This document shows positions 1 through 64,000 of a DNA stretch of 64,000 bases, in pieces. The position numbers were made by a program, and so were the translations under genes. Positions within the stretch are counted from its first letter, which is position 1. Each line of letters opens with the position of its first letter. Source of the stretch: an uncultured Clostridia bacterium (GTDB lineage: Bacteria > Bacillota > Clostridia > Oscillospirales > CAG-272); NCBI GenBank assembly GCA_947588825.1, contig CANPZU010000001.1, positions 50,237-114,236 of the forward strand, given 5' to 3'. The notes under the pieces are model-generated. The model was not told where the DNA came from and made no database searches. It saw nothing but the letters and a program-made list of their open reading frames with translations.

Positions 1-1
1 G

Positions 2-1003
2 TACAACGAGAAGCAGAAACGAGCCGACCGACGCATCGAAGATTACTACGAAAAGATCAGCACCGGCAGGCAGGAAAAACCGTTCCACGAAGTCATCTTG
101 CAGATCGGAAACTTCGAGGACATGAACGCTCAAAGCGAGAACGGACAGCTTGCGAAGCAGATTTTGGACGAGTATTTCCACGGCTTTCAGGAGCGCAATC
201 CCCACCTGTATGTGTTCTCAGCGCACCTCCACATGGACGAAGCGACGCCCCATATCCACATTGATTTTGTACCGTTCACCACCAGAAGTGAGCGTGGATT
301 GGAAACCCGTGTATCGCTGAAACAGGCGCTCGCCGCACAGGGATTTCAAGGCGGAAAGAAGCGGGATACGGAATGGAACCAATGGGTACAGTCCGAAAAG
401 GAGCAACTTGCCGCCGTCATGGAGCGCCACGGAATCGAGTGGGAGCAGAAGGGTACGCACAACAAGCATCTGGACGTTCTTGACTTCAAGGTGCAGGAGC
501 GAGAGAAGGAACTGGAAGCGCTGAATGAACAGGTTGCGGCGAAAACCGATGAAGTCAAATCCCTCTCTAACCGTGTGGCGATTTTCGATGACGGGCTGGA
601 ACGCTTGCAAACGATCAGCGATGGGCTGGATACTGCGCCGGAATACAATCTGCCGGAACCGATGGGACTAATGAGCGCAAAATCCTATAAGACCAAGTTT
701 GTCGATCCGCTGATAAGCAAGCTGAAATCGCTAATCAAATCGGTATTCGCCCGCTGTTTTGCGGCGCTGGATGACTACCACAGGCTCAATGTTACGAACG
801 GAGAACTCTATCGTGAGAACGAGAAGCTGACCAAAATCAACGACCTGCTCAAAGGTGAAAACGACAACCTTCGGGGTGAAAACAGGGATTATAAGCTGCT
901 CCGAAAGGTATTCGGGAGCAAGCAAATCGACAGCCTGTTGGAGCAGGCAAAGCAGTCTAAACAGCGTGAAAAACGCTTTAGAAATAATAATTTTGAAAGG
1001 TAG
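2..1003 (+). CDS. MobV/Pre-type plasmid mobilization relaxase, 5' end cut by the window
   Basis: The frame is open from base 2 to a TAG at 1001-1003, so the true start lies outside the window. The visible 333 residues carry the relaxase metal-binding motif HLHMDEATPHIH at about residues 75-86, the hallmark of Mob/Pre enzymes that nick oriT and ligate to the DNA 5' end. The C-terminal half is Lys/Glu-rich and predicted coiled coil (about 140-180 and 270-310). It sits 9 bases upstream of tnpV, a pairing typical of mobilizable elements. No oriT is visible because the 5' flank is missing. Family call is firm; whether it is functional is unknown. Confidence 0.9.
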   Translation, partial: YNEKQKRADRRIEDYYEKISTGRQEKPFHEVILQIGNFEDMNAQSENGQLAKQILDEYFHGFQERNPHLYVFSAHLHMDEATPHIHIDFVPFTTRSERGLETRVSLKQALAAQGFQGGKKRDTEWNQWVQSEKEQLAAVMERHGIEWEQKGTHNKHLDVLDFKVQEREKELEALNEQVAAKTDEVKSLSNRVAIFDDGLERLQTISDGLDTAPEYNLPEPMGLMSAKSYKTKFVDPLISKLKSLIKSVFARCFAALDDYHRLNVTNGELYRENEKLTKINDLLKGENDNLRGENRDYKLLRKVFGSKQIDSLLEQAKQSKQREKRFRNNNFER

Positions 1004-1012
1004 GAACAGACA

Positions 1013-1390
1013 ATGAAAAACCACATCACAGACAAAAAGACGGGGATCGGCTACACCCTGCAAGGCGACTACTATCTGCCCGATCTTGCATTACCTGCCG
1101 AGGAGGAACAGTCCATAGGCATTTGGGGGCAGCGGCACTTGCGGTATCTCCGGCAGCACAAACGGCTGCTTTATACCAACCTGCTGACTTCCTGCAAGCT
1201 GAACGGCTATCTTGCAGACATCGACCGACAGGCAGAGGAAATGTTTTCCCGGCTGGTAAAGCAGATGGCAGAGCGTGAGGGCGTAACCGAAGCGCTCAAA
1301 GCGCAAGATCAGATGGCTTGGGTCGGACGGATGAACAATATCCGCAACCGAGCCGCCGAGGTCGTTTACAGCGATTTGATTTACAACTGA
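1013..1390 (+). CDS. tnpV: TnpV family transposon-encoded protein
   Basis: This 125-residue protein matches the TnpV family by its start (ITDKKTGIGYTLQGDYYLPD), the IWGQRHLRYLRQHKR block and the RQAEEMFSRLVKQMAE block. TnpV is an accessory protein of Tn4451-like mobilizable transposons; its biochemical role is not established. An AGGAA site lies 8-10 bases before the ATG, and the gene follows the relaxase directly. A weak hairpin (GCCGC/GCGGC, 1411-1432) followed by TTTTCC may end the unit. A shortened copy of its 3' end reappears at 2766-2807. Confidence 0.9.
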   Translation: MKNHITDKKTGIGYTLQGDYYLPDLALPAEEEQSIGIWGQRHLRYLRQHKRLLYTNLLTSCKLNGYLADIDRQAEEMFSRLVKQMAEREGVTEALKAQDQMAWVGRMNNIRNRAAEVVYSDLIYN

Positions 1391-1410
1391 TACCCGTTTA
1401 ACAGGGAATT

Positions 1411-1440
1411 GCCGCTGTCAACCGATGGCGGCTTTTCCTT
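1411..1440 (+). terminator. possible terminator after tnpV
   Basis: Five-pair stem GCCGC (1411-1415) with GCGGC (1428-1432), then TTTTCCTTTT. It lies 20 bases past the tnpV stop. The stem is short, so this is only a candidate. Confidence 0.4.
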
Positions 1441-1542
1441 TTCAGCAGGTGTTCAAGAAGTCATAAAGTCGGCAGTATAGTCGAAGGGGGTATTCTCAAG
1501 GGTTTTGATTTTTGAACAATGTGTGATTTTTTCAAAACTCTC

Positions 1543-1588
1543 TTGACAACTACTACGGTTAGTGATATACTTATTACGGTAACCGTAA
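1543..1588 (+). promoter_or_regulatory. promoter plus palindromic operator of the padR-DUF2812 operon
   Basis: TTGACA (1543-1548), 17-base spacer, TATACT (1566-1571). Downstream of the -10 is a 15-bp palindrome, TTACGGT-A-ACCGTAA (1574-1588). ACGGTTA (1555-1561) and TAACCGT (1580-1586) form a second inverted pair spanning the -10. The placement fits autorepression by the PadR protein encoded just downstream; PadR self-regulation is common in the family, but binding here is inferred. Confidence 0.75.
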
Positions 1589-1604
1589 CAAAGGAGGCGT
1601 AAAA

Positions 1605-1931
1605 TTGCGTGACAATATAAAGGGCGGCGCACTGACGGAAGTAACATTCTTTGTTTTGCTTTCGGTTTATCAGCCGAGGCACGGATATGCAATCATGCAG
1701 TTTATTGAAGAAAAAACGAACGGTCGCCTGGTGCTTGGAGCGGGAACGCTGTATGGGGCGCTCACATCTTTGGAAGAGAAAGGGTGGATCATACCGTGCG
1801 GCAATGCAGGTGGACGAAAAAAAGAATATCTCATCACAGAAGCAGGAAAAGAAATCTGCAATAAAGAAATTGTTCGATTAAAAGAACTGGTCAAAATAGC
1901 CGGGGAAATTATGGAGGAAAATGATGGGTAA
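1605..1931 (+). CDS. PadR family transcriptional repressor
   Basis: The 108-residue protein has the PadR winged helix: LTEVTFFVLLSVYQPRHGYA, then the GAGTLYGALTSLEEKGWI recognition helix and wing, and a short C-terminal dimerisation helix. The TTG start at 1605 is chosen because AAAGGAGG lies just upstream (1590-1597). PadR proteins repress nearby membrane-protein genes and are relieved by small ligands. The DUF2812 gene overlaps its 3' end, so the two are co-translated. The operator overlapping the promoter supports autoregulation. The ligand is unknown. Confidence 0.92.
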   Translation: MRDNIKGGALTEVTFFVLLSVYQPRHGYAIMQFIEEKTNGRLVLGAGTLYGALTSLEEKGWIIPCGNAGGRKKEYLITEAGKEICNKEIVRLKELVKIAGEIMEENDG

Positions 1932-2742
1932 AAAATATTATCGCTTCTTTTGGGGCTTTCTGAAAAAACAGGAAAACTGGCTGAATGAAATGGCGGATAA
2001 AGGCCATCGCCTGATTCGTACAGGCAGGGCATGGTATGAGTTTGAGGATTGTGAACCGGGTAAATACCGCTATGCAGTAGAATTTGTCGGAGAAAAATCG
2101 AAACAGAACGCCAAAGAGTATGTGTCTTTTTTAGAGGATTTCGGCTATCGTGTGTTATTTAAGAATTTGAATCTTGATTATTCTGTGGGGAAAGCTGTTT
2201 TTCGCCCGTGGGCAAAAAAAGGCGGTAAAATCGCAACGACCGGAGGCTCTTACAACAAAGAACTTCTTCTCGTAGAAAAGGAAAACGACGGGAAGCCGTT
2301 TGAATTGCACACTACCGACGAGGACATCCGAGAGTATAAAAAAACGCTGCGCAGGCCTTGGATTTTTTGTATCGTTACCATCCTTATTGTTCTTTTCATC
2401 TCTTTTGGAAGCGGTTTCTTGGCGACGAATTTGGGCTTTGCCAGTGTCAAAAGCGCTACAAGAATCGGTTATGTTGGCAACGAAGGGTATAGCAGTTGGA
2501 CAGGCAGATATAGTTCTCTTGATGGAACTATGAAGAAAAGCATTCACCCAAAGACTGATATGCTTCACATTGATGTAACGACCGACGGTGGGACAATCTC
2601 CATTGAAATACAAGATGCGGATGGGAATGTCATTTTTGATGAGCACGATATCGGAACCGAATCTTTTGATGTAGCCGTGTCTGGAAAGGTTGTTGTCAGA
2701 ATTATAGCTGACAGTCATAAAGGCAGTTTTGATATTCATTGA
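1924..2742 (+). CDS. DUF2812 domain membrane protein
   Basis: About 272 residues. The N-terminal ~110 residues (YYRFFWGFLKKQENWLNEMA onward) fit DUF2812, a soluble domain usually encoded next to PadR regulators. One membrane segment follows (about 140-160), then a C-terminal beta-rich domain ending KGSFDIH. An ATG at 1921 is also possible, but the GGAGG at 1913-1917 spaces better to 1924. The gene overlaps padR by 8 bases. No biochemical function is known for the family; a stress-sensing or envelope role is only a guess from its PadR partnership. Confidence 0.85.
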   Translation: MGKKYYRFFWGFLKKQENWLNEMADKGHRLIRTGRAWYEFEDCEPGKYRYAVEFVGEKSKQNAKEYVSFLEDFGYRVLFKNLNLDYSVGKAVFRPWAKKGGKIATTGGSYNKELLLVEKENDGKPFELHTTDEDIREYKKTLRRPWIFCIVTILIVLFISFGSGFLATNLGFASVKSATRIGYVGNEGYSSWTGRYSSLDGTMKKSIHPKTDMLHIDVTTDGGTISIEIQDADGNVIFDEHDIGTESFDVAVSGKVVVRIIADSHKGSFDIH

Positions 2743-2765
2743 GAGTTCTATCACACGGAAAGATA

Positions 2766-2807
2766 AACAACAATCGAAATCGAGCCGCCGAGGTGATTTA
2801 CAACTGA
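2766..2807 (+). pseudogene. 3' scar of a second tnpV copy
   Basis: The stretch containing GAGCCGCCGAGGT followed by GATTTACAACTGA repeats the last codons of tnpV (1340-1390), with about 12-15 bases deleted in between and the same TGA stop. It is too short to be expressed and marks a former duplication or imprecise excision inside the mobile element. Confidence 0.6.
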
Positions 2808-2908
2808 CTTCCGACCATAGCGGTAGATTTCTTCACAATTCGAGTGTATAATATTTGTTGTTGAATGGGTGTCTGTTCGACAACTCGGGATTTGATGAGG
2901 CGAAGATT

Positions 2909-3178
2909 ATGTGCGAAATATGTAAAAAAGTAAGAACGATTGATGATTTTACCACTCCCAGAGTATATCTTGATTGTTTGAAATACATACAATCTTTGGT
3001 AGATAGCGGGTATTTTCAATTTGAGTCAAAGGATTGTAATACCGATAAAGTAAAAGATGAAAATGGACGTTGGTTTGCAGATGTTATTAGTCATGTGATT
3101 AAATGCAAAAATTGTGGTCAGAGATTTTCTTGTGTTGCCGTTCCATATCGAGGCGGCGGAAGTTTTAGTAAAGAATAA
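2909..3178 (+). CDS. small zinc-ribbon-like protein of unknown function
   Basis: An 89-residue protein with CEICKK at the N terminus and CKNCGQRFSC near the C terminus, consistent with a two-knuckle zinc site. ATG at 2909 is preferred over an in-frame start at 2855 because GAGG (2897-2900) precedes it and the upstream residues lack family character. Similar short proteins occur scattered in Bacillota, but I do not know their role. It stands alone between the mobile-element remains and the MBL gene. Codon use is AT-rich compared with the housekeeping region, in line with acquired DNA. Confidence 0.65.
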   Translation: MCEICKKVRTIDDFTTPRVYLDCLKYIQSLVDSGYFQFESKDCNTDKVKDENGRWFADVISHVIKCKNCGQRFSCVAVPYRGGGSFSKE

Positions 3179-3265
3179 TAGTCAACTTCTCGTTTATTAG
3201 AAAACACCTTCTCGGACTGGCGCTCAAGAAGTATGTTATGTGGAAAAAAGAAACAAAAAAGTAAA

Positions 3266-3312
3266 TTCCCGTCTGCTGAGAAGCGAAAAATCCCCGTTTG
3301 TCGAGAAGTGAA
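3266..3312 (+). repeat. imperfect direct repeat, two 22-bp units
   Basis: Units 3266-3287 and 3291-3312 agree at 17 of 22 positions, sharing CCCGT and GAGAAG. They sit just before the start of the MBL gene (3339). No function is evident; they could be a regulator site or a decay product. Confidence 0.4.
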
Positions 3313-3338
3313 TTGGAACTGTATGAGAGGTAAACACC

Positions 3339-4106
3339 GTGCAATATAATTGGTTTACTGTTGAAAAAATTGATGCTCAGACATTTGCAATCAGCGAATA
3401 TAAGCATTGGGAAGAAACGCATTGCTATTTACTTTTAGGAACAGAACGAGCCGTTTTGATTGACACCGGTTTAGGCGTTGCAAATATCAGAAAGGTAGTC
3501 GAAAATTTGACCGACCTGCCTGTTACCGCTATTACGACACACGCACATTGGGATCACATCGGCGGGCATAAGTATTTTCCGAATTTCGCCGTACACGAAG
3601 ATGAAGTAACTTGGATTTCCGAGCAGTTTCCTATTCCGTTGCAAGTGGTCAAGAAAAATCTAACGCTGAAACCGTGTGAGTTTCCTACCGGTTTTTGTTT
3701 GGAAGAATATCAAATTTTCAAAGGCAACCCCTCAAGCGTGCTGCACGACGGCGACTTCATAGACTTAGGAAATCGAACGTTGCAAGTCATTCATACGCCC
3801 GGTCATTCGCCCGGACATTGCTGTTTCTATGAGCAGGACAGAGGGTGGCTGTATTCCGGGGATTTGATTTATCAAGGGTGCTTGGATGCTTTTTATCCGA
3901 CTACCGACCCGCTTGCGTTTATGTACTCTGCCCAGAAAGTGAAAACGCTAAATCTTCAACGAATTTTTCCGGCGCATCATTCGCTGGATATTCCTGCTTC
4001 GCTGGCTTGTGAAATTGCAGACGCTTTTGCGTCTTTGTATCGGTTGGGCAAACTGCAACAAGGCAACGGTGTATTTGATTTCGGAAAGTTTCAGATACAT
4101 ATTTAA
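3339..4106 (+). CDS. MBL-fold metallo-hydrolase
   Basis: The 255-residue protein has the metallo-beta-lactamase signature HAHWDH at 68-73, the HTPGHSPGH block with the third histidine, SGD in LYSGDLIYQG, and a final metal histidine in FPAHH. This is a complete two-metal site of the glyoxalase II/hydrolase branch. No signal peptide, so cytosolic. The GTG start at 3339 follows GAGAGG (3325-3330). Substrate cannot be read from sequence. It stands alone in the accessory segment. Confidence 0.88.
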   Translation: MQYNWFTVEKIDAQTFAISEYKHWEETHCYLLLGTERAVLIDTGLGVANIRKVVENLTDLPVTAITTHAHWDHIGGHKYFPNFAVHEDEVTWISEQFPIPLQVVKKNLTLKPCEFPTGFCLEEYQIFKGNPSSVLHDGDFIDLGNRTLQVIHTPGHSPGHCCFYEQDRGWLYSGDLIYQGCLDAFYPTTDPLAFMYSAQKVKTLNLQRIFPAHHSLDIPASLACEIADAFASLYRLGKLQQGNGVFDFGKFQIHI

Positions 4107-4129
4107 GCCGTAAAAATGCGCCAACCCTC

Positions 4130-4158
4130 TTGCTTTTCTAAGCAAAATCGCTTATAAT
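4130..4158 (+). promoter_or_regulatory. candidate promoter for the rRNA methyltransferase gene
   Basis: TTGCTT (4130-4135), 17-base spacer, TATAAT (4153-4158). It would give a leader of about 180 bases before the gene at 4344. Confidence 0.5.
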
Positions 4159-4287
4159 AATTATGTTCTGATATTTCATTAGCTACACTTGATAGACATT
4201 TGGTGATAGCTATTTGATAGCAGAAGGCAGGATACCTAATAGAATGAGGATAATACATATCATTTTGTGTCAAACAAAATCAAAATC

Positions 4288-4325
4288 CCTAAGCAAAAAC
4301 AGTTAATATCTGTTTTACACTTAGG
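4288..4325 (+). promoter_or_regulatory. hairpin overlapping the Shine-Dalgarno site of the TsnR-like gene
   Basis: CCTAAG (4288-4293) pairs with CTTAGG (4320-4325), and an inner AAAACAG (4296-4302) pairs with CTGTTTT (4310-4316). The 3' arm runs into AGGAG (4323-4327), the only good ribosome site before the gene. This could restrain translation. Spacing from AGGAG to the ATG is long (16 bases), so the real site may differ. Confidence 0.45.
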
Positions 4326-4343
4326 AGTGGGAATAAATTTCAA

Positions 4344-5177
4344 ATGCAAATGAAAGAAACAAAAATCTTCAGCAAAAACAGCGCCTTTCAAAAATTTGAA
4401 GTGCTGAAACGGAACCGAAACAAGCGATATAAATACCGCGAATTTTTGGTGGAAGGCGTTCGCAGTCTGAACGAAGCGGTAAAAAACGGTTGGAAAATCA
4501 ACGCTTTTCTCTATGACAGGGACAACCTTTCAAACTGGGCAAAGGACATGATCTCTCATGTCGACTCGAAAATGAATTACTGTTTGACGCCTGACCTTAT
4601 GAGGGCGTTAAGCGGGAAAGAAGACACATCGGAACTGATGGCGGTCATTGAAATGCGAAAGGACAGGCCGGAGGATATCGCGTTGTCCGAAGTGCCTTTG
4701 GTTGTATTGTTTGATCGCCCGTCGAACAAGGGAAATCTCGGCACGATAATTCGTTCCTGCGACGCGCTCGGGGCGGACATGCTGATTGTTACCGGCCATG
4801 CGGTCGATCCGTATGATCCCGATGTAATCGTTTCGGCAATGGGTTCGTTTTTCAATTTACCCGTAGTCAGAATCGCGGACAACACGGTTTTGTATGAATA
4901 TATTTCTAACCTCAAAGCCTTATATCCTGAGTTTAAAATCATAGGTACGACGGCGCACAATGAGTATCCGATCTACAGCGCCGATTTGAGCGGTCCGCTC
5001 TTGCTTATGATCGGAAATGAAACTATGGGGTTAAACAAGGCGTTTAAGGATTATTGTGATATGCTGTGTACCATTCCTATGTCCGAAAAATCTTACGCGT
5101 CATCTTTTAACGTCGCTTGCGCCGCTTCTATCATGCTGTATGAAATAACAAAGCAAAGAGGCGCGGCAAAACGGTGA
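4344..5177 (+). CDS. SPOUT (TrmH/TsnR-like) RNA 2'-O-methyltransferase
   Basis: The 277-residue protein has an N-terminal substrate-binding domain (about 15-110, with FLVEGVRSLNEAVKN) and a C-terminal SPOUT knot. Motif 1 is NKGNLGTIIRSCDALGA, motif 2 is LLMIGNETMGL, and motif 3 is ASSFNVACAASIMLYE. This layout is that of SAM-dependent 23S rRNA ribose methyltransferases, including the thiostrepton-resistance enzyme. It is a solitary gene in accessory DNA with a structured leader, so an antibiotic-resistance role is possible but not shown. A tRNA or rRNA housekeeping role is the alternative. Confidence 0.85.
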   Translation: MQMKETKIFSKNSAFQKFEVLKRNRNKRYKYREFLVEGVRSLNEAVKNGWKINAFLYDRDNLSNWAKDMISHVDSKMNYCLTPDLMRALSGKEDTSELMAVIEMRKDRPEDIALSEVPLVVLFDRPSNKGNLGTIIRSCDALGADMLIVTGHAVDPYDPDVIVSAMGSFFNLPVVRIADNTVLYEYISNLKALYPEFKIIGTTAHNEYPIYSADLSGPLLLMIGNETMGLNKAFKDYCDMLCTIPMSEKSYASSFNVACAASIMLYEITKQRGAAKR

Positions 5178-5287
5178 AAAATTTTTATTGATAACGGCGA
5201 GACATTCAAAACTATAAAACTAAAAAATTTTTACTTTATATTATTTAGCGGCGTCACCACCGAAGACGGCGGCAGTGCGCTCAGCGC

Positions 5288-5373
5288 GGGAGCATTGCGG
5301 CAAATGGTGTTTTCTCGGGCGTTATCGCCTTTGGCAATCCCGCTCTGCTCATAAAAAAGTTAAAAAAGTTTAC
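5288..5373 (+). pseudogene. 3' remnant of a hexapeptide acetyltransferase gene
   Basis: In the frame beginning GGG at 5288 the bases encode GSIAANGVFSGVIAFGNPA and then LLIKKLKKF, which resembles the usual acetyltransferase ending (GAGSIVTKDVP...AAGNPCRVIRKI, as in the next gene). No start codon or upstream body remains between 5178 and 5287. It looks like the leftover tail of a deleted acetyltransferase gene. Confidence 0.5.
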
Positions 5374-5414
5374 CAAGATAAACAGTATCCGTAAGAAGGC
5401 AAAGAGGTATGATC

Positions 5415-6044
5415 ATGACAAGTAAAGAGAGAAGAGAAAAAGGATTATTATTTATTGCCGATGAGTCAGATTGGGTAAAGATGAAAGAGGCAAGAGGTCT
5501 TACCCAGGAACTTAATACCGTAGATCGACGGGATTTTGACAAGATACGTTCAATTGTAAATCGTCTTTTCGGGAAATCCGATGAGACTACATTTGTCAAT
5601 CCTCCGTTTTACTGCGATTACGGCTCTAATATCGAGGTGGGTAAAAACTGTTTTATAAATTATAACTGCGTGATTCTCGACAATGCTAAAGTGAAAATAG
5701 GGGATAATTGCCTGATAGGGCCTAATGTGGCCATTTATACCGCCGGGCATACAATGCATCCCGACGCACGAAGCCTGGGATATGAATACGGGATAGATAT
5801 TATTATAGGGGATAACGTATGGATCGGCGGAAACGCCGTGCTTTGCCCCGGCGTGCATATCGGCGCAAATGTCGTGATCGGCGCGGGAAGCATTGTCACT
5901 AAAGACGTCCCCGATTGGTCTTTCGCCGCCGGGAATCCTTGCCGAGTTATTCGCAAAATAACCGAGGAAGACAAAAAATATTATTTTAAACGGCGAGAAA
6001 TAGACAAGGAAACGGCGTCGTATTTGTCAGACCGGCGCAAATAA
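5415..6044 (+). CDS. maltose/galactoside-type O-acetyltransferase (LbH family)
   Basis: About 209 residues. The N-terminal helical cap (residues 1-65) fits the maltose acetyltransferase domain, followed by left-handed beta-helix hexapeptide repeats (IEVGKNCFINYNCVILDNA, VKIGDNCLIGPNVAIY) and the terminal GAGSIVTKDVPDWSFAAGNP. The catalytic histidine is in TAGHTMHP. The enzyme transfers acetyl from acetyl-CoA to a sugar hydroxyl in the cytosol. ATG 5415 is chosen because AAAGAGG (5401-5407) spaces 7 bases to it; 5409 is also in frame. It stands 100 bases upstream of the sulfatase, with a second related acetyltransferase beyond it. Confidence 0.9.
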   Translation: MTSKERREKGLLFIADESDWVKMKEARGLTQELNTVDRRDFDKIRSIVNRLFGKSDETTFVNPPFYCDYGSNIEVGKNCFINYNCVILDNAKVKIGDNCLIGPNVAIYTAGHTMHPDARSLGYEYGIDIIIGDNVWIGGNAVLCPGVHIGANVVIGAGSIVTKDVPDWSFAAGNPCRVIRKITEEDKKYYFKRREIDKETASYLSDRRK

Positions 6045-6144
6045 CAAAAAAACAGGTATGATAATACGTTTTTACATAAGATACGCGCAACGACATTAAA
6101 ACAACATATGTTGAAACCAAAACAGTAAAAGGAGGACCAAACAG

Positions 6145-7719
6145 ATGAAGCCGAATATTGTTATAATCATGTCTGATCAGCAGCAGGCTGCCCTGCGCAG
6201 GGGCGAGGGTTATGCGCTTGATACCATGCCGAATCTTGATCTTTTTTGCAAAGAGGGAGTCGACTTTGCCAACGCCTATACCACAAATCCCGCCTGCGCC
6301 CCGGCGCGGTGCAGTATGCTTACAGGAAGATATACCTCTTCTCACCGTGTGCGTACCAACCACAATCTAAGGGACGCCTTATATACGGCGGATCTTATAG
6401 ATTTGTTGAAGCAGGAGGGGTATACAACTGCGCTTTGCGGGAAAAATCACACCTATCGGCATCCCGACCTGTGTTTTGATTTTCACGCAGAATCCGACCA
6501 TCTCGGAGCTGAAAAGGGAAAGGATAAAGAGCCTGACAGCGATATCATGCGGGAATTTCGCCAATTTATGGGGAATACCCGCTTTATTGACTGGCAGGAG
6601 CCTTCTCCTTTTCCGCTTGAATGTCAGATGCCGTATCGAAACGTTTCCTCCGCCCTTCGCTTTTTGGATACGCGTCCTAAAGACCGTCCCTTTTTTCTGT
6701 GGCTGTCCTTTGCGGAGCCGCACAATCCCTATCAGGTGCCAAAGCCGTATTTTGACCTTTTTCCTTTAGAGGCTCTGCCCGTGCCCGCCTCTTGGGGGAT
6801 CGATCCGAGCGTCAAAGGAGAACGTTTTACTTGGCTTAAAAACGTTTGGGATCGCGTGCTCGGGGATGATTTGAAACGCATTGAGCGTATGCGCTCAAAC
6901 TATCACGGAATGCTTCGCCTTATAGACGATCAGCTGGGCAGATTTCTTAACGGTATCAGGGAGCGCTCTCTAAATGAGAGCACGATCATAATATACCTGT
7001 CCGACCACGGCGATTTTGCAGGTCAGTACGGTATGATGCGCAAAGGGGGAGATTTGTGCGAGGCTCTTACTCGCATACCTATGATTTGGAAGGTCCCCGG
7101 AATGAGGCCGGTCGGCCGTCTTGAAGGCAAATTCGTCAGCATCGCGGATATTTTCCCCACCCTGTGCGATCTGCTCGATTTGCCCATTCCGTTCGGCGTA
7201 CAGGGAAAAAGCATATTGCCCCTGCTGAAGGGACAGACAAACTCTCTTCCTCGGGATTTTGACACGGCATATTGCGAATCGGGTTACGGCGGACTTTATT
7301 TTAACGAGCTTGACCCGCTCACGCCGGAAAAAGAGGGAGCGACCGACGGCGCTTATTCCCGTTTTGACTGTTTGAACACTTGGACGCAAAGCGGAACGCT
7401 GCGTATGCTTCGAATGGAAAACTTCAAGATACAGCTTGATATGACGGGCAAAGGATATCTTTACGATTTGAAAAACGATCCCGAAGAGATATTTGACCTT
7501 TGGTCTGATCCTAAGTATTCGGATATAAAAGCAAAAATGCTTACCGAGCTTGCCGCCGCTCAAATGCGCTTTTGCGATCCACTGCCGTCGCCCCATTTTC
7601 GTTATCGCGTCAAACGCCATCCGAAAAATTACTTCTTTGCAAACGACGGGGCGGCATACGAGTACTTTTTTGATTCGAAAATGCAGACGCTCTCCTCAAA
7701 AAAAGAGGACGAAAAATAA
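6145..7719 (+). CDS. type I (formylglycine) sulfatase
   Basis: The 524-residue enzyme starts with the metal-binding PNIVIIMSDQQ and carries CAPARCSMLTGR, with C51 in the C-x-P-x-R context needed for conversion to formylglycine. A second metal and substrate region (YLSDHGDFAGQYGMMRKGG) lies near residue 290. No signal peptide is visible, so it would act in the cytosol, unlike secreted sulfatases. A cysteine-type site in an anaerobe implies maturation by a radical SAM anSME, not seen in this window. A strong GGAGG (6131-6135) precedes the start. Substrate is unknown; host glycans or algal polysaccharide fragments are usual for the family. Confidence 0.92.
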   Translation: MKPNIVIIMSDQQQAALRRGEGYALDTMPNLDLFCKEGVDFANAYTTNPACAPARCSMLTGRYTSSHRVRTNHNLRDALYTADLIDLLKQEGYTTALCGKNHTYRHPDLCFDFHAESDHLGAEKGKDKEPDSDIMREFRQFMGNTRFIDWQEPSPFPLECQMPYRNVSSALRFLDTRPKDRPFFLWLSFAEPHNPYQVPKPYFDLFPLEALPVPASWGIDPSVKGERFTWLKNVWDRVLGDDLKRIERMRSNYHGMLRLIDDQLGRFLNGIRERSLNESTIIIYLSDHGDFAGQYGMMRKGGDLCEALTRIPMIWKVPGMRPVGRLEGKFVSIADIFPTLCDLLDLPIPFGVQGKSILPLLKGQTNSLPRDFDTAYCESGYGGLYFNELDPLTPEKEGATDGAYSRFDCLNTWTQSGTLRMLRMENFKIQLDMTGKGYLYDLKNDPEEIFDLWSDPKYSDIKAKMLTELAAAQMRFCDPLPSPHFRYRVKRHPKNYFFANDGAAYEYFFDSKMQTLSSKKEDEK

Positions 7720-7761
7720 AAAACAAAGCTGCTTATACTTTTAAAACGGAGAATGAAACTT

Positions 7762-8397
7762 ATGCGAGAAGAAGAAAAAATAGACGCGGGCGTGCTTTTT
7801 TGTCCCGGTGACAGCGAACTGAGGGCGATGAAGCTCAGAGCCCACAATCTGAGCGCCGAGTATAACGGCACCTTTGAGGATGAGACCGAAAAAAGAAGTC
7901 TGATACTTCAAAAGCTTGTAGGAAATCTCGGCGAGAACGCTTTTATGCAGGGGCCGGTGTATTTTCATTACGGCTGCCACACAGCTATCGGCAAAAACTT
8001 TTTTGCAAATTTCAATCTTACGATCCAGGACGACGCGAGGGTGACAATAGGCGACAATTGTAATTTCGGACCGGGAGTGACAATAGTCACCCCGCTTCAC
8101 CCGATGCTTGCAAACGAGCGTCTTGCAATGAGAGATAAAAACAATGTAATAAAGCGCATGTGCTACGCAAAGCCGGTATCGATCGGCAGCGACTGCTGGT
8201 TCGGCGCAAATGTAACGGTCTGCCCCGGGGTAAAAGTGGGGGACAGGTGCGTTATCGGCGCGGGAAGCGTTATAACGCGCGATATACCGAGCGATTGCTT
8301 TGCCGCCGGAGTGCCGTGCAGGGTGATTCGCACGCTCGGCGAAAAAGATAGTATGCAAAATATGCCTGAGGTGCTGTCCGACAACTCTGTGATATAA
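7762..8397 (+). CDS. second maltose/galactoside-type O-acetyltransferase
   Basis: About 211 residues, same family as 5415-6044 but clearly divergent. It has the cap domain (residues 5-60), hexapeptide coils (IGKNFFANFNLTIQDDARVTI, IGDNCNFGPGVTIV), the catalytic-type histidine in TPLHPM, and the GAGSVITRDIPSDCFAAGVP end. ATG 7762 is preferred over 7753 because GGAGA (7748-7752) would otherwise touch the start codon. It lies 42 bases after the sulfatase and is probably co-transcribed, so it may act on the same saccharide or on its released products. Confidence 0.9.
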   Translation: MREEEKIDAGVLFCPGDSELRAMKLRAHNLSAEYNGTFEDETEKRSLILQKLVGNLGENAFMQGPVYFHYGCHTAIGKNFFANFNLTIQDDARVTIGDNCNFGPGVTIVTPLHPMLANERLAMRDKNNVIKRMCYAKPVSIGSDCWFGANVTVCPGVKVGDRCVIGAGSVITRDIPSDCFAAGVPCRVIRTLGEKDSMQNMPEVLSDNSVI

Positions 8398-8426
8398 AGA
8401 CGCACAAGACATATTAAAATTAAAAA

Positions 8427-8468
8427 CGGAGCTGTTTTTGAAGCTGTTGTGCTTCGCTCACGGCTCCG
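8427..8468 (+). promoter_or_regulatory. nested hairpin upstream of pyrG
   Basis: CGGAGC (8427-8432) pairs with GCTCCG (8463-8468), enclosing GAAGC (8440-8444) with GCTTC (8451-8455). No T-run follows, so it is not a standard terminator. It lies in the 227-base gap between the acetyltransferase and pyrG and may be leader structure or end processing. Confidence 0.4.
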
Positions 8469-8495
8469 ATGTCAATTGAGTCTTGAATTTTGTGA

Positions 8496-10247
<1,752 letters not shown>

Positions 10248-10256
10248 AAAAAGATA

Positions 10257-11693
10257 ATGTCATTACATGAAGAGTGCGGAGTATTCGGGGTGATTTCCTC
10301 CGGGGCCGCCGCCGATGTGGCGGAGATAGTATATTACGGCCTTTACGCCTTGCAGCACCGCGGTCAGGAGAGCTGTGGAATAGTCGTAAACGACGACGGA
10401 GTGTTTTTCTCCCGCAAGGATATAGGACTTGTCGGCGAGGTCTTTACGCACGATACGCTTGCCCGCCTTCCGAAGGGCAGCATGGCAGTTGGGCATGTGC
10501 GTTACGGCACCACCGGGGCAAACAACCGCAGCAACTGTCAGCCTATCGAGGTGAACCATCAAAAGGGGAGAATGGCGCTTGCACACAACGGAAATCTCAG
10601 CAACGCCGCGGAGCTTCGCAACGAGCTTGAGCTTTCGGGAGCGATTTTTCACACCACAAGCGACACCGAGACGATAGCGTATATAGTCACAAAGGAACGC
10701 CTCAAGACTCCCTCGATCGAGGACGCGCTGAGCGAGGCAATGAACAAGCTTGACGGGGCGTATTCGCTCGTGCTAATGTCGCCTCAAAAACTGATATGCG
10801 CCCGCGACCCTTACGGTTTTCGTCCGCTTTGCTACGGAGTGACCGAGGACAAAACTTACGTCGTAAGTTCGGAAAGCTGCGCCCTAAAGGCGGTTGGCGC
10901 CGAGTTCGTTCGGGACGTCGAACCGGGTGAGATTATAGTGTTCGGCAAAAACGGAGTCACATCGCGAAAGGAGCACTGCGGCAAGAAGGACAAAAAGCTG
11001 TGCGTGTTCGAGTATATATATTTTGCCCGTTCCGATTCGATAATCGACGGTGTTTCGGTTCACGCCGCCAGGATGCGCGCGGGTATGGTGCTTGCGAAGG
11101 AACACCCGGCCGATGCCGATGTGGTGATTGGCGTACCCGATTCGGGAATTGACGCGGCTCTCGGTTTCAGTCGGGAATCGGGCATACCCTACGGCGTGGG
11201 ACTTATAAAAAATAAGTACGTCGGCAGGACCTTTATATCTCCCGGCCAAAGCACGAGGATGGATCAGGTAAAAATAAAGCTGAGCGCTATTGAGGAGAGC
11301 GTAAAGGGCAAAAGGGTCGTTTTGATAGACGATTCAATAGTGCGCGGGACCACCTGCGGCAGAATAGTTAAGCTGCTGCGCGACGCTGGGGCAAAGGAAA
11401 TCCACATGCGCATATCCTCCCCTCCGTTTTTGCACCCGTGTTACTACGGGACTGACATTGATTCAAGCGATCACCTTATCGCCTGTAAGCACAGCGTATC
11501 AGAGATAGCAAGTATGATAGGCGCGGACACTTTGGGATATCTTCCCGTGTCCGATCTCGCAACTCTGACGAACGGGCATCCGTATTGCAGCGCCTGTTTT
11601 ACCGGCGATTATCCGACGTCAATACCCGCCGACACAAGAAAGGACAGGTTTGAACAGAAGCTCTCGGAAGTCAATGCGAAAAAAGACAGTTGA
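10257..11693 (+). CDS. purF: amidophosphoribosyltransferase
   Basis: The 478-residue enzyme makes 5-phosphoribosylamine, the committing step of purine synthesis. A six-residue propeptide (MSLHEE) precedes the catalytic Cys7 of CGVFGV, as in B. subtilis-type enzymes processed before activity. The PRPP loop VVLIDDSIVRGTT lies near residue 355, and HPYCSACF near 440 supplies cysteines for the 4Fe-4S cluster, so this is the oxygen-sensitive class. It starts 9 bases after pyrG, with weak ribosome-site character (AAAAAGA). nadE follows. Confidence 0.97.
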   Translation: MSLHEECGVFGVISSGAAADVAEIVYYGLYALQHRGQESCGIVVNDDGVFFSRKDIGLVGEVFTHDTLARLPKGSMAVGHVRYGTTGANNRSNCQPIEVNHQKGRMALAHNGNLSNAAELRNELELSGAIFHTTSDTETIAYIVTKERLKTPSIEDALSEAMNKLDGAYSLVLMSPQKLICARDPYGFRPLCYGVTEDKTYVVSSESCALKAVGAEFVRDVEPGEIIVFGKNGVTSRKEHCGKKDKKLCVFEYIYFARSDSIIDGVSVHAARMRAGMVLAKEHPADADVVIGVPDSGIDAALGFSRESGIPYGVGLIKNKYVGRTFISPGQSTRMDQVKIKLSAIEESVKGKRVVLIDDSIVRGTTCGRIVKLLRDAGAKEIHMRISSPPFLHPCYYGTDIDSSDHLIACKHSVSEIASMIGADTLGYLPVSDLATLTNGHPYCSACFTGDYPTSIPADTRKDRFEQKLSEVNAKKDS

Positions 11694-11740
11694 ATTTTAC
11701 AAAAAAAACAGTTTTAAACGTACAGAAAGGAAATGATGTT

Positions 11741-12472
11741 ATGCGTGATTACAAAATTGAACTTGAAAAAAGAATTGCTTTTATTAAAGACGTTTTAAAG
11801 AACTCGGGCGCTTCGGGCATAGTTTTCGGAAACAGCGGAGGCAAAGATTCCGCGCTTGTAGGTATACTTTGCAAAATGGCGTGCGATAATACGGTCGGCT
11901 TGATCATGCCTTGTACCACGAAACGCAATTACGGGCAGGATACCGACGACGCGCTTAATCTTGGACGCCAATACGGTATAGATACCCGCTCCGTTGACCT
12001 TGGCCCCGTCAAGGAAGCCGTCACGGCCGCGCTTGCCGCCGCGACCGATCTTAACTCCGCCGCCCTTTCAAATATCGCTCCCCGACTTAGAATGATCGCT
12101 CTTTACGCCGTTGCTGCCTCGGAAAACAGACTTGTAGCCGGCACGGGCAATTTGAGCGAAGCTTACGTCGGTTATTTTACCAAATGGGGAGACGGCGCCC
12201 ATGATTTTAACCCGATATCCGACCTCACGGTTACCGAAATCTACGAGTTTTTAAGGTATATTGGCGCGCCAAAGGCGATAATCGACAAAGCCCCGTCCGC
12301 CGCTCTTTTTGAAGGTCAGACCGATGAAGGTGAAATGGGCGTTACCTACGCCGAGCTTGACTCCTATATCATGGGAGGCGCTCTGCCGGATGACAAAAAG
12401 GCGATAATCGATAAAATGCATTACAAGAGCGAACACAAAAGACGCGGTATAGTCAAGTATTCGGATGTTTGA
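11741..12472 (+). CDS. nadE: ammonia-dependent NAD+ synthetase (NadE family)
   Basis: About 243 residues with the PP-loop SGGKDS at 32-37 for ATP, the acidic GTGNLSEAYVGYFTKWGDGA block and the PSAALFEGQTDEGEMG deamido-NAD site. It has no glutaminase domain, so ammonia is the nitrogen donor. ATG 11741 is chosen because AGAAAGGA (11724-11731) spaces well to it; the longer frame from 11690 overlaps the purF stop and adds 17 residues with no family match. Its position after purF makes a nucleotide/cofactor operon, ended by the hairpin at 12545-12588. Confidence 0.93.
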   Translation: MRDYKIELEKRIAFIKDVLKNSGASGIVFGNSGGKDSALVGILCKMACDNTVGLIMPCTTKRNYGQDTDDALNLGRQYGIDTRSVDLGPVKEAVTAALAAATDLNSAALSNIAPRLRMIALYAVAASENRLVAGTGNLSEAYVGYFTKWGDGAHDFNPISDLTVTEIYEFLRYIGAPKAIIDKAPSAALFEGQTDEGEMGVTYAELDSYIMGGALPDDKKAIIDKMHYKSEHKRRGIVKYSDV

Positions 12473-12544
12473 TAATTTTGATGAGCGCCGCGCGCCAAAA
12501 CACTTCAAACATTTAAAAATAAAAAATAAAAAATGAATAAAAAA

Positions 12545-12588
12545 ACTTGCGCATGCTTTCGGGACGGACACTGTAAGCATGCGCAAGT
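12545..12588. terminator. bidirectional terminator between nadE and the VanY-like gene
   Basis: Perfect 14-bp stem, ACTTGCGCATGCTT (12545-12558) with AAGCATGCGCAAGT (12575-12588), 16-base loop. T-rich sequence follows on both strands, strongest on the minus side (A-run at 12538-12545). It separates two convergent transcription units. Confidence 0.85.
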
Positions 12589-12637
12589 CTTTGATTTTAT
12601 TATTTGGACCTTTCAGGAAAGATGTCAGCTTGTTTTG

Positions 12638-13699
12638 TTACTGATCTTTAAAGGATGAGGCGTTTATCGCCACCACAAAACCGTCCGAGTTGTTTCCGGA
12701 TATGCTGTAGGAGGAGCCGACAATGTTGAATTCGGTGGTGCTTCCCGTGCCGGGAACGTAGTATACCCACCATTCGTCGCCGCTTTGCGAGGTAGTCACA
12801 AGACGGTTTTCAAAACGGTAATCTTTTATGAATTCGAGGTACGCGGCAAGATTCATGTTGTTATTGGTTATATAGGACGCGTGCGCCTCTCCGACATACC
12901 GAAAGGTACTGTAGCTGTCTTCGCCGGTCGAGCTTTTACCGTTGCCGGTATGGATAAACCCGTATTTCGCGCAGTTTGAGATAAACCAATTGTAATAGGT
13001 AGCTCTCATTGAGGCGTGACTCAGCGAATAAAGTCCCTTTTCATTGTAAACCTCAAGGTCGACCACATAGCCCGTCGCGTTGAGACAAACTGCGCTTTTT
13101 GCGTCGTAATAATACGCGTTGCGCAGCTGTACGTCTTTTTTGCCCTGCTCTTGTACAAAAGCCGCCATCATTTTATTTAAAGCGTCGAGAGCTTCGACAT
13201 TCAGGTAGTAGCCGGTGTAGCCCTTTACCTTGTAATTGCCGCCTGTCGTGCCGTAGACGTTTTTAAAATTGTAGGTCTTAAGCAGCGCGTCGGCTGTGAG
13301 CTTTCCCATCTCGGTCCTTGAGAGCAGGAGATCGGCGCTCATTTTGTAAGAATTGCTCTCGTCGATTTGCAAAAGAGAGCCTTTATATACTTCGCTTGTC
13401 GGTATACTCGCCTTTGCAACCGACGGGATATTCGGATCGGTGTTTCCGGTGCTCGGGTCGCTTGGATTGTCGCCCGCCTCGGGAGTAGTCGTCTGCAAGT
13501 TGTCGTTATTTTGTTCGTCTTTATCTGATTTTACGGTTGAAGAGGTGTTTTCGGCGCTTTTATCGCTTGTTGTATTTTTGCCGCTTGCAAACACCGCGAC
13601 TGCCACAATCAGCACCGCCACGACAAGGATAAGCAGCATGGCGGCAAGTGCCAAACCGGTTGATTTCGGTCTGTATACGTTGTCTTTTTTATCGTTCAT
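12638..13699 (-). CDS. membrane-anchored VanY-like (M15) protein lacking zinc ligands
   Basis: The 353-residue protein has one N-terminal membrane helix (about 15-38), a Ser/Thr/Asp-rich linker to about 95, and a C-terminal domain that follows the D,D-carboxypeptidase VanY pattern. It ends with FRYVGEAHASYITNNNMNLAAYLEF, matching the usual HIRYVG...HAEI...LEEYL. Where active enzymes have SEHQxGxAxD it has CLNATGYVVD, so the zinc histidine is Asn. The EPWH motif is also replaced. It is therefore probably a non-catalytic peptidoglycan-binding or regulatory paralog of the real VanY at 47161-48078. Function is inferred. Confidence 0.7.
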   Translation of the reverse strand: MNDKKDNVYRPKSTGLALAAMLLILVVAVLIVAVAVFASGKNTTSDKSAENTSSTVKSDKDEQNNDNLQTTTPEAGDNPSDPSTGNTDPNIPSVAKASIPTSEVYKGSLLQIDESNSYKMSADLLLSRTEMGKLTADALLKTYNFKNVYGTTGGNYKVKGYTGYYLNVEALDALNKMMAAFVQEQGKKDVQLRNAYYYDAKSAVCLNATGYVVDLEVYNEKGLYSLSHASMRATYYNWFISNCAKYGFIHTGNGKSSTGEDSYSTFRYVGEAHASYITNNNMNLAAYLEFIKDYRFENRLVTTSQSGDEWWVYYVPGTGSTTEFNIVGSSYSISGNNSDGFVVAINASSFKDQ

Positions 13700-13747
13700 A
13701 AATCATCCGCCTTTCTTTAAATATGTAAAACGCGGCGTGAGAAAGAA

Positions 13748-13969
13748 TCAGTTTTGCTTTTGCACGCTTTTGTATTCGTCATAAAACCTAAAATACGGGC
13801 AGGAGTCGGTATTGTGGCTGACAAACGCGGCAAGTTCGTCCTGATCGAGCGAGGCGATGCATTCAAACTGCTCGCTCTCCTCGTTATAGTCGTAAAACTC
13901 GCACATCTCACAGGGCCCGCCCTTGTTTTTCTTGATGCCGCTTTTGTTTTTACTGTTCTTTTGGTTCAT
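13748..13969 (-). CDS. DUF6472 family small cysteine protein
   Basis: A 73-residue protein with CEMCEFYDYNEESEQFEC and later DSCPYF: four cysteines in the CxxC...C...C arrangement typical of this Clostridia family. The Lys/Asn-rich N terminus is likely disordered. The ATG at 13969 lies inside the end of the preceding small membrane gene, so translation is probably coupled. No function is known; the cysteines suggest metal binding. Confidence 0.7.
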   Translation of the reverse strand: MNQKNSKNKSGIKKNKGGPCEMCEFYDYNEESEQFECIASLDQDELAAFVSHNTDSCPYFRFYDEYKSVQKQN

Positions 13970-14177
13970 GCTTTTTGTCGGTGTGGCGGTGTCGGTCGTC
14001 GGTGCGGTTTTTCATGACCATGTACATTCCTGTGAGGGCGGCGGCACAGGCAAGCAGCCAGGCGGGGGTCAGCACCCAAAGCCATCTCAAAGTGACGATA
14101 CCCGCGGTTTTTAAAATCGCAAGAACAGTCTGTAAAATTACAAGCAAAATTATACCGCAAATAACCGTTTTTTTCAT
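13950..14177 (-). CDS. small two-helix membrane protein
   Basis: About 75 residues: two hydrophobic helices (about 4-25 and 31-52) and a charged His/Lys/Asp-rich tail. ATG 14177 is selected because GGAGGT lies four bases before it; the GTG at 14183 would overlap that site. It overlaps the DUF6472 gene by 20 bases, and a consensus promoter lies at 14276-14304. I do not recognise the family. Confidence 0.6.
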   Translation of the reverse strand: MKKTVICGIILLVILQTVLAILKTAGIVTLRWLWVLTPAWLLACAAALTGMYMVMKNRTDDRHRHTDKKHEPKEQ

Positions 14178-14275
14178 TGGCACCTCCGAAAGAATTTGAA
14201 TTAATAAATCAAGTCGGCACAGGATATTTCTCCGCCATTAACCATAATTGGCGTCCCGTTTTACCTTCCTAAATA

Positions 14276-14304
14276 ATTTTATCACACAAATGATGCAAAG
14301 TCAA
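14276..14304 (-). promoter_or_regulatory. promoter for the small membrane protein/DUF6472 pair
   Basis: Read on the minus strand: TTGACT (14304-14299), 17-base spacer, TAAAAT (14281-14276), about 100 bases before the start at 14177. Confidence 0.7.
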
Positions 14305-14439
14305 CTTATACTTAATGTGATTTTGTAAGCATTTATGTACTAAATGTTTAATTTTTTTGCACTGTATTATATCATTTGACCGTTTTTGCGTTTTTTTGCT
14401 ACTCTGCGGCGGTCAGGTCTTTTTGTTTTGCCGCGCAAT

Positions 14440-15408
14440 TTATTGCCGCTTTTGAAAGGAATCTCTTTTGGAAGGAATCCTTTTGAAAAGATTTGCGGCA
14501 AGAGTTTTGGGGGAATACTCGTCAAGAAGAAGGGAAAAGATTATTGCAAGGAACATAAGAAAACATCCCGCCACCTCTTTGAGAGTCGGTATTTGAGAGA
14601 GGATGATCGCCCCCGAGAGCAGGGAAAAGACCGCTTCAAGGCTGAGTATCATGGAAGCAGTCGTAGGACTTGTGCTTTTTTGCCCGACAATTTGAAGGGT
14701 GTAAGCCACGCCGCTTGAAAGGACCCCGGCATACAGCAAAGGAATATACGCGTCGGCGATCATCGATATTTTCGGCTCCTCGAACGCGAGCATAAGCAGC
14801 GCGGACAGCCCTCCCGCGACAAACATTTGAATACAGGACATCTTTACGGGATCAACCTTTTGGACAAAATGGTCGACAATGAGTATGTGTCCCGAAAAAA
14901 TCAGCGCGCAAAGGAAAATATAAAAGTCGGACGCGGATATTCTAAAGCCCTCGCCTATGCATAAAAGATACAGACCTGCAAGAGCGACAATGACGCATAC
15001 AATATTGTGTATTTTAACTTTTTTGCCGATAAAAAAGCCCAAAAGGGGAACAATAACGATATACAAAGCGGTTATAAAGCCCGCCTTGCCCACGCTTGTT
15101 TTAAGAAGTCCGACCTGCTGAAAGTTAGTGGCGCCGCACAGCGCGATACCGCAGAGCACACCGCCGAGCACGAGACTTTTACGATCGGATTTGGTCATCT
15201 TATTATAGACTCCTTTTTTCTTTTTGATACGGTCGGATATCATAAAGACCGGAATCAGCACAAAGCCGGCAATCACCGTACGGACCGCTTGAAAGGTAAA
15301 AGGACCGATATGATCCATACCGACGCGTTGGGCCACAAAGGCGCAGCCCCAAATTATCGATGTAAGTAAAAGAAGGAGATTTCCTTTTATTCTCTTGGCG
15401 TCTTTCAA
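14440..15408 (-). CDS. EamA/DMT family transporter
   Basis: About 322 residues in ten hydrophobic segments arranged as two EamA repeats (LLLLLTSIIWGCAFVAQRVG and the second repeat around FLCALIFSGHILIVDHFVQ). TTG 15408 is favoured because GGAGG lies four bases before it; the longer frame to 15501 reads through the promoter. DMT proteins export or import small metabolites such as amino acids or nucleotide precursors across the cytoplasmic membrane; the substrate cannot be called. The Lys/Arg-rich C-terminal tail (KRIPSKRDSFQKRQ) is an extension beyond the last helix. Confidence 0.88.
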   Translation of the reverse strand: MKDAKRIKGNLLLLLTSIIWGCAFVAQRVGMDHIGPFTFQAVRTVIAGFVLIPVFMISDRIKKKKGVYNKMTKSDRKSLVLGGVLCGIALCGATNFQQVGLLKTSVGKAGFITALYIVIVPLLGFFIGKKVKIHNIVCVIVALAGLYLLCIGEGFRISASDFYIFLCALIFSGHILIVDHFVQKVDPVKMSCIQMFVAGGLSALLMLAFEEPKISMIADAYIPLLYAGVLSSGVAYTLQIVGQKSTSPTTASMILSLEAVFSLLSGAIILSQIPTLKEVAGCFLMFLAIIFSLLLDEYSPKTLAANLFKRIPSKRDSFQKRQ

Positions 15409-15472
15409 AAGTCCTCCGATACAACTTATTATAAATAATTTTATTTTGTTCCGTTTTGCAGGAAACATATTA

Positions 15473-15501
15473 ATTGTATCACAAAACGATTTAGTTTGCA
15501 A
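15473..15501 (-). promoter_or_regulatory. promoter of the EamA transporter gene
   Basis: Minus strand: TTGCAA (15501-15496), 17-base spacer, TACAAT (15478-15473), about 65 bases upstream of the TTG start at 15408. Confidence 0.65.
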
Positions 15502-15669
15502 GGGCGCATAAAAATTTACATAATGTTTAAAATTTACTTTCTCAAGTGTGATATAATAACACGGTTTATGTTTTTAGACTTGAGGTATCTTACACTCGTT
15601 ATATTGTTAACTTGTTTAAAACTGCGCATAATAGTCAAATGAAATGGACGATGAAAGGATAAATAAGAC

Positions 15670-17196
15670 ATGGAAATATCGTTAATAAGTGTTCTCAAGG
15701 TTCTTCTCAACAAAATATGGATACTCCTTATTGCCACGGTGGTCGGCGCGCTCATTTTAAGCGCGTATACCGTTTTTGCCGTTGACAAACAGTATACTAC
15801 CTCGGCAAAGCTTTACGTACGTGTGGAAAACAGAAATTCGGTTTCTCCGGGAACGATTGACGCATCCGATATAAACCTTGCGAAAACGCTTGTCAACACA
15901 TATCTTGAGATATTGAAAAGCACTACGGTGTTAAATCCGGTAATTGAAAGTCTTGATGAAATATACGACGGCATAACTCCCGAACTTATAAAAAGTTGGT
16001 TCAACGGAGAGTCGCTCAACGGCACTGAAACGTTTCAGATCACTATCACGACCGACGATCCTTCGCTTTCTTACGATGTCATGACCGCCATACTTGAGGT
16101 TGCTCCCGAAAGGATCAAATCGGTCATAGGAGCAAGCGAGGTGAGCATAATCGAGGAGCCCGTTTATCCCGAGTCCTATTCATGGCCTTTGGCGAGAAAT
16201 ACCGCGATCGGAGCAGTTGTCGGGCTGATTCTTTCGGCGGCCGTCTGCGTTCTTATTTCCTTCCTTGATACCTTCGTATACACCAGAGAGGACCTGACGG
16301 AGAGCTTCAAGCTCCCCGTTGTCGGCGCGATCCCTCTTATGAAGGACCACGAAGAGCTTCAGCGCATACACGGAAGGCGCACCCTTATTCAAAGACTTAT
16401 GGGTAAGAATCCCACGACCGACGAGCGCAGCTTTAAGACCGAAAAGAATATGATAATAAACAGCGCCACTCCGTTTAGCGTTACAGAGGCATACAGAATG
16501 GCCAGAACCAACATTCTCTACCTCCCGTCCTCCACATCCGGCTGTCCCAAATTTGCCTTTACCAGTTCCTTTGCGATGGAAGGTAAGACAATTTCGACTA
16601 TAAACCTTGCAATTACCATGGCGCAAAACGGTAAAAAGGTGCTTCTGATAGACGCGGATATGAGAAAGCCGAGAATCGCAAAAAACCTCGGCATCAAAGC
16701 GGAAAGCGGACTTTCGGAATTTCTTGCAAAGCTGACCGGCACCGTCACGGTAAGCCGCAGCAGCATTGATAACTTCTATGTTATCACGTCGGGCAAAGCG
16801 ACTTCGAATTCCTCCGAGCTTTTGGCTTCCGACAGGATGAAGCAGCTTATTTCCCAGCTTGAAAACGAGTTTGACTATATATTTATAGATACTCCTCCAA
16901 TGAATCTTGTAACCGACGCGTCCGTCATAGCCGATCTTGTCGACGGATATTTTGTCGTTACATTTTCCGGATTTTCGGATAAGAACGCGGTGGCTGACGC
17001 GCTCGAATCGCTCTCTCAGGTTCATGCTAATGTCATTGGTTTTATCTTAAACGGCGTGGATCCCAAAAGCTCATACGGTAGATACGGAAAATACGGCAGA
17101 TACGGAAAATACGGCAATTACCGCAGCTACGGTTCGTCGGGAGCATATCAGACTGCCGAACCGTATGTTGAAGTACTTGACAAAGAGGATGAATGA
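15670..17196 (+). CDS. bacterial tyrosine kinase fused to Wzz-type membrane domain
   Basis: The 508-residue protein joins a Wzz chain-length domain (membrane helices about 15-37 and 175-198) to a cytoplasmic BY-kinase. Walker A is AMEGKTISTINLA (302-314), with the usual first glycine of the loop replaced; Walker A' is DADMRKP from residue 328; Walker B is YIFIDTPP. The C-terminal tail is a tyrosine cluster built from YGRYGKYG repeats, the autophosphorylation site of the family. It controls polymerisation and export of capsule or exopolysaccharide. The matching PHP phosphatase gene follows 108 bases downstream. No glycosyltransferases are in the window, so the capsule locus proper is elsewhere. 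Confidence 0.93.
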   Translation: MEISLISVLKVLLNKIWILLIATVVGALILSAYTVFAVDKQYTTSAKLYVRVENRNSVSPGTIDASDINLAKTLVNTYLEILKSTTVLNPVIESLDEIYDGITPELIKSWFNGESLNGTETFQITITTDDPSLSYDVMTAILEVAPERIKSVIGASEVSIIEEPVYPESYSWPLARNTAIGAVVGLILSAAVCVLISFLDTFVYTREDLTESFKLPVVGAIPLMKDHEELQRIHGRRTLIQRLMGKNPTTDERSFKTEKNMIINSATPFSVTEAYRMARTNILYLPSSTSGCPKFAFTSSFAMEGKTISTINLAITMAQNGKKVLLIDADMRKPRIAKNLGIKAESGLSEFLAKLTGTVTVSRSSIDNFYVITSGKATSNSSELLASDRMKQLISQLENEFDYIFIDTPPMNLVTDASVIADLVDGYFVVTFSGFSDKNAVADALESLSQVHANVIGFILNGVDPKSSYGRYGKYGRYGKYGNYRSYGSSGAYQTAEPYVEVLDKEDE

Positions 17197-17304
17197 AAAA
17201 ACAATAAATAAGGTCGTACCCTGCGCATGGCTTTTGTATAATACGCAAAAGTTTTAAATTCGAGGAATTTTCATATATTCAGGTATTCAGGCAGGTGACA
17301 ATTA

Positions 17305-18015
17305 ATGATTATGACAAAATATACTGACTGGCATTCGCATATACTTCCCGGCATTGACGACGGGTCTCAGCATCGCCAAGACAGTATAGAGGCACTGCAG
17401 GCTGCCCTTGAATGCGGCATAGGCCGTATCGTTGCTACTCCTCATTTCTACCCGCACAAAAACTCTGTGGATCGATTTCTCGAACGCAGAAATAATTCCT
17501 ATGACCATCTGATGAGAAAGGTAGTCTCTTTGGAGCTTACGGGTCTGCCCGAGATAAGAAAAGGAGCGGAAGTGCTGCTTTGCGGGGGCCTTGACAATAT
17601 GGAAGGCTATGAAAAGCTTTGCATAGAAGGCACAAATATTATGATGGTTGAGCTTCCTTTTGTGGAAAGCGAGCATACCGACGAAATGTTTGAAACGGTA
17701 TATCGTTTAATCAACGATAGCAAAATATCGGTAATAATGGTGCATCCGCACAGATACAGCGACCGTTCGGTCATGCGTATGCTGGATCTCGGCGCGATGC
17801 TTCAGCTCAACGCCGGGGACGTTACATCCCTGTCTGGCAGGGGAAGGGCGAAAAAGTACATAGAAATGGGAAAGGTTTGTTGTATCGGAACCGATTTTCA
17901 CAGGGATGTCAAGGTATTTGAAAAGTACCGAAAGGCGATGCGGACTTTTGGAGACCGGCTTGCAGTAAAGGATCCCTCCTTCTCGCTTGATGTTATCAAG
18001 GACGATCTTAAATAA
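17305..18015 (+). CDS. CpsB/CapC-type PHP tyrosine-protein phosphatase
   Basis: The 236-residue protein begins with the PHP metal motif DWHSHILPGIDDG, followed by ATPHFYP, MVELPF and GTDFHRD, all metal or active-site elements of the manganese-dependent CpsB/YwqE phosphatases. It dephosphorylates the tyrosine tail of the adjacent kinase, completing the kinase/phosphatase switch for polysaccharide export. The start may be ATG 17305 or 17311; AGGTG at 17293-17297 precedes both. Confidence 0.93.
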   Translation: MIMTKYTDWHSHILPGIDDGSQHRQDSIEALQAALECGIGRIVATPHFYPHKNSVDRFLERRNNSYDHLMRKVVSLELTGLPEIRKGAEVLLCGGLDNMEGYEKLCIEGTNIMMVELPFVESEHTDEMFETVYRLINDSKISVIMVHPHRYSDRSVMRMLDLGAMLQLNAGDVTSLSGRGRAKKYIEMGKVCCIGTDFHRDVKVFEKYRKAMRTFGDRLAVKDPSFSLDVIKDDLK

Positions 18016-18024
18016 ATGCAGTAC

Positions 18025-18068
18025 AAGAGCAAGGGGAATAAAATGGCGCTCTCCCTTGCTCTTTTTTT
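18025..18068 (+). terminator. terminator after the phosphatase gene
   Basis: AAGAGCAAGGG (18025-18035) pairs with CCCTTGCTCTT (18053-18063), followed by a T-run to 18068. Confidence 0.85.
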
Positions 18069-18127
18069 GTGCGGCAACGCTCTTATGCGCATGTCAAAAG
18101 CCAAAGACGAATTTGGGGTAAAATAAA

Positions 18128-18838
18128 ATGGCAAACAAAAATGACATTTACGGTTATATCCATTCCTTTCAAAGCCTGGGCACAGTTGACGGTCCGGGAG
18201 TGCGCTCGGTGATTTTCATGCAGGGCTGTCCTCTTCGCTGCGCCTGCTGTCACAATCCCGACACATGGGAGTTTTGCCGTGGAGAGCGGCAAAGCGCAGG
18301 CGAGATGTTTGACAGGGTGTACCGCTTTAAGGAGTATTTTAAAAGTGAAGGGGGTCTTACCGTTTCGGGCGGCGAGCCGCTGATGCAGCCCGAGTTTGTC
18401 ACGGCGCTTTTTGAGCTTTGCAGGAGCGCCGATATAAACTGCGCCCTTGACACATCGGGCTGCATAATGAACGATGGGATAAAGGAGCTTCTTTGTCATT
18501 GCGATCTTGTGCTTCTTGACTATAAGTATACGAACGCTCGGGATTACAAAAAGTATACCGGCATGGAAATGGAGCAGGCGGATATCTTTCTCGGCGTACT
18601 TGACGATATGAAAAAGGTGACTTTTATAAGGCAGGTTATAATACCGACGGTAAACGACTCGAAGGAATCGATAGATAAGCTCTTTGACCTTGGAAAAAAG
18701 TATTCATGTATAAAAAAAATAGAGCTTTTGCCTTTTAAAAAGCTATGCGTGGAAAAATACAGAAATATGGGAATTATCTTTCCGTTTGAAAACATGGAGG
18801 AGTGCCCCGATAATTTTTGCTTTGACAAAATTTTTTAG
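18128..18838 (+). CDS. pflA: pyruvate formate-lyase-activating enzyme (radical SAM)
   Basis: The 236-residue enzyme has the radical SAM cluster C34-x3-C38-x2-C41 (QGCPLRCACCHNPD), the GGE motif in LTVSGGEPLMQPEF, and the N-terminal TVDGPGVRSVIFMQG typical of PflA. It uses a 4Fe-4S cluster and S-adenosylmethionine to install the glycyl radical on pyruvate formate-lyase. No glycyl-radical enzyme lies in the window, so its partner is elsewhere, or it activates a different glycyl-radical enzyme. The ribosome site is weak (GGGGTAAAAT). Confidence 0.88.
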   Translation: MANKNDIYGYIHSFQSLGTVDGPGVRSVIFMQGCPLRCACCHNPDTWEFCRGERQSAGEMFDRVYRFKEYFKSEGGLTVSGGEPLMQPEFVTALFELCRSADINCALDTSGCIMNDGIKELLCHCDLVLLDYKYTNARDYKKYTGMEMEQADIFLGVLDDMKKVTFIRQVIIPTVNDSKESIDKLFDLGKKYSCIKKIELLPFKKLCVEKYRNMGIIFPFENMEECPDNFCFDKIF

Positions 18839-19014
18839 TACGACGGTCACGTGTTTATGTTTATGAATATATATGGGCAAAAGCGCATAAAATGTACAAA
18901 GTAAGGAAAAGGTCAACACTCAAATATCGGCACATAAAAAGTTAAGCGCGTTGCAGGTCAAAATGCCTCTGTCAATTTAAATTTAAAATTAAATGATGAT
19001 TTTTTAAAATAGTA

Positions 19015-19043
19015 TTGACAGACCGTATAAAGAGTGGTATAAT
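19015..19043 (+). promoter_or_regulatory. promoter of the tRNA operon
   Basis: TTGACA (19015-19020), 17-base spacer, TATAAT (19038-19043), a full consensus promoter about 70 bases before tRNA-Leu. The 176 bases between pflA and this promoter show no gene or strong structure. Confidence 0.85.
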
Positions 19044-19118
19044 ATTTATGCTGTAAGGCAGGATGCTTTGTAATGCCTTATATATGCGACGGTATTCGCC
19101 GCTCACAGGTAAGTGTAC

Positions 19119-19207
19119 GCCGGTGTGGCGGAACAGGCAGACGCATGGGACTTAAAATCCCACGGGACTAACATCCCGTACCGGTTCGACCCCGGTCACC
19201 GGCACCA
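19119..19207 (+). tRNA. tRNA-Leu (UAA)
   Basis: GCCGGTG/CACCGGC acceptor stem, long variable arm (CGGGACTAACATCCCG), anticodon loop CTTAAAA with TAA anticodon, TTCGACC T-loop, and an encoded CCA end (19205-19207). This is a class II leucine tRNA. Confidence 0.95.
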
Positions 19208-19261
19208 TCTGCATGTGGGTTTGGCTTGCGGCGTCGTTCATATTATAATATCTTATAATAT

Positions 19262-19338
<77 letters not shown>

Positions 19339-19379
19339 AGTAAAATGACAGACGCCTGACAGGCGTCTGTCATTTTACT
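19339..19379 (+). terminator. 41-base perfect palindrome directly after the tRNA-fMet CCA
   Basis: A 20-base left arm (19339-19358), one central A, and an exactly complementary right arm (19360-19379), starting at the first base after CCA. The 3' arm ends CATTTTACT. It may act as terminator and 3'-processing signal for the tRNA transcript. Confidence 0.65.
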
Positions 19380-19390
19380 ATGGAAAGAAT

Positions 19391-19494
19391 GGTGGGACTT
19401 GAAGTAGGCGCGGGAGTGAATGACGCCCCGGTGGGGCGTCAGAGCCGCGCCTGACTGAGCGCCGCAGCGCGAGAGTCAAGTCCCACCTTTTTTT
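19391..19494 (+). terminator. branched stem-loop with T7 tail carrying a copy of the tRNA T-arm
   Basis: Outer stem GGTGGGACTTGA (19391-19402) with TCAAGTCCCACC (19476-19487) followed by seven T. Inside are AGGCGCGG (19406-19413) with CCGCGCCT (19445-19452), GACGCCCC (19422-19429) with GGGGCGTC (19433-19440), and GCGC (19459-19462) with GCGC (19467-19470). The 3' outer arm repeats the T-arm/acceptor sequence of the preceding tRNA-fMet (CAAGTCCCACCT), and the 5' arm is its antisense. Confidence 0.7.
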
Positions 19495-19594
19495 AGGCGC
19501 GGCAATTCTTTCGGTCAATCTTTTTATATAAATATTTGGTTTAAAGTATAAAACTACGCGTTAATAACTGATAAGTATAAAGGAGGGCGTCTTA

Positions 19595-20260
19595 ATGTCA
19601 GGCAATCCTGAAATCAAAAAAACAGTCGACGGGGCTCTTTTGCGTGAATTTTATCTTCAAGACGCCAACACCGTTGCAGCGAGTCTGCTTGGAAAGTTGT
19701 TGGTGCACAAGAGCAAAGAGGGAACGACCTCCGGCATGATCGTCGAGACTGAGGCGTACCTTGGTTGGTGCGACAAGGGCGCGCACTCTTATCCAAACAA
19801 AAGAACCGCAAGGACGAGCGTACAGTTTGGAGATGGCGGGCACGCGTATGTGTATCTGATATACGGTATGTATTCGTGCTTCAACGTTGTTACAAACAAG
19901 GTCGACGTGCCCGAGGCTGTGCTTATTCGCGCTCTTGAACCAATAGAAGGAATCGAGCTTATGCGGGCAAGACGCCCCAAAACAAGAGATGAGCGGCTGT
20001 GCAGCGGCCCCGGCTGTCTGTGCAGCGCGATGGCGATAACAAGAGAGCTGTACGGCTGCGATCTTTGCGGCAACGAGCTTTACATCCTGCCGTTTTCCGA
20101 TGTGAAAAAGGAGGATATCATGGTATCCCCCAGGATCAATATAGATTACGCAAAGGAATGCAAGGATTACATGTGGCGCTATTTTATAAAAGATAACAGG
20201 TATGTTTCAAAGGTGGCAAAACGGTACGATGATAAGAAGAAAGAATATGCCATTTTATGA
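19595..20260 (+). CDS. 3-methyladenine DNA glycosylase, Mpg/AAG family
   Basis: The 221-residue protein has the AAG fold motifs: LLGKLLVH, IVETEAYLGWCDKGAHS with the catalytic Glu region, FGDGGHAYVYLIYGMYSCFNVVT, AVLIRALEP and GPGCLCSAMAIT near the base pocket. It removes alkylated purines in base excision repair, acting in the cytoplasm. AAAGGAGGG precedes the ATG. The C-terminal Lys-rich tail (about 200-221) extends past the usual core. It appears monocistronic. Confidence 0.93.
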   Translation: MSGNPEIKKTVDGALLREFYLQDANTVAASLLGKLLVHKSKEGTTSGMIVETEAYLGWCDKGAHSYPNKRTARTSVQFGDGGHAYVYLIYGMYSCFNVVTNKVDVPEAVLIRALEPIEGIELMRARRPKTRDERLCSGPGCLCSAMAITRELYGCDLCGNELYILPFSDVKKEDIMVSPRINIDYAKECKDYMWRYFIKDNRYVSKVAKRYDDKKKEYAIL

Positions 20261-20473
20261 ATATGAAGATAAAGATAAAAAAACGGCTGTGCAAAAGCTT
20301 GCACGGGCCGCAGACAGCGAGTAAAATGTGCAAAGTATAACGGATGATTTTATTGGCGGAGCGTATAAAACCCGAGTCAAAATATAAAAATTCAAAAAGA
20401 AAGCATTTACTTTTTGTCAGTTTTATAGTAAAATAACACACGGTACTCTAAATCGAAAGGAATCGAGTTTATT

Positions 20474-21703
20474 TTGGAATGTGCTGAGCTTCTTCTTCCC
20501 GCGGGAAATTTCGAAAAACTCTGCTTTGCACTGCGCTTCGGAGCCGACGCGGTTTATATTTCGGGAAAGCGTTTCGGTATGAGGGCGGCGGCGGACAATT
20601 TCACCGTCGAAGAAATTCATAAATGCGTCGAGTATTCCCATAATCTCGGCAAAAAGGTGTATTTGACGCTCAACACCATGCCTCACTGGTATGAGTATGA
20701 GGACATTAAAAAGTATCTTTGTGAAATTGCCGGCGCCTCTCTTGACGCCATGATCGTCGCCGACGTAGGGGTTCTTGACCTTGTAAAGGAGGCGGCGCCG
20801 AACATTCCCGTTCACATATCGACTCAAGCGGGGGCGGTATCTCACGCCGACTGCATTCACTGGTACAAAAGCGGCGCCTCAAGGGTGGTGCTTGCAAGAG
20901 AGCTTTCTTTTGAAGAGATAAAGAACATAAAAAGCCGGATACCGAGCGAGCTTGAGCTTGAGTGTTTTATACACGGTTCCATGTGCGTTTCCTACAGCGG
21001 CAGATGCCTGCTGTCAAATTATTTGACGGGCAGAGACGGCAACAGAGGTTTTTGCGCGCAGCCATGCAGATGGGAATACAGAATTTTTGAAATAGAGGAG
21101 GCGAAGCGGCCGGGAACCCGCATTCCGGTCGAGCAGGACAAATTCGGGACCTTTGTCATGAGCTCAAAGGACCTCTGCATGATAGAGCATATACCCGAGC
21201 TTATGGAGAGCGGGATCTCCTCTTTTAAGATAGAGGGCAGGATGAAAAGCGCATACTATACAGCCGTGTGCGCCAATACTTATAAAATGGCAATGGACGC
21301 GTATGTCCGCTCCAAGGACGGCTATCGCTTTGACCCTTTGTGGTTGCGGGAGCTTGAGAGCGTCACTCACAGAGAATACTCGACTGGTTTTTACTTTGAT
21401 TCCCCGGGGGAAAACGCACAGATTGTATCTTCGCCCGGATATTTGCTTGAAAAATCATATCTTGCCTTTGTCGAAAGCTATGACCCCGAAAACGGCAGAG
21501 CCACTCTTATACAAAAAAATAAAATGTTTGATTGTTCCTATGCCGAGTTGTTGACTCCCGGTTCGCTTGGGAAGCGCTTTTATGTCGAGGATATGAGGGA
21601 CGCTGACGGCAACAAAATAGCAGACGCGCCTCACCCCGCGATGCGTTTTACAATCAAGGCTCCCTTTATGTTTAGAGCGGGAGATATCGTGCGCATGGCG
21701 TAA
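20474..21703 (+). CDS. peptidase U32 family protein (RlhA/TrhP type)
   Basis: The 409-residue protein shows the U32 signature ELECFIHGSMCVSYSGRCLLS near residue 165 and downstream cysteines (GFCAQPCRW) that with them can hold an iron-sulfur cluster. It starts with a TIM-barrel-like LLLPAGNFEKLCFALRFGADAVYI. Characterised members hydroxylate tRNA U34 (TrhP) or 23S rRNA C2501 (RlhA) rather than act as collagenases, so RNA hydroxylation is the likely role. TTG 20474 follows GAAAGGA. A partner O-methyltransferase is not adjacent. Confidence 0.87.
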   Translation: MECAELLLPAGNFEKLCFALRFGADAVYISGKRFGMRAAADNFTVEEIHKCVEYSHNLGKKVYLTLNTMPHWYEYEDIKKYLCEIAGASLDAMIVADVGVLDLVKEAAPNIPVHISTQAGAVSHADCIHWYKSGASRVVLARELSFEEIKNIKSRIPSELELECFIHGSMCVSYSGRCLLSNYLTGRDGNRGFCAQPCRWEYRIFEIEEAKRPGTRIPVEQDKFGTFVMSSKDLCMIEHIPELMESGISSFKIEGRMKSAYYTAVCANTYKMAMDAYVRSKDGYRFDPLWLRELESVTHREYSTGFYFDSPGENAQIVSSPGYLLEKSYLAFVESYDPENGRATLIQKNKMFDCSYAELLTPGSLGKRFYVEDMRDADGNKIADAPHPAMRFTIKAPFMFRAGDIVRMA

Positions 21704-21738
21704 GCGTCAAAAAAATCGCTTTGCGTAAAATATTTCGG

Positions 21739-21767
21739 TTGACAAATAAACGGTGTTAGTGTAAAAT
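21739..21767 (+). promoter_or_regulatory. promoter of the domesticated transposase gene
   Basis: TTGACA (21739-21744), 17-base spacer, TAAAAT (21762-21767), 41 bases before the GTG start at 21809. Confidence 0.75.
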
Positions 21768-21808
21768 ATATATATCTGTAAATTTAGGATTTGCAAAGGA
21801 GAACTTTT

Positions 21809-22951
21809 GTGGAACTTTATATAATAATTCTTTTGGTGTTTGCCTCTTTGGCTATTTCGGCAGGCGTAATATTCGGGGAATATATTTATACAAACAAGAA
21901 GAATCCGTTTTACTCTCTTATTCCCGCCGGAGCGGCGTGGGGCTTTGATTTTATATTGCTGATCATAATGCTCATCGCGGGCGCCGAGCTGTCCACATGG
22001 GCCACGACGTTCTACATTTTTCAGATCCCTGTCCTATTGGGAGTCATAAGTCTTGTGTACTTCAGAAGAAAGAGACGCGAAGGAGCCATTGCCGAACAGC
22101 AAAAGGAGGCGCGTATCAAGACCGCGCGTAAGATGGAGGAGGACAAGCACCGCAGACTGCTTGAGACTCTTCGAGGCTTTTACTGCGCGGAAAGCAAGAT
22201 GAAAGCGGAAGGACAGCGCGAGATAGTCATCCTTTCAAATTCGGGAAAAAGTGTGGAGGAAATAGCGGCTCTTTCCGGGGCGAATGAAAAAGAAGTGCAG
22301 CTTATTGTCAAAGCTTTCGAGCGTTACAACTCGAGAATAAACGGCGAGGCGGGCACGTCGGATCTCATTTTTACCCCCGAGCAGGAAGAAGCAATTGTCA
22401 CAAACGTTATAAACGGTCTGCCCTATGAGCACTCGATAGACGCGCGGCTTTGGACAAAACAGTCGATACGCGCTCTCGCGGCCGATCTTGTTGACAGCAG
22501 CGTTTCGATAAGGATCATAGCGGCGTATATGAGGCATTGGGGATTTACCGTCCCCGTAAGACAAACCATAAAGCACAGAAGCAGCCAGCCTAACGTGCGC
22601 GCTTGGCTTGCGGGCGAGTTTGAAAACATACGCAAAAAAGCCTTCGAGGAAAACGGAGAGATAATGTGGATATACACCGTCCCGCTCGACGCGGTGAACA
22701 GCATCTCCGCCTTTATGCCCGCAAATCCGGTAATGATCTGCGCCGTCAGTAACGACGGTTCGATAGGTTTTAAGGTTTATGACAGCGCCGACAAACGCGC
22801 CTTTGACGATTTTATAGACGCGCTTTCCGAATCATTTAAATACAAGATATTTGCCGTGGTAAATGAAAATTACGACGAATACAGCAAATCTGTGGGTAAG
22901 GAAAAACTCAAGCTGCTTTCTAATAAGATAGAGCTATTTCCTTCGGCGTGA
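21809..22951 (+). CDS. membrane-anchored protein with a degenerate IS630-like transposase domain
   Basis: About 380 residues. Three N-terminal membrane helices (about 2-22, 36-58, 66-85) lead to a basic coiled stretch (88-120), a first helix-turn-helix (GKSVEEIAALSGANEKEVQ), FTPEQEEAIV, and a second winged helix starting at W215 (WTKQSIRALAADL...IIAAYMRHWGFTVP). The rest follows the IS630/Tc1 DDE fold, but the first Asp region (EIMWIYTVPLD near 285) and the second (FAVVNENYDEYSKS near 350) have lost their acidic catalysts, and the chain ends at IELFPSA where transposases continue. GTG 21809 is set by AAAGGAG (21795-21801). It precedes rny. Function unknown; a membrane-bound DNA-binding regulator is my inference. 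Confidence 0.7.
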   Translation: MELYIIILLVFASLAISAGVIFGEYIYTNKKNPFYSLIPAGAAWGFDFILLIIMLIAGAELSTWATTFYIFQIPVLLGVISLVYFRRKRREGAIAEQQKEARIKTARKMEEDKHRRLLETLRGFYCAESKMKAEGQREIVILSNSGKSVEEIAALSGANEKEVQLIVKAFERYNSRINGEAGTSDLIFTPEQEEAIVTNVINGLPYEHSIDARLWTKQSIRALAADLVDSSVSIRIIAAYMRHWGFTVPVRQTIKHRSSQPNVRAWLAGEFENIRKKAFEENGEIMWIYTVPLDAVNSISAFMPANPVMICAVSNDGSIGFKVYDSADKRAFDDFIDALSESFKYKIFAVVNENYDEYSKSVGKEKLKLLSNKIELFPSA

Positions 22952-22994
22952 AAACATCTTTACAAAGCAAAACACAAAACAAAACACAACAATC

Positions 22995-23036
22995 ACTCCC
23001 TGCCATGGTAAAACACGGCGGGGATAGTCGGTTTTT
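22995..23036 (+). terminator. candidate terminator before rny
   Basis: TCCCTGCC (22997-23004) pairs with GGCGGGGA (23017-23024) with one G-U pair, followed by TTTTT at 23031-23036. Confidence 0.5.
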
Positions 23037-23090
23037 CGGGCGTGATTTTGTTAAAAAACTATAAATTTTATTTAAATCTCCGAATCACTA

Positions 23091-23119
23091 TTGACTTAAT
23101 TGCTTATAAATATTAAAAT
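23091..23119 (+). promoter_or_regulatory. rny promoter
   Basis: TTGACT (23091-23096), 17-base spacer, TAAAAT (23114-23119), 80 bases before the rny start, within very AT-rich DNA. Confidence 0.7.
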
Positions 23120-23198
23120 AGTATATAGGTAATTATCATATATTAAACTACCTGATAATATTAAAATAAAAAGAAAGTACAAGGAGGTGTAAAGTCAT

Positions 23199-24740
23199 AT
23201 GGATTACATAATTGCAATAGCGGCCGCCGTAATAGCTCTTGTCGTCGGATTTGTCATCGGTATTATGTACAGAAAGAAAATCGCAGAGGCGGAGATCGGT
23301 TCTGCCGAGCTTGAGGCCAAGAGAATCGTTGACGAGGCTGTCAAGACGGGCGAGACAAAGAAAAAAGAGCAGCTGCTTGAAGCAAAAGAAGAAATCGTCA
23401 GGGCAAATAAGGAATTTGACCGCGAGGTCAAGGAACGCAGAAACGAGTTGACAAGGCTTGAAAACAGATGCGTAGCCAGAGAAGAGGCCCTTGATAAGAG
23501 AATTGAACAACTGGAACGCAAGGAAAGCACGCTTGACCGAAAAATCAAGGAAAACGAGGAGCTGAAAGCCAAGATCGACAATATACGCGAGGAACAGCTT
23601 AAAAAGCTTGAGGAAATCTCGGGCATCACATCCGAACAGGCAAAGCAGGAGATCATAAGTCAGATAGAAGAAGAGGCGAGATACGACGCCGCCGAGAAGT
23701 TGGTGGAGATTGAAGCGCGTTTAAGGGAGGAGGCTAACGAAAAGGCAAAGAACATTATTTCACTTGCCATAAGCCGCCTTGCTTCGGAGCATGTGGCCGA
23801 ATCCACGGTTTCGGTCGTGAGCTTGCCAAATGACGATATGAAGGGAAGGATAATAGGACGGGAAGGACGAAACATAAGAACGGTCGAAACGTTGACGGGC
23901 GTCGATCTTATAATCGACGACACGCCGGAGGCCATAACCGTTTCTTCGTTTGACCCGATAAGGCGCGAGGTCGCAAGGCTCGCTCTTGAAAAGCTCATAG
24001 CCGACGGAAGAATCCATCCGACACGCATTGAGGAAATGGTGGAGAAGGCTAAAAAGGAAGTCGATATTCAAATCAAACAGGCGGGGGACCGCGCGATATT
24101 CGAAACGGGCGTACACGGAATAAACGGCGAGCTTGTAAAGCTGCTCGGACGACTCAGATACCGTACAAGCTACGGACAGAACGTGCTTGACCATTCAATT
24201 GAGGTTTCGCTTATCGCCGGAATGCTTGCCGATGAGATAGGGGCCGACAGCACCGTCGCCAAACGCGCCGGACTCCTCCACGACATAGGTAAGGCGCTCA
24301 CTCATGAGACGGAAGGAAGTCATGTGCAAATAGGCGTCGACGTGGCAAAGAAGTATAAGGAAAGCAAGGAAGTGATTCACGCGATCGAAGCCCATCACGG
24401 AGACGTAGAGCCAAAGAGCATCGTAGCCTTCGTAGTACAGGCGGCAGACGCAATATCTGCGGCAAGGCCGGGCGCAAGGCGCGAGAATCTTGAAAACTAT
24501 ATTAAGCGTCTGCAAAAGCTTGAAGAGATAGCAAACAGCTATCCGGGAGTCGAAAAATCCTTTGCTATTCAGGCGGGAAGAGAAATAAGAATACTTGTGC
24601 GCCCTGAAGCGGTTTCCGATCAGCAAATGGTTGTTGTGGCAAGAGATATCGTAAAACAGATAGAGGGCGAACTCAAATACCCCGGTCAGATTAAAGTTAA
24701 TGTCGTTCGCGAAAGTCGGGTAACCGATTATGCTAAGTGA
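23199..24740 (+). CDS. rny: ribonuclease Y
   Basis: The 513-residue endoribonuclease has one N-terminal membrane helix (about 3-23), a long charged coiled coil (28-200), a KH RNA-binding domain ([21 protein letters not shown]) and an HD domain with H361-D362 in [12 protein letters not shown]. It starts mRNA decay at the inner face of the membrane, the Bacillota counterpart of RNase E. GGAGGTG precedes the ATG. ymdB follows as in Bacillus. The upstream gene also places a nucleic-acid-binding domain on a membrane anchor. Confidence 0.97.
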
Positions 24741-24863
24741 CAGTATTTTTTCCGTATCACACGGTTGACATATATATTTGATATAAAACCAAAACGAAAA
24801 AACTGTTGTAACAACTTGATATATATTTAAAATAATACTGGATTTACTTGCAGCAAATACCTG

Positions 24864-24890
24864 TGTCCGACAATCTTTGATTGTCGGACA
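24864..24890 (+). terminator. hairpin between rny and ymdB
   Basis: TGTCCGACAATC (24864-24875), loop TTT, GATTGTCGGACA (24879-24890), then AGCTTTTG. The stem is perfect but the T-run short, so it may only partly separate the two genes. Confidence 0.65.
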
Positions 24891-24935
24891 AGCTTTTGTA
24901 AAAAAACGCGCCGCGGCGCGGAAATAAGGTGCGAT

Positions 24936-25706
24936 ATGAAAATACTTTTACTCGGCGATATAGTCGGTCCCGATTCCGTAGGGCAGATATCGCGCAATCT
25001 TTGGAATTACAGAAAACAAAAGGGAATTTCGCTTGTTGTAGCAAACGGAGAAAACGCCGAGGCGGGAAACGGACTCCTTCCCGAAACGGCAAAATTGCTT
25101 GTTAAACGCGGTGTGGACGTAATCACCTCTGGCAACCATATATGGAAACACAACGCACTGCGCGCTTATCTTGACGAAAGCAGCAGCCTTGTAAGACCGC
25201 TGAATTATCCCGGCCAATGTCCCGGCAAGGGCTATACGCTGCTTGAGGCCGACGGCTTTCGCTTTCTTGTGATGAACGTGCAGGGAACGGTTTATATGGA
25301 GTCGCTTGCCTCGCCGTTTGAAAGCGTCGAAAACGCCCTTGCGATCAATAAGGGCAAATACGACTTTGCAATCCTTGATATACACGCCGAGGCGACCTCC
25401 GAAAAACTTGCCCTGGCTTATTGTTTCGACGGCAGAATAAATATAATGGCGGGGACCCATACGCATGTTCAAACGGCAGATGAACGTGTACTCCCTAACG
25501 GCAGCGGTTATATTACCGATCTCGGTATGTGCGGCGTACAGGACGGGATTCTCGGCGTAAAAAACGAAATAATAATAGAAAGAATGAAAACCAAACTACC
25601 CGCTAAATTTGTCCTTAAGGAAGGAAATCCTGTTTCCTGCGGCGCGTTGTTCGATCTTGATGTGTCAAACGGCCGCGTTATCTCGGTGAGCCGCGTCTTA
25701 TTTTGA
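24936..25706 (+). CDS. ymdB: YmdB-like metallophosphoesterase (TIGR00282)
   Basis: The 256-residue protein opens with LLLGDIVGPDSVG and has NGENAEAGNG, SGNHIWKH, DIHAEATSEK and GTHTHVQTADERVLPNG, the complete dimetal site of the YmdB family. The Bacillus enzyme cleaves 2',3'-cyclic nucleotides and influences biofilm and motility choices. Its position after rny matches the conserved rny-ymdB pair and suggests action on RNA decay products. Start ATG 24936 follows AAGGTG. Confidence 0.93.
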   Translation: MKILLLGDIVGPDSVGQISRNLWNYRKQKGISLVVANGENAEAGNGLLPETAKLLVKRGVDVITSGNHIWKHNALRAYLDESSSLVRPLNYPGQCPGKGYTLLEADGFRFLVMNVQGTVYMESLASPFESVENALAINKGKYDFAILDIHAEATSEKLALAYCFDGRINIMAGTHTHVQTADERVLPNGSGYITDLGMCGVQDGILGVKNEIIIERMKTKLPAKFVLKEGNPVSCGALFDLDVSNGRVISVSRVLF

Positions 25707-25975
25707 TACTTGATTTGAAATGTGTCTTAAATTGATGTTTCTTGCGTCACGACGCAGGAAATGGCGCCGTATTTGAAAAGCCGACTTAAAGACAGGCCCG
25801 CAAACGCTCCGCCCTTATCAAAGGCGAAGTTTTTTAAGGGCATTTGGCAAGATCTTTCGGGGCAAGCTCACAAAAAAAGCAAGGACGGTGCACAAACACA
25901 TCGTCCTTATCATTGCTAAAGCTTTTGAATGGGGTCGGGCAAGCTTTTTTGACAAGCCTGCTGTATTCGGTAATA

Positions 25976-27040
25976 TCAGATTTTAACGGTCCAGCCGAAG
26001 GTATCTTCGATCTTACCGTACTGAATGCCGGTCAATATGTCATAGAGCATATGGGTAGTCTCGCCGATTCTGCCGCCGCAGACGGTGTATTCGACGTCCT
26101 TATATATAAGCGCGCCTATAGGTGAGACGACTGCCGCGGTGCCGCAGCCCCAAGCCTCTTGCAAGCTTTTGTCGGCCATTGCGTCCTTAAGTTCGTCCAC
26201 CGAAATAAGTCTTTCGCTTACTTTATAGCCTTTGCTTTTCAGGACCTCGATGCAGGACTTACGGGTTATGCCGGGAAGAATGGAGCCGGTGAGGGCAGGT
26301 GTGACGATCTCGTCGTTTATTTTGAACATCACGTTCATTGCTCCGACTTCTTCGATGTACTTTCTTTCGACGCCGTCCAGCCAAAGAACCTGAGAATATC
26401 CCTTTTTCTCGGCTCTGTCTCCCGCTCTTGTAGAGGCGGCGTAGTTTCCGCCGCATTTGATATAGCCGGTGCCTCCACGTACCGCGCGGACGTCCTTATC
26501 CTCGATCATGATCTTGACCGGGTTGATGCCCTCTGCGTAGTAGCTTCCGCTGGGAGAGGCTATTATTGCAAAGACGGCGTTTTGAACGGTATGTACGCCG
26601 AGATGAGGGTCGTTTCCGAACATAAAGGGACGCAGATACAGGGATGTTCCATCGGAGTGCGGAACCCAATCCTGCTCTGTCTTAACGAAAGTTTTGATCG
26701 CGTTCAGCGCGTCTTCCTCGTTTATTGTGGGCAGGCAGAGTCTTTCGGCGGAGCTGTTTAGACGTTTTACATTTTGATCCGGACGGAAAAGCTGAACGCT
26801 GCCGTCGGCAAGGCGATAAGCTTTAAGCCCTTCGAAAATTTCGGCGCCGTAGTGAAGTACGGTAGATGCGGGATGGATGCTGAAGTTTTCAAAAGGCACT
26901 ATTCGCGCGTCATGCCAGCCGTTTTCGTGATCGTAGTTCATAAGGAACATGTGGTCGGTAAAAACTCTGCCGAAGCCGAGCGACGCATCATCGGGCTTTT
27001 CTTTGGGACAAGTGGTTTTAGTGATTTTAATGTCTATCAT
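25976..27040 (-). CDS. ilvE: branched-chain amino acid aminotransferase
   Basis: About 354 residues of the fold-type IV (class IV) family, with the PLP lysine K227 in ERKYIEEVGAMNV, the GGTGYIKCGGNYAAS block and the EAWGCGTAAVVSPIG cofactor-binding loop. It interconverts valine, leucine and isoleucine with their 2-oxo acids. ATG 27040 is preferred over TTG 27055 because GAGGAAA lies just upstream of it. It is the last gene of an eight-gene minus-strand set that begins behind an Ile/Val-rich leader peptide; its product or substrate is exactly the 2-oxo acid handled by the preceding vor genes. Confidence 0.96.
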   Translation of the reverse strand: MIDIKITKTTCPKEKPDDASLGFGRVFTDHMFLMNYDHENGWHDARIVPFENFSIHPASTVLHYGAEIFEGLKAYRLADGSVQLFRPDQNVKRLNSSAERLCLPTINEEDALNAIKTFVKTEQDWVPHSDGTSLYLRPFMFGNDPHLGVHTVQNAVFAIIASPSGSYYAEGINPVKIMIEDKDVRAVRGGTGYIKCGGNYAASTRAGDRAEKKGYSQVLWLDGVERKYIEEVGAMNVMFKINDEIVTPALTGSILPGITRKSCIEVLKSKGYKVSERLISVDELKDAMADKSLQEAWGCGTAAVVSPIGALIYKDVEYTVCGGRIGETTHMLYDILTGIQYGKIEDTFGWTVKI

Positions 27041-27094
27041 TGCGGTTTTCCTCAACTTCCTTTAATTATATTATTAATTATTATATGACATTCA

Positions 27095-27628
27095 TTAAAT
27101 ATTGTAACCCAATGTGACGGCGGCAAGGTTGCTGTCATAAAGATTGCGGTGTCTTTCGGATACCACTTTTGAAAGCGCGGCCTCGACGTAAGCGTTGCCA
27201 AGGGCCGGGCATTCTTTTATGACCTTACCCATGATTATCATGTTGGACAGCCCTGAATAACCGTTTTGCGAGGCGAGTTTTGTGGCGTCTATATTATGCA
27301 TCTTTACATCGTTTCTTTCTATCCCGCGAGAAATCAGGGTGCCGTCTATAAAGATCATACCGCCCGAGGCCACCGAGCTTTCGTATTTATCAAGAGAGGG
27401 AAGATTCATAGCGATCAGAATATCCGGGGCGCTTACAATGGGGGAGCCGATGCTTTCGTCGCTGATTATAACCGAGCAGTTTGCCGTGCCGCCTCTCATT
27501 TCGGGGCCATATGAGGGCAGCCAACTGACCTGCTTGTCCTCCATTAGTCCCATATACGCGAGAAATTTACCCGCAAACAGTACGCCCTGACCGCCAAAGC
27601 CGGCAATAAGAATCTGTGTCGTGCCCAT
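27095..27628 (-). CDS. vorC: 2-oxoacid:ferredoxin oxidoreductase gamma subunit
   Basis: The 177-residue protein is the gamma subunit, with [18 protein letters not shown] at the N terminus and [19 protein letters not shown] near 40-60. It couples to the alpha and beta subunits of a CoA-dependent oxidoreductase that interconverts branched 2-oxo acids and acyl-CoA with ferredoxin. Its start overlaps the vorA stop by one base. The 2-oxoisovalerate assignment rests on its ilvE neighbour; a 2-oxoglutarate enzyme (KorC) is the main alternative. Confidence 0.85.
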
Positions 27629-28392
27629 TACGCTTTCACCTCGCTGTCCTTTTGTGCGCTTTTGTCCTTGTATACCCCGAGAGGGTAATACGGGATCATT
27701 TTTTCATCTATCCATGCAAGTGCCTGATCGGGAGTCATCCCCCAGTTTGTCGGGCAGGAGGATATAACCTCTATAAGCGAAAATCCCTTTTTATTTATTT
27801 GATTTTCAAATGCTTTTTTTATTGCCCGTTTGGCGTTTTTTACGTTTTTAACGTTGTTTACCGCTACTCTTTCGAGATATTCGGGGCCGTCAAGATTTGA
27901 AAGCAGCTCGCATATCTTTATGGGGTATCCGCACACATTCACGTCTCTGCCGTAGGGCGAGGTCTGTGTGACCTGGCCGGGAAGGGAGGTGGGGGCCATC
28001 TGACCGCCCGTCATACCGTAAATTGCGTTATTTACGAATATGACCGTGATATTTTCGTTTCTGGTCGCCGCATGCACGGTCTCTGCCATACCGATTGAGG
28101 CGAGATCGCCGTCGCCTTGGTATGTAAATATTATATTGTCGGGCATTGCGCGTTTGAGACCGGTCGCAACGGCGGGGGCGCGTCCGTGAGCGGCTTCTAC
28201 CATATCGCAGGCAAAATAGTTATACGCCATTACCGCGCAGCCCACAGGAGCGACTCCGACGGTTTTGCCTTCAATTTTCAAATCGTCGATTGCCTCTGCC
28301 ACAAGGCGGTGAATGATTCCGTGCGTACAGCCCGGGCAGTAATGCAGCGCGGCGTCTGTAAGCGCGTGTGGTTTTTCAAAAACTATGCTCAT
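27628..28392 (-). CDS. vorA: 2-oxoacid:ferredoxin oxidoreductase beta (TPP) subunit
   Basis: The 254-residue subunit binds thiamine pyrophosphate: [13 protein letters not shown] at the N terminus and the TPP/Mg motif [21 protein letters not shown], ending in [15 protein letters not shown]. It has no ferredoxin domain of its own; that is supplied by vorD. It lies between vorB (63 bases upstream) and vorC (overlapping), giving the delta-alpha-beta-gamma order seen in Vor/Kor clusters. Confidence 0.88.
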
Positions 28393-28455
28393 ATTTGTTT
28401 ATATTTTTTGTCCTTTCAGGGCAAATACTCCTTTCTTGCAAGGTGGATCAAGCAA

Positions 28456-29538
<1,083 letters not shown>

Positions 29539-29550
29539 TTCCTTTCTCTT

Positions 29551-29757
29551 TCACTTTTCCACGGTGATGACGCAGTCCGGGCACATGGTGGCGCAGAATG
29601 CACAGCCGATGCATTTTTCTTCGTCGGTCATCTCGGCGGGAGAGTGTCCTTTTTTGTTTAGTTTGTCTTTTGAAAGTACGATCAGTTTTTTTGGGCACAC
29701 GGTGACGCAAAGACCGCATCCCTTGCAAAGATCGGTTTTAAAAGTGACTTTTGCCAT
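29551..29757 (-). CDS. vorD: 2-oxoacid oxidoreductase delta subunit, 2[4Fe-4S] ferredoxin
   Basis: A 68-residue ferredoxin-like protein with two cluster motifs, CKGCGLCVTVCPKK and CIGCAFCATMCPDC. It is the electron-transfer subunit that docks on the alpha-beta core and passes electrons to or from free ferredoxin. It sits two bases after the P-loop ATPase gene and 12 before vorB, so translation is tightly linked. Confidence 0.9.
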   Translation of the reverse strand: MAKVTFKTDLCKGCGLCVTVCPKKLIVLSKDKLNKKGHSPAEMTDEEKCIGCAFCATMCPDCVITVEK

Positions 29758-29759
29758 AC

Positions 29760-30458
29760 TTAGTTTTCCTTTTTCTCCTTTATATCGTAGTACCTTTCGT
29801 CAATGACGAGAGGAAGAACGTCTTCGTTTTCGTACCCGGGAAGAGGGCAGAGCCTGATATCGGCGCAGGTAAAGTGCAAAGGCAGCTTTGAAAGTTCACA
29901 CAGCTCTCTTATAAAATCCCGCGAAGCGAGAATATCGTCTGAGGCGGTATCTCTTCCTATGTTGGAGTTGTTGACGATTCCCGTGAATTTTAAGGAGCAG
30001 GCGCCTTCAATCTCCCTCAATACCTCATATGCCTCGCGGGCGTTTCTTGTCAGCGGACGGTAGCAGCTTGCGACGAAAAGCATGTTATAATTGTTTTCCT
30101 CACGAATATAGGGTACATATCTGCCGAGAGCAAGCGCGCCGCGATCATCTCCGCCGATATCGAGTACCGCGTATTTGTCCTTTCGGTCAAATATTCCGTA
30201 GGTCTCCTGAGGCATTGCGGGAAGATCGACATTTGAATTTGCAAAGCGTGAGGATATGAGCTCTATTTTTTCTTTTTCCAGCAGGTTTGCGCTGTCTTTT
30301 GTGCGAAAATAAGGGTTAACAATGTCAAGGTCGGCAATGACAACCTGACTTCCTTTTCGCTTAAGGTAAAGCGCGAAATTAACGGCGATGCTTGTTTTGC
30401 CGCTTCCGTAGTGACCGGCAAAGAGTGTAATTCGTTTTTGTTCTTTCATAAATGACAC
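29760..30458 (-). CDS. SIMIBI-type P-loop ATPase of unknown role
   Basis: The 232-residue protein has a Walker A of the form FAGHYGSGKTSIAVNFALYL, a VVIADLDIVNPYFR switch region and VLDIGGDDRGALALG, placing it near MinD/CobQ-type ATPases. GTG 30458 is chosen because AAGGA is seven bases upstream; an ATG nine bases on is possible. Its place immediately before vorD suggests a maturation or assembly role for the iron-sulfur oxidoreductase, but that is only inferred from position. Confidence 0.75.
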   Translation of the reverse strand: MSFMKEQKRITLFAGHYGSGKTSIAVNFALYLKRKGSQVVIADLDIVNPYFRTKDSANLLEKEKIELISSRFANSNVDLPAMPQETYGIFDRKDKYAVLDIGGDDRGALALGRYVPYIREENNYNMLFVASCYRPLTRNAREAYEVLREIEGACSLKFTGIVNNSNIGRDTASDDILASRDFIRELCELSKLPLHFTCADIRLCPLPGYENEDVLPLVIDERYYDIKEKKEN

Positions 30459-30502
30459 ATAAGAATCCTTCTGCCCATTTACCGTTATAAATAATAGAGC
30501 TG

Positions 30503-32770
30503 TCAGAGCTTGTTTCTTTGTATTTTGCCGCTTATGGTTTTAGGCAGTTCATCTCTGAACACCACTATTCTCGGATATTTATATGGCGCTGTGTGGGTCT
30601 TGACGTAGTTTTGGATTTCTTTCTTGAGTTCTTCGGTAGGCTCAGTCCCTTTTGTGAGCACGATAGAAGCCTTGACCACCTGACCGCGTATTTCATCGGG
30701 CGCGGCGGAAACCCCGCATTCAAGGACATACGGAAGCTCCATAATGACGTTTTCAATCTCAAACGGTCCTATTCTGTAGCCTGAGGATTTTATAACGTCG
30801 TCGACTCTTCCGACATACCAATAGTAGCCGTCCTCGTCCTTCCACGCAGTGTCACCCGTGTGATACATGCCGTCGTGCCAAGCTTCGTTTGTAAGTTCCT
30901 CGTTGTTATAATAACCGGTAAAGAGCCCGCAGGGAGCGCCTTTGTCCGTTCTTATCACTATTTCTCCCGTCTCTCCTATCGGAACGGGTCTGCCCTTGTC
31001 GTCAACTATATCGACGTCGTAAAGGGGAGAGGGCTTTCCCATCGAGCCCAGCCTTATCTCCGTTCCGTAAAGGGTGCCTATAACAAGAGTGGTTTCGGTC
31101 TGTCCGAAGCCTTCCATAATTTGAAGGCCGGTTGCCTTTTCAAACTGTTTGAATACCTCGGGATTGAGGGCCTCGCCCGCGGTCGTCATATTATGTATTG
31201 ACGAAAGATCGAACCTCGAGATATCTTCCTTTATCATCATGCGCAGCATAGTCGGAGGAGCGCAGAAGGTGGTTATATTGTACTTTTTGAACATCGGAAG
31301 TATCAGGTTGGGATCAAAACGGTCAAAGTCGTAAACGAATATCGCTCCTTCGGAGAGCCACTGACCGTATATCTTCCCCCAAAGCGCCTTGCCCCAGCCT
31401 GTGTCCGAAATGGTGAGGTGCAGACCGTCGCGTTCGACGCAGTGCCAGTATTTTGCTGTTATGAAATGCCCGAGCGAGTATTTGTGAGAATGCATCGCGA
31501 TCTTCGGATAGCCGGTGGTGCCTGAAGTGAAATACATGACGCAAGGCTCGTCTCCGCAGGAGGATTCCTCGGTCCTTGTAAATCTGCCGGTGTAAAGTAT
31601 ATATTCTTCGTCGAAATTATGCCAACCCTCGCGGCATCCGCCTACCATGATCTTTGTTTTGAGAGTGGGAGAGAGCTTTTCGGCGTTTTCCACATGCTTT
31701 GACACGTCGCCGTCGGCGGTGCACACTATCGCCGAGACTCCGGCGGCGTTAAAACGGTATTCAAGGTCGTGAGTCACAAGCTGATATGTGGCGGGTATCG
31801 CCACGGCGCCCAGCTTTTCAAGAGCTACCATACAGAACCAAAAATGATAATGCCTTTTCAGGATCAGCATCACCCTGTCTCCCTTTTTTATTCCGAGCGA
31901 CTTAAAATAGTTTGCCGTCTGATTAGAGGCTCTTTTGATGTCGGCAAAGGTAAAACGCCTTTCGACAAGATTTTTATCGACATGAAGCATGGCAAGCTTG
32001 TCGGGATAGACCCTTGCCAGCTCGTCCACGCAGTCGAAAGCAAAGTTGAACTTGTCTTCGTTTTGAAAGGCTATCGAGACAAGCTGCCCTTTTTCGTTCT
32101 CTGTTGTCTTTATGAATTTGTCGCAGAGCAGCTTGTAATTGTCTCTTGCGTGAGCTATGCTTTCGCCCGCTTTCTTTTCCTCGACGTTCTCGTCTCCGGG
32201 AAGAACAATCGCCACAAAGTTGCAGGGAGCGTTGTCGACGGCTATCATGCCGTGGGGTGTTGACGAATTGTAAAGTATCGAGTCGCCTGCCGAAAGCACC
32301 TCGGTGTGATCTCCAACCCTTACCTTGAGCGAGCCGGATATGATATAGTCAAACTCCTGACCCGAGTGGGTGTCTGTGCGTATCGGCTTGTTCTGAAGCT
32401 CCTCTTCATAGTCGTAAGTGACATAATATGGCTCGGCAATTTTCCCTACGAACTGTGAAGCGAGATTTTTTATAAGTATCCCGTTTTCATCCACGGTTAC
32501 CTTGCCATCCCCCGCCCGAGTGACTTGATACGAGGTCAGACGAGGGCTGTAGCCTTCGAGCAGATCCGCGATGTTTATTCCGAAAATCAGGGCGCATTTA
32601 TGCATAAATGAAAAGGGAAAGTCAAAGTTGCCGCTTTCATAGCATGCGTAGTCTTCCGGCGAGACCTCGGTTTTTTGTGCCATTTCCTGTTGGGACAGTC
32701 CCAGTATCTCACGCATTTCGCGGATTCTTGCGGCCACGTCTCTTGCGGAGCTTGTCTGATTGCTGTTCAT
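30503..32770 (-). CDS. XRE-cupin-acyl-CoA synthetase fusion protein
   Basis: The 755-residue protein has three parts: an XRE helix-turn-helix (about 11-66, with LGLSQQEMAQKTEVSPEDYA), a cupin (about 118-195, with HSGQEFDYIISGSLKV and STPHGMIAV) and an AMP-forming acyl-CoA synthetase (about 220-750). The synthetase has TSGTTGYPKIAMHSH, TISDTGWGKALWGKIYGQW, YHTGDTAW and the C-terminal catalytic lysine in SGKIQRNKL. The GWGKALWGK region is typical of medium-chain acyl-CoA synthetases, some of which activate branched short acids. Here it would make isobutyryl-, isovaleryl- or 2-methylbutyryl-CoA for the vor enzyme. The regulator fused to the enzyme may sense substrate or regulate the operon. Confidence 0.85.
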   Translation of the reverse strand: MNSNQTSSARDVAARIREMREILGLSQQEMAQKTEVSPEDYACYESGNFDFPFSFMHKCALIFGINIADLLEGYSPRLTSYQVTRAGDGKVTVDENGILIKNLASQFVGKIAEPYYVTYDYEEELQNKPIRTDTHSGQEFDYIISGSLKVRVGDHTEVLSAGDSILYNSSTPHGMIAVDNAPCNFVAIVLPGDENVEEKKAGESIAHARDNYKLLCDKFIKTTENEKGQLVSIAFQNEDKFNFAFDCVDELARVYPDKLAMLHVDKNLVERRFTFADIKRASNQTANYFKSLGIKKGDRVMLILKRHYHFWFCMVALEKLGAVAIPATYQLVTHDLEYRFNAAGVSAIVCTADGDVSKHVENAEKLSPTLKTKIMVGGCREGWHNFDEEYILYTGRFTRTEESSCGDEPCVMYFTSGTTGYPKIAMHSHKYSLGHFITAKYWHCVERDGLHLTISDTGWGKALWGKIYGQWLSEGAIFVYDFDRFDPNLILPMFKKYNITTFCAPPTMLRMMIKEDISRFDLSSIHNMTTAGEALNPEVFKQFEKATGLQIMEGFGQTETTLVIGTLYGTEIRLGSMGKPSPLYDVDIVDDKGRPVPIGETGEIVIRTDKGAPCGLFTGYYNNEELTNEAWHDGMYHTGDTAWKDEDGYYWYVGRVDDVIKSSGYRIGPFEIENVIMELPYVLECGVSAAPDEIRGQVVKASIVLTKGTEPTEELKKEIQNYVKTHTAPYKYPRIVVFRDELPKTISGKIQRNKL

Positions 32771-32823
32771 ATTCTACCTCTTTCAAAGTGATTTAATGAA
32801 TTATGAAAATAAATGATCAAATT

Positions 32824-33621
32824 TCAATTAAAGTTGATATTAAAAAGCCTTGCGGCGTTTTTATACAGTATGTCCTCGCGTTCCTTTTCACTAAAATCAA
32901 GCTGCATAAAGCGGCCCACTTCTTCATACGGATTCCACATTGGAAAGTCGCTTCCGAACATGACTCTTGACGTACCGTACTTCATTATTATTTTTTTCGC
33001 GCTCGCAGGGTCGAGTGCGTAAAGTGAGGAGGAGCAGTCGACAAGGAGATTTTCGTATCCCGAAAGCTCCTTTGCGGCGTATTCCCAAAGCGACCATCCG
33101 CCAAGATGGGCGCCTATGACGGTTAGACGCGGAAAGGCCTTGAGTACGGGGATTATGTTTTGAGGGTTTGAATAGCTGTATCTGCTGTCCCCCATATGTA
33201 TGCATACCGGCAGACGTCCCTGCACAAGCTCAAATATCTCCATGGCCTTTTTGCTGTCCGTTTTGAATCTCTGTATATCGGGATGCAGCTTTACTCCCAC
33301 AAGGCCGAGCGATATTATTTCATTTACGTCGGCTTCTATATCCCCGCTTTCAGGGTGGAGCGTTCCCATACCGATAAAAACGCCGAGTTTTTCATTTACG
33401 GTGGAGGAAATATAGGAGTTTATAGCGTGTACCTGCTCGGGAGTAGTTGCAACCGAGTTGACAATATACTTCTCTATTCCCGCTTTTTTCCCCTCGCTGA
33501 GCAGGGTCTCTACCCGTCCGTCAAGCCTTGGAGTCATGTTATAGAACGTGCCTGTGGCCGCAGTAGCCTTTTCAGCAATTTTATCGGGGTATATGTGGCA
33601 GTGTGTGTCTATGATTTTCAT
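32824..33621 (-). CDS. amidohydrolase 2 family TIM-barrel enzyme
   Basis: About 265 residues with the metal motif DTHCHIYPDK at the start, VGVKLHPDIQRF, CIHMGDSRY, IGAHLGGWSLWEYA and GSDFPMWNPYEE, the complete site of the PF04909 family (decarboxylases and hydrolases such as ACMSD-type enzymes). ATG 33621 follows GGGAGAAAAC; an upstream in-frame start would place codons across the attenuator terminator. It is the first gene after the Ile/Val leader. The substrate is not evident, and why it leads a branched-chain acid operon is an open question. Confidence 0.85.
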   Translation of the reverse strand: MKIIDTHCHIYPDKIAEKATAATGTFYNMTPRLDGRVETLLSEGKKAGIEKYIVNSVATTPEQVHAINSYISSTVNEKLGVFIGMGTLHPESGDIEADVNEIISLGLVGVKLHPDIQRFKTDSKKAMEIFELVQGRLPVCIHMGDSRYSYSNPQNIIPVLKAFPRLTVIGAHLGGWSLWEYAAKELSGYENLLVDCSSSLYALDPASAKKIIMKYGTSRVMFGSDFPMWNPYEEVGRFMQLDFSEKEREDILYKNAARLFNINFN

Positions 33622-33659
33622 GTTTTCTCCCGTTCCAAGCGTTATGCGGTAAAAAAGAA

Positions 33660-33683
33660 GGCCCACAACATCAGCTGTGAGCC
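33660..33683 (-). terminator. attenuator terminator between leader peptide and operon
   Basis: On the minus strand GGCTCACA pairs with TGTGGGCC (33683-33676 with 33667-33660, one G-U pair), followed by TTCTTTTTTA. It ends 28 bases before the amidohydrolase start, so transcripts that stop here never reach the operon. Confidence 0.8.
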
Positions 33684-33716
33684 CATGAAGCATTTAAAAC
33701 GGTCTTGTAAATGCTC

Positions 33717-33824
33717 TTATTTCTGTGCACGACAACCGACGCTATTAATGTCCTTACGTATTATCGGGACAATAATAATAGCGTTGATAATAATGGATAT
33801 CACTATTACAGCGTTTCCTGTCAT
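33717..33824 (-). CDS. Ile/Val-rich leader peptide (attenuation)
   Basis: A 35-residue ORF: ATG at 33824, TAA at 33719-33717. It contains VIVISIIINAIIIVPII and in total 11 Ile and 4 Val but no Leu codons. AGGTG lies nine bases before the ATG, and the -10 box is about 35 bases upstream. Within it, ACGCTATTA (33784-33776 as read on the minus strand) can pair with TAATAGCGT (33747-33739), helped by TGTCC/GGACA, and AGCATTT/AAATGCT (33715-33709 with 33695-33689) lies just before the terminator hairpin. This is the architecture of an ilv leader. A short membrane peptide is the alternative, but codon bias plus terminator favour attenuation. Confidence 0.75.
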   Translation of the reverse strand: MTGNAVIVISIIINAIIIVPIIRKDINSVGCRAQK

Positions 33825-33858
33825 CGCGTCAAGCACCTTATCTAAATTACTTTGTAGG

Positions 33859-33887
33859 ATTATACCACATGTTCGGCCGTATGTCAA
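33859..33887 (-). promoter_or_regulatory. promoter of the leader-vor-ilvE operon
   Basis: Minus strand: TTGACA (33887-33882), 17-base spacer, TATAAT (33864-33859), a perfect consensus. The expected start point is near 33852, giving a leader of about 230 bases before the first structural gene. Confidence 0.88.
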
Positions 33888-34123
33888 TATCTTTTTTGAG
33901 TTATTTATGTTTTTTTGATATAATCGGCGCTCTTTTAGCATTTAATATCTATATCCTGCTCTTTATCTGGCACTCTTGGGCAAGAAACATTCGTATTGAG
34001 CTTTTTTTCGATAACTATAATGTTTTTTCCTTGTATTTTCAAGAGTGATTCTTTACTTTTGGAATTATTTATGTTATTATAAAATCAGTAAAAACGATAA
34101 AAATTAAAAGGAGAAATAAAAAT

Positions 34124-34759
34124 ATGACACCTGAGGAAATGAGAAATCAAAAGGCGGCAAAGGCGGTAGTCGACGCCCTCAAAAACAGACATTTTGAGGC
34201 GTATTACGCCGAAACAAGCCAAGAGGCGCTTATTCTCGCTCTTTCGCTTATACCGAAAGATCACACGGTATCCTTCGGAGGCTCGGCGACGCTTGATCAG
34301 ATAAAAATAAAAGAAGCGCTGCATGAGAGAGGACAGAAATTTATAGACCGTTCAAAAGCCGCAAATCAGAATGAGGCGATTGAGCTTCAAAGACAGGCGC
34401 TTCTTTGCGACACATACCTTATGAGCGCCAACGCGTTAAGCGCAGACGGTATTCTTGTCAATATCGACGGAAACGGCAATAGGGTCGCTGCCCTCTGCTA
34501 CGGACCAAGGCAGGTAATAGTGGTAGTCGGCGCTAATAAGATATGTTCCGATCTTTCCTCCGCCATAGAGAGGGCGAGAAATCACGCCGCGCCCATAAAC
34601 GCTCAACGCTTTGAAATCGACACGCCTTGCAGAAAAAACGGATTTTGCGCAAACTGCAAGCGAGAGGACAGCATATGTGCGCAGATAGTTATAACAAGGC
34701 TTTGCAGGAGAGAGGGCAGAATAAAAGTCATAGTAGTTTCAAGCGAGCTTGGCTTCTGA
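34124..34759 (+). CDS. LUD domain protein (LutC/YkgG-like)
   Basis: The 211-residue protein fits the LUD family (formerly DUF162): TVSFGGSATLDQIKIKEAL, NALSADGILVNIDGNGNRVAA, YGPRQVIVVVGANKI, and a cysteine-rich end (TPCRKNGFCANCKREDSIC) typical of stand-alone members. LUD proteins take part in lactate oxidation with LutA/LutB in some species, but solitary versions like this are of unknown role. GGAGA precedes the ATG. The 300-base region between it and the divergent leader promoter is AT-rich with no further gene. Confidence 0.85.
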   Translation: MTPEEMRNQKAAKAVVDALKNRHFEAYYAETSQEALILALSLIPKDHTVSFGGSATLDQIKIKEALHERGQKFIDRSKAANQNEAIELQRQALLCDTYLMSANALSADGILVNIDGNGNRVAALCYGPRQVIVVVGANKICSDLSSAIERARNHAAPINAQRFEIDTPCRKNGFCANCKREDSICAQIVITRLCRREGRIKVIVVSSELGF

Positions 34760-34798
34760 AGGGACGGTACATAAAAATAAGGCGGTAAATTAGCTTTT

Positions 34799-35677
34799 AT
34801 GTGGCTTGTTCTTGCACTTTCTTCGGCGGCTTTAGCGGGAGCCGTATCTGTGATAATAAAATACGGCCTTGGCCAAATGTCTCCCGATATCTCCCTTTTT
34901 ATACGCACGCTTGCAGTGCTTCTTTTTACCTTATGTTTTACAAAATTCAAAATGCCCGGTTTATGGGATCTTGTATTTATAATTTTATCGGGCGTTGCAA
35001 TGGGGCTTTCTTGGCTTTGCTATTACCGTGCGCTCGAGAAGGGAAGCGCCGGTATGGTGGCGTGTGTCGAAAAGCTGTCAACGCCTGTCACCATTGTGGG
35101 AGGAGCGCTGATTTTGCATGAAAGCTTCGGCCCCGCAAAGCTTCTCTCGGTCTTGCTTATTATTCTCGGTATATTTGTAATGCAGGAAAAAAGGGAGATA
35201 TCCGCCGTAAATTCAAAAGAAAAAGACGGCGCTCAAGGCAGGGAAGTTAAAAAAGAGAGGGGATGGCTCTTTTTTGCCCTTGGGTGTGCTTTTTTTACCG
35301 CCGCATCTGTCCTGCTTTCCAAATCCGGACTTAAAAACACCGATAGCGCCCTGTCGCTCTTTTTGAGGACCTGCGTTGTGCTGCTTATCAGCTTTTTTGT
35401 CGCTTTGTTTAAAGGAGAGTTTAAAGGATTAAAAAAGGTGCCCGCAAGGACGTTTGTTATAGTCGTACTTTCTGGTTTTGTGAGCGGATTTTCATGGCTG
35501 TGCTATTTTAACGCTCTTAAACTTAAGGACGCGGGTGTTGTGCAGTCAATCGATCGCCTCGGCGTTCTTGTCACGGTCGGCCTTTCCGCGCTGATATTTA
35601 AGGAAAAGGTAAGAAGACGGCAGTGTATCGGGCTGCTTTTGCTCACGGCGGGCATACTTTTTCCCGTTATAGCATGA
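34799..35677 (+). CDS. EamA/DMT family transporter
   Basis: The 292-residue protein has ten membrane segments in two EamA repeats (LALSSAALAGAVSVIIKYGL, and WLFFALGCAFFTAASVLLSK). The paired AMGLSWLCYYRAL and GFSWLCYFNAL elements are the internal duplication. It is an inner-membrane exporter or permease of unknown substrate, distinct from the paralog at 14440-15408. It follows the LUD gene by 39 bases, so the two may be co-transcribed. Confidence 0.88.
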   Translation: MWLVLALSSAALAGAVSVIIKYGLGQMSPDISLFIRTLAVLLFTLCFTKFKMPGLWDLVFIILSGVAMGLSWLCYYRALEKGSAGMVACVEKLSTPVTIVGGALILHESFGPAKLLSVLLIILGIFVMQEKREISAVNSKEKDGAQGREVKKERGWLFFALGCAFFTAASVLLSKSGLKNTDSALSLFLRTCVVLLISFFVALFKGEFKGLKKVPARTFVIVVLSGFVSGFSWLCYFNALKLKDAGVVQSIDRLGVLVTVGLSALIFKEKVRRRQCIGLLLLTAGILFPVIA

Positions 35678-35689
35678 AAAAAAGGAAAG

Positions 35690-35711
35690 AATGCGAAAAT
35701 TTTTTCGTATT
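35690..35711. repeat. imperfect palindrome before the sigma factor gene
   Basis: AATGCGAAAA (35690-35699) and TTTTCGTATT (35702-35711) are complementary except for one G-T. It may end the EamA transcript or be an operator for the sigma factor gene at 35736. Confidence 0.35.
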
Positions 35712-35735
35712 AACATTTAAAGAAGGTATAAAGCA

Positions 35736-36299
35736 TTGGAAGATAAACTGATACTCGAGTTGTACAGGCGCGATCCTTCTTCGGCACTTGAAGAGGTGAT
35801 GAAAACTTACATGAAGCTCGTGACGCATATAATGAGCAACTCTCTTATTCCTCCCTTTACCAATGAGGATGTGGACGAATGTGTAAGCGACGTGTTTATG
35901 AAGTTTTACAAAAGCGCCTCGTACATAGACCTTAACAAGGGCAGCATACGCGCCTATCTTTGCGCCGCGGCAAAAAACAGGGCGATCGATTTCAGAAGGG
36001 TCAACCCATACTCAAAGATAACGTCATCTTTTGATGAGATGCTTGAAACGGATGAAGAAAGGGACTTTTGCGCCGCAGATATTATAGAGGACCGTGAAAG
36101 GATGGAGCTTCTCGCAAACGCCATAGGCGCGCTTTCTCCAATGGACAGAGAAATAATAGTGCGCAAGTATTACTATCTCGAGCGTTCAAAGGATATAGCG
36201 GCCCTTTTAAATATCAGCGCGAACGCCGTGGACCAAAGGGCGTTCAAAGCGCTCAAAAAGCTTAAAACAATACTCGGAGGTGATTTCCTTGAGAGTTGA
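35736..36299 (+). CDS. ECF-type RNA polymerase sigma factor
   Basis: The 187-residue protein has a sigma2 region (VDECVSDVFMKFYKSASYID, RAYLCAAAKNRAIDFRR) and a sigma4 region (LSPMDREIIVRKYYYLERSKDIAALLNIS, VDQRAFKALKKLK), without sigma3, so it is an ECF or ECF-like factor. TTG 35736 follows AGAAGGT. The next gene overlaps its 3' end and encodes a membrane protein with the layout of an anti-sigma factor. The regulon is unknown. Confidence 0.88.
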   Translation: MEDKLILELYRRDPSSALEEVMKTYMKLVTHIMSNSLIPPFTNEDVDECVSDVFMKFYKSASYIDLNKGSIRAYLCAAAKNRAIDFRRVNPYSKITSSFDEMLETDEERDFCAADIIEDRERMELLANAIGALSPMDREIIVRKYYYLERSKDIAALLNISANAVDQRAFKALKKLKTILGGDFLES

Positions 36300-37074
36300 A
36301 ACAGCCAAGACAAAACAACATGTCGGCGTTATTTCACTCCTTTCGGCTATGGATGAGAAATGTCTTAATCTCTTTTTGGGAAATTACGAGCCGATAGATA
36401 ACGTGAGTATTGATGAACAAAGGCTGAATGCAATATCCTTGAAAATACGGGCAAGGATAAAAACGCAAAGAATGAAAACCGCCCGCACAAAAAAAAGACG
36501 ACTGTATGCTGCGCTCTTTATTTCTGCGGCGACGCTGTTTGTCATACTATCCTTAGCGTTTGTAATCGCAAATACCTCCAAAGCATCGGACGCATCGGAC
36601 GTTAAAAACTCCTCGCCGAATATTGAGAGGGAAAACAGCATAAACGAACTGAGCCTTTGGATAAACAGCGAGGAAAATATAGATTACTGCGCCGAATGGA
36701 TGCGCGAAAACGGTATACCTGTGCTTACAAGTCTTGCAAAAGCAGATGAATGCCGCTTTGTCCCCTGCCATAACGCGCTTAAAGTGATATATCAAAAAAG
36801 ACCATACATGATTTATCTGCTCGACGGCGAGAAAAACTCGGTAAACGACGCATGCCTTGAAGCGGGGATAGATATTTACGCGGAGTACAAAAATGACGGG
36901 TACTCTTTCGGACAGACGTATGTGAACGGTAAGGCATGTGACAGTATCATGACATCCGATGACGAAAACGGCGAATTTTGCAGATATTATATTCTCTCGG
37001 GAAATGTGCTGCTTGTGATTGACGCCGAAAACGGCGAACAGATTTCAAATCTTACACTTGAGTATATAAAATAA
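36289..37074 (+). CDS. putative membrane-bound anti-sigma factor
   Basis: About 261 residues: a short cytoplasmic N-terminal region (1-70), one membrane helix (about 72-94, LYAALFISAATLFVILSLAF), and an extracellular domain. TTG 36289 is chosen because GGAGG (36276-36280) is eight bases upstream. It overlaps the sigma gene by 11 bases. The outer domain (IPVLTSLAKADECRFVPCHN, YMIYLLDG) has no family I recognise. The role is inferred from gene order and topology. Confidence 0.72.
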   Translation: MRVETAKTKQHVGVISLLSAMDEKCLNLFLGNYEPIDNVSIDEQRLNAISLKIRARIKTQRMKTARTKKRRLYAALFISAATLFVILSLAFVIANTSKASDASDVKNSSPNIERENSINELSLWINSEENIDYCAEWMRENGIPVLTSLAKADECRFVPCHNALKVIYQKRPYMIYLLDGEKNSVNDACLEAGIDIYAEYKNDGYSFGQTYVNGKACDSIMTSDDENGEFCRYYILSGNVLLVIDAENGEQISNLTLEYIK

Positions 37075-37107
37075 ACTATAAACAAACTTTTCTTAATTAT
37101 ATAAAAG

Positions 37108-37133
37108 GACGGCCTTGCAGAAACAAGGCCGTC
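37108..37133. terminator. bidirectional terminator between anti-sigma and darA genes
   Basis: GACGGCCTTG (37108-37117) pairs with CAAGGCCGTC (37124-37133), six-base loop, with T/A-rich flanks on both sides. Confidence 0.75.
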
Positions 37134-37241
37134 TTGCAGATTTTAAAGGTTTAAGTTTTATAAGACTTATAAGGGGCAAGCTCAAAAGTTTTGGTTATTT
37201 TGGGGCGGATTTTAAAAATCTCCCGCAGGTTTTGCAGAATC

Positions 37242-37568
37242 TTAAAGCTTTTCCATTCGGTCTACGTTGAGCACAAACACGGTTGCTCCGCTGACCGTTA
37301 CTTCCTTGGGAATACTGAAATTTTGCAGTCCCGCACCGAATGTGGCAGTTGGTTTGTTTGTCTGTTTACGGGTGGTGCAATGCTTTTTAAGTATTTTTAC
37401 TGCCTCTTCAACGCCTGTGTCTTCCGTTCCGATAAGAAGAGTCGTGTTGCCCACCATGAGAAAACCTCCGGTGGTGGAAAGTTTTGTAACGAAGAATCCG
37501 GCCTCGGTAAGGGCGGCGGCAGCTATGGCGCTGTCGTCGTTGTTTACAATTGCAAGAATAAGCTTCAT
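37242..37568 (-). CDS. darA: cyclic-di-AMP receptor (DarA/PstA family)
   Basis: The 108-residue PII-like protein starts MKLILAIVNNDDS and has LTEAGFFVTKLSTTGGFLMVGNTTLLIG and IPKEVTVSGATVFVLNVDRME, the c-di-AMP binding positions of DarA/PstA trimers. It senses c-di-AMP, a regulator of turgor, potassium and cell wall in Bacillota; its own target is unknown. AAAAGGAGT precedes the ATG. It lies downstream of the DUF1854 and ABC exporter genes on the same strand. Confidence 0.92.
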   Translation of the reverse strand: MKLILAIVNNDDSAIAAAALTEAGFFVTKLSTTGGFLMVGNTTLLIGTEDTGVEEAVKILKKHCTTRKQTNKPTATFGAGLQNFSIPKEVTVSGATVFVLNVDRMEKL

Positions 37569-37610
37569 GTTAAAGACTCCTTTTCATATTATTGTATTTC
37601 GTTATTTGGA

Positions 37611-38099
37611 TCACAGGAAAGTATCGATTTTGGCGCGGCTTTTTTTATCAAGTCGATTTATATCGGGTATTTCATAGCGGTTGTCGTTGTTATCTCTGAA
37701 CAGGACTCTTGTGCGGTACATAAGCTTTATACCGTGAATGATGTTTCTTATTTCGATTGAGGCGTTTCCCTTATCGGTTTCCACTTCGATGGTCAACAGG
37801 CCGAATTTCTCCCTGCAATCGATGATTTTGGTGATTTTAGGGATCAGGTAATATTCTTCAAGGCAATCTTCTATTATTTTACGGTCTTTATCCGGAAGTG
37901 TGGCGAGATTACGAATTATTGCCTTCTCGACTCCTTCGGAGTCGAGAAGGGTGATGTATTTTTGAAGCCCCGTAAGGGGGAAAAGGCGTCTCGGTTCAAG
38001 GTCGGTGAAGATTCTTCCGTCGTAAAGCTGCATATCCACAAGGGTGATATCCTTGCGGGTAAAGCGAGCCATATCGTTATCAATATATAAACGCGACAT
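37611..38099 (-). CDS. DUF1854 family protein
   Basis: The 162-residue protein begins MSRLYIDNDMARFTRKD and ends with VLFRDNNDNRYEIPDINRLDKKSRAKID, characteristic of DUF1854. The ATG directly follows the ABC exporter stop, and its ribosome site (GAGAGG) lies inside that gene. DUF1854 genes are recurrently paired with fused ABC exporters; the domain's function is unknown. Confidence 0.85.
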   Translation of the reverse strand: MSRLYIDNDMARFTRKDITLVDMQLYDGRIFTDLEPRRLFPLTGLQKYITLLDSEGVEKAIIRNLATLPDKDRKIIEDCLEEYYLIPKITKIIDCREKFGLLTIEVETDKGNASIEIRNIIHGIKLMYRTRVLFRDNNDNRYEIPDINRLDKKSRAKIDTFL

Positions 38100-40511
38100 T
38101 TATTCAAACCTCTCTTCCTCTTTTGTTTTTTGTATTTGGTCAGCCATCGTCTGTATCTGGATGAGCTTATAATACTTGCCCTTTTTGGCCATAAGCTCTT
38201 CCGGGGAACCCATTTCAATGATTTCGCCGTTGTCCACGACGATTATTTTATTGGCTTTACGCAGAGTGGAAAGGCGGTGTGCGATCATAAGAGTTGTGCG
38301 TCCGCGTATAAGGCGCTCGATGGCGTCCTGAATAAGACTTTCGGTTTCGGAGTCGACTGAAGCCGTGGCCTCGTCAAAGAAAAGAATGCTTGGATTTTTC
38401 AGGACGGCGCGCGCGATCGAAAGTCTTTGACGTTCGCCTCCGGAAAGGCCGGTTCCTCTTTCGCCGAGCACGGTATCATACGCGTCGGGAAGGCGGGCGA
38501 TGAACTCATGAGCATTTGCCACTTCGGCGGCGTGAATTATCTCCTCGACATGCGGATTGTCACAACCGTAGGCGATATTATTGTAAATGGAATCGTGGAA
38601 CATCATCGGCTCCTGCTGTACGTAACCGATTTCCGAGCGGTAAAATTGCAGGTCCATGTCGCGTATATCGATGCCGTCCACAAGTATTTGCCCGTCATAA
38701 CTGTCATAATACCTCATAAGCAGGTGGATGAGGGTGGATTTTCCTGCTCCGGTGGTTCCCACGATACCGACTATGTCTCCGGGTTCGATTGTTATGTTTA
38801 TGTTGGACAGTGTTTTTTTCGAACGGTCAAAGGAAAAATTGACATTGCGGAATTCTATCTTTCCCTTGAGTCTGTCCGGGTGTTTGCCCGCAGCAAAATT
38901 GCTTTCCGGCTCCGCGTCGATGATATCCATAACTCTCTCGACGGCGTTTAGCGCCTGTTGATAGGAGTCGTTGAGGTTGGCAAAGAAGTTGACGGGTCCG
39001 TAAAACATCGACGTATATGAGATAAATGACATGAGCAGACCGGGAGAAAATTCAGTGGGATTTCCGATTACCAGTTTTCCTCCCACTCCCCATATAAGAA
39101 GGGAGCCGCATGTTATCACAAGGTTGACTATATTGGGAAACAGAGTGGTTATTCTTGAGGCTTTAACATCGGTGCGCAGCCACTCGCCGTTATAGCTGCG
39201 GAAGTTTTCGACGCTGCTTTTCTCGTTTGTAAAGGCTTTGATGACCCGTATTCCGGGAATTGTGTCGGTAAGAATTGAGGATACAGCCGACCATCTGCGC
39301 CATATTCTTCGGTAAAAGGGGGCGATTTTTTTCCCGAATATACGCGATCCCACGACTACAAAGGGAACGGGAATAAGGGAAAGAAGCGTCAGCTTCCAGT
39401 TCATGGCGAACATTATTATGATAATACCGATGAGCAGGAAGAACTGTACCACAACCTCTTGAGTGATACGCAGCATAAAGCTTTGAATTGTGTTGGTGTC
39501 TCCGCTGATACGGTTAATGACAGAGCCTGTGGAGGTTCGGTCATAAAAACGCATGGGAAGGTGCTGGGCCTTTTCATACACGTCGTTTCTCAGGTCGGCG
39601 ACAATGCTGTCACCGCTCACCTTAAGCATGTACGAACGTATCGCGCCGATACCGTACTGTACAAGATATGTGGCAAGCAGCACGCCCACGCACACAATAA
39701 GCATATCGCTTCGTCCATTCGGCAGCACCTCGTCGACCAACGTTTTGGTCATATACGGCGGCACAAGAGAGGCGGCCGTTGTTATGCCGGAAAGAACGAG
39801 GCAGAAAAGCAAAATGAACTTGTACGGCATCACATAAGATGCTATCTTTGAGATGACCTTTTTCTTTGATTGGCAGTTCATGCAGGGCGCGCCGGGACGT
39901 ATGAGATTTCTGCCGCAGCGCGGGCAGACGCGAAATTGCTTTTCAAACGAAGCTTCAACTACCGCCATTTCCTCGTCCATATCCTTACCGGCGGCGATGC
40001 TCTCGATAAAATGCGCTGCCGCGTCGTAAAGAGAGGCAACCTTGTATGAAAAGCGGATAAAGCCCACGTGCTTTTTCGAGAGATCGATCTTGTCGCCCTC
40101 AAAGTCATCCTCGAAAAAGACAAGCATGGCGTTTCCGTAATAGCGTTTTACATACGCTCTTTTGATACTGTCGTATCCGTATACCTTGACTTTGTCCTCA
40201 AAACTGTCGTCAAAGCCGTAAATATGTTTGTCGGTTACCGCAAGGATGGATTTTGCGTACTTGCTGCCGAGGCTCAAATCTCCGACTATGACAAATTTCA
40301 AGATCTCGTCGCTCGGTATGGTTTTTTCAAGTATTTCACGGTCGGATGCCTCGAGGCGTTTGTTTGCAAGGAGCTTTTCGCCTCTGAACGGTTCGTTTAC
40401 AAGAGAATCGTCTTTCTCCTGACTTCGGGGAACCTCTGAATTTCCCAAGCCTTTTTTGCCTGGGTCAATACGGTGGATGTCGGTATGTTTTGTCTGTTTT
40501 TCTTTCGTCAT
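38100..40511 (-). CDS. ABC exporter (permease-ATPase fusion) with N-terminal PH-like and zinc-ribbon segments
   Basis: About 803 residues. The N-terminal region (about 60-185, VGDLSLGSKYAKSILAVTDKHIYGFD) resembles a PH-like domain. A zinc ribbon CPRCGRNLIRPGAPCMNC (about 210-227) follows, then six membrane helices and a nucleotide-binding domain with GTTGAGKSTLIHLL, LSGGERQRLSIARAVL and ILFFDEATASVDSET. ATG 40511 follows GGGAGGTG and replaces a longer frame from 40580. It is a homodimeric exporter; the substrate is unknown. Cyanophycin- or peptide-linked roles have been proposed for DUF1854 partners but cannot be tested here. Confidence 0.88.
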   Translation of the reverse strand: MTKEKQTKHTDIHRIDPGKKGLGNSEVPRSQEKDDSLVNEPFRGEKLLANKRLEASDREILEKTIPSDEILKFVIVGDLSLGSKYAKSILAVTDKHIYGFDDSFEDKVKVYGYDSIKRAYVKRYYGNAMLVFFEDDFEGDKIDLSKKHVGFIRFSYKVASLYDAAAHFIESIAAGKDMDEEMAVVEASFEKQFRVCPRCGRNLIRPGAPCMNCQSKKKVISKIASYVMPYKFILLFCLVLSGITTAASLVPPYMTKTLVDEVLPNGRSDMLIVCVGVLLATYLVQYGIGAIRSYMLKVSGDSIVADLRNDVYEKAQHLPMRFYDRTSTGSVINRISGDTNTIQSFMLRITQEVVVQFFLLIGIIIIMFAMNWKLTLLSLIPVPFVVVGSRIFGKKIAPFYRRIWRRWSAVSSILTDTIPGIRVIKAFTNEKSSVENFRSYNGEWLRTDVKASRITTLFPNIVNLVITCGSLLIWGVGGKLVIGNPTEFSPGLLMSFISYTSMFYGPVNFFANLNDSYQQALNAVERVMDIIDAEPESNFAAGKHPDRLKGKIEFRNVNFSFDRSKKTLSNINITIEPGDIVGIVGTTGAGKSTLIHLLMRYYDSYDGQILVDGIDIRDMDLQFYRSEIGYVQQEPMMFHDSIYNNIAYGCDNPHVEEIIHAAEVANAHEFIARLPDAYDTVLGERGTGLSGGERQRLSIARAVLKNPSILFFDEATASVDSETESLIQDAIERLIRGRTTLMIAHRLSTLRKANKIIVVDNGEIIEMGSPEELMAKKGKYYKLIQIQTMADQIQKTKEEERFE

Positions 40512-40677
40512 ATCGAAATTACACCTCCCGTCTCTCTGGGAAAACATATTGTGCCTTATTTGGTTTGTTGCCCGGCGCAAGGCTTTTTATCGTCGCCGCG
40601 CCCGTTCATGTAAATATACCACTCTTTTATCCTAATTTCAATAGTTTTTTTAAAAAAAAGGACATTTTTTTAAAAAT

Positions 40678-40703
40678 GAGCCGATGCGTTTTTGCATCGG
40701 CTC
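40678..40703 (-). terminator. terminator after the solute-binding lipoprotein gene
   Basis: GAGCCGATGC (40678-40687) and GCATCGGCTC (40694-40703), 10-bp perfect stem, followed on the minus strand by ATTTTT. Confidence 0.8.
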
Positions 40704-40738
40704 CAAAGGTTGTTTTTGCTGATATTAAATCTTTATAA

Positions 40739-42235
40739 CTATTGGTCCATTTTCTCTATTTTTTCAAGTATTGCCGTAAGGCCGTTGTTCCAAAGCGTCA
40801 CGCTTCTTTTGATGCTTGAGGCGGCGTTATTCTTGCTGACGTTGTTTCTCAGGAAGTGCCCGAGTCCGTGCATATCGTCAGCGAACTGCCAGATGAATAC
40901 GAAGTCGGTATACACGTTGTCGTGCATGATATCGATCATTTCAGCGGCCTCGGTATCGCGGGTGTACTTGAACTTAAGGAAGCTGTCATAGTATATCGGG
41001 CGAATGTTGTAATAGCTCTCGTACGCCATAGCTTCAAGGGTCGCGGCGGAGGCGGCGATTCTTTCGTCTGATATATTGTAATTGATGCCATAAATTACCA
41101 CAGCGTCATGAACTCCGGTATAATATTGTCCCTGATTTTCATCAAGCATAGGGCAGGGGATAACATAATAGTCGTCGTTCATATCGCGCAGATATATTTC
41201 TGCCTGATTAAGTCTTGCGGACACAAACACCGCTTTGCCTGACGCAAAGTTGGTCATAGCCTCGGGATAGGAAGCGCTGGGAGGATTAAAGCTGTAAACG
41301 CCCTTGGTATTTATAAGCTCATAGCACTTATTCATGAAGTTTATAAGGGTACTGTTGTTGGCGGTGGCGTTGTTCATGGGAGTGCCGTCTTCGGCGTATC
41401 TTGTGAAGACGACTCCGGCTGAAATTGCGAGACCGTTGGTGTTGTCCCATACGGGAAACAAAAGACCTATCTGATCCTCAAGCCCTATTTTGTCGTCGCC
41501 GTCGTCCTTATACGATTCGGTCGCCATTTGCATGAGCATATCGTATGTCCACTGTTTGTTTCTCACGATATCGTATATGCTGCCGTATTTGGGCTTTAAG
41601 ATGGTGTCGTAAAGGTTGGCGTTTACGAATATTGCGTAATAGCCGCTGGTATAGCGCAGCGAAAGGTCGCCGGTGAGCCAAAATGTCTTGTTTCCAAAGG
41701 AAAGAGCGTCTATATAATTTGTTGCCCAATATTCTCTGTCCCAGTTGATATAATCGGCGCCGTACTGATCAAGTTTATTGATGTCGACAAGGACGCCGTC
41801 AAGGGCAAGCTGAATGTCGTCATACTGACGCGCAGCTATGATGTCGTATTCGTCAAGTCCTCCGAGAAGTGAGGGCCCCATCCATGCTTTTATGCTGCGG
41901 TCCTCTGCGGCTCCCATGACAATTTTCACATTCAAAAGCGCCTCGATTCTCGTATTTCTTTCATAGAGCGCTACATTGAGAGCGTCGCCGTCCGCCGATT
42001 CCTCGTCTACATAGATCGACTTGTAATTGAGGTCGTCGACAGGCGGGTTGGAAGCGATATAGGTTATCTCCTGTCCGCCGAAATCAAGCCCGTTTAGGTG
42101 CTCAAGACCGGAGGATACTTTCTCGCCTTGTTTGTTGTCCCCCTCGCCGCGGGCGCAGGAGACAAGCATAAGTATCGACGAAAGAAGGCATATAAGGGCC
42201 ATCAGTAAAGATAAAAATCTTTTTTTCATTTTCAT
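40739..42235 (-). CDS. extracellular solute-binding lipoprotein
   Basis: The 498-residue protein has a lipoprotein signal (hydrophobic 8-26, lipobox LVSC with Cys27) and a two-lobe ABC solute-binding fold of the sugar type (ITYIASNPPVDDLNYKSI, EYDIIAARQYDDIQ, WDREYWATNYIDALSFGNKTFWLTGD). It is anchored outside the cytoplasmic membrane. No permease genes are adjacent, so it either uses a permease encoded elsewhere or serves as a sensor. A TATAAT-like element lies about 35-45 bases upstream. Confidence 0.85.
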   Translation of the reverse strand: MKMKKRFLSLLMALICLLSSILMLVSCARGEGDNKQGEKVSSGLEHLNGLDFGGQEITYIASNPPVDDLNYKSIYVDEESADGDALNVALYERNTRIEALLNVKIVMGAAEDRSIKAWMGPSLLGGLDEYDIIAARQYDDIQLALDGVLVDINKLDQYGADYINWDREYWATNYIDALSFGNKTFWLTGDLSLRYTSGYYAIFVNANLYDTILKPKYGSIYDIVRNKQWTYDMLMQMATESYKDDGDDKIGLEDQIGLLFPVWDNTNGLAISAGVVFTRYAEDGTPMNNATANNSTLINFMNKCYELINTKGVYSFNPPSASYPEAMTNFASGKAVFVSARLNQAEIYLRDMNDDYYVIPCPMLDENQGQYYTGVHDAVVIYGINYNISDERIAASAATLEAMAYESYYNIRPIYYDSFLKFKYTRDTEAAEMIDIMHDNVYTDFVFIWQFADDMHGLGHFLRNNVSKNNAASSIKRSVTLWNNGLTAILEKIEKMDQ

Positions 42236-42497
42236 AGTTCTCCTAATTTATAATAGCGTTTTTCTTATTATATCACAGCGATAGCGTTTTAGTAATGTAA
42301 AAACAGACTATTTTACCCGATTTTTATTGTAAATGTATTTAAATCGTAATCATATGCAAGTCCGCCGCGCTGATCGGGGCAAATAAGAATCCGACCGATA
42401 AATACGTTAAATTTGTTTCGCATTTTCAAATTTTAAATTTTAAAGCTTCAAAATGCGCGCGCTGTTTTGATGGACAAAATTCCAGGCAAGTTAAATG

Positions 42498-42543
42498 ATA
42501 GGACCGTCGCCGATGTACCCCTGCATCGGCGGCGATCCTATAT
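42498..42543 (-). terminator. long hairpin after the beta-helix lipoprotein gene
   Basis: ATAGGA(C)CGTCGCCGATG pairs with CATCGGCGGCGATCCTAT across an 8-base loop, about 50 bases past the stop. It lies in the 355-base gap 42236-42590, which otherwise holds only AT-rich sequence and the promoter zone of the solute-binding protein gene. Confidence 0.65.
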
Positions 42544-42590
42544 AAGTGATGATAATTTAATTTTAATTAAAGCATAAAGCCGAATGAGAT

Positions 42591-43625
42591 TTACTGCTCG
42601 GGAGTGTAGGTCTCCGTAATCTCGACAGATCTGTTGCAGCAGACGGGATCCGACTCGCCGCCGAGGTTAGTGCTCGGCCACATAAGACCGTCGGATGTGA
42701 GATTTTCGGGAGGACATACGTTCAGTATGGCGGTGGAAACGCAGCTTGCAATTGTCAGAGTTCCCGCTTCGGGAAAGGTCCCGAGAAGACCGGCGGCGTT
42801 GAATTTTACGTTTGTCGAAGTATCGACCGTGCCGGAGACGGTGCAGTCATAAATCACCACGCTGTTTTTGGCGCAGGACATCAGAACGGCCGCGTATCCG
42901 ACATTTCCCTGGTTTGTGTTTACCGCGTCGGGCACGTTGACGTTGACGTTTTCCATTTTGCAGGAGAGCACCTTGCCGTCGGTTGCCATTGCAACCATAC
43001 CGGCGGTGTACAGCTGATAGTTTTTGTTGTATGAGCAGACGATATTTGTCGACGAGTCCTTGATTGTCAGATTTTTGATTGTTCCGCCGTTAAGGTGAAT
43101 GACAAGAAGTGCGGCTCCCGCCTCCGCATAGCAGTTTTCCACTCCTCCGTCGGCGCTTGAGATTATATACGTGCCGTCTGCGAACGTACCCGCCGTGGGC
43201 ATGTTGCTTGTCGCGTCGTTAGCCATTGTAAAGGTCCAGTTGAGGTTGCTTATTGTATGGTCTGCTCCGTCGAACACGCCGCTGAATTCATATATCGGCT
43301 CGTAATTACTCGGGTCGGAATAAGCGCTCATGTCGATATCCGCGGTCAGGGTGATGTTTGAATTGAGTGCGACTTCCCAATTGTTGATTTTTGTGATGGC
43401 GTCGATAAGCTCCTCGGCCGTGCCGACTTTAAAATCGGTAAATACGGGATCATTATCGACGATATCACCGGGATTTTCTGTGTTATTGTCTCTTCGTGTC
43501 GTTGTTATCTTTGGTGTTGTAACTGTTTGGTTGGGGTTGTCGTCGGATTTACCGCCGCACGAGACAAAAAGCGCGCCAGAGATGACAAGCAAAGCCGCCA
43601 AAAGCACTGATAAAAGCTTTTTCAT
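42591..43625 (-). CDS. secreted lipoprotein with beta-helix-like repeats
   Basis: The 344-residue protein has a signal peptide (1-22) with lipobox FVSC, a Thr/Asn-rich linker (25-60), and a C-terminal region of Asn/Thr-rich beta repeats (FSGVFDGADHTISNLNWTF, GGTIKNLTIKDSSTNIVC, LSCKMENVNVNVPDAV) that look like a right-handed parallel beta-helix of the GLUG/pectate-lyase-like kind. It is displayed on the cell surface. Substrate binding or adhesion is likely; no catalytic residues can be named. It is probably transcribed alone from near 43670, below a palindrome at 43676-43699. Confidence 0.75.
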   Translation of the reverse strand: MKKLLSVLLAALLVISGALFVSCGGKSDDNPNQTVTTPKITTTRRDNNTENPGDIVDNDPVFTDFKVGTAEELIDAITKINNWEVALNSNITLTADIDMSAYSDPSNYEPIYEFSGVFDGADHTISNLNWTFTMANDATSNMPTAGTFADGTYIISSADGGVENCYAEAGAALLVIHLNGGTIKNLTIKDSSTNIVCSYNKNYQLYTAGMVAMATDGKVLSCKMENVNVNVPDAVNTNQGNVGYAAVLMSCAKNSVVIYDCTVSGTVDTSTNVKFNAAGLLGTFPEAGTLTIASCVSTAILNVCPPENLTSDGLMWPSTNLGGESDPVCCNRSVEITETYTPEQ

Positions 43626-43664
43626 GGTGAATTATGCCTCCTTATTTTTTTGTTTTACAGTTCT

Positions 43665-43699
43665 ATTATAATTTAGAACATATCGGGGAATATATGTTC
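43665..43699 (-). promoter_or_regulatory. -10 box and 24-bp palindromic operator of the lipoprotein gene
   Basis: TATAAT on the minus strand at 43670-43665. Immediately upstream is GAACATAT (43676-43683), 8-base spacer, ATATGTTC (43692-43699), a perfect dyad lying over the -35 region, which itself lacks a TTGACA. Such placement fits activator control; the regulator is unknown. Confidence 0.55.
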
Positions 43700-43739
43700 A
43701 AGTATTTACCTTATGTTCGGTATCGCGGTTCATCAGTCG

Positions 43740-44510
43740 TCAGTCAGCTAATGCGCGAATAATACCCATGGGCGTGGACTGATGGCCCTGTCCCAGGGGG
43801 TTGTCCGAAAGCAGCTTGGCAAGACTGTCCTTTGAAAGCGTGGGGTCCGAAACGCCGAGAATTTTTCCGCCGAGATCGTTTATGTCGACTATTATGCAGC
43901 GGCATCCGATCCTTTCCGCGACCGATATCGCCACCTTGTCGGGCTTGTCAGGAGCGAGCACAACGCATTTGTTATAGGGCGGGATGGTGCCGGAGGTGGG
44001 TCCGTCTATTGAGGCCGCTTTTTGACCTGCCACAAGATAGAACCACCCTTTTTGGCGAAACAACTTTCCTATGACGCTGATAAATGCGGCCAAAAGTATG
44101 CGCAAAACGCCGCATTCGCGTATTGCCATCTCCATTGTTTCGGGAATTCCGAGTCCGATGCCGTGCTTTGTTTTGGTCACGTACTTTGAAAGAAACACGG
44201 CAAGTTTTCTCGGCTTTATTTCATTTAGGGGAATAGCCCTGCCCTGTGAGCAAGCGACCGCTTTTTCGGATATAAAAAGTATGTCGTCGGGAAGCAGATA
44301 CGGCATCGCGTATTTTTCCGCAACGTCGCATATGTCGTCGTCGGCGGTAATGAGATGCGTCCTTATGGGCAGTCTCTCAAACTTTACGTTCTCTCTTTCC
44401 AGTATACGATTTTTGCCCGTATTGGCCTGCAGTTCCGGAAGCTCCTTTGGTTTCTCCTGCTGCGATTTATCTTCGGTATCATAGCTCTCGCTGTAGTTTG
44501 TGTCGGTCAT
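43740..44510 (-). CDS. CofE/FbiB-like F420-0 gamma-glutamyl ligase homolog
   Basis: The 256-residue protein, after a polar N-terminal tail (1-38), matches the coenzyme F420-0:L-glutamate ligase fold: LPIRTHLITADDDICDVAEKY, DDILFISEKAVACSQGRAI, ASIDGPTSGTIPPYNKCVVLAP and IVDINDLGGKILGVSDP. Clostridia of this kind are not known to make F420, and homologs there are of unknown role, perhaps glutamylating another acceptor. It lies 57 bases after the lipid kinase gene on the same strand. Confidence 0.8.
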   Translation of the reverse strand: MTDTNYSESYDTEDKSQQEKPKELPELQANTGKNRILERENVKFERLPIRTHLITADDDICDVAEKYAMPYLLPDDILFISEKAVACSQGRAIPLNEIKPRKLAVFLSKYVTKTKHGIGLGIPETMEMAIRECGVLRILLAAFISVIGKLFRQKGWFYLVAGQKAASIDGPTSGTIPPYNKCVVLAPDKPDKVAISVAERIGCRCIIVDINDLGGKILGVSDPTLSKDSLAKLLSDNPLGQGHQSTPMGIIRALAD

Positions 44511-44567
44511 TTTATATTGCGTCGTCCTTTTCCTTTGTTTTAACTTTAACCTATGGTCGGTTATTGG

Positions 44568-45509
44568 CTATTGCTGTTTTTTACCGTTATTTTCGTTACT
44601 GTCTTTTTTGCCCGGAGACGGGCAGATTAAATTTAGAGCGTGCGGGATATTTTCGACGATTGCGTCGGAAAATTCGCCGGCGTCCTCTCCGTCAAGAGTC
44701 CACGCGACCTTGTTTTTTGTGTGTATTTCAATATGTGAGCCCTGCATGAAGATTATATCGGGGTCGCCGAGCTTACTTTGCAGGAGATTTGAAATGAGCA
44801 TTCCGAGGTGCTGAAGATCCCGGGGCATCCTTATCAGTATAAGCTCGTGCTTTCCGTCGGAAAGGTCCGCGGCTTCGGGGGATATTTTAATCATTCCGGC
44901 GACAGAATGTGTGTTCATTACCGCGGCAAAGCAGATATCCTTATAAGACGTTTGCACTTCGTCGCAGACGATTGTGACCTCCTCTTTTTTTATTGATGTG
45001 AGTTCCATCGCTCCGTTCATGATATATGACAGCGAGCCGAAAATGTTTTTCACATCCTGAGGCGTCGAATAGGAGGCTTTCGTAAACGCTCCGAAGCTTG
45101 CGATGTACATGAACTTTTTGCCGTTGAAGCTTCCGATATCTATGCATGTTGTTTTGCCGAGGCAAACGTCTTTTATTGCCTTTGGTATGTTTCTTTGCAG
45201 CTTCATGGTTGAGGCAAAGTCGTTAGTGGTCCCGCAAGGAATATAGCCGACGGTGAGCGGACGTTCGCTCAGGGGATATCCGTCGATCACCTGACTCAGG
45301 GTGCCGTCCCCTCCGCAGCATATGACGGTACTGAAATCTCCCGCCTGAGAAGCGGCGATGCGAGCGTCATCTGCGCCTTGTGTAATATAGGTGGTCAAGG
45401 TGTATTTCATTGACAAGCCGTTTACGATCGCAAAGAAATATCTCTTTGCCCCCTGTTTTCCGGCCTTGGGGTTGATTATAAGCAGTGCTTTTTCTTTTTT
45501 GAGTGGCAT
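44568..45509 (-). CDS. diacylglycerol kinase family lipid kinase
   Basis: The 313-residue protein has the nucleotide motif CCGGDGTLSQVIDG, IPCGTTNDFA, the DIGSFNGKKFMYIASFGAF strand and WTLDGEDAG, the full DgkB/YegS layout. It phosphorylates diacylglycerol or a related lipid at the membrane, recycling the by-product of lipoteichoic acid or other envelope synthesis. AGGAAG precedes the ATG. A consensus promoter lies at 45635-45663. Confidence 0.9.
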   Translation of the reverse strand: MPLKKEKALLIINPKAGKQGAKRYFFAIVNGLSMKYTLTTYITQGADDARIAASQAGDFSTVICCGGDGTLSQVIDGYPLSERPLTVGYIPCGTTNDFASTMKLQRNIPKAIKDVCLGKTTCIDIGSFNGKKFMYIASFGAFTKASYSTPQDVKNIFGSLSYIMNGAMELTSIKKEEVTIVCDEVQTSYKDICFAAVMNTHSVAGMIKISPEAADLSDGKHELILIRMPRDLQHLGMLISNLLQSKLGDPDIIFMQGSHIEIHTKNKVAWTLDGEDAGEFSDAIVENIPHALNLICPSPGKKDSNENNGKKQQ

Positions 45510-45634
45510 ATTGCAGCTTCCTATTTAATCCAAACAAATAATATTAAATTAATGAATTAATATTTATTTTCAGTGCTTTTATTTAATTTTATGTCGTTGT
45601 CGTTGTAGGCTGGAAATTGCATACACTTGCTTTT

Positions 45635-45663
45635 ATTATAACCTTTTTCCTTTTGTTTGTCAA
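45635..45663 (-). promoter_or_regulatory. promoter of the lipid kinase gene
   Basis: Minus strand: TTGACA (45663-45658), 17-base spacer, TATAAT (45640-45635). Confidence 0.8.
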
Positions 45664-45670
45664 GCATAAA

Positions 45671-45717
45671 AAAAGCTTGGACCGGCGCGTATTTTTTGAC
45701 GCCGGTCCGAGCTTTTT
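45671..45717 (-). terminator. terminator of the HtrA-type protease gene
   Basis: GGACCGGCG (45679-45687) with CGCCGGTCC (45700-45708), extended by AAAAGCTT/GAGCTTTT, and a T-run on the minus strand. The outer arm reaches into the stop codon. Confidence 0.85.
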
Positions 45718-47047
45718 AATATTCGGTAAGGCAGCTTTCTGTTATAACAATGTTAACATCCATGCTTTGACCGTTTCTTATTATTGAGAATGTCACCGTA
45801 TCTCCGGCCCTTGCGTCCAGCATGGCGTCGATAATATGGTGCTGCCTTGTTATATTTGTCGTCGAGCCCCCGACTGTTATGCTGACGAGAGTGTCGCCCG
45901 CCGCCAAATGACCGTCGCAAAGAGAACCGTTTGTGACTTCGTTTACTTTTATGGTTTCGATGATATCGACAAGTCCGTTTTCTGTGTTGTACTTTGCTAT
46001 TGAGGAAGCGACTTCGACGGTGATTCCGACGATGGCTCTCATAACTTGGCTGTGCGTGCCGTCGGCGCAGTAGTAGATTATGTTATCGGCCACGGCTCTT
46101 GCCACATTGGAGGGGATAGCATATCCGATGTTTTCAACCTGAGATTCGTTATTTTTTGCGTTTACTATTCCTATAAGGTTTCCTTCGCAGTTGAAAAGTC
46201 CGCCGCCGCTGTTTCCCGAGTTCACCGCAGTGTCGACTCTTATGACGCGCAGCGACATGCTTGTTGTGTTATCCACCGACATCATTGTAATATATTCGGA
46301 TTCTTTGCTGATTATTCCGTTTGAGACCGAAATGCCGCCGTTTTCGGGGTTGCCTATGGCGATTGCCGTTTCGCCCACGTGAAGTGCGTCGGAGTTGGCA
46401 AATGTGGCCGCCTCGGCAGAGGAATTTTTAATTATGTCGCTGTTTTCCACGTACAGCACCGCAATGTCGTAGTACATAGATCCTCCCACATAGGAAGCGT
46501 CTATCGCCATGCTTGAAGTTTCGCTTCCGTAAAGGTAGACCTTAATGTCGTCGCTTATTCTGTCATTTCTCGAGGAAGCGTCATATACCACATGATAGTT
46601 TGTGATTATAAGTGCGTTCCCCAAGGATTTGTCAATTTTGTAAATGACCCCGGAACCCGCGCTTCCGCTGCTTGAGCCGTACCACGAGCTGACGTTTGAG
46701 GTGCATACTATCTTTACCGAGCTGAGAAGCCCCTTTGCGCAGGCAAAGGTTATGTCCGAAGGGGAGCTTTCGATTGTTATGTCGTTATTGCCGGTGGCAG
46801 AGGTACTGCTGTCATTGTCAGAAGCATTGGTATCGCCGATATTACCGCTGCTTTCGGCGTCGTCTTTGTCTTTGTCATTGTCAAGACTGCCGAGCCATTC
46901 TTCAAGCGAACCGTCAAATCCGTTTTCCACTGCCAAATCATACGCGCTTTTTCCGTCAAGACTTACGCAGGACATACAAGTGAGTGACATCAAAATCAGG
47001 CACATTGCCGAAATAAGTATTTTTGAAATTGAAAATTTGTTTTTCAT
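45716..47047 (-). CDS. HtrA-type serine protease lipoprotein with PDZ domain
   Basis: About 443 residues. A lipoprotein signal (lipobox TCMSC) is followed by KSAYDLAVENGFDGSLEEWL, a repeat seen in Bacillota surface proteins. After an acidic linker (60-105) comes a trypsin-like domain with catalytic His in TNYHVVYD, Asp in YYDIAVLY and Ser in NSGNSGGGLFN, then one PDZ-like domain to the end. It acts outside the membrane on damaged or regulatory proteins. ATG 47047 is taken because the longer frame lacks a signal peptide and would run into the vanY gene. Confidence 0.88.
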   Translation of the reverse strand: MKNKFSISKILISAMCLILMSLTCMSCVSLDGKSAYDLAVENGFDGSLEEWLGSLDNDKDKDDAESSGNIGDTNASDNDSSTSATGNNDITIESSPSDITFACAKGLLSSVKIVCTSNVSSWYGSSSGSAGSGVIYKIDKSLGNALIITNYHVVYDASSRNDRISDDIKVYLYGSETSSMAIDASYVGGSMYYDIAVLYVENSDIIKNSSAEAATFANSDALHVGETAIAIGNPENGGISVSNGIISKESEYITMMSVDNTTSMSLRVIRVDTAVNSGNSGGGLFNCEGNLIGIVNAKNNESQVENIGYAIPSNVARAVADNIIYYCADGTHSQVMRAIVGITVEVASSIAKYNTENGLVDIIETIKVNEVTNGSLCDGHLAAGDTLVSITVGGSTTNITRQHHIIDAMLDARAGDTVTFSIIRNGQSMDVNIVITESCLTEY

Positions 47048-47160
47048 AATACCTGTTTGCTCCTTTTTCTTTTTTGCTGTCCTCATTATAATCAAAGTAT
47101 GTTTATTTTTTTCAAAAATAATCGGAATTATATCTGTTTTTTGTGTGAACAAATGTGAAA

Positions 47161-48078
47161 TCATGTTTGGATTTTAAGAGTCACTATATAGTTGCCGCAG
47201 TTGTCGGGCGATATTACGGCGCCGATATAATCCACGGGCAGCAGCAAAGTGCCCTCAAGCGGCGCCTGCCTTGTTATTATATAGTCCCCGAAGGTGTAAA
47301 AACTGCCGACCTCAAGGCTATCTATATATTTTTCAAGCGAAAGCTGTTTTTTGGTTATAATTTCGGCGTGAGGAAAACCAACATATCTTATATGCCAGGG
47401 CTCGTACGCTATTTTTGTCTGCTCCACATTGTAGTACTGATATCTGATAATAAAACCGTGCTTCCAACCGTCGCTTGCCGTATACTGTCCCGCTTTGCTC
47501 TGCACAAAGGCATAGCCCGCATGATACGGCACGTAAACGTCGAGCGCCAAACCCGCCTGATGCTCCGACGATCCGATGGGAGCGGCAAGATCGCTTGAGC
47601 TTTCTATTTCCTCAAGCTGCTGCTCATATGTGCGGTACGCGCTCTTTATATACAGCTTTGTGTCAAACCTTTCTGAGATATCAAGGGACAAAGAGGCGTA
47701 AGCGTCAAAAAGACAACAGTTCATATAAACGCCGCTGTCTCGGTATTCGCCCGTCTTCGCCTCAAAATCATCTGCAAGCGGATGCTCGGCGTTTATAAGC
47801 ATCATCGACTGATCGAATGTGACTTTAGGATCATTTATAAACTCTTCTACCACGATCGTTTTGGTATCATATTTATCTGCTTGTATTTTGTCAAGCCGAA
47901 CCGTGCAGTTCAATATGCCGCTGACAAAGGTCTTTACTCTGTAGGACGCCTCGGGTACAAAGTGAAAAAGAACGAAAGCCGAGCACACACCGACCGCGAG
48001 TATTAAAGAAATGAGAGAAAGTACAAACAGCTTTTTGTTTTTAATCATTTTTTTGAAAATATTCTTTATCTTGTTCAT
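47161..48078 (-). CDS. vanY: D-alanyl-D-alanine carboxypeptidase, VanY/M15B family
   Basis: About 305 residues: a membrane anchor (about 20-42), then an M15B domain with IKSAYRTYEQQ, the zinc motif SSEHQAGLALDVYV, DGWKHGFIIRY and EPWHIRYVG. It trims the terminal D-Ala from peptidoglycan stems on the outer face of the membrane. A C-terminal extension (about 225-305) is extra. ATG 48078 is favoured because AAGGAAG is nine bases upstream. Unlike the paralog at 12638-13699, all metal ligands are intact. It lies upstream of the HtrA-type gene on the same strand. Confidence 0.92.
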   Translation of the reverse strand: MNKIKNIFKKMIKNKKLFVLSLISLILAVGVCSAFVLFHFVPEASYRVKTFVSGILNCTVRLDKIQADKYDTKTIVVEEFINDPKVTFDQSMMLINAEHPLADDFEAKTGEYRDSGVYMNCCLFDAYASLSLDISERFDTKLYIKSAYRTYEQQLEEIESSSDLAAPIGSSEHQAGLALDVYVPYHAGYAFVQSKAGQYTASDGWKHGFIIRYQYYNVEQTKIAYEPWHIRYVGFPHAEIITKKQLSLEKYIDSLEVGSFYTFGDYIITRQAPLEGTLLLPVDYIGAVISPDNCGNYIVTLKIQT

Positions 48079-48103
48079 AAGAAACAACTTCCTTTTGATT
48101 TGT

Positions 48104-48138
48104 CGGATATCGGATATCAGATATCGGATATCGGATGA
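48104..48138. repeat. tandem heptamer in the vanY leader
   Basis: Five copies of a 7-base unit: CGGATAT twice, CAGATAT, CGGATAT, and the partial CGGATGA. They form overlapping GATATC palindromes 25-60 bases before the vanY start, inside its 5' untranslated region. Confidence 0.8.
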
Positions 48139-48216
48139 TAAAAAAACTTGTCTGCCGTCTAAGTCGTAGTTTGTAAGCAGATTGCCTCATAATGAGATTA
48201 AAACACATATGAAAAA

Positions 48217-48245
48217 ATTATAGCATATCAACGCGCGTTTGTCAA
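48217..48245 (-). promoter_or_regulatory. vanY promoter
   Basis: Minus strand: TTGACA (48245-48240), 17-base spacer, TATAAT (48222-48217), giving a leader of about 130 bases that contains the heptamer repeats. Confidence 0.85.
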
Positions 48246-48490
48246 ATTAGAGGGCGTTTTACGGGACGTCTCATATTTTATCGGGCGCGTTCATATCTAT
48301 TAATAAGTGTAAATAATAAACTCGGGTCAAATGTAAAGCCGCCGTATTTTGCAGTTTGTATTTTGATCGGCCATCCAAATATAAAAATATGAAAACGGTC
48401 GATTTTTTGTGCAATATGACAAAAAAGCCGAATATCAAACGCGAAAAAGAAAACAAGAAGGACAAAATCAAAAAAAATCGAAAAAAGCTA

Positions 48491-48519
48491 TTGACAAAAG
48501 TAAAAAGACGTAGTATAAT
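48491..48519 (+). promoter_or_regulatory. promoter of the feo operon
   Basis: TTGACA (48491-48496), 17-base spacer, TATAAT (48514-48519), followed by two operator-like dyads. The region 48246-48490 before it is AT-rich with no gene seen. Confidence 0.88.
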
Positions 48520-48525
48520 GATATC

Positions 48526-48541
48526 GTTAGTTAAGGCTAAC
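48526..48541 (+). promoter_or_regulatory. DtxR/IdeR-like operator 1 of the feo operon
   Basis: GTTAG-TTAAGG-CTAAC, seven bases past the -10, covering the expected transcription start. TTAG-N6-CTAA is the core of DtxR-family iron/manganese boxes. Confidence 0.7.
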
Positions 48542-48605
48542 AAAAAAACGATTCTTCGGTGATCGGCGCCGATGTTTGCCGCTTGCCGATTTTTAAAAGC
48601 CTGTA

Positions 48606-48623
48606 TGTTAGATAATGCTAACA
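48606..48623 (+). promoter_or_regulatory. DtxR/IdeR-like operator 2 of the feo operon
   Basis: TGTTAG-ATAATG-CTAACA, the same half-sites and 6-base spacing as operator 1, 80 bases downstream and 67 bases before feoA. Confidence 0.65.
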
Positions 48624-48689
48624 TCAAAAAACACCGTAAAATTATTAAAAACAGCAAAGCCGCGATGCGGCGGAACGGAGTAAGCAGTG

Positions 48690-48899
48690 ATGCCATTGTT
48701 ATTTGCCGAAGTAGGCGAGGAAAACATAATAAAGAGAATAGGCGGAACGCCGGAAGTAAAAAAACACCTTGAAAATCTCGGATTTGTGACGGGAGGTCGA
48801 GTAACCGTTGTAACAGCCATGGCGGGTAATCTCATTGTCAACGTCAAAGAGGCGAGAATCGCCATCAGCAAGGAAATGGCGCAAAAGATCATGATCTGA
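48690..48899 (+). CDS. feoA: FeoA family protein (first copy)
   Basis: A 69-residue SH3-like FeoA protein: IIKRIGGTPEVKKHLENLGFVTGG, then VTVVTAMAGNLIVNVKEARIAISKEMA. FeoA helps the FeoB channel in ferrous iron uptake. ATG 48690 is used; GGAG lies 9 bases upstream. This copy and the next differ, with this one closer to the MarR-less Clostridia type that senses the N-terminal GTPase region. Confidence 0.9.
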   Translation: MPLLFAEVGEENIIKRIGGTPEVKKHLENLGFVTGGRVTVVTAMAGNLIVNVKEARIAISKEMAQKIMI

Positions 48900-48955
48900 C
48901 ATGTCATAAAGACGGTCATACAAAAAATCAAAAAATAACACATAAGGAGGATAAT

Positions 48956-49177
48956 ATGAAAACGCTGAGAAATGTCAAGATCGGCGAAAGCGCGACTGTG
49001 GTGAAAATACACGGCGAAGGCGCGGTAAAGCGCAGAATCATGGATATGGGCATAACTAAGGGAACGGCGGTATATGTGCGCAAGGTCGCTCCTTTGGGCG
49101 ATCCCATTGAGATCACCGTTCGCGGCTATGAGCTTTCCGTGCGAAAGGCGGACGCGGATATGGTCGAGGTAGAGTGA
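48956..49177 (+). CDS. feoA: FeoA family protein (second copy)
   Basis: A 73-residue FeoA: RNVKIGESATVVKIHGEGAVKRRIMDMGITKGTAV, then APLGDPIEITVRGYELSVRKADADMVEV. The conserved MDMG and GDPI...GYEL positions are present. AAGGAGG precedes the ATG. Two FeoA genes before FeoB is a common Clostridia arrangement. Confidence 0.95.
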   Translation: MKTLRNVKIGESATVVKIHGEGAVKRRIMDMGITKGTAVYVRKVAPLGDPIEITVRGYELSVRKADADMVEVE

Positions 49178-49263
49178 CATATCCGCGCATATATAATGTG
49201 TTTTAGAACTTGTTTTTAACTGTTTAAAATTTTATTGATTTTATTGAAAGAGAGGAAAAAATC

Positions 49264-51765
49264 ATGGATTTAAGGATCGCCCTTGCGGGTAACCCCAACA
49301 GCGGCAAGACCACTTTGTTCAATGCTCTTACCGGTTCAAATCAGTTTGTTGGAAACTGGCCGGGCGTTACTGTTGAAAAAAAAGAGGGCAAGCTGAAAAA
49401 GCATGACGGCGTGACCATCACCGACCTTCCCGGTATCTACTCGCTTTCTCCCTACACGTTAGAGGAGGTCGTGGCGAGAAATTACCTTATAGGAGAGCGT
49501 CCCGACGCTATTTTGAACATAATTGACGGCACCAATCTCGAAAGAAATCTCTACCTGACAACACAGCTTACGGAGCTTGGGATACCCGTCGTCATCGCCA
49601 TCAACATGATGGATACGGTGAGAAAAAACGGGGATAAGATAAACACGGCCGAGCTCTCGCGTCAGCTCGGGTGCCCCGTCGTTGAGATATCGGCGCTTAA
49701 GGGAAATGGCGTCGCGGAAGCGGCGGAGGCCGCGATTAACGCGGCAAAGAATTGCAAGACCGTTCCAATGCACACCTTCTCCGGCGCGGTGGAGCACGCT
49801 ATTGCCCACATTGAGGAAGCGGCGGTCCACAAGCTGCCGGAGGAACAGCAGAGATGGTATGCCATTAAGATTTTTGAACGTGACTCCAAAGCGCTTGAAA
49901 GTTTGAATATTTCAAAGCAGGTCATGGAACACATAGAAAATGATATTGCGGCGGCGGAAAAAGAGCTTGACGACGACGCGGAGTCGATAATAACAAACGA
50001 GCGTTACATATACATAGGTCAGCTCATAAAAAGCTGCTACAAGAAGAACAATGCGGGCAAGCTTTCCTCCTCGGATAAGATCGACAAGATAGTTACCAAC
50101 CGCTGGCTCGGCCTTCCCATTTTCGCCGTCATTATGTTCCTTGTTTACTACATTTCGATGGTCACCGTTGGATCGGCGGCAACCGATTGGGCAAACGACG
50201 GCCTCTTTGGCGACGGATGGCATCTTTTGGCCATCGGCTCGGGAGAATATAACAAGGCTGCCGAGCAATTTAGCGACGCGTCAAACGCCGTAAATGCTTT
50301 TATCGGCCTTGGAAAAGAGGGAAGCGAGGAGCTTTCAAAATCGCTTGATTTCGAGTCGCCAAGCTTTGATCCCAGTGTCGCGCTTGATTCTTTGAAGGCT
50401 TATGCGGCAAAGTTTACCGCCTCTGACAGCGCCTCAATTGAGATTGAAGACGAAGAAACGCTTGCAACAGAGACGCTGATATTCAGGCAATCGGATCTTG
50501 CAGATGCTGTTTCCGTTTACGAAAAGTATAGTTGCGCCGCTCCGGATCCCGCCGATTACGGAGTTTGGGTGCCGGGAATTCCCGTGCTTGTCGAAAACGG
50601 TCTTAATGCTATAAACTGCGATGTGCGTCTTCAGGGGCTCATTCTTGACGGAATAATCGCGGGAGTCGGAGCGGTGCTCGGCTTTGTTCCTCAGATGCTT
50701 GTGCTCTTTATACTTCTCGCTTTTCTTGAAGCGTGCGGATACATGGCACGTATCGCCTTTGTTATGGATAGGATATTCCGCAAGTTCGGACTTTCGGGAA
50801 AATCCTTTATTCCCGTGCTTATCGGAACGGGATGCGGTGTTCCCGGCATCATGGCCTCGCGCACCATTGAAAACGAGCGCGATCGCCGAATGACGGTAAT
50901 GACGACCACTTTTATCCCTTGCAGCGCGAAAATACCTTTTATCGGTATGATCGCGGGCGCTATATTCGGCGGTTCGCCGTGGATTGCCACCGGCGCGTAC
51001 TTTATAGGTATGGCCGCAATCATTTGCTCGGGTATAATGCTTAAAAAGACGAGGATGTTTGCGGGAGAACCTGCGCCCTTTGTCATGGAATTGCCCCCGT
51101 ATCACCTTCCGACAGTCGGCAACATTTTAAGGTCGATGTGGGAACGCGGCTGGAGCTTTATCAAAAAAGCGGGCACAATCATACTTCTGTCAACCATACT
51201 CGTATGGTTTGCGACATACTTTGGTTTTGCTGAGGACGGCTTTAGGATGCTTGCCGAGGATGAAATAGACAAAAGCATACTTGCTGCCATAGGCGGAGCT
51301 ATAGCGTGGATATTTGCGCCTTTGGGCTGGGGAAGCTGGCAGGCGGCGGTGGCTTCCATCACCGGACTTGTCGCAAAGGAAAACATTGTGGGAACAATGG
51401 GGATACTTTACGGCGGCGGCTCTTCGGCTTATGGCGGTCTTGCGGCGGCGTTCACGGCTGTCAGCGCATTCTCATTCCTTGTGTTTAACCTGCTTTGCGC
51501 CCCCTGTTTTGCTGCCATAGGCGCGATAAGGCGTGAAATGAACAGCGCAAAATGGACTTGGTTTGCCATCGGATATCAGAGCGTATTTGCTTATCTTGTC
51601 GCACTTGTTGTAAATCAGGTCGGAAATGTCTTTACGGGCAATACAAACGTCATAGGACTTATTGCGGCAATCGCCGCGGTGGCGCTCGGAATTTACCTGC
51701 TGTTCAGACCTTATAAGGACGCCGCCTCACCTTCACGCAAGGTAAAGATAAGGGCAAAATCTTGA
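49264..51765 (+). CDS. feoB: ferrous iron transporter FeoB
   Basis: The 833-residue protein has an N-terminal G domain (G1 GNPNSGKT at 9-16, G3 DLPGIYSL, G4 NMMD), a helical spacer domain, and membrane regions with two Gate motifs (VLIGTGCGVPGIMASRTIENERDR and FIPCSAKIPFIGMIAG). An acidic extracytoplasmic insertion (about 320-440) separates the first helix from the first Gate. It imports Fe(II) across the cytoplasmic membrane. GAGAGG precedes the start. Iron repression via the upstream DtxR-like boxes is expected. Confidence 0.97.
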   Translation: MDLRIALAGNPNSGKTTLFNALTGSNQFVGNWPGVTVEKKEGKLKKHDGVTITDLPGIYSLSPYTLEEVVARNYLIGERPDAILNIIDGTNLERNLYLTTQLTELGIPVVIAINMMDTVRKNGDKINTAELSRQLGCPVVEISALKGNGVAEAAEAAINAAKNCKTVPMHTFSGAVEHAIAHIEEAAVHKLPEEQQRWYAIKIFERDSKALESLNISKQVMEHIENDIAAAEKELDDDAESIITNERYIYIGQLIKSCYKKNNAGKLSSSDKIDKIVTNRWLGLPIFAVIMFLVYYISMVTVGSAATDWANDGLFGDGWHLLAIGSGEYNKAAEQFSDASNAVNAFIGLGKEGSEELSKSLDFESPSFDPSVALDSLKAYAAKFTASDSASIEIEDEETLATETLIFRQSDLADAVSVYEKYSCAAPDPADYGVWVPGIPVLVENGLNAINCDVRLQGLILDGIIAGVGAVLGFVPQMLVLFILLAFLEACGYMARIAFVMDRIFRKFGLSGKSFIPVLIGTGCGVPGIMASRTIENERDRRMTVMTTTFIPCSAKIPFIGMIAGAIFGGSPWIATGAYFIGMAAIICSGIMLKKTRMFAGEPAPFVMELPPYHLPTVGNILRSMWERGWSFIKKAGTIILLSTILVWFATYFGFAEDGFRMLAEDEIDKSILAAIGGAIAWIFAPLGWGSWQAAVASITGLVAKENIVGTMGILYGGGSSAYGGLAAAFTAVSAFSFLVFNLLCAPCFAAIGAIRREMNSAKWTWFAIGYQSVFAYLVALVVNQVGNVFTGNTNVIGLIAAIAAVALGIYLLFRPYKDAASPSRKVKIRAKS

Positions 51766-51857
51766 TTTTTGCGGTATAATCTTTTTATATCAGTATTTCA
51801 TATGTCATACATGTTTTAAAAATTGAAAAATTGAAAAGGTAAAAAAGGAGTAAACCG

Positions 51858-52031
51858 ATGCTTACTTGGATAACGGCAAATATAGGAACGATACTTGTGG
51901 GGCTTTTGCTCCTTGTCGCGGTGGTTCTTATAACGCTCAAACTGATAAAAGATAAACGCAAAGGACGCTCCTCCTGCGGCTGCGGCTGCGCCGACTGCGC
52001 TCTGCGCGGTAAATGCGGCAAAGGAAGATAA
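51858..52031 (+). CDS. FeoB-associated Cys-rich membrane protein
   Basis: A 57-residue protein: one membrane helix (about 9-30), a basic stop (KLIKDKRKGR), then a cysteine cluster CGCGCADCALRGKC. Small proteins of this form follow feoB in many Clostridia and may bind iron at the inner side of the transporter. AAAAAAGGAG is 7 bases before the ATG. The terminator at 52037-52081 ends the operon. Confidence 0.88.
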   Translation: MLTWITANIGTILVGLLLLVAVVLITLKLIKDKRKGRSSCGCGCADCALRGKCGKGR

Positions 52032-52036
52032 GAGAG

Positions 52037-52081
52037 CGGTTTTCCTTATATTTTACTGCCCTTTATAAAACCGTGCTTTTT
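52037..52081 (+). terminator. terminator of the feo operon
   Basis: CGGTTTT (52037-52043) pairs with AAAACCG (52067-52073), followed by TGCTTTTTG. Confidence 0.65.
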
Positions 52082-52305
52082 GTGCTGCGCTATTTATATT
52101 TATGAAGATAAACGCCTCTTTCGTTATGTGTTCTTTCGTTTTGACATCATAACGTATTTGAGGCTGTTTGTCTTCATTTTTTTGTAAGATATCTGTTGTA
52201 TTATAACTGTGATATTGTTTTCTGCCGGTTGCCGCCCAATAAAACTCCTGTTTGTTACGCTTTACAGGCAAAAGACAGATGCGAATGATTAAATCGGATA
52301 TTATT

Positions 52306-52340
52306 GAAGAGTTATATTGAAATTGAAAAGGTTTATTGAT
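52306..52340 (+). repeat. left 35-bp direct repeat of the restriction-modification island
   Basis: A 35-base sequence, beginning GAAGAGTTATATTG and ending AAAAGGTTTATTGAT, is repeated without mismatch at 56643-56677. The flanking bases differ at both ends, so the repeat length is exact. The 225 bases before it (52082-52305) hold no supported gene. Confidence 0.9.
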
Positions 52341-52461
52341 GAGTTATACTAGATAGGAACAAAAAAGAAAACAATCGTGTTTTATGGCAGCGGAATGGGT
52401 TTTGAAGTGAAAACTTATTTTTTAGGATTACACTTGGATTGCCCATAAGGTTGCAAGCTGA

Positions 52462-52584
52462 GGTAACCACTACCAATTTATAGCCACAAAATCCGTTCTT
52501 GCACGAGCAGTTTGCAAAGAAAAACTGACCCAGAGAGGCTTAGTCAGTCTTTCCGATTACTATCTAAAGGTAGCACATACTTAA
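52462..52584 (+). pseudogene. C-terminal fragment of a group II intron reverse transcriptase/maturase
   Basis: Read in frame from 52462 after a stop codon, the bases encode NHYQFIATKSVLARAVCKEK followed by LTQRGLVSLSDYYLKVAHT and TAA (52582-52584), the typical maturase tail. The rest of the ORF and the 5' intron half are absent. Confidence 0.65.
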
Positions 52585-52593
52585 TTTTGAATT

Positions 52594-52669
52594 GAACCGC
52601 CGCATGCCGAACGTCAGGTACGGTGGTGTGAGAGGACGGTGCATTTTTGCTCTACTCGATTCAGCAGGT
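52594..52669 (+). mobile_element. 3' end (domain V-VI) of a bacterial group II intron, degenerate
   Basis: GAACCGCCGCATGCC followed by GGTACGGTGGTGTGAGAGGA matches the usual class C-type domain V context; ACCGCCG pairs with CGGTGGT. The terminal CTACTCGAT (52661-52669) is the common intron 3' end. Internal positions differ from the consensus, so it is probably inactive. Confidence 0.65.
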
Positions 52670-52820
52670 ACTCTAGAAGTTATAAGTATCAGGCATAATC
52701 GAAGCGCATTAGTATGTGGTGTAAACAGATATTTCTTCTCGATATACGCATATAATATTGACATTTGCAGAACTCTATGCTATACTATTTATGGTTTAGT
52801 ATGCACAGGAGGAAAGCCCA

Positions 52821-53042
52821 ATGTCTGTAAGCTATAATAAATTGTGGAAGTTACTGATTGATAAAGGTATTACCAAAACAGAAATGAGAAAAAAGGCGGG
52901 ATTAAGCACCAGCGTGCTTGCGAAAATGGGAAAAAATGAAACCGTTTCAATGGACACACTGGCAAAAATAACTCTTACTCTGAATTGTGGCATTGATGAT
53001 ATTGTAGAGTTCACCGCCACGCAAAACACGGAGGGCGAATAA
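52821..53042 (+). CDS. XRE family regulator, restriction-modification controller candidate
   Basis: A 73-residue helix-turn-helix protein (LWKLLIDKGITKTEMRKKAG, LSTSVLAKMGKNETVSMDTLAKI). AGGAGG lies before the ATG. Its stop directly abuts the methyltransferase start, so it is in the same operon and may act as the C protein that delays endonuclease expression, or as a phage-type repressor. No C-box could be identified by eye. Confidence 0.85.
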   Translation: MSVSYNKLWKLLIDKGITKTEMRKKAGLSTSVLAKMGKNETVSMDTLAKITLTLNCGIDDIVEFTATQNTEGE

Positions 53043-54221
53043 ATGGCACTTACACATATAGATTGTTTTTCCGGGCCCGGTGGTATATGTACTGGCTTTC
53101 ACGCAGCAGGGATAAATACTTTGGTTGCAATCGAATATATTAAAAGCTGTGTTGAAACGTATTCAGCTAATCATCCTGAAGTACACGTGATTCATTCAGA
53201 TATACGTGATGTCGGTGCGGATCAAATATTGCCTTACATCCCTGCTGAGGGTGTTGATATTGTTTCATCGGGAATGCCCTGTGAAACTTTTTCCACCGCA
53301 GGGAATACTTCGAGGTCATTTTATGATGATAGGCAGTTCTTATTTAGGGAAGGAATAAGAATTGCAAAAATTGCAAAGGCAAAAATGATTTTATTTGAAA
53401 ATGTACCCGGAATAACCACTAAAACAGTTGAAAAGGGAGCAAAAGAACTTATTGTTGATATACTCAAACGGGAACTCAAGGCAGCAGGATATGACAATTT
53501 TATTGAGGTTGTCCTTAACTCAACAAATTATGGTGTACCACAACGTCGAAACCGTTTCTTTATTCTTGCTTCAAGAATAAAAGGGCTGACGCTTTCTTCT
53601 CCACCGCCTACACATGATGTTGAGGTAACGGTTGCAGATGCTTTTGCTGAACTTCCAAATATAAAACCGAATACAAAAGAAGAAGGAAAAACCTATGTTG
53701 GTGGTAGCTCTTCATTTTCGGAATTAATGCGCAATAATGAGTTTTGGAAATTGGGAAAAGGTAAAAACATGGATTTGACTTACCAAACCCCAATGAAGCA
53801 CCGAGCTTGTACGCTTGAACGATTTGCCCTATTGCATCAAGGAGAGAGCTTAAAAGATCTTTTCGAGAGATATGTTGGCAAGGAAAGAGATAAATTGCAG
53901 GCACAAAAAATTCTCCCCCAAAAAATGTTTATTAAAAGGAATTATAGGTTAAAGCCAACTGAAGCTTCTCCAACTGTCACAAGTCATTGCTTAGATGAAT
54001 TTGTTCACCCTATTTATGATAGGGCTTTGACCGTAAGAGAGTGTGCAAGATTGCAGTCGTTTCCAGATTGTTATGATTTTGCGGGTGGACCGTTTATAGT
54101 TCCACATATTGACAGAACGATTCAAGATAAGTATGAACAAATAGGAGATGCTGTTCCGCCGCTTCTTGCTTATGCGTGGGGAAAACAAATTATTGAAATA
54201 CTAAGAGGTGTGAAAGAATGA
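53043..54221 (+). CDS. C5-cytosine DNA methyltransferase
   Basis: The 392-residue enzyme has motif I DCFSGPGGICTGF, motif IV with the nucleophile C80 in GMPCETFS, motif VI LFENVPG, motif VIII QRRNRFFIL, and motif X GDAVPPLLAYAWG; the target recognition region lies about 200-300. It transfers methyl from SAM to C5 of cytosine and protects sites from the partner endonuclease. It overlaps the endonuclease gene by four bases (ATGA). Confidence 0.95.
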   Translation: MALTHIDCFSGPGGICTGFHAAGINTLVAIEYIKSCVETYSANHPEVHVIHSDIRDVGADQILPYIPAEGVDIVSSGMPCETFSTAGNTSRSFYDDRQFLFREGIRIAKIAKAKMILFENVPGITTKTVEKGAKELIVDILKRELKAAGYDNFIEVVLNSTNYGVPQRRNRFFILASRIKGLTLSSPPPTHDVEVTVADAFAELPNIKPNTKEEGKTYVGGSSSFSELMRNNEFWKLGKGKNMDLTYQTPMKHRACTLERFALLHQGESLKDLFERYVGKERDKLQAQKILPQKMFIKRNYRLKPTEASPTVTSHCLDEFVHPIYDRALTVRECARLQSFPDCYDFAGGPFIVPHIDRTIQDKYEQIGDAVPPLLAYAWGKQIIEILRGVKE

Positions 54222-55105
54222 CCATTGGGGAAATTCGTGATTTTTGTGGGCAAATATATGCTGACACTTATACTTGTGAACGACAGAGGATTGAAGACGA
54301 AATAATATCATCTTCAAGAGCGGGAATTATTCCTGCATCCAAAGAAGGCGAAATAGAAACAGCATCACAAAAGGAAGCTATCAAAATCGCTACTATTGAG
54401 GGCATAAAGCATTTTCCGAATGTTGAAGCTGCATTGATTTGGCGTGCTGTGTATGAAACTCACGTTCACAGGAAAAGCGGAATAAATGATGCTGATACTA
54501 TTTCAAAGGTTATAAGTGCTGACCAAAGCTGGAAGAAATCAAGTGGACACGCTTTTGAGGAAATGATTAAGATATTGGGTACAGCTGCCCTGCATGATAG
54601 CGGGATAGACATTTTATTGCAGCGAGATCTAAACACTTTAATTAAGGCGCAAGAATTGAGCAACGAACCGCGTGATATAAGTTGGCTCAAAGAACAAATC
54701 AAAGCAAGTATCTTTGATTTATATGCTATCGTTCATACACCTGATGGTAAGCAATTCTGCTATGGTTGTATTCAAAGCAAAACGAGTGTTCGGGACAGAG
54801 TTACAAGAGACAGAGAGCCGTCAATGCAAGCAATGCGGTCATTCTTTTGGAGTACAATAATTGTTCTTGACGGAGACTTTCTCAAATTGCCTAAATTTAT
54901 TTCAATGGTCAACGGAGGAACTTCGGAACACGTTGAGAACGGTTGGCACGGGATGTATGTATTTTCAGAACAGTATTCGCAGGATAGGATTTATTCTATC
55001 GATCTTGATTTAAAGAATTTCAAAGAACACGCAATTATAGCGGCAAATTACTGGTTGTCACAGAGACAATGGTTCAATGGTCAATGGCGAGCTGATAATC
55101 CGTAA
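54218..55105 (+). CDS. type II restriction endonuclease, BsaWI-like
   Basis: The 295-residue protein includes GHAFEEMIKILGT and DLYAIVHTPDGKQFCYGCIQ-SKTSVRDR, a PD-(D/E)xK-type active site (Asp, Gln/Ser-Lys with RDR) as in the BsaWI family, whose members cut CCGG-centred sites. Family naming is from memory of its motif style and from its methyltransferase partner. Recognition sequence cannot be read from sequence. Four-base overlap with the methyltransferase gene gives coupled expression. Confidence 0.75.
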   Translation: MTIGEIRDFCGQIYADTYTCERQRIEDEIISSSRAGIIPASKEGEIETASQKEAIKIATIEGIKHFPNVEAALIWRAVYETHVHRKSGINDADTISKVISADQSWKKSSGHAFEEMIKILGTAALHDSGIDILLQRDLNTLIKAQELSNEPRDISWLKEQIKASIFDLYAIVHTPDGKQFCYGCIQSKTSVRDRVTRDREPSMQAMRSFFWSTIIVLDGDFLKLPKFISMVNGGTSEHVENGWHGMYVFSEQYSQDRIYSIDLDLKNFKEHAIIAANYWLSQRQWFNGQWRADNP

Positions 55106-55146
55106 TGTCACCATATTAATTGATCGCAAGAAGGTAGAGCATATAT

Positions 55147-55287
55147 ATGGAGAAAAGCATTCCTGTAATGCTTACACCAGAAATATTACGATGGGCAAGA
55201 AACCTTGATATGATTACAGTTGAAGAAATCGTTAGAGAAATAACAGACCTGTTTGAACAAAGGGGTTGGTCGGTGATTCGCATTTGA
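55147..55287 (+). CDS. 46-residue protein resembling the N terminus of XRE/ImmA-type proteins
   Basis: MEKSIPVMLTPEILRWARNL, then DMITVEEIVREITDLFEQRG. The LTPEILRWAR motif is the usual beginning of regulator-peptidase (ImmA-like) proteins, but the chain stops at 46 residues. It may be a small stand-alone protein or a truncated gene. AAGGT lies about 12 bases upstream. Confidence 0.45.
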   Translation: MEKSIPVMLTPEILRWARNLDMITVEEIVREITDLFEQRGWSVIRI

Positions 55288-55364
55288 GAGTGCGAACTAA
55301 AGAAAAAGAACCGAGAAATTTTAACTAAAAAGTTGATTTATTTATTATAAGGATAGTTGAAAAT

Positions 55365-56494
55365 ATGAGCTTTGATTTTACAGTTGCGATTGTGCCGAAT
55401 AATACAAGTCTAGATCGGGAGCTTGATTATATTAAATCTGCATTGCTTTATGCAGATAAAGTAACACTAATAAGCCCTTTGGCCTATATGTTTGATAGAT
55501 TAACCGATAAGAAAAACGGCCTTAACGAAAAAACTATGCTTCAATTAGTTGAACAGATTTTACCTCTTGCTAAGTTAAAAGATAAAGATTTTTATGATAA
55601 TTCATATCCTGTAATAAAAAGATTTTCTCAGATAATTCATAGTAAACAATACAAGTCCATTCCCTATGTAATAAACTTGAAATCCAACGACAATTAAGGG
55701 ATTTTACTGCTCAAATAAGCGGAGTGATGCTTTCCTTAGTGGGCGAGAAACAGGGAGAGGAATTACAGACACTGATTGATAATGGTCAAGTTTATATAGC
55801 AAAATTTGAACATTCATTGGGCGACTTGGATTTGTGTGTTCAGGATTATTTTAATTTGTTAAAGGAATCCGTACATTCCAGTTATCCGTTGTTTGACCCA
55901 CAGTCTAATGATTTGATGAAAGCCGCTGTAAATAGTAGAATTATCAATTTGAGTGCAAGCGATAAAAGAAAAATCACACACGCCAGCTTAACAGATAATT
56001 ATATTCAACGCCTTCCGTCCTTTTCTGAAGCATCAATGAAAGAATTAATAGACATAAAAAAGGAACTATCCAATCCATTAGTAAGATTTCGCAAAAAAAT
56101 GTTGGAATATTCCGAATCAATTCAATCTATGCCGTGGGACAAAGATTTTGAGGCTGAATGTGAATTGCTTTATGAAAAGGAAGTAATGCCAGCTTTATTA
56201 GAAATTGATGAATGTACAAAAGATGGAAGCTTTATAAAAAAATTGGGAAGTAAATTTTTTACAGATGAAGGACTATGGAAATCAACCGGCGGACTTGTTG
56301 TGAGTATTGCAGCTGGTGGGGTAATATCATCATTTAACAATGTGATTTCAGCAGATGCTGCAATGTTGACCGCAGGAGGAGCGTATGTAATAGCAAAAAT
56401 TGCAACTACATATCAAGAACATAAAGCAAAGCGAAGGGAAATTCAGCGAAAGGATTTGTATTTCTATTATAAAGCAGGTAAATTGATTAGTTAA
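55365..56494 (+). pseudogene. frameshifted gene, island membrane-associated protein of unknown family
   Basis: Two frames form one likely gene. Frame one (55365-55697) encodes MSFDFTVAIVPNNTSLDREL to VINLKSNDN. A second frame runs on from about 55670 (codons for LEIQRQLRDFTAQISGVMLS) through ESVHSSYPLFDPQSNDL to KAGKLIS at 56494. The overlap without homology gap points to a one-base shift near 55675. The C-terminal part has a hydrophobic segment (TGGLVVSIAAGGVISSF and AAMLTAGGAYVIAKIA). I do not recognise the family; its place beside the restriction genes suggests a defence role, which is only a guess. A sequencing error is possible. Confidence 0.6.
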
Positions 56495-56642
56495 TGGGTA
56501 TCAAATCTTTGAAAAGATTTCCGTGGCAACACAATGGCAACAAAAAATTGGATAGCGTATGCTTTACCGATAATACAAATAATGTAGATACGCTTTGTTA
56601 AAATCCATAAACAAAATTGCTTAGAATGGGTTTCAAGGAAGC

Positions 56643-56677
56643 GAAGAGTTATATTGAAATTGAAAAGGTTTATTGAT
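56643..56677 (+). repeat. right 35-bp direct repeat of the restriction-modification island
   Basis: Exact copy of 52306-52340. The spacing between copies is 4,337 bases. The 148 bases before it (56495-56642) include TGGCAACA repeated with a 4-base gap and no supported gene. Confidence 0.9.
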
Positions 56678-56754
56678 ATGCTGTTAATCACACATAATGT
56701 TCTAATTTATTTTACAATAAACTGTCGAATAAACGTGAATAAAGTTACAAACTA

Positions 56755-56783
56755 TTGAAATTCTTTGAAAAACAGTGTATAAT
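56755..56783 (+). promoter_or_regulatory. promoter of the secretion F/E operon
   Basis: TTGAAA (56755-56760), 17-base spacer, TATAAT (56778-56783), about 70 bases before the GspF-like gene. A GC-rich stretch GTGCCGGGGTGAGCCC (56819-56834) lies in the leader. Confidence 0.7.
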
Positions 56784-56850
56784 GAAATCGTAAACTGTGG
56801 TTTGCCTTATTGCTTCAGTGCCGGGGTGAGCCCTTTAAAAATGTAAAAAT

Positions 56851-58086
56851 ATGAAAAGGCGTTTTTGGGGCTGTTTGATGAAAAAATATAAGTACACCGC
56901 ATACGATAAAATGAGAAGAAGGGTAGAGGGCGTGATGAACGCGGTTGACGAAACGCACCTGAAAAGCGAGCTCCGAAAAAAGGAGCTCTATCTTGTAAAC
57001 TGCCGCGTCATAGACAGTGTGGCCTCGGCGAGTACGGCGTTCAAGCGCGGCCGAATGAAACGGGACGAGTTTTCGTTTTTTTGCAGACAGTTTTCAATCA
57101 TGTTACAGGCAAGCGTGCCTATTAGTGAATGTCTTGACACTCTTTGCGACCTGCAGTGCTCCAAAGCGCTTAAAAAAGCTCTGCTTCAGGTGAACTCGGA
57201 TGTTCGCGCCGGGATCGGCCTTTGCGAGGCTTTTGAAAAGCATCCGAATATATTTCCCGAGTATTTTATCGGAATGGTGAGGACGGGTGTTGAGGGAGGA
57301 CGTCTGCCGGAGACGCTTGAAGACGCCGCTTTTTACTATGAAAAGGAGCAAAAACACAGAAAGAAAATTTCCCATGCAATTTCATATCCCATTTTGGTAT
57401 TTTCTCTTATTGTCATTTTGATTGCTCTTCTTGTGCTGTTTGTAGTTCCGATATTTGAGAATACGTTTAACGAGATGGGTATATCCGATCCTCCCGTTAT
57501 AACCCGTGTGCTTTTTGACGTCTGTCGCTTCTTAAAAACCAACGCGCTTTTTATTGCGGCTTGCGTCTTTTTGCTTGCTGTTTTGATTTATGTGTTTTTT
57601 ACCTCGAAAAAGACCGGATATTACCGAGATGTCTTTATTTTAAAGCTTCCTATGATCGGAAATTTGTATTCAAGTGTGATCGCACTTCGTTTTTCAAGGG
57701 GCATGGGCGTACTGCTGAAAAGCGGAGTAGACATACTTGAGGCTTTTGACATCGTGGCCTCCCTTACATGCAGCAGGTATGCCGAAAGGGTGCTCCATAC
57801 GGCCGCTATGAGCCTTGAAAGAGGGAAAAGCGTGTACGATGTACTAAATGAAACCCACCTGTTTCCCGTTATGTTGCTTCAGATGGTACGCGTTGGAGAA
57901 AAGAGCTCTGACATTGACGGCGCGCTTTTAAAGTCGTGCGACTTTCTTGACGGCGAAATAGAGGGAAAAATCGACCGTGCTGTCGAATTTTTGCAGCCGA
58001 TTGCAATAATAGCTGCGGGTTTGTTTGTGGCGCTTATCTTTCTTGCGGTATACATTCCTATAATAGGGATCATGAACGGCATTTAA
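56851..58086 (+). CDS. type II secretion/type IV pilus inner-membrane protein (GspF/PilC family)
   Basis: The 411-residue protein has two T2SSF domains. FFCRQFSIMLQASVPISECLDTL and IALRFSRGMGVLLKSGVDILEAF are the two copies, separated by membrane helices (about 180-205, 230-255, and 375-400 at the end). It is the platform protein around which the pilus or pseudopilus assembles. ATG 56851 or 56878 are both possible. It is followed by its ATPase. No pilin, prepilin peptidase or secretin is in the window. Confidence 0.92.
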   Translation: MKRRFWGCLMKKYKYTAYDKMRRRVEGVMNAVDETHLKSELRKKELYLVNCRVIDSVASASTAFKRGRMKRDEFSFFCRQFSIMLQASVPISECLDTLCDLQCSKALKKALLQVNSDVRAGIGLCEAFEKHPNIFPEYFIGMVRTGVEGGRLPETLEDAAFYYEKEQKHRKKISHAISYPILVFSLIVILIALLVLFVVPIFENTFNEMGISDPPVITRVLFDVCRFLKTNALFIAACVFLLAVLIYVFFTSKKTGYYRDVFILKLPMIGNLYSSVIALRFSRGMGVLLKSGVDILEAFDIVASLTCSRYAERVLHTAAMSLERGKSVYDVLNETHLFPVMLLQMVRVGEKSSDIDGALLKSCDFLDGEIEGKIDRAVEFLQPIAIIAAGLFVALIFLAVYIPIIGIMNGI

Positions 58087-58122
58087 AGCGCCCTCGAATT
58101 TGAATCGGGAGAAGTTATAAAT

Positions 58123-59859
58123 ATGAAGCACATAAAGGGCATGTACATGCGATTAAAGCTTTTCAGACTTCTAAGGTCTGAAGGGATACTTTTAAAAGGT
58201 GAGACTTTAGGCCATAAATATTTTGAGCAAGGTTTTGGGCGAGCTCTTGACGATTATCTTATTAAAACGGGCAGATGTACAGAAAAAGAGCTGGGCCTTA
58301 TACTGCAAAAGCATTTTAACCTTCCGTATATAAATTTGTCCGAAGTAAGGGCGGATGACAGAATACTCGAACTTTTTGACAGACAGGCTCTAAAGCAGTT
58401 GTCTGTCCTTCCTTTGCGCGTGCTTTCCGACGGTTCGCTTCAGGCCGTTATGAGCGACCCGTGCGACGAGGCGGTCATGTCGTATCTGAGATCGGAATAC
58501 TCTTATAAAATTACCCCGGCTGTTTCCACGGCAGGCGAGATAGACAGGTGCATTGACGAGCAATACTCATCTCTTTCCATTGATAATGATAATATTGATA
58601 ATAAAGCCGATTTGGACGGGGAAGAAGACAATGCGGATATGAAAAACGTCGTTTTCGATAATCGTCAAGACGCGGGGCAAATTTGCGAGGAAAATATTAA
58701 AAACATTCCGCTGGTGAATCTTATAGAAATGATTATAAAAGAGGCGATACTCAAAAGAGCCGACGACATACATATCGAGCCGTTTAAAAACTGTAGCAAG
58801 ATCAGGCTAAGAATAGACGGAACTCTTAGGCATATGTTGACGCTTACGATTAAATCGCATGCCGAGATAATATCGCGCATCAAGATATTGGCGGGGATGG
58901 ATATCGCCGAAAAACGCATACCTCAGGACGGACATATGAATATCGCCGTGAAAAACTGCGAATACGACGTGCGTATCTCAACCTTTCCCACGATTTACGG
59001 TGAAAAGGCGGTTGCGAGGATATTAAACAAAAATACCCTCAAAATGCATCGGCGAGAAATAGGCTTTAATGAGAGAAACAACGTGATAGTCGACGACATT
59101 CTTTCAAAGCGCTGCGGAATGGTGCTGTTGACCGGTCCCACGGGATGCGGCAAATCAACCACTCTGTATTCTTTTCTGAGCGAGATCAACAAAGACGATA
59201 TAAACACGGTAACGATCGAGGACCCTGTGGAATACATGATAGACGGGATAAATCAGTCGCAGGTCAATTTAAAGATTAATTTTACATTTGCGGCCGCGCT
59301 GAGAGCCGTTTTGCGTCAGGATCCCGATGTTATAATGATAGGAGAAATAAGAGACGAGGAGACCGCAAAGATCGCGACTCGCGCTGCGATAACGGGACAT
59401 CTTGTTTTCAGTACCCTGCACACAAACGACGCTCCGGGAGCGATAACGCGGCTTATCAACATGGGAGTGAACCGATACCTTGTGGCGGATGCTCTTGTTG
59501 CGGTTATATCGCAAAGGCTTGTAAAAAGACTATGCCCCGATTGCAAGGAAAAAACAATTCCGAGTTATCGTGAGGCCGCCATACTCGGCTTTGATACGGC
59601 AGCTGATGACCCGCCTTTAATATACCGTCCCAAGGGCTGCAAAAAGTGTGACGGTACGGGGTATTACGGACGCATAGCCGTGCATGAAATAATGTATGTA
59701 AGCGAAAAGATAAAGAACGTTATCGCAAGCGGAGACGTCGGATCGGGAAAAATACGTGAGATCGCGTTAAGCGACGGAATGGCCTCTCTTTCCGAAGTTT
59801 GCAGGGAATATGTTTTAAGCGGAATAACCGATATAAGCGAGATGAAAAAGCTGCTTTGA
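58123..59859 (+). CDS. type II secretion/type IV pilus assembly ATPase (GspE/PilB family)
   Basis: The 578-residue ATPase has an N-terminal MshEN-like domain (about 25-150), a conserved IPLVNLIEMIIKEAILKRADDIHIE region, Walker A GPTGCGKSTT near 337, Walker B and Asp box (IMIGEIRDEETA), and the zinc tetracysteine CPDCKEK and CKKCDGTG (about 471-508). It powers pilus or pseudopilus polymerisation. MshEN domains can bind c-di-GMP, but this needs checking here. The gene lies 36 bases after the platform protein. Confidence 0.93.
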   Translation: MKHIKGMYMRLKLFRLLRSEGILLKGETLGHKYFEQGFGRALDDYLIKTGRCTEKELGLILQKHFNLPYINLSEVRADDRILELFDRQALKQLSVLPLRVLSDGSLQAVMSDPCDEAVMSYLRSEYSYKITPAVSTAGEIDRCIDEQYSSLSIDNDNIDNKADLDGEEDNADMKNVVFDNRQDAGQICEENIKNIPLVNLIEMIIKEAILKRADDIHIEPFKNCSKIRLRIDGTLRHMLTLTIKSHAEIISRIKILAGMDIAEKRIPQDGHMNIAVKNCEYDVRISTFPTIYGEKAVARILNKNTLKMHRREIGFNERNNVIVDDILSKRCGMVLLTGPTGCGKSTTLYSFLSEINKDDINTVTIEDPVEYMIDGINQSQVNLKINFTFAAALRAVLRQDPDVIMIGEIRDEETAKIATRAAITGHLVFSTLHTNDAPGAITRLINMGVNRYLVADALVAVISQRLVKRLCPDCKEKTIPSYREAAILGFDTAADDPPLIYRPKGCKKCDGTGYYGRIAVHEIMYVSEKIKNVIASGDVGSGKIREIALSDGMASLSEVCREYVLSGITDISEMKKLL

Positions 59860-60003
59860 CGATTTATTCCCGTTTGTTTTTTTAACACGGTCGACATAAA
59901 AACTGTTTACAATTATTTTACCGAATCTGTTGATAATATGACGTTTTGGGATGATATAATTTACTCTAAGAGAGTTTAACACTCAATCGGAGAGCGATAT
60001 GCA

Positions 60004-61671
60004 ATGAAAAACAACGAAAAAAAGAAAAAATATCCTTGGTACGTGCTTCTTATTGCCGATATTTTGCTGGCGGGAGTGATTCTGTGCACATTCAGCTATT
60101 TTCACCATGTCAGAATGTTTTTGTACGGCGATATGGCATCAGACAATGTCATTGAGAGCTTTGCCAAGAATGACAAAGACGACGCCGGCGGCGAGCGGCT
60201 TGCCGGTCATATAAATCACAAGTGGCTTCTTGAGGAAACATGCGAAGCCACCTGTACCGAGGGCGGCTACAAAAAATACGTTTGCGAGTGCGGAGAAATA
60301 AAGTATGAGGAGCGCACGTCTCCTACCGGGCATCAAAGGACGCAAATACGAAACGCCGTTCCGGCAACAGATAAAAGCAAGGGTTATACCGGCGATCTGT
60401 ACTGCCTTGACTGCGGCACATGTATAGGCGTGGGCTCGGAGATACCCGCAACAAGCCATGAAAATCTCGTTCTTATAAACGAAAGAGAATCCACCTGCTA
60501 TGAAAACGGGTATTCGGGCGACTGGTACTGCTTTGACTGCGGGGAGATCGTGGCTTACGGCGGCCCGACGCCTCTTAAAGAGCACAGCTATCTCATAAAG
60601 GAAACGATTGATCCGACATGCCTTGCCGAGGGATATACGCTTAAGGTATGCTCGATATGCGGAGCAGAGTTCAAAGATAATTATATGCCGAGGATAGACC
60701 ATGCGGCGGGCAAAGACGGCAGGTGCGTCATGTGCGGTATAAACATGCTCGACGACTCGGGCGATTTCGGAGACTCCTTTCCCGGCGTGTTTTTGCAGAA
60801 CGCCGATAGGGTGACTCTTTCAGACGATAAATCAATAAGGAATTATGCAAATGAAAACGGCATAAGTCTTAAAGATCACGCCGACGGGAAATATATCGGT
60901 CTGTACAGAAGTCATGACATATTTATATCCCTGCTTGAGGTGAATACCGATCTGTATTACGAGGGAACAAAGAAGACCTATTATGTGCAGTACTATGTCT
61001 ATGACATTTATGTGAGAAACATAGAAAACCTCTTTACCGTATATAACTCCTCGGGCAGAAAAGATGCCGAGGATCTTATTGAAAAAGGAGAGAATGCTAA
61101 CGGCAAAGAGGTTATCGCCGCGATAAACGGTGATTATATGGGAAATCTCAATCACTGTCTTGTCTGTGAAAGAAACGGCGACCTTTTGAGAATGCCCGAC
61201 CATGTCGAAAGCGACGTCTGCGTGCTGTATTACGACGGAACTATGGAGACTGTCAGTCCTAATAAGTATGACAAAGATGAGATTGCCGCGAAAAGACCTT
61301 ATCAGATATGGAACTTCGGCCCGGCGCTTATCGGTTCTGACGGTAAAGCAATAGAAAAGTACAGCAATTCCTCTTATGACGGAAACGTCATAGATTCACG
61401 GCATCCTCGCTCTTCGATAGGATACTATGAACCCGGGCATTACAGCTTTATAATGGTGGACGGCAGAAGCGACGATTCTCAGGGGGTAAGAATGATACAG
61501 CTTGCAAGGCTGCACGAGGAGTTCGGCAGCGTCGCGGCGTACAATATGGACGGCGGAGACAGCGCTCAGGCGTACTTTAATGATACAAGGATACGTGTGG
61601 ACGAGGACCGGGGCAGCGATCAAAGAAAGCTTTACGATATAATTTGCATAGGGGAGGTATCCTCCAAATGA
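60004..61671 (+). CDS. phosphodiester glycosidase (NAGPA) protein with Cys-repeat region
   Basis: The 555-residue protein has a membrane anchor (about 12-33), then four or so Cys-pair repeats of the form CTEGGYKKYVCECGE, CYENGYSGDWYCFDCGE and CLAEGYTLKVCSICGAEF, which look like small zinc-binding or disulfide units. A C-terminal phosphodiester glycosidase domain follows with RHPRSSIGYYEPGHYSFIMV and AAYNMDGGDSAQAYFND. NAGPA-type enzymes remove sugar phosphodiesters from glycans; a role in wall or capsule remodelling outside the cell is likely. A short membrane protein gene overlaps its end. Confidence 0.85.
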   Translation: MKNNEKKKKYPWYVLLIADILLAGVILCTFSYFHHVRMFLYGDMASDNVIESFAKNDKDDAGGERLAGHINHKWLLEETCEATCTEGGYKKYVCECGEIKYEERTSPTGHQRTQIRNAVPATDKSKGYTGDLYCLDCGTCIGVGSEIPATSHENLVLINERESTCYENGYSGDWYCFDCGEIVAYGGPTPLKEHSYLIKETIDPTCLAEGYTLKVCSICGAEFKDNYMPRIDHAAGKDGRCVMCGINMLDDSGDFGDSFPGVFLQNADRVTLSDDKSIRNYANENGISLKDHADGKYIGLYRSHDIFISLLEVNTDLYYEGTKKTYYVQYYVYDIYVRNIENLFTVYNSSGRKDAEDLIEKGENANGKEVIAAINGDYMGNLNHCLVCERNGDLLRMPDHVESDVCVLYYDGTMETVSPNKYDKDEIAAKRPYQIWNFGPALIGSDGKAIEKYSNSSYDGNVIDSRHPRSSIGYYEPGHYSFIMVDGRSDDSQGVRMIQLARLHEEFGSVAAYNMDGGDSAQAYFNDTRIRVDEDRGSDQRKLYDIICIGEVSSK

Positions 61672-61886
61672 AATATTTAAAAAAGGCGGCTTCCCTTTTT
61701 GTCTCGCTCCTGCCTCACATAAACGTATCGATGTCGCTTTTCATGCTCACATTACTTATAACCGACCGATTTAACCGTGCGATGGCCTTCATCAACAACG
61801 ACATAACAAAGGGCATTATGTTTTTATGGTGCTTTCTGATTATCTTGCAGTCGGCGATTTTCATTTACAAGAGGCGCAGAGAGTAA
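61668..61886 (+). CDS. small membrane protein following the phosphodiester glycosidase
   Basis: A 72-residue protein with two membrane helices (about 8-28 and 45-65) and a basic C terminus (YKRRRE). The ATGA overlap with the previous stop and GGGGAGGT upstream give coupled translation. It probably forms a complex with, or holds, the glycosidase. The family is unknown. Confidence 0.7.
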   Translation: MKYLKKAASLFVSLLPHINVSMSLFMLTLLITDRFNRAMAFINNDITKGIMFLWCFLIILQSAIFIYKRRRE

Positions 61887-61947
61887 AAAAATACGGCGAT
61901 TTTCTTGGCTGCCGCAGATATATATTATCGGACCCTGACGGTAAAAT

Positions 61948-61991
61948 AAAAAAGGGCACAGCATTTTTGAATTTTGCTGCAGCCCTTTTTT
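61948..61991. terminator. bidirectional terminator between the glycosidase operon and corA
   Basis: AAAAAAGGGC (61948-61957) with GCCCTTTTTT (61982-61991), with an inner CAGCA/TGCTG stem. A- and T-runs within the arms serve both strands. Confidence 0.85.
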
Positions 61992-62144
61992 ATACGGCTT
62001 TTTTATTTGTTTGTCTAACGAATATACGGCAGAAAATAGCCCCGCGCTGTTTTAAACGGGGTCGGCCGCGCTTTTTCGTCCGCATTTGCCGAAATAATAA
62101 TTGATATTTTGACCGGCGAGGACGCGGAAGAATAAAAATAATTT

Positions 62145-63089
62145 TTATTTAAACATTTTAAGCTTGATAAACAGAAAAATCACAATGGCGCTCATGACAA
62201 GGGAAATGGCGATTATGATGGCAAACCCGTACGGGCTTTGCGCAAACGGCATGCCAGAAATATTTACGTTCATACCGTAGGCGCTGAATATCATCGTTGG
62301 GATGGAAAGCACTATTGTGATAATGGCGAGCACCTTCATGACTATGTTCAGATTGTTGGATATTACAGAGGCGAAGGCGTCCATGGTTCCGCTAAGAATG
62401 CCGCTGTAGATATTTGCCATCTCGATTGCCTGTTTGTTTTCGACGATCACGTCGTCAAGCAGCTCGGAGTCCTCGGGATACTTTTTTATCATATCGTTTC
62501 TGAAGAGCTTCTCCATGACCGATTCATTTGAGCGAAGGGCGGTCGTGAAGTAAACAAGGCTCTTTTCAAGCTTCAAAAGCTCGATAAGCTCGTGATTTTT
62601 GGTGGAGCGGTGAAGCTTATTTTCGACTTCTTCGCTCTTTCGGTCGATTATGCGAAGGTATTCAAGGTACAGCCTTGCCGAGCGATACAGAATTTGGAGC
62701 ACAAAACGCGACTTCATTTGGGTGTGAAAATCCCGTATTTTGCCCTCGGCAAAAGGGCGAAGCAGCGGAGTGTCCTCACTGCAAACGGTTATGACCGCGT
62801 CGTGAGTTATGATAACCGACAGAGGTATGGTGCTGTACAGTTCCTTTTCATTGTCCGTTTCGACGGTGGGTATGTTTGTGAGAATCATCGTGTAATTTTC
62901 ATCGACCTCGATTCTCGAACGCTCGTCGATATCCAGCGCCGCCTTCAGCGCGTCGGCTTCGATAGCGTGTTCAAGGGCGATGTTTTTGATTTCGACGTCG
63001 CTCGGGGCGATCATCGATATCCAGCATCCGGGGCGGTAGACTTCAACGGTATTTACCGCACATTCCTCAGAGAGATAAAACTTTGTCAT
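62145..63089 (-). CDS. corA: CorA family magnesium/divalent cation transporter
   Basis: About 314 residues: a soluble N-terminal domain (1-240), then two C-terminal membrane helices flanking the signature YGMNVNISGMPF. It forms a pentameric Mg2+ channel in the cytoplasmic membrane. ATG 63089 follows GGAAAGGAAACG and replaces an upstream in-frame start at 63116, which would overlap the leader hairpins. A consensus promoter lies at 63271-63299, leaving a structured leader of about 170 bases. Confidence 0.93.
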   Translation of the reverse strand: MTKFYLSEECAVNTVEVYRPGCWISMIAPSDVEIKNIALEHAIEADALKAALDIDERSRIEVDENYTMILTNIPTVETDNEKELYSTIPLSVIITHDAVITVCSEDTPLLRPFAEGKIRDFHTQMKSRFVLQILYRSARLYLEYLRIIDRKSEEVENKLHRSTKNHELIELLKLEKSLVYFTTALRSNESVMEKLFRNDMIKKYPEDSELLDDVIVENKQAIEMANIYSGILSGTMDAFASVISNNLNIVMKVLAIITIVLSIPTMIFSAYGMNVNISGMPFAQSPYGFAIIIAISLVMSAIVIFLFIKLKMFK

Positions 63090-63106
63090 GTTTCTCGTTT
63101 CCTTTC

Positions 63107-63143
63107 CATACGGCACAAACTCCGTATGAAAAAGAACGGAGTT
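63107..63143 (-). promoter_or_regulatory. mutually exclusive hairpins before the corA ribosome site
   Basis: Hairpin A pairs AACTCCGT (minus strand 63143-63136) with ACGGAGTT (63125-63118). Hairpin B pairs CATACGG (63128-63122) with CCGTATG (63113-63107). They share bases 63122-63125 and cannot form together. B ends against the Shine-Dalgarno sequence. A longer pairing, ATCGAAC with GTTCGAT (about 63229 to 63174), lies upstream. Confidence 0.55.
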
Positions 63144-63270
63144 ATGTACCCTATTTTATTTTTGAATTTGATAATCGAACGGTATCGGGGGCAGGGTCCA
63201 TAAAAGCAAATCCTTTCTCTGAAATAAAAATTGGTTCGATGATTTTTAGCACCTCATCGGCACTTTAATA

Positions 63271-63299
63271 ATGATAACATACAAAGGAGCGTTTGTCAA
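63271..63299 (-). promoter_or_regulatory. corA promoter
   Basis: Minus strand: TTGACA (63299-63294), 17-base spacer, TATCAT (63276-63271). Confidence 0.8.
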
Positions 63300-63429
63300 T
63301 CGATTTTTGCGCCTGAGTAAAAAAAATGTAGTGCTGCAAAAGATCATTAACAAATTTAAATGTTGTCTTTGCTTAAATCGGGCGACGCTCTTTTGAGTAA
63401 CGGTTTTTAACTGATCGGAAAGTACTCTC

Positions 63430-63459
63430 TTGACAAGGCGGCGTTTAGTGTGATACAAT
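63430..63459 (+). promoter_or_regulatory. promoter of the DUF3842 gene
   Basis: TTGACA (63430-63435), 18-base spacer, TACAAT (63454-63459), 45 bases before the ATG. The 130 bases from 63300 to 63429 hold no gene. Confidence 0.75.
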
Positions 63460-63503
63460 TTTAATCGGAAGCTGAAATTAAATACTAAAAGGCGGGTGTA
63501 CTC

Positions 63504-63941
63504 ATGAACGTGCTTGTTATAGACGCGCAGGGAGGAGGAGTAGGCAAGCAGCTTGTTTCTCTGATAAAACAGAAAATACCGACATTAAAAGTCGTCGCCG
63601 TCGGAACCAACAGCGCAGCTACCTCGGCGATGCTGAAAGCGGGGGCTGACAGCGCCGCTACAGGTGAAAACGCGGTTGCGGTTGCATGCCGCAAAGCGGA
63701 TCTGATCGTCGGTCCGTTTGGAATAGTTATAGCCGACTCAATGCTTGGAGAGGTGACGCCTAAAATGGCGCTCGCCGTGGCGCAAAGCAGCGCCAAACGC
63801 ATTTTGATACCGTTCAATCACTGCGACAACGTGCTTGTCGGAGTGCCCGACTTTGCCACGGGCAAGCTTATTGAGAGCGCCGTTGCCGAAATATTAAAAG
63901 CAGTGGGTCAAAAATCGCCGTCAGTGTATGTGTTAAAATGA
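63504..63941 (+). CDS. DUF3842 family protein
   Basis: The 145-residue protein opens VLVIDAQGGGVGKQLVSLIK, has VVAVGTNSAATSAMLKAGAD and GPFGIVIADSMLGEVTPKMA, and ends VPDFATGKLIESAVAEIL, matching DUF3842. The GGGVG glycine loop near residue 10 looks like a Rossmann nucleotide-binding start. No function is known. AAAGGCGGG precedes the ATG. Confidence 0.88.
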   Translation: MNVLVIDAQGGGVGKQLVSLIKQKIPTLKVVAVGTNSAATSAMLKAGADSAATGENAVAVACRKADLIVGPFGIVIADSMLGEVTPKMALAVAQSSAKRILIPFNHCDNVLVGVPDFATGKLIESAVAEILKAVGQKSPSVYVLK

Positions 63942-64000
63942 TATGAACCAATAAAAAATAAAAAGAGAAAATCTATCTTTGGTATGGTATAATTAAGTTG

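Follow-up and report, generated by a model that had tools for sequence, protein, structure and literature searches.

A putative isoleucine-responsive leader-peptide attenuator in the place of a T-box upstream of a branched-chain amino acid operon in an uncultured Clostridia bacterium

The window analysed here, a stretch of 64,000 nucleotides from the genome of an uncultured Clostridia bacterium, carries on its minus strand an operon beginning with an amidohydrolase gene (32824–33621; PF04909 domain match). This is followed by a gene for an HTH-cupin-acyl-CoA synthetase (30503–32770), assigned by family and domain matches with MbcS as the best NCBIfam match, below its cut-off, and by one for a P-loop (CbiA/ParA-like) ATPase (29760–30458; domain match). 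Family and domain matches also identified a ferredoxin-type delta subunit (VorD-like; 29551–29757), a TPP-binding beta subunit (VorA; 27628–28392) and a gamma subunit (VorC; 27095–27628), with family matches over the cut-off for VorB, 3-methyl-2-oxobutanoate dehydrogenase alpha (28456–29538), and for the branched-chain aminotransferase IlvE (25976–27055). The operon probably makes isoleucine and valine from branched short-chain fatty acids of the rumen or gut: the MbcS-like synthetase would activate 2-methylbutyrate or isobutyrate to the acyl-CoA, VOR would carboxylate the acyl-CoA, if as we infer it acts in the reductive direction, and IlvE would then transaminate the product to Ile or Val. 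It should also be noted that the HTH and cupin domains fused ahead of the acyl-CoA synthetase represent an unusual sensor-enzyme fusion, which the relatives have too.

Upstream of the operon on the same strand lies an exact TTGACA-N17-TATAAT promoter (33859–33887), with its −35 region at 33887–33882 and its −10 region at 33864–33859 separated by a 17-nt spacer, as had been described in an initial annotation of this DNA. Five exact matches to this consensus occur in the 64-kb window against about none in simulated sequence, so the promoter looks like the standard strong type of this genome and not one unique to the leader. A Shine-Dalgarno-like AAGGTG (33834–33839) is situated 9 nt 5′ of the ATG of a predicted leader peptide ORF of 35 codons (MTGNAVIVISIIINAIIIVPIIRKDINSVGCRAQK; 33717–33824, with the ATG at 33824 and the stop codon ending at 33717), for which homologous leaders were found in 10 other genomes. 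Its reported content of 11 Ile, 4 Val and no Leu codons was confirmed in the sequence, and an open frame in which 13 or more of 17 residues are Ile or Val was encountered once in the window and in none of 40 Markov simulations. Between this ORF and the first operon gene lies an intrinsic terminator, predicted by folding and from an 11-sequence alignment (GGGCUCACA...UGUGGGCCU and a T-run; 33651–33684), with stem arms at 33684–33676 and 33667–33659 and a T-run reaching 33651. The hairpin and T-run were correctly placed ahead of the first gene at the outset; the distance from the end of the T-run to the first operon ATG at 33621, originally given as 28 bases, reads 29 nt. The leader RNA has a folding z of −3.6.

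The leader recurs in the closest genomes, namely G004 (record L031, rabbit-derived), whose synthetase is 86% identical to that of the window genome, G005 (goat rumen) and L033 (RUG14169). In G005 and L033 it precedes a LeuA-like synthase and a ligase, followed in L033 by the amidohydrolase and the synthetase. Two pairing segments had been noted inside the ORF and were found again, namely CGCUAUUA, which lies in the Ile block, and its partner UAAUAGCG. In the ribosome-free fold, segment 1 (AACGCUAUUA; 33776–33785, within the Ile codons) lies on segment 2 (AAUAGCGUCGGUUGUCGUGC; 33727–33746, codons NSVGCRA), with ACGCUAUU in the Ile codons on AAUAGCGU in the codons NSV, followed by a spacer hairpin (33687–33716) between segments 2 and 3 and by the terminator, formed by segments 3 and 4. 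The spacer hairpin is kept in the minimum free energy folds of the four closest leaders despite their differing sequence. Segment 3 (CAGCUGAUGUUGU; 33665–33677) spans the loop of the terminator and extends into both of its arms, and is at the same time the partner of segment 2 in an alternative helix of 13 bp, in which AUAGCGUCGGUUG (33745–33733) pairs with 33677–33665. This 2:3 helix represents the antiterminator, the element that had not been spotted by eye in the initial annotation. Antiterminator and terminator are mutually exclusive, and the protector helix 1:2 overlaps the control codons.

Folding with and without a ribosome on the Ile block, as the initial annotation had proposed, revealed the expected switch in part. 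In a transcript ending just past segment 3 the 2:3 helix formed in silico with P = 1.0 when the ribosomal A site was at codons 10–24, and with P = 0 when the ribosome was downstream of these codons. The truncated window transcript, however, formed the 2:3 pairing even with the A site at codons 1–3, when few codons have been read, which implies that ribosome position and timing both matter. In the full-length RNA, P(terminator) was near 1 with the ribosome absent, at the start or at the stop, and the lowest equilibrium values obtained with a stalled ribosome were 0.55 for the window leader, 0.97 for G004, 0.84 for G005 and 0.02 for L033, the terminator still being favoured in three of the four. 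For the mechanism to work, segment 3 would thus have to be captured co-transcriptionally, before segment 4 exists, and so in these models termination would be the default state, with antitermination dependent on such capture. Upon random synonymous recoding of the four leaders, the terminator was lost equally cheaply in 63/300, 67/300, 9/300 and 28/300 cases, and energy alone is therefore not diagnostic. As codons 10–24 of the window leader comprise eight Ile codons and one Val codon, Ile is the main predicted signal. The sensing of Ile and Val originally suggested would consequently be mainly that of Ile, with a weaker part left to Val, which has one codon among those at which a stalled ribosome is predicted to expose the antiterminator.

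Across the four closest genomes all nine invariant leader residues are encoded by an identical codon, compared with 78 of 496 invariant residues (16%) in the nearby synthetase (leader versus synthetase, about 6e-8), and segment 2 in particular shows this codon-level freeze. The peptide blocks that are conserved, NAII and SVGCR, map to RNA segments 1 and 2, and the residues outside them vary freely apart from staying Ile, Leu or Val. These patterns bear on the possibility that the product of the 35-codon ORF is a small membrane protein with a function of its own and that the terminator merely divides two transcription units, a reading which would suit the peptide core of 17 hydrophobic residues, resembling one transmembrane helix, and the similarity of the leader protein sequence among the four close genomes. 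It is nevertheless considered very unlikely, since selection on a protein would not demand identical codons, since the conserved blocks fall on the pairing segments with the remainder free within Ile, Leu and Val, and since the C-terminal block tracks its pairing partner in another order (see below). The 2:3 helix itself has 13 of 13 pairs intact in all four genomes, against 20–63% in slid registers. As segment 2 is invariant there, an alignment of these four sequences cannot reveal two-sided change, and a sampling of 11 sequences was used instead.

A model built on the four closest leaders was used to find this wider family, in which the leader ORF, the Ile codons, segments 1 to 4 and the terminator recur in 11 genomes belonging to two clostridial orders. 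The proposal of ribosome-mediated attenuation, which had been made to depend in part on conservation of the ORF and its Ile codons in relatives, is hence supported as the best explanation of the locus. The seven further leaders all come from one genus of another order, six of them preceding a LeuA-like synthase and one ilvE, and every one of the 11 leaders is located before a branched-chain or associated gene (the amidohydrolase-MbcS-VOR operon, a LeuA-like synthase or IlvE). In L207, from this other order, the homologous leader stands immediately upstream of ilvE. Searches of narrower reach returned few genuine cases: the exact pattern GCGTCGGTTGTCGTGC with one mismatch gave only the window and G004 as real among 394 genomes of the order, the other matches being without a leader, and model R1 gave three real matches in 295 genomes of the family, its weak ones being examined and rejected. 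Weak matches to models R2 and R3 (L208–L212, L217, L221, L226, L229 and L230) were likewise rejected on reading them.

The terminator of the other order differs in sequence (GACCUGCGGC...GCCGCAGGUC) and segment 2 is altered in step, with GCGCUGUUUGUCG pairing with CGGCAAGUAGUGC. Over the 11 sequences, 97% of the cells of the 2:3 helix pair and four pairs change on both sides, against 28–66% pairing in slides, in a register that was set by hand with 3-nt and 1-nt bulges removed from two rows, and with most of the two-sided changes separating the two lineages and so reflecting few events. The segment 1:2 helix is paired in 92% of cells and the terminator in 97%, with seven two-sided pairs. Some of the other species' leaders contain Leu codons too. 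Three observations argue against the idea that the 5′ terminator attenuates constitutively and that the Ile-rich ORF is incidental: the leader is conserved at branched-chain genes in both orders, the alternative helices covary, and the 40 simulations gave no Ile/Val-rich ORF. That reading, to which the prevalence of the terminator at equilibrium in most states would lend itself, is regarded as improbable in the extreme.

Clostridia are textbook T-box users. This premise of the initial annotation, there worded for Bacillota at large, holds in the window genome, where T-boxes precede ilvBNC (specifier read as CUC), valS, trp, pheST and other genes. The conserved operon of the relatives has the order synthetase 1, synthetase 2, P-loop, ferredoxin and VorB-A-C, and most of these relatives (L002–L110) have two successive T-boxes in this one operon, whose specifiers are AUC (Ile) at synthetase 1 and GUA (Val) at synthetase 2. 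Specifiers were obtained by pattern reading of the T-boxes anchored on Rfam alignments, giving 81 readings of AUC at synthetase 1, 49 of GUA at synthetase 2 and two of GUC, with some loci counted twice. Among the 81 rows of the synthetase 1 tree, 74 carry a T-box core, four the leader and two neither, with one unknown. The four leader rows group in a single clade (SH-aLRT 99) that lies within the T-box rows, and one replacement of the Ile T-box by the leader is therefore the simplest history. In L031, L032 and L033, the region ahead of the first synthetase gave no Rfam T-box at gathering score. The leader probably replaced an Ile-specific T-box once, ahead of an orthologous synthetase, as far as may be judged from these sequences. 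Synthetase 2 persists in G005, together with the Val T-box, and in L033, together with a T-box core; it is absent from the window genome and from G004, and the leaders of these two carry Val codons. Two T-boxes for Ile and Val tRNAs and two synthetases in the relatives correspond to one synthetase and one Ile/Val leader in the window genome.

The presence of T-boxes at the same place in relatives raises the prospect that the terminator is switched by a factor other than the ribosome, such as uncharged tRNA acting on a reduced T-box, a small molecule or a protein. A search of the window against Rfam gave no family matching the leader at gathering score, T-box RF00230 included, and none of the Leu, Trp, His and Thr leader families of Rfam scored above its gathering threshold. 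As the ATG, the SD-like sequence and the Ile-rich codons, which none of those factors would need, are kept throughout, a switch of this type is extremely unlikely. A BLAST search against plasmids gave no match.

Further leaders were reached with a model from the 11 leaders, which detected Ile/Val/Leu-rich leaders before ilvB. Upstream of 30 ilvB genes there were eight leader-plus-terminator cases, with no T-box detected at any of the eight ilvB genes concerned, and the same screen on control regions gave 2/643 matches. Rfam confirms T-boxes at many of the remaining ilvB genes. The eight cases (L252, L253, L254, L241, L245, L250, L256 and L257, at a position where other relatives have a T-box) include three congeners of the window genome (G001–G003). 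These three carry a candidate leader at ilvB, where a T-box is present in the window genome and in G004, both of which have their leader at vor. In L227 and L228 a Phe/Tyr-rich leader (MNSTFAYFYFSFIYFVDK...) followed by a terminator precedes an aroF-like DAHP synthase gene, and this is likely to be an aromatic leader-peptide attenuator of the same family. Considered jointly, there is a reasonable probability that ribosome-mediated attenuation is a common alternative to the T-box in uncultured gut Clostridia, swapped repeatedly at the same genes, and that a single family of leader RNAs acts at MbcS/VOR, LeuA-like and IlvE operons and, having diverged, at those of IlvB.

Judged on the comparative sequence evidence, the locus is very probably a four-segment ribosome-mediated transcription attenuator with Ile as its main signal, in place of the Ile T-box of the relatives. 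RNA polymerase would start at the consensus promoter and a ribosome would translate the Ile-rich leader. With ample Ile-tRNA, or in the absence of a ribosome, segment 2 would be covered by the ribosome or held on segment 1, and the 3:4 terminator would stop transcription before the operon. Were charged Ile-tRNA scarce, the ribosome would stall with its A site at codons 10–24, masking segment 1, and the freed segment 2 would capture segment 3 as it emerges, with the spacer hairpin enclosed in the 2:3 helix, leading to read-through. A shortage of Val would be expected to have a weaker effect, as Val has a single codon within codons 10–24. Ribosome stalling, termination and read-through are predicted to take this course in vivo. 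Such a leader also suggests how an operon whose probable role is the conversion of branched short-chain fatty acids to Ile and Val may be regulated. T-boxes and a member of this structured family of probable leader-peptide attenuators occur side by side in the window genome, and the apparent replacement of the Ile T-box at an orthologous gene allows the states before and after to be compared within one clade.

The attenuator of ilvGMEDA in E. coli and Salmonella (IlvL) consists of an Ile/Val-rich leader peptide with competing 1:2, 2:3 and 3:4 helices and a terminator before branched-chain genes. The window leader resembles it in the Ile/Val-rich peptide, the competing helices and the intrinsic terminator, and differs in its phylum, in its acyl-CoA synthetase/VOR/IlvE operon, in its predicted response mainly to Ile and in the lack of Leu codons in the window genome. 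No leader-peptide attenuator for such an MbcS/VOR/IlvE operon was reported in the literature searched. Leader-peptide attenuation in Bacillota and swaps of T-boxes for leaders are already known; the RNA family itself is new and is not listed in Rfam. Branched-chain biosynthesis was found to be T-box-regulated in Clostridia in a T-box survey (PMC2494555), and whereas the T-box (RF00230) senses tRNA charging by antitermination, sensing at the window leader, which has no Rfam T-box match, is proposed to be by the ribosome. In Bacillus, the histidine leader peptides of hisS*/hisZ also stand in place of T-boxes in Firmicutes (PMC2965389), in that case with His codons and at duplicated genes of the tRNA-synthetase type, whereas the apparent swap described here affects a biosynthetic gene that is orthologous between close relatives. 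The ilv-leu operon of S. aureus has a leucine-rich attenuator peptide before ilvD, with a proposed antiterminator that pairs with the poly-U tail, where B. subtilis has a T-box (PMC5794164). The window leader shares with it leader-peptide attenuation of branched-chain genes in Bacillota, and is distinguished from it by an Ile-rich peptide and by a predicted 13-bp antiterminator with covariation.
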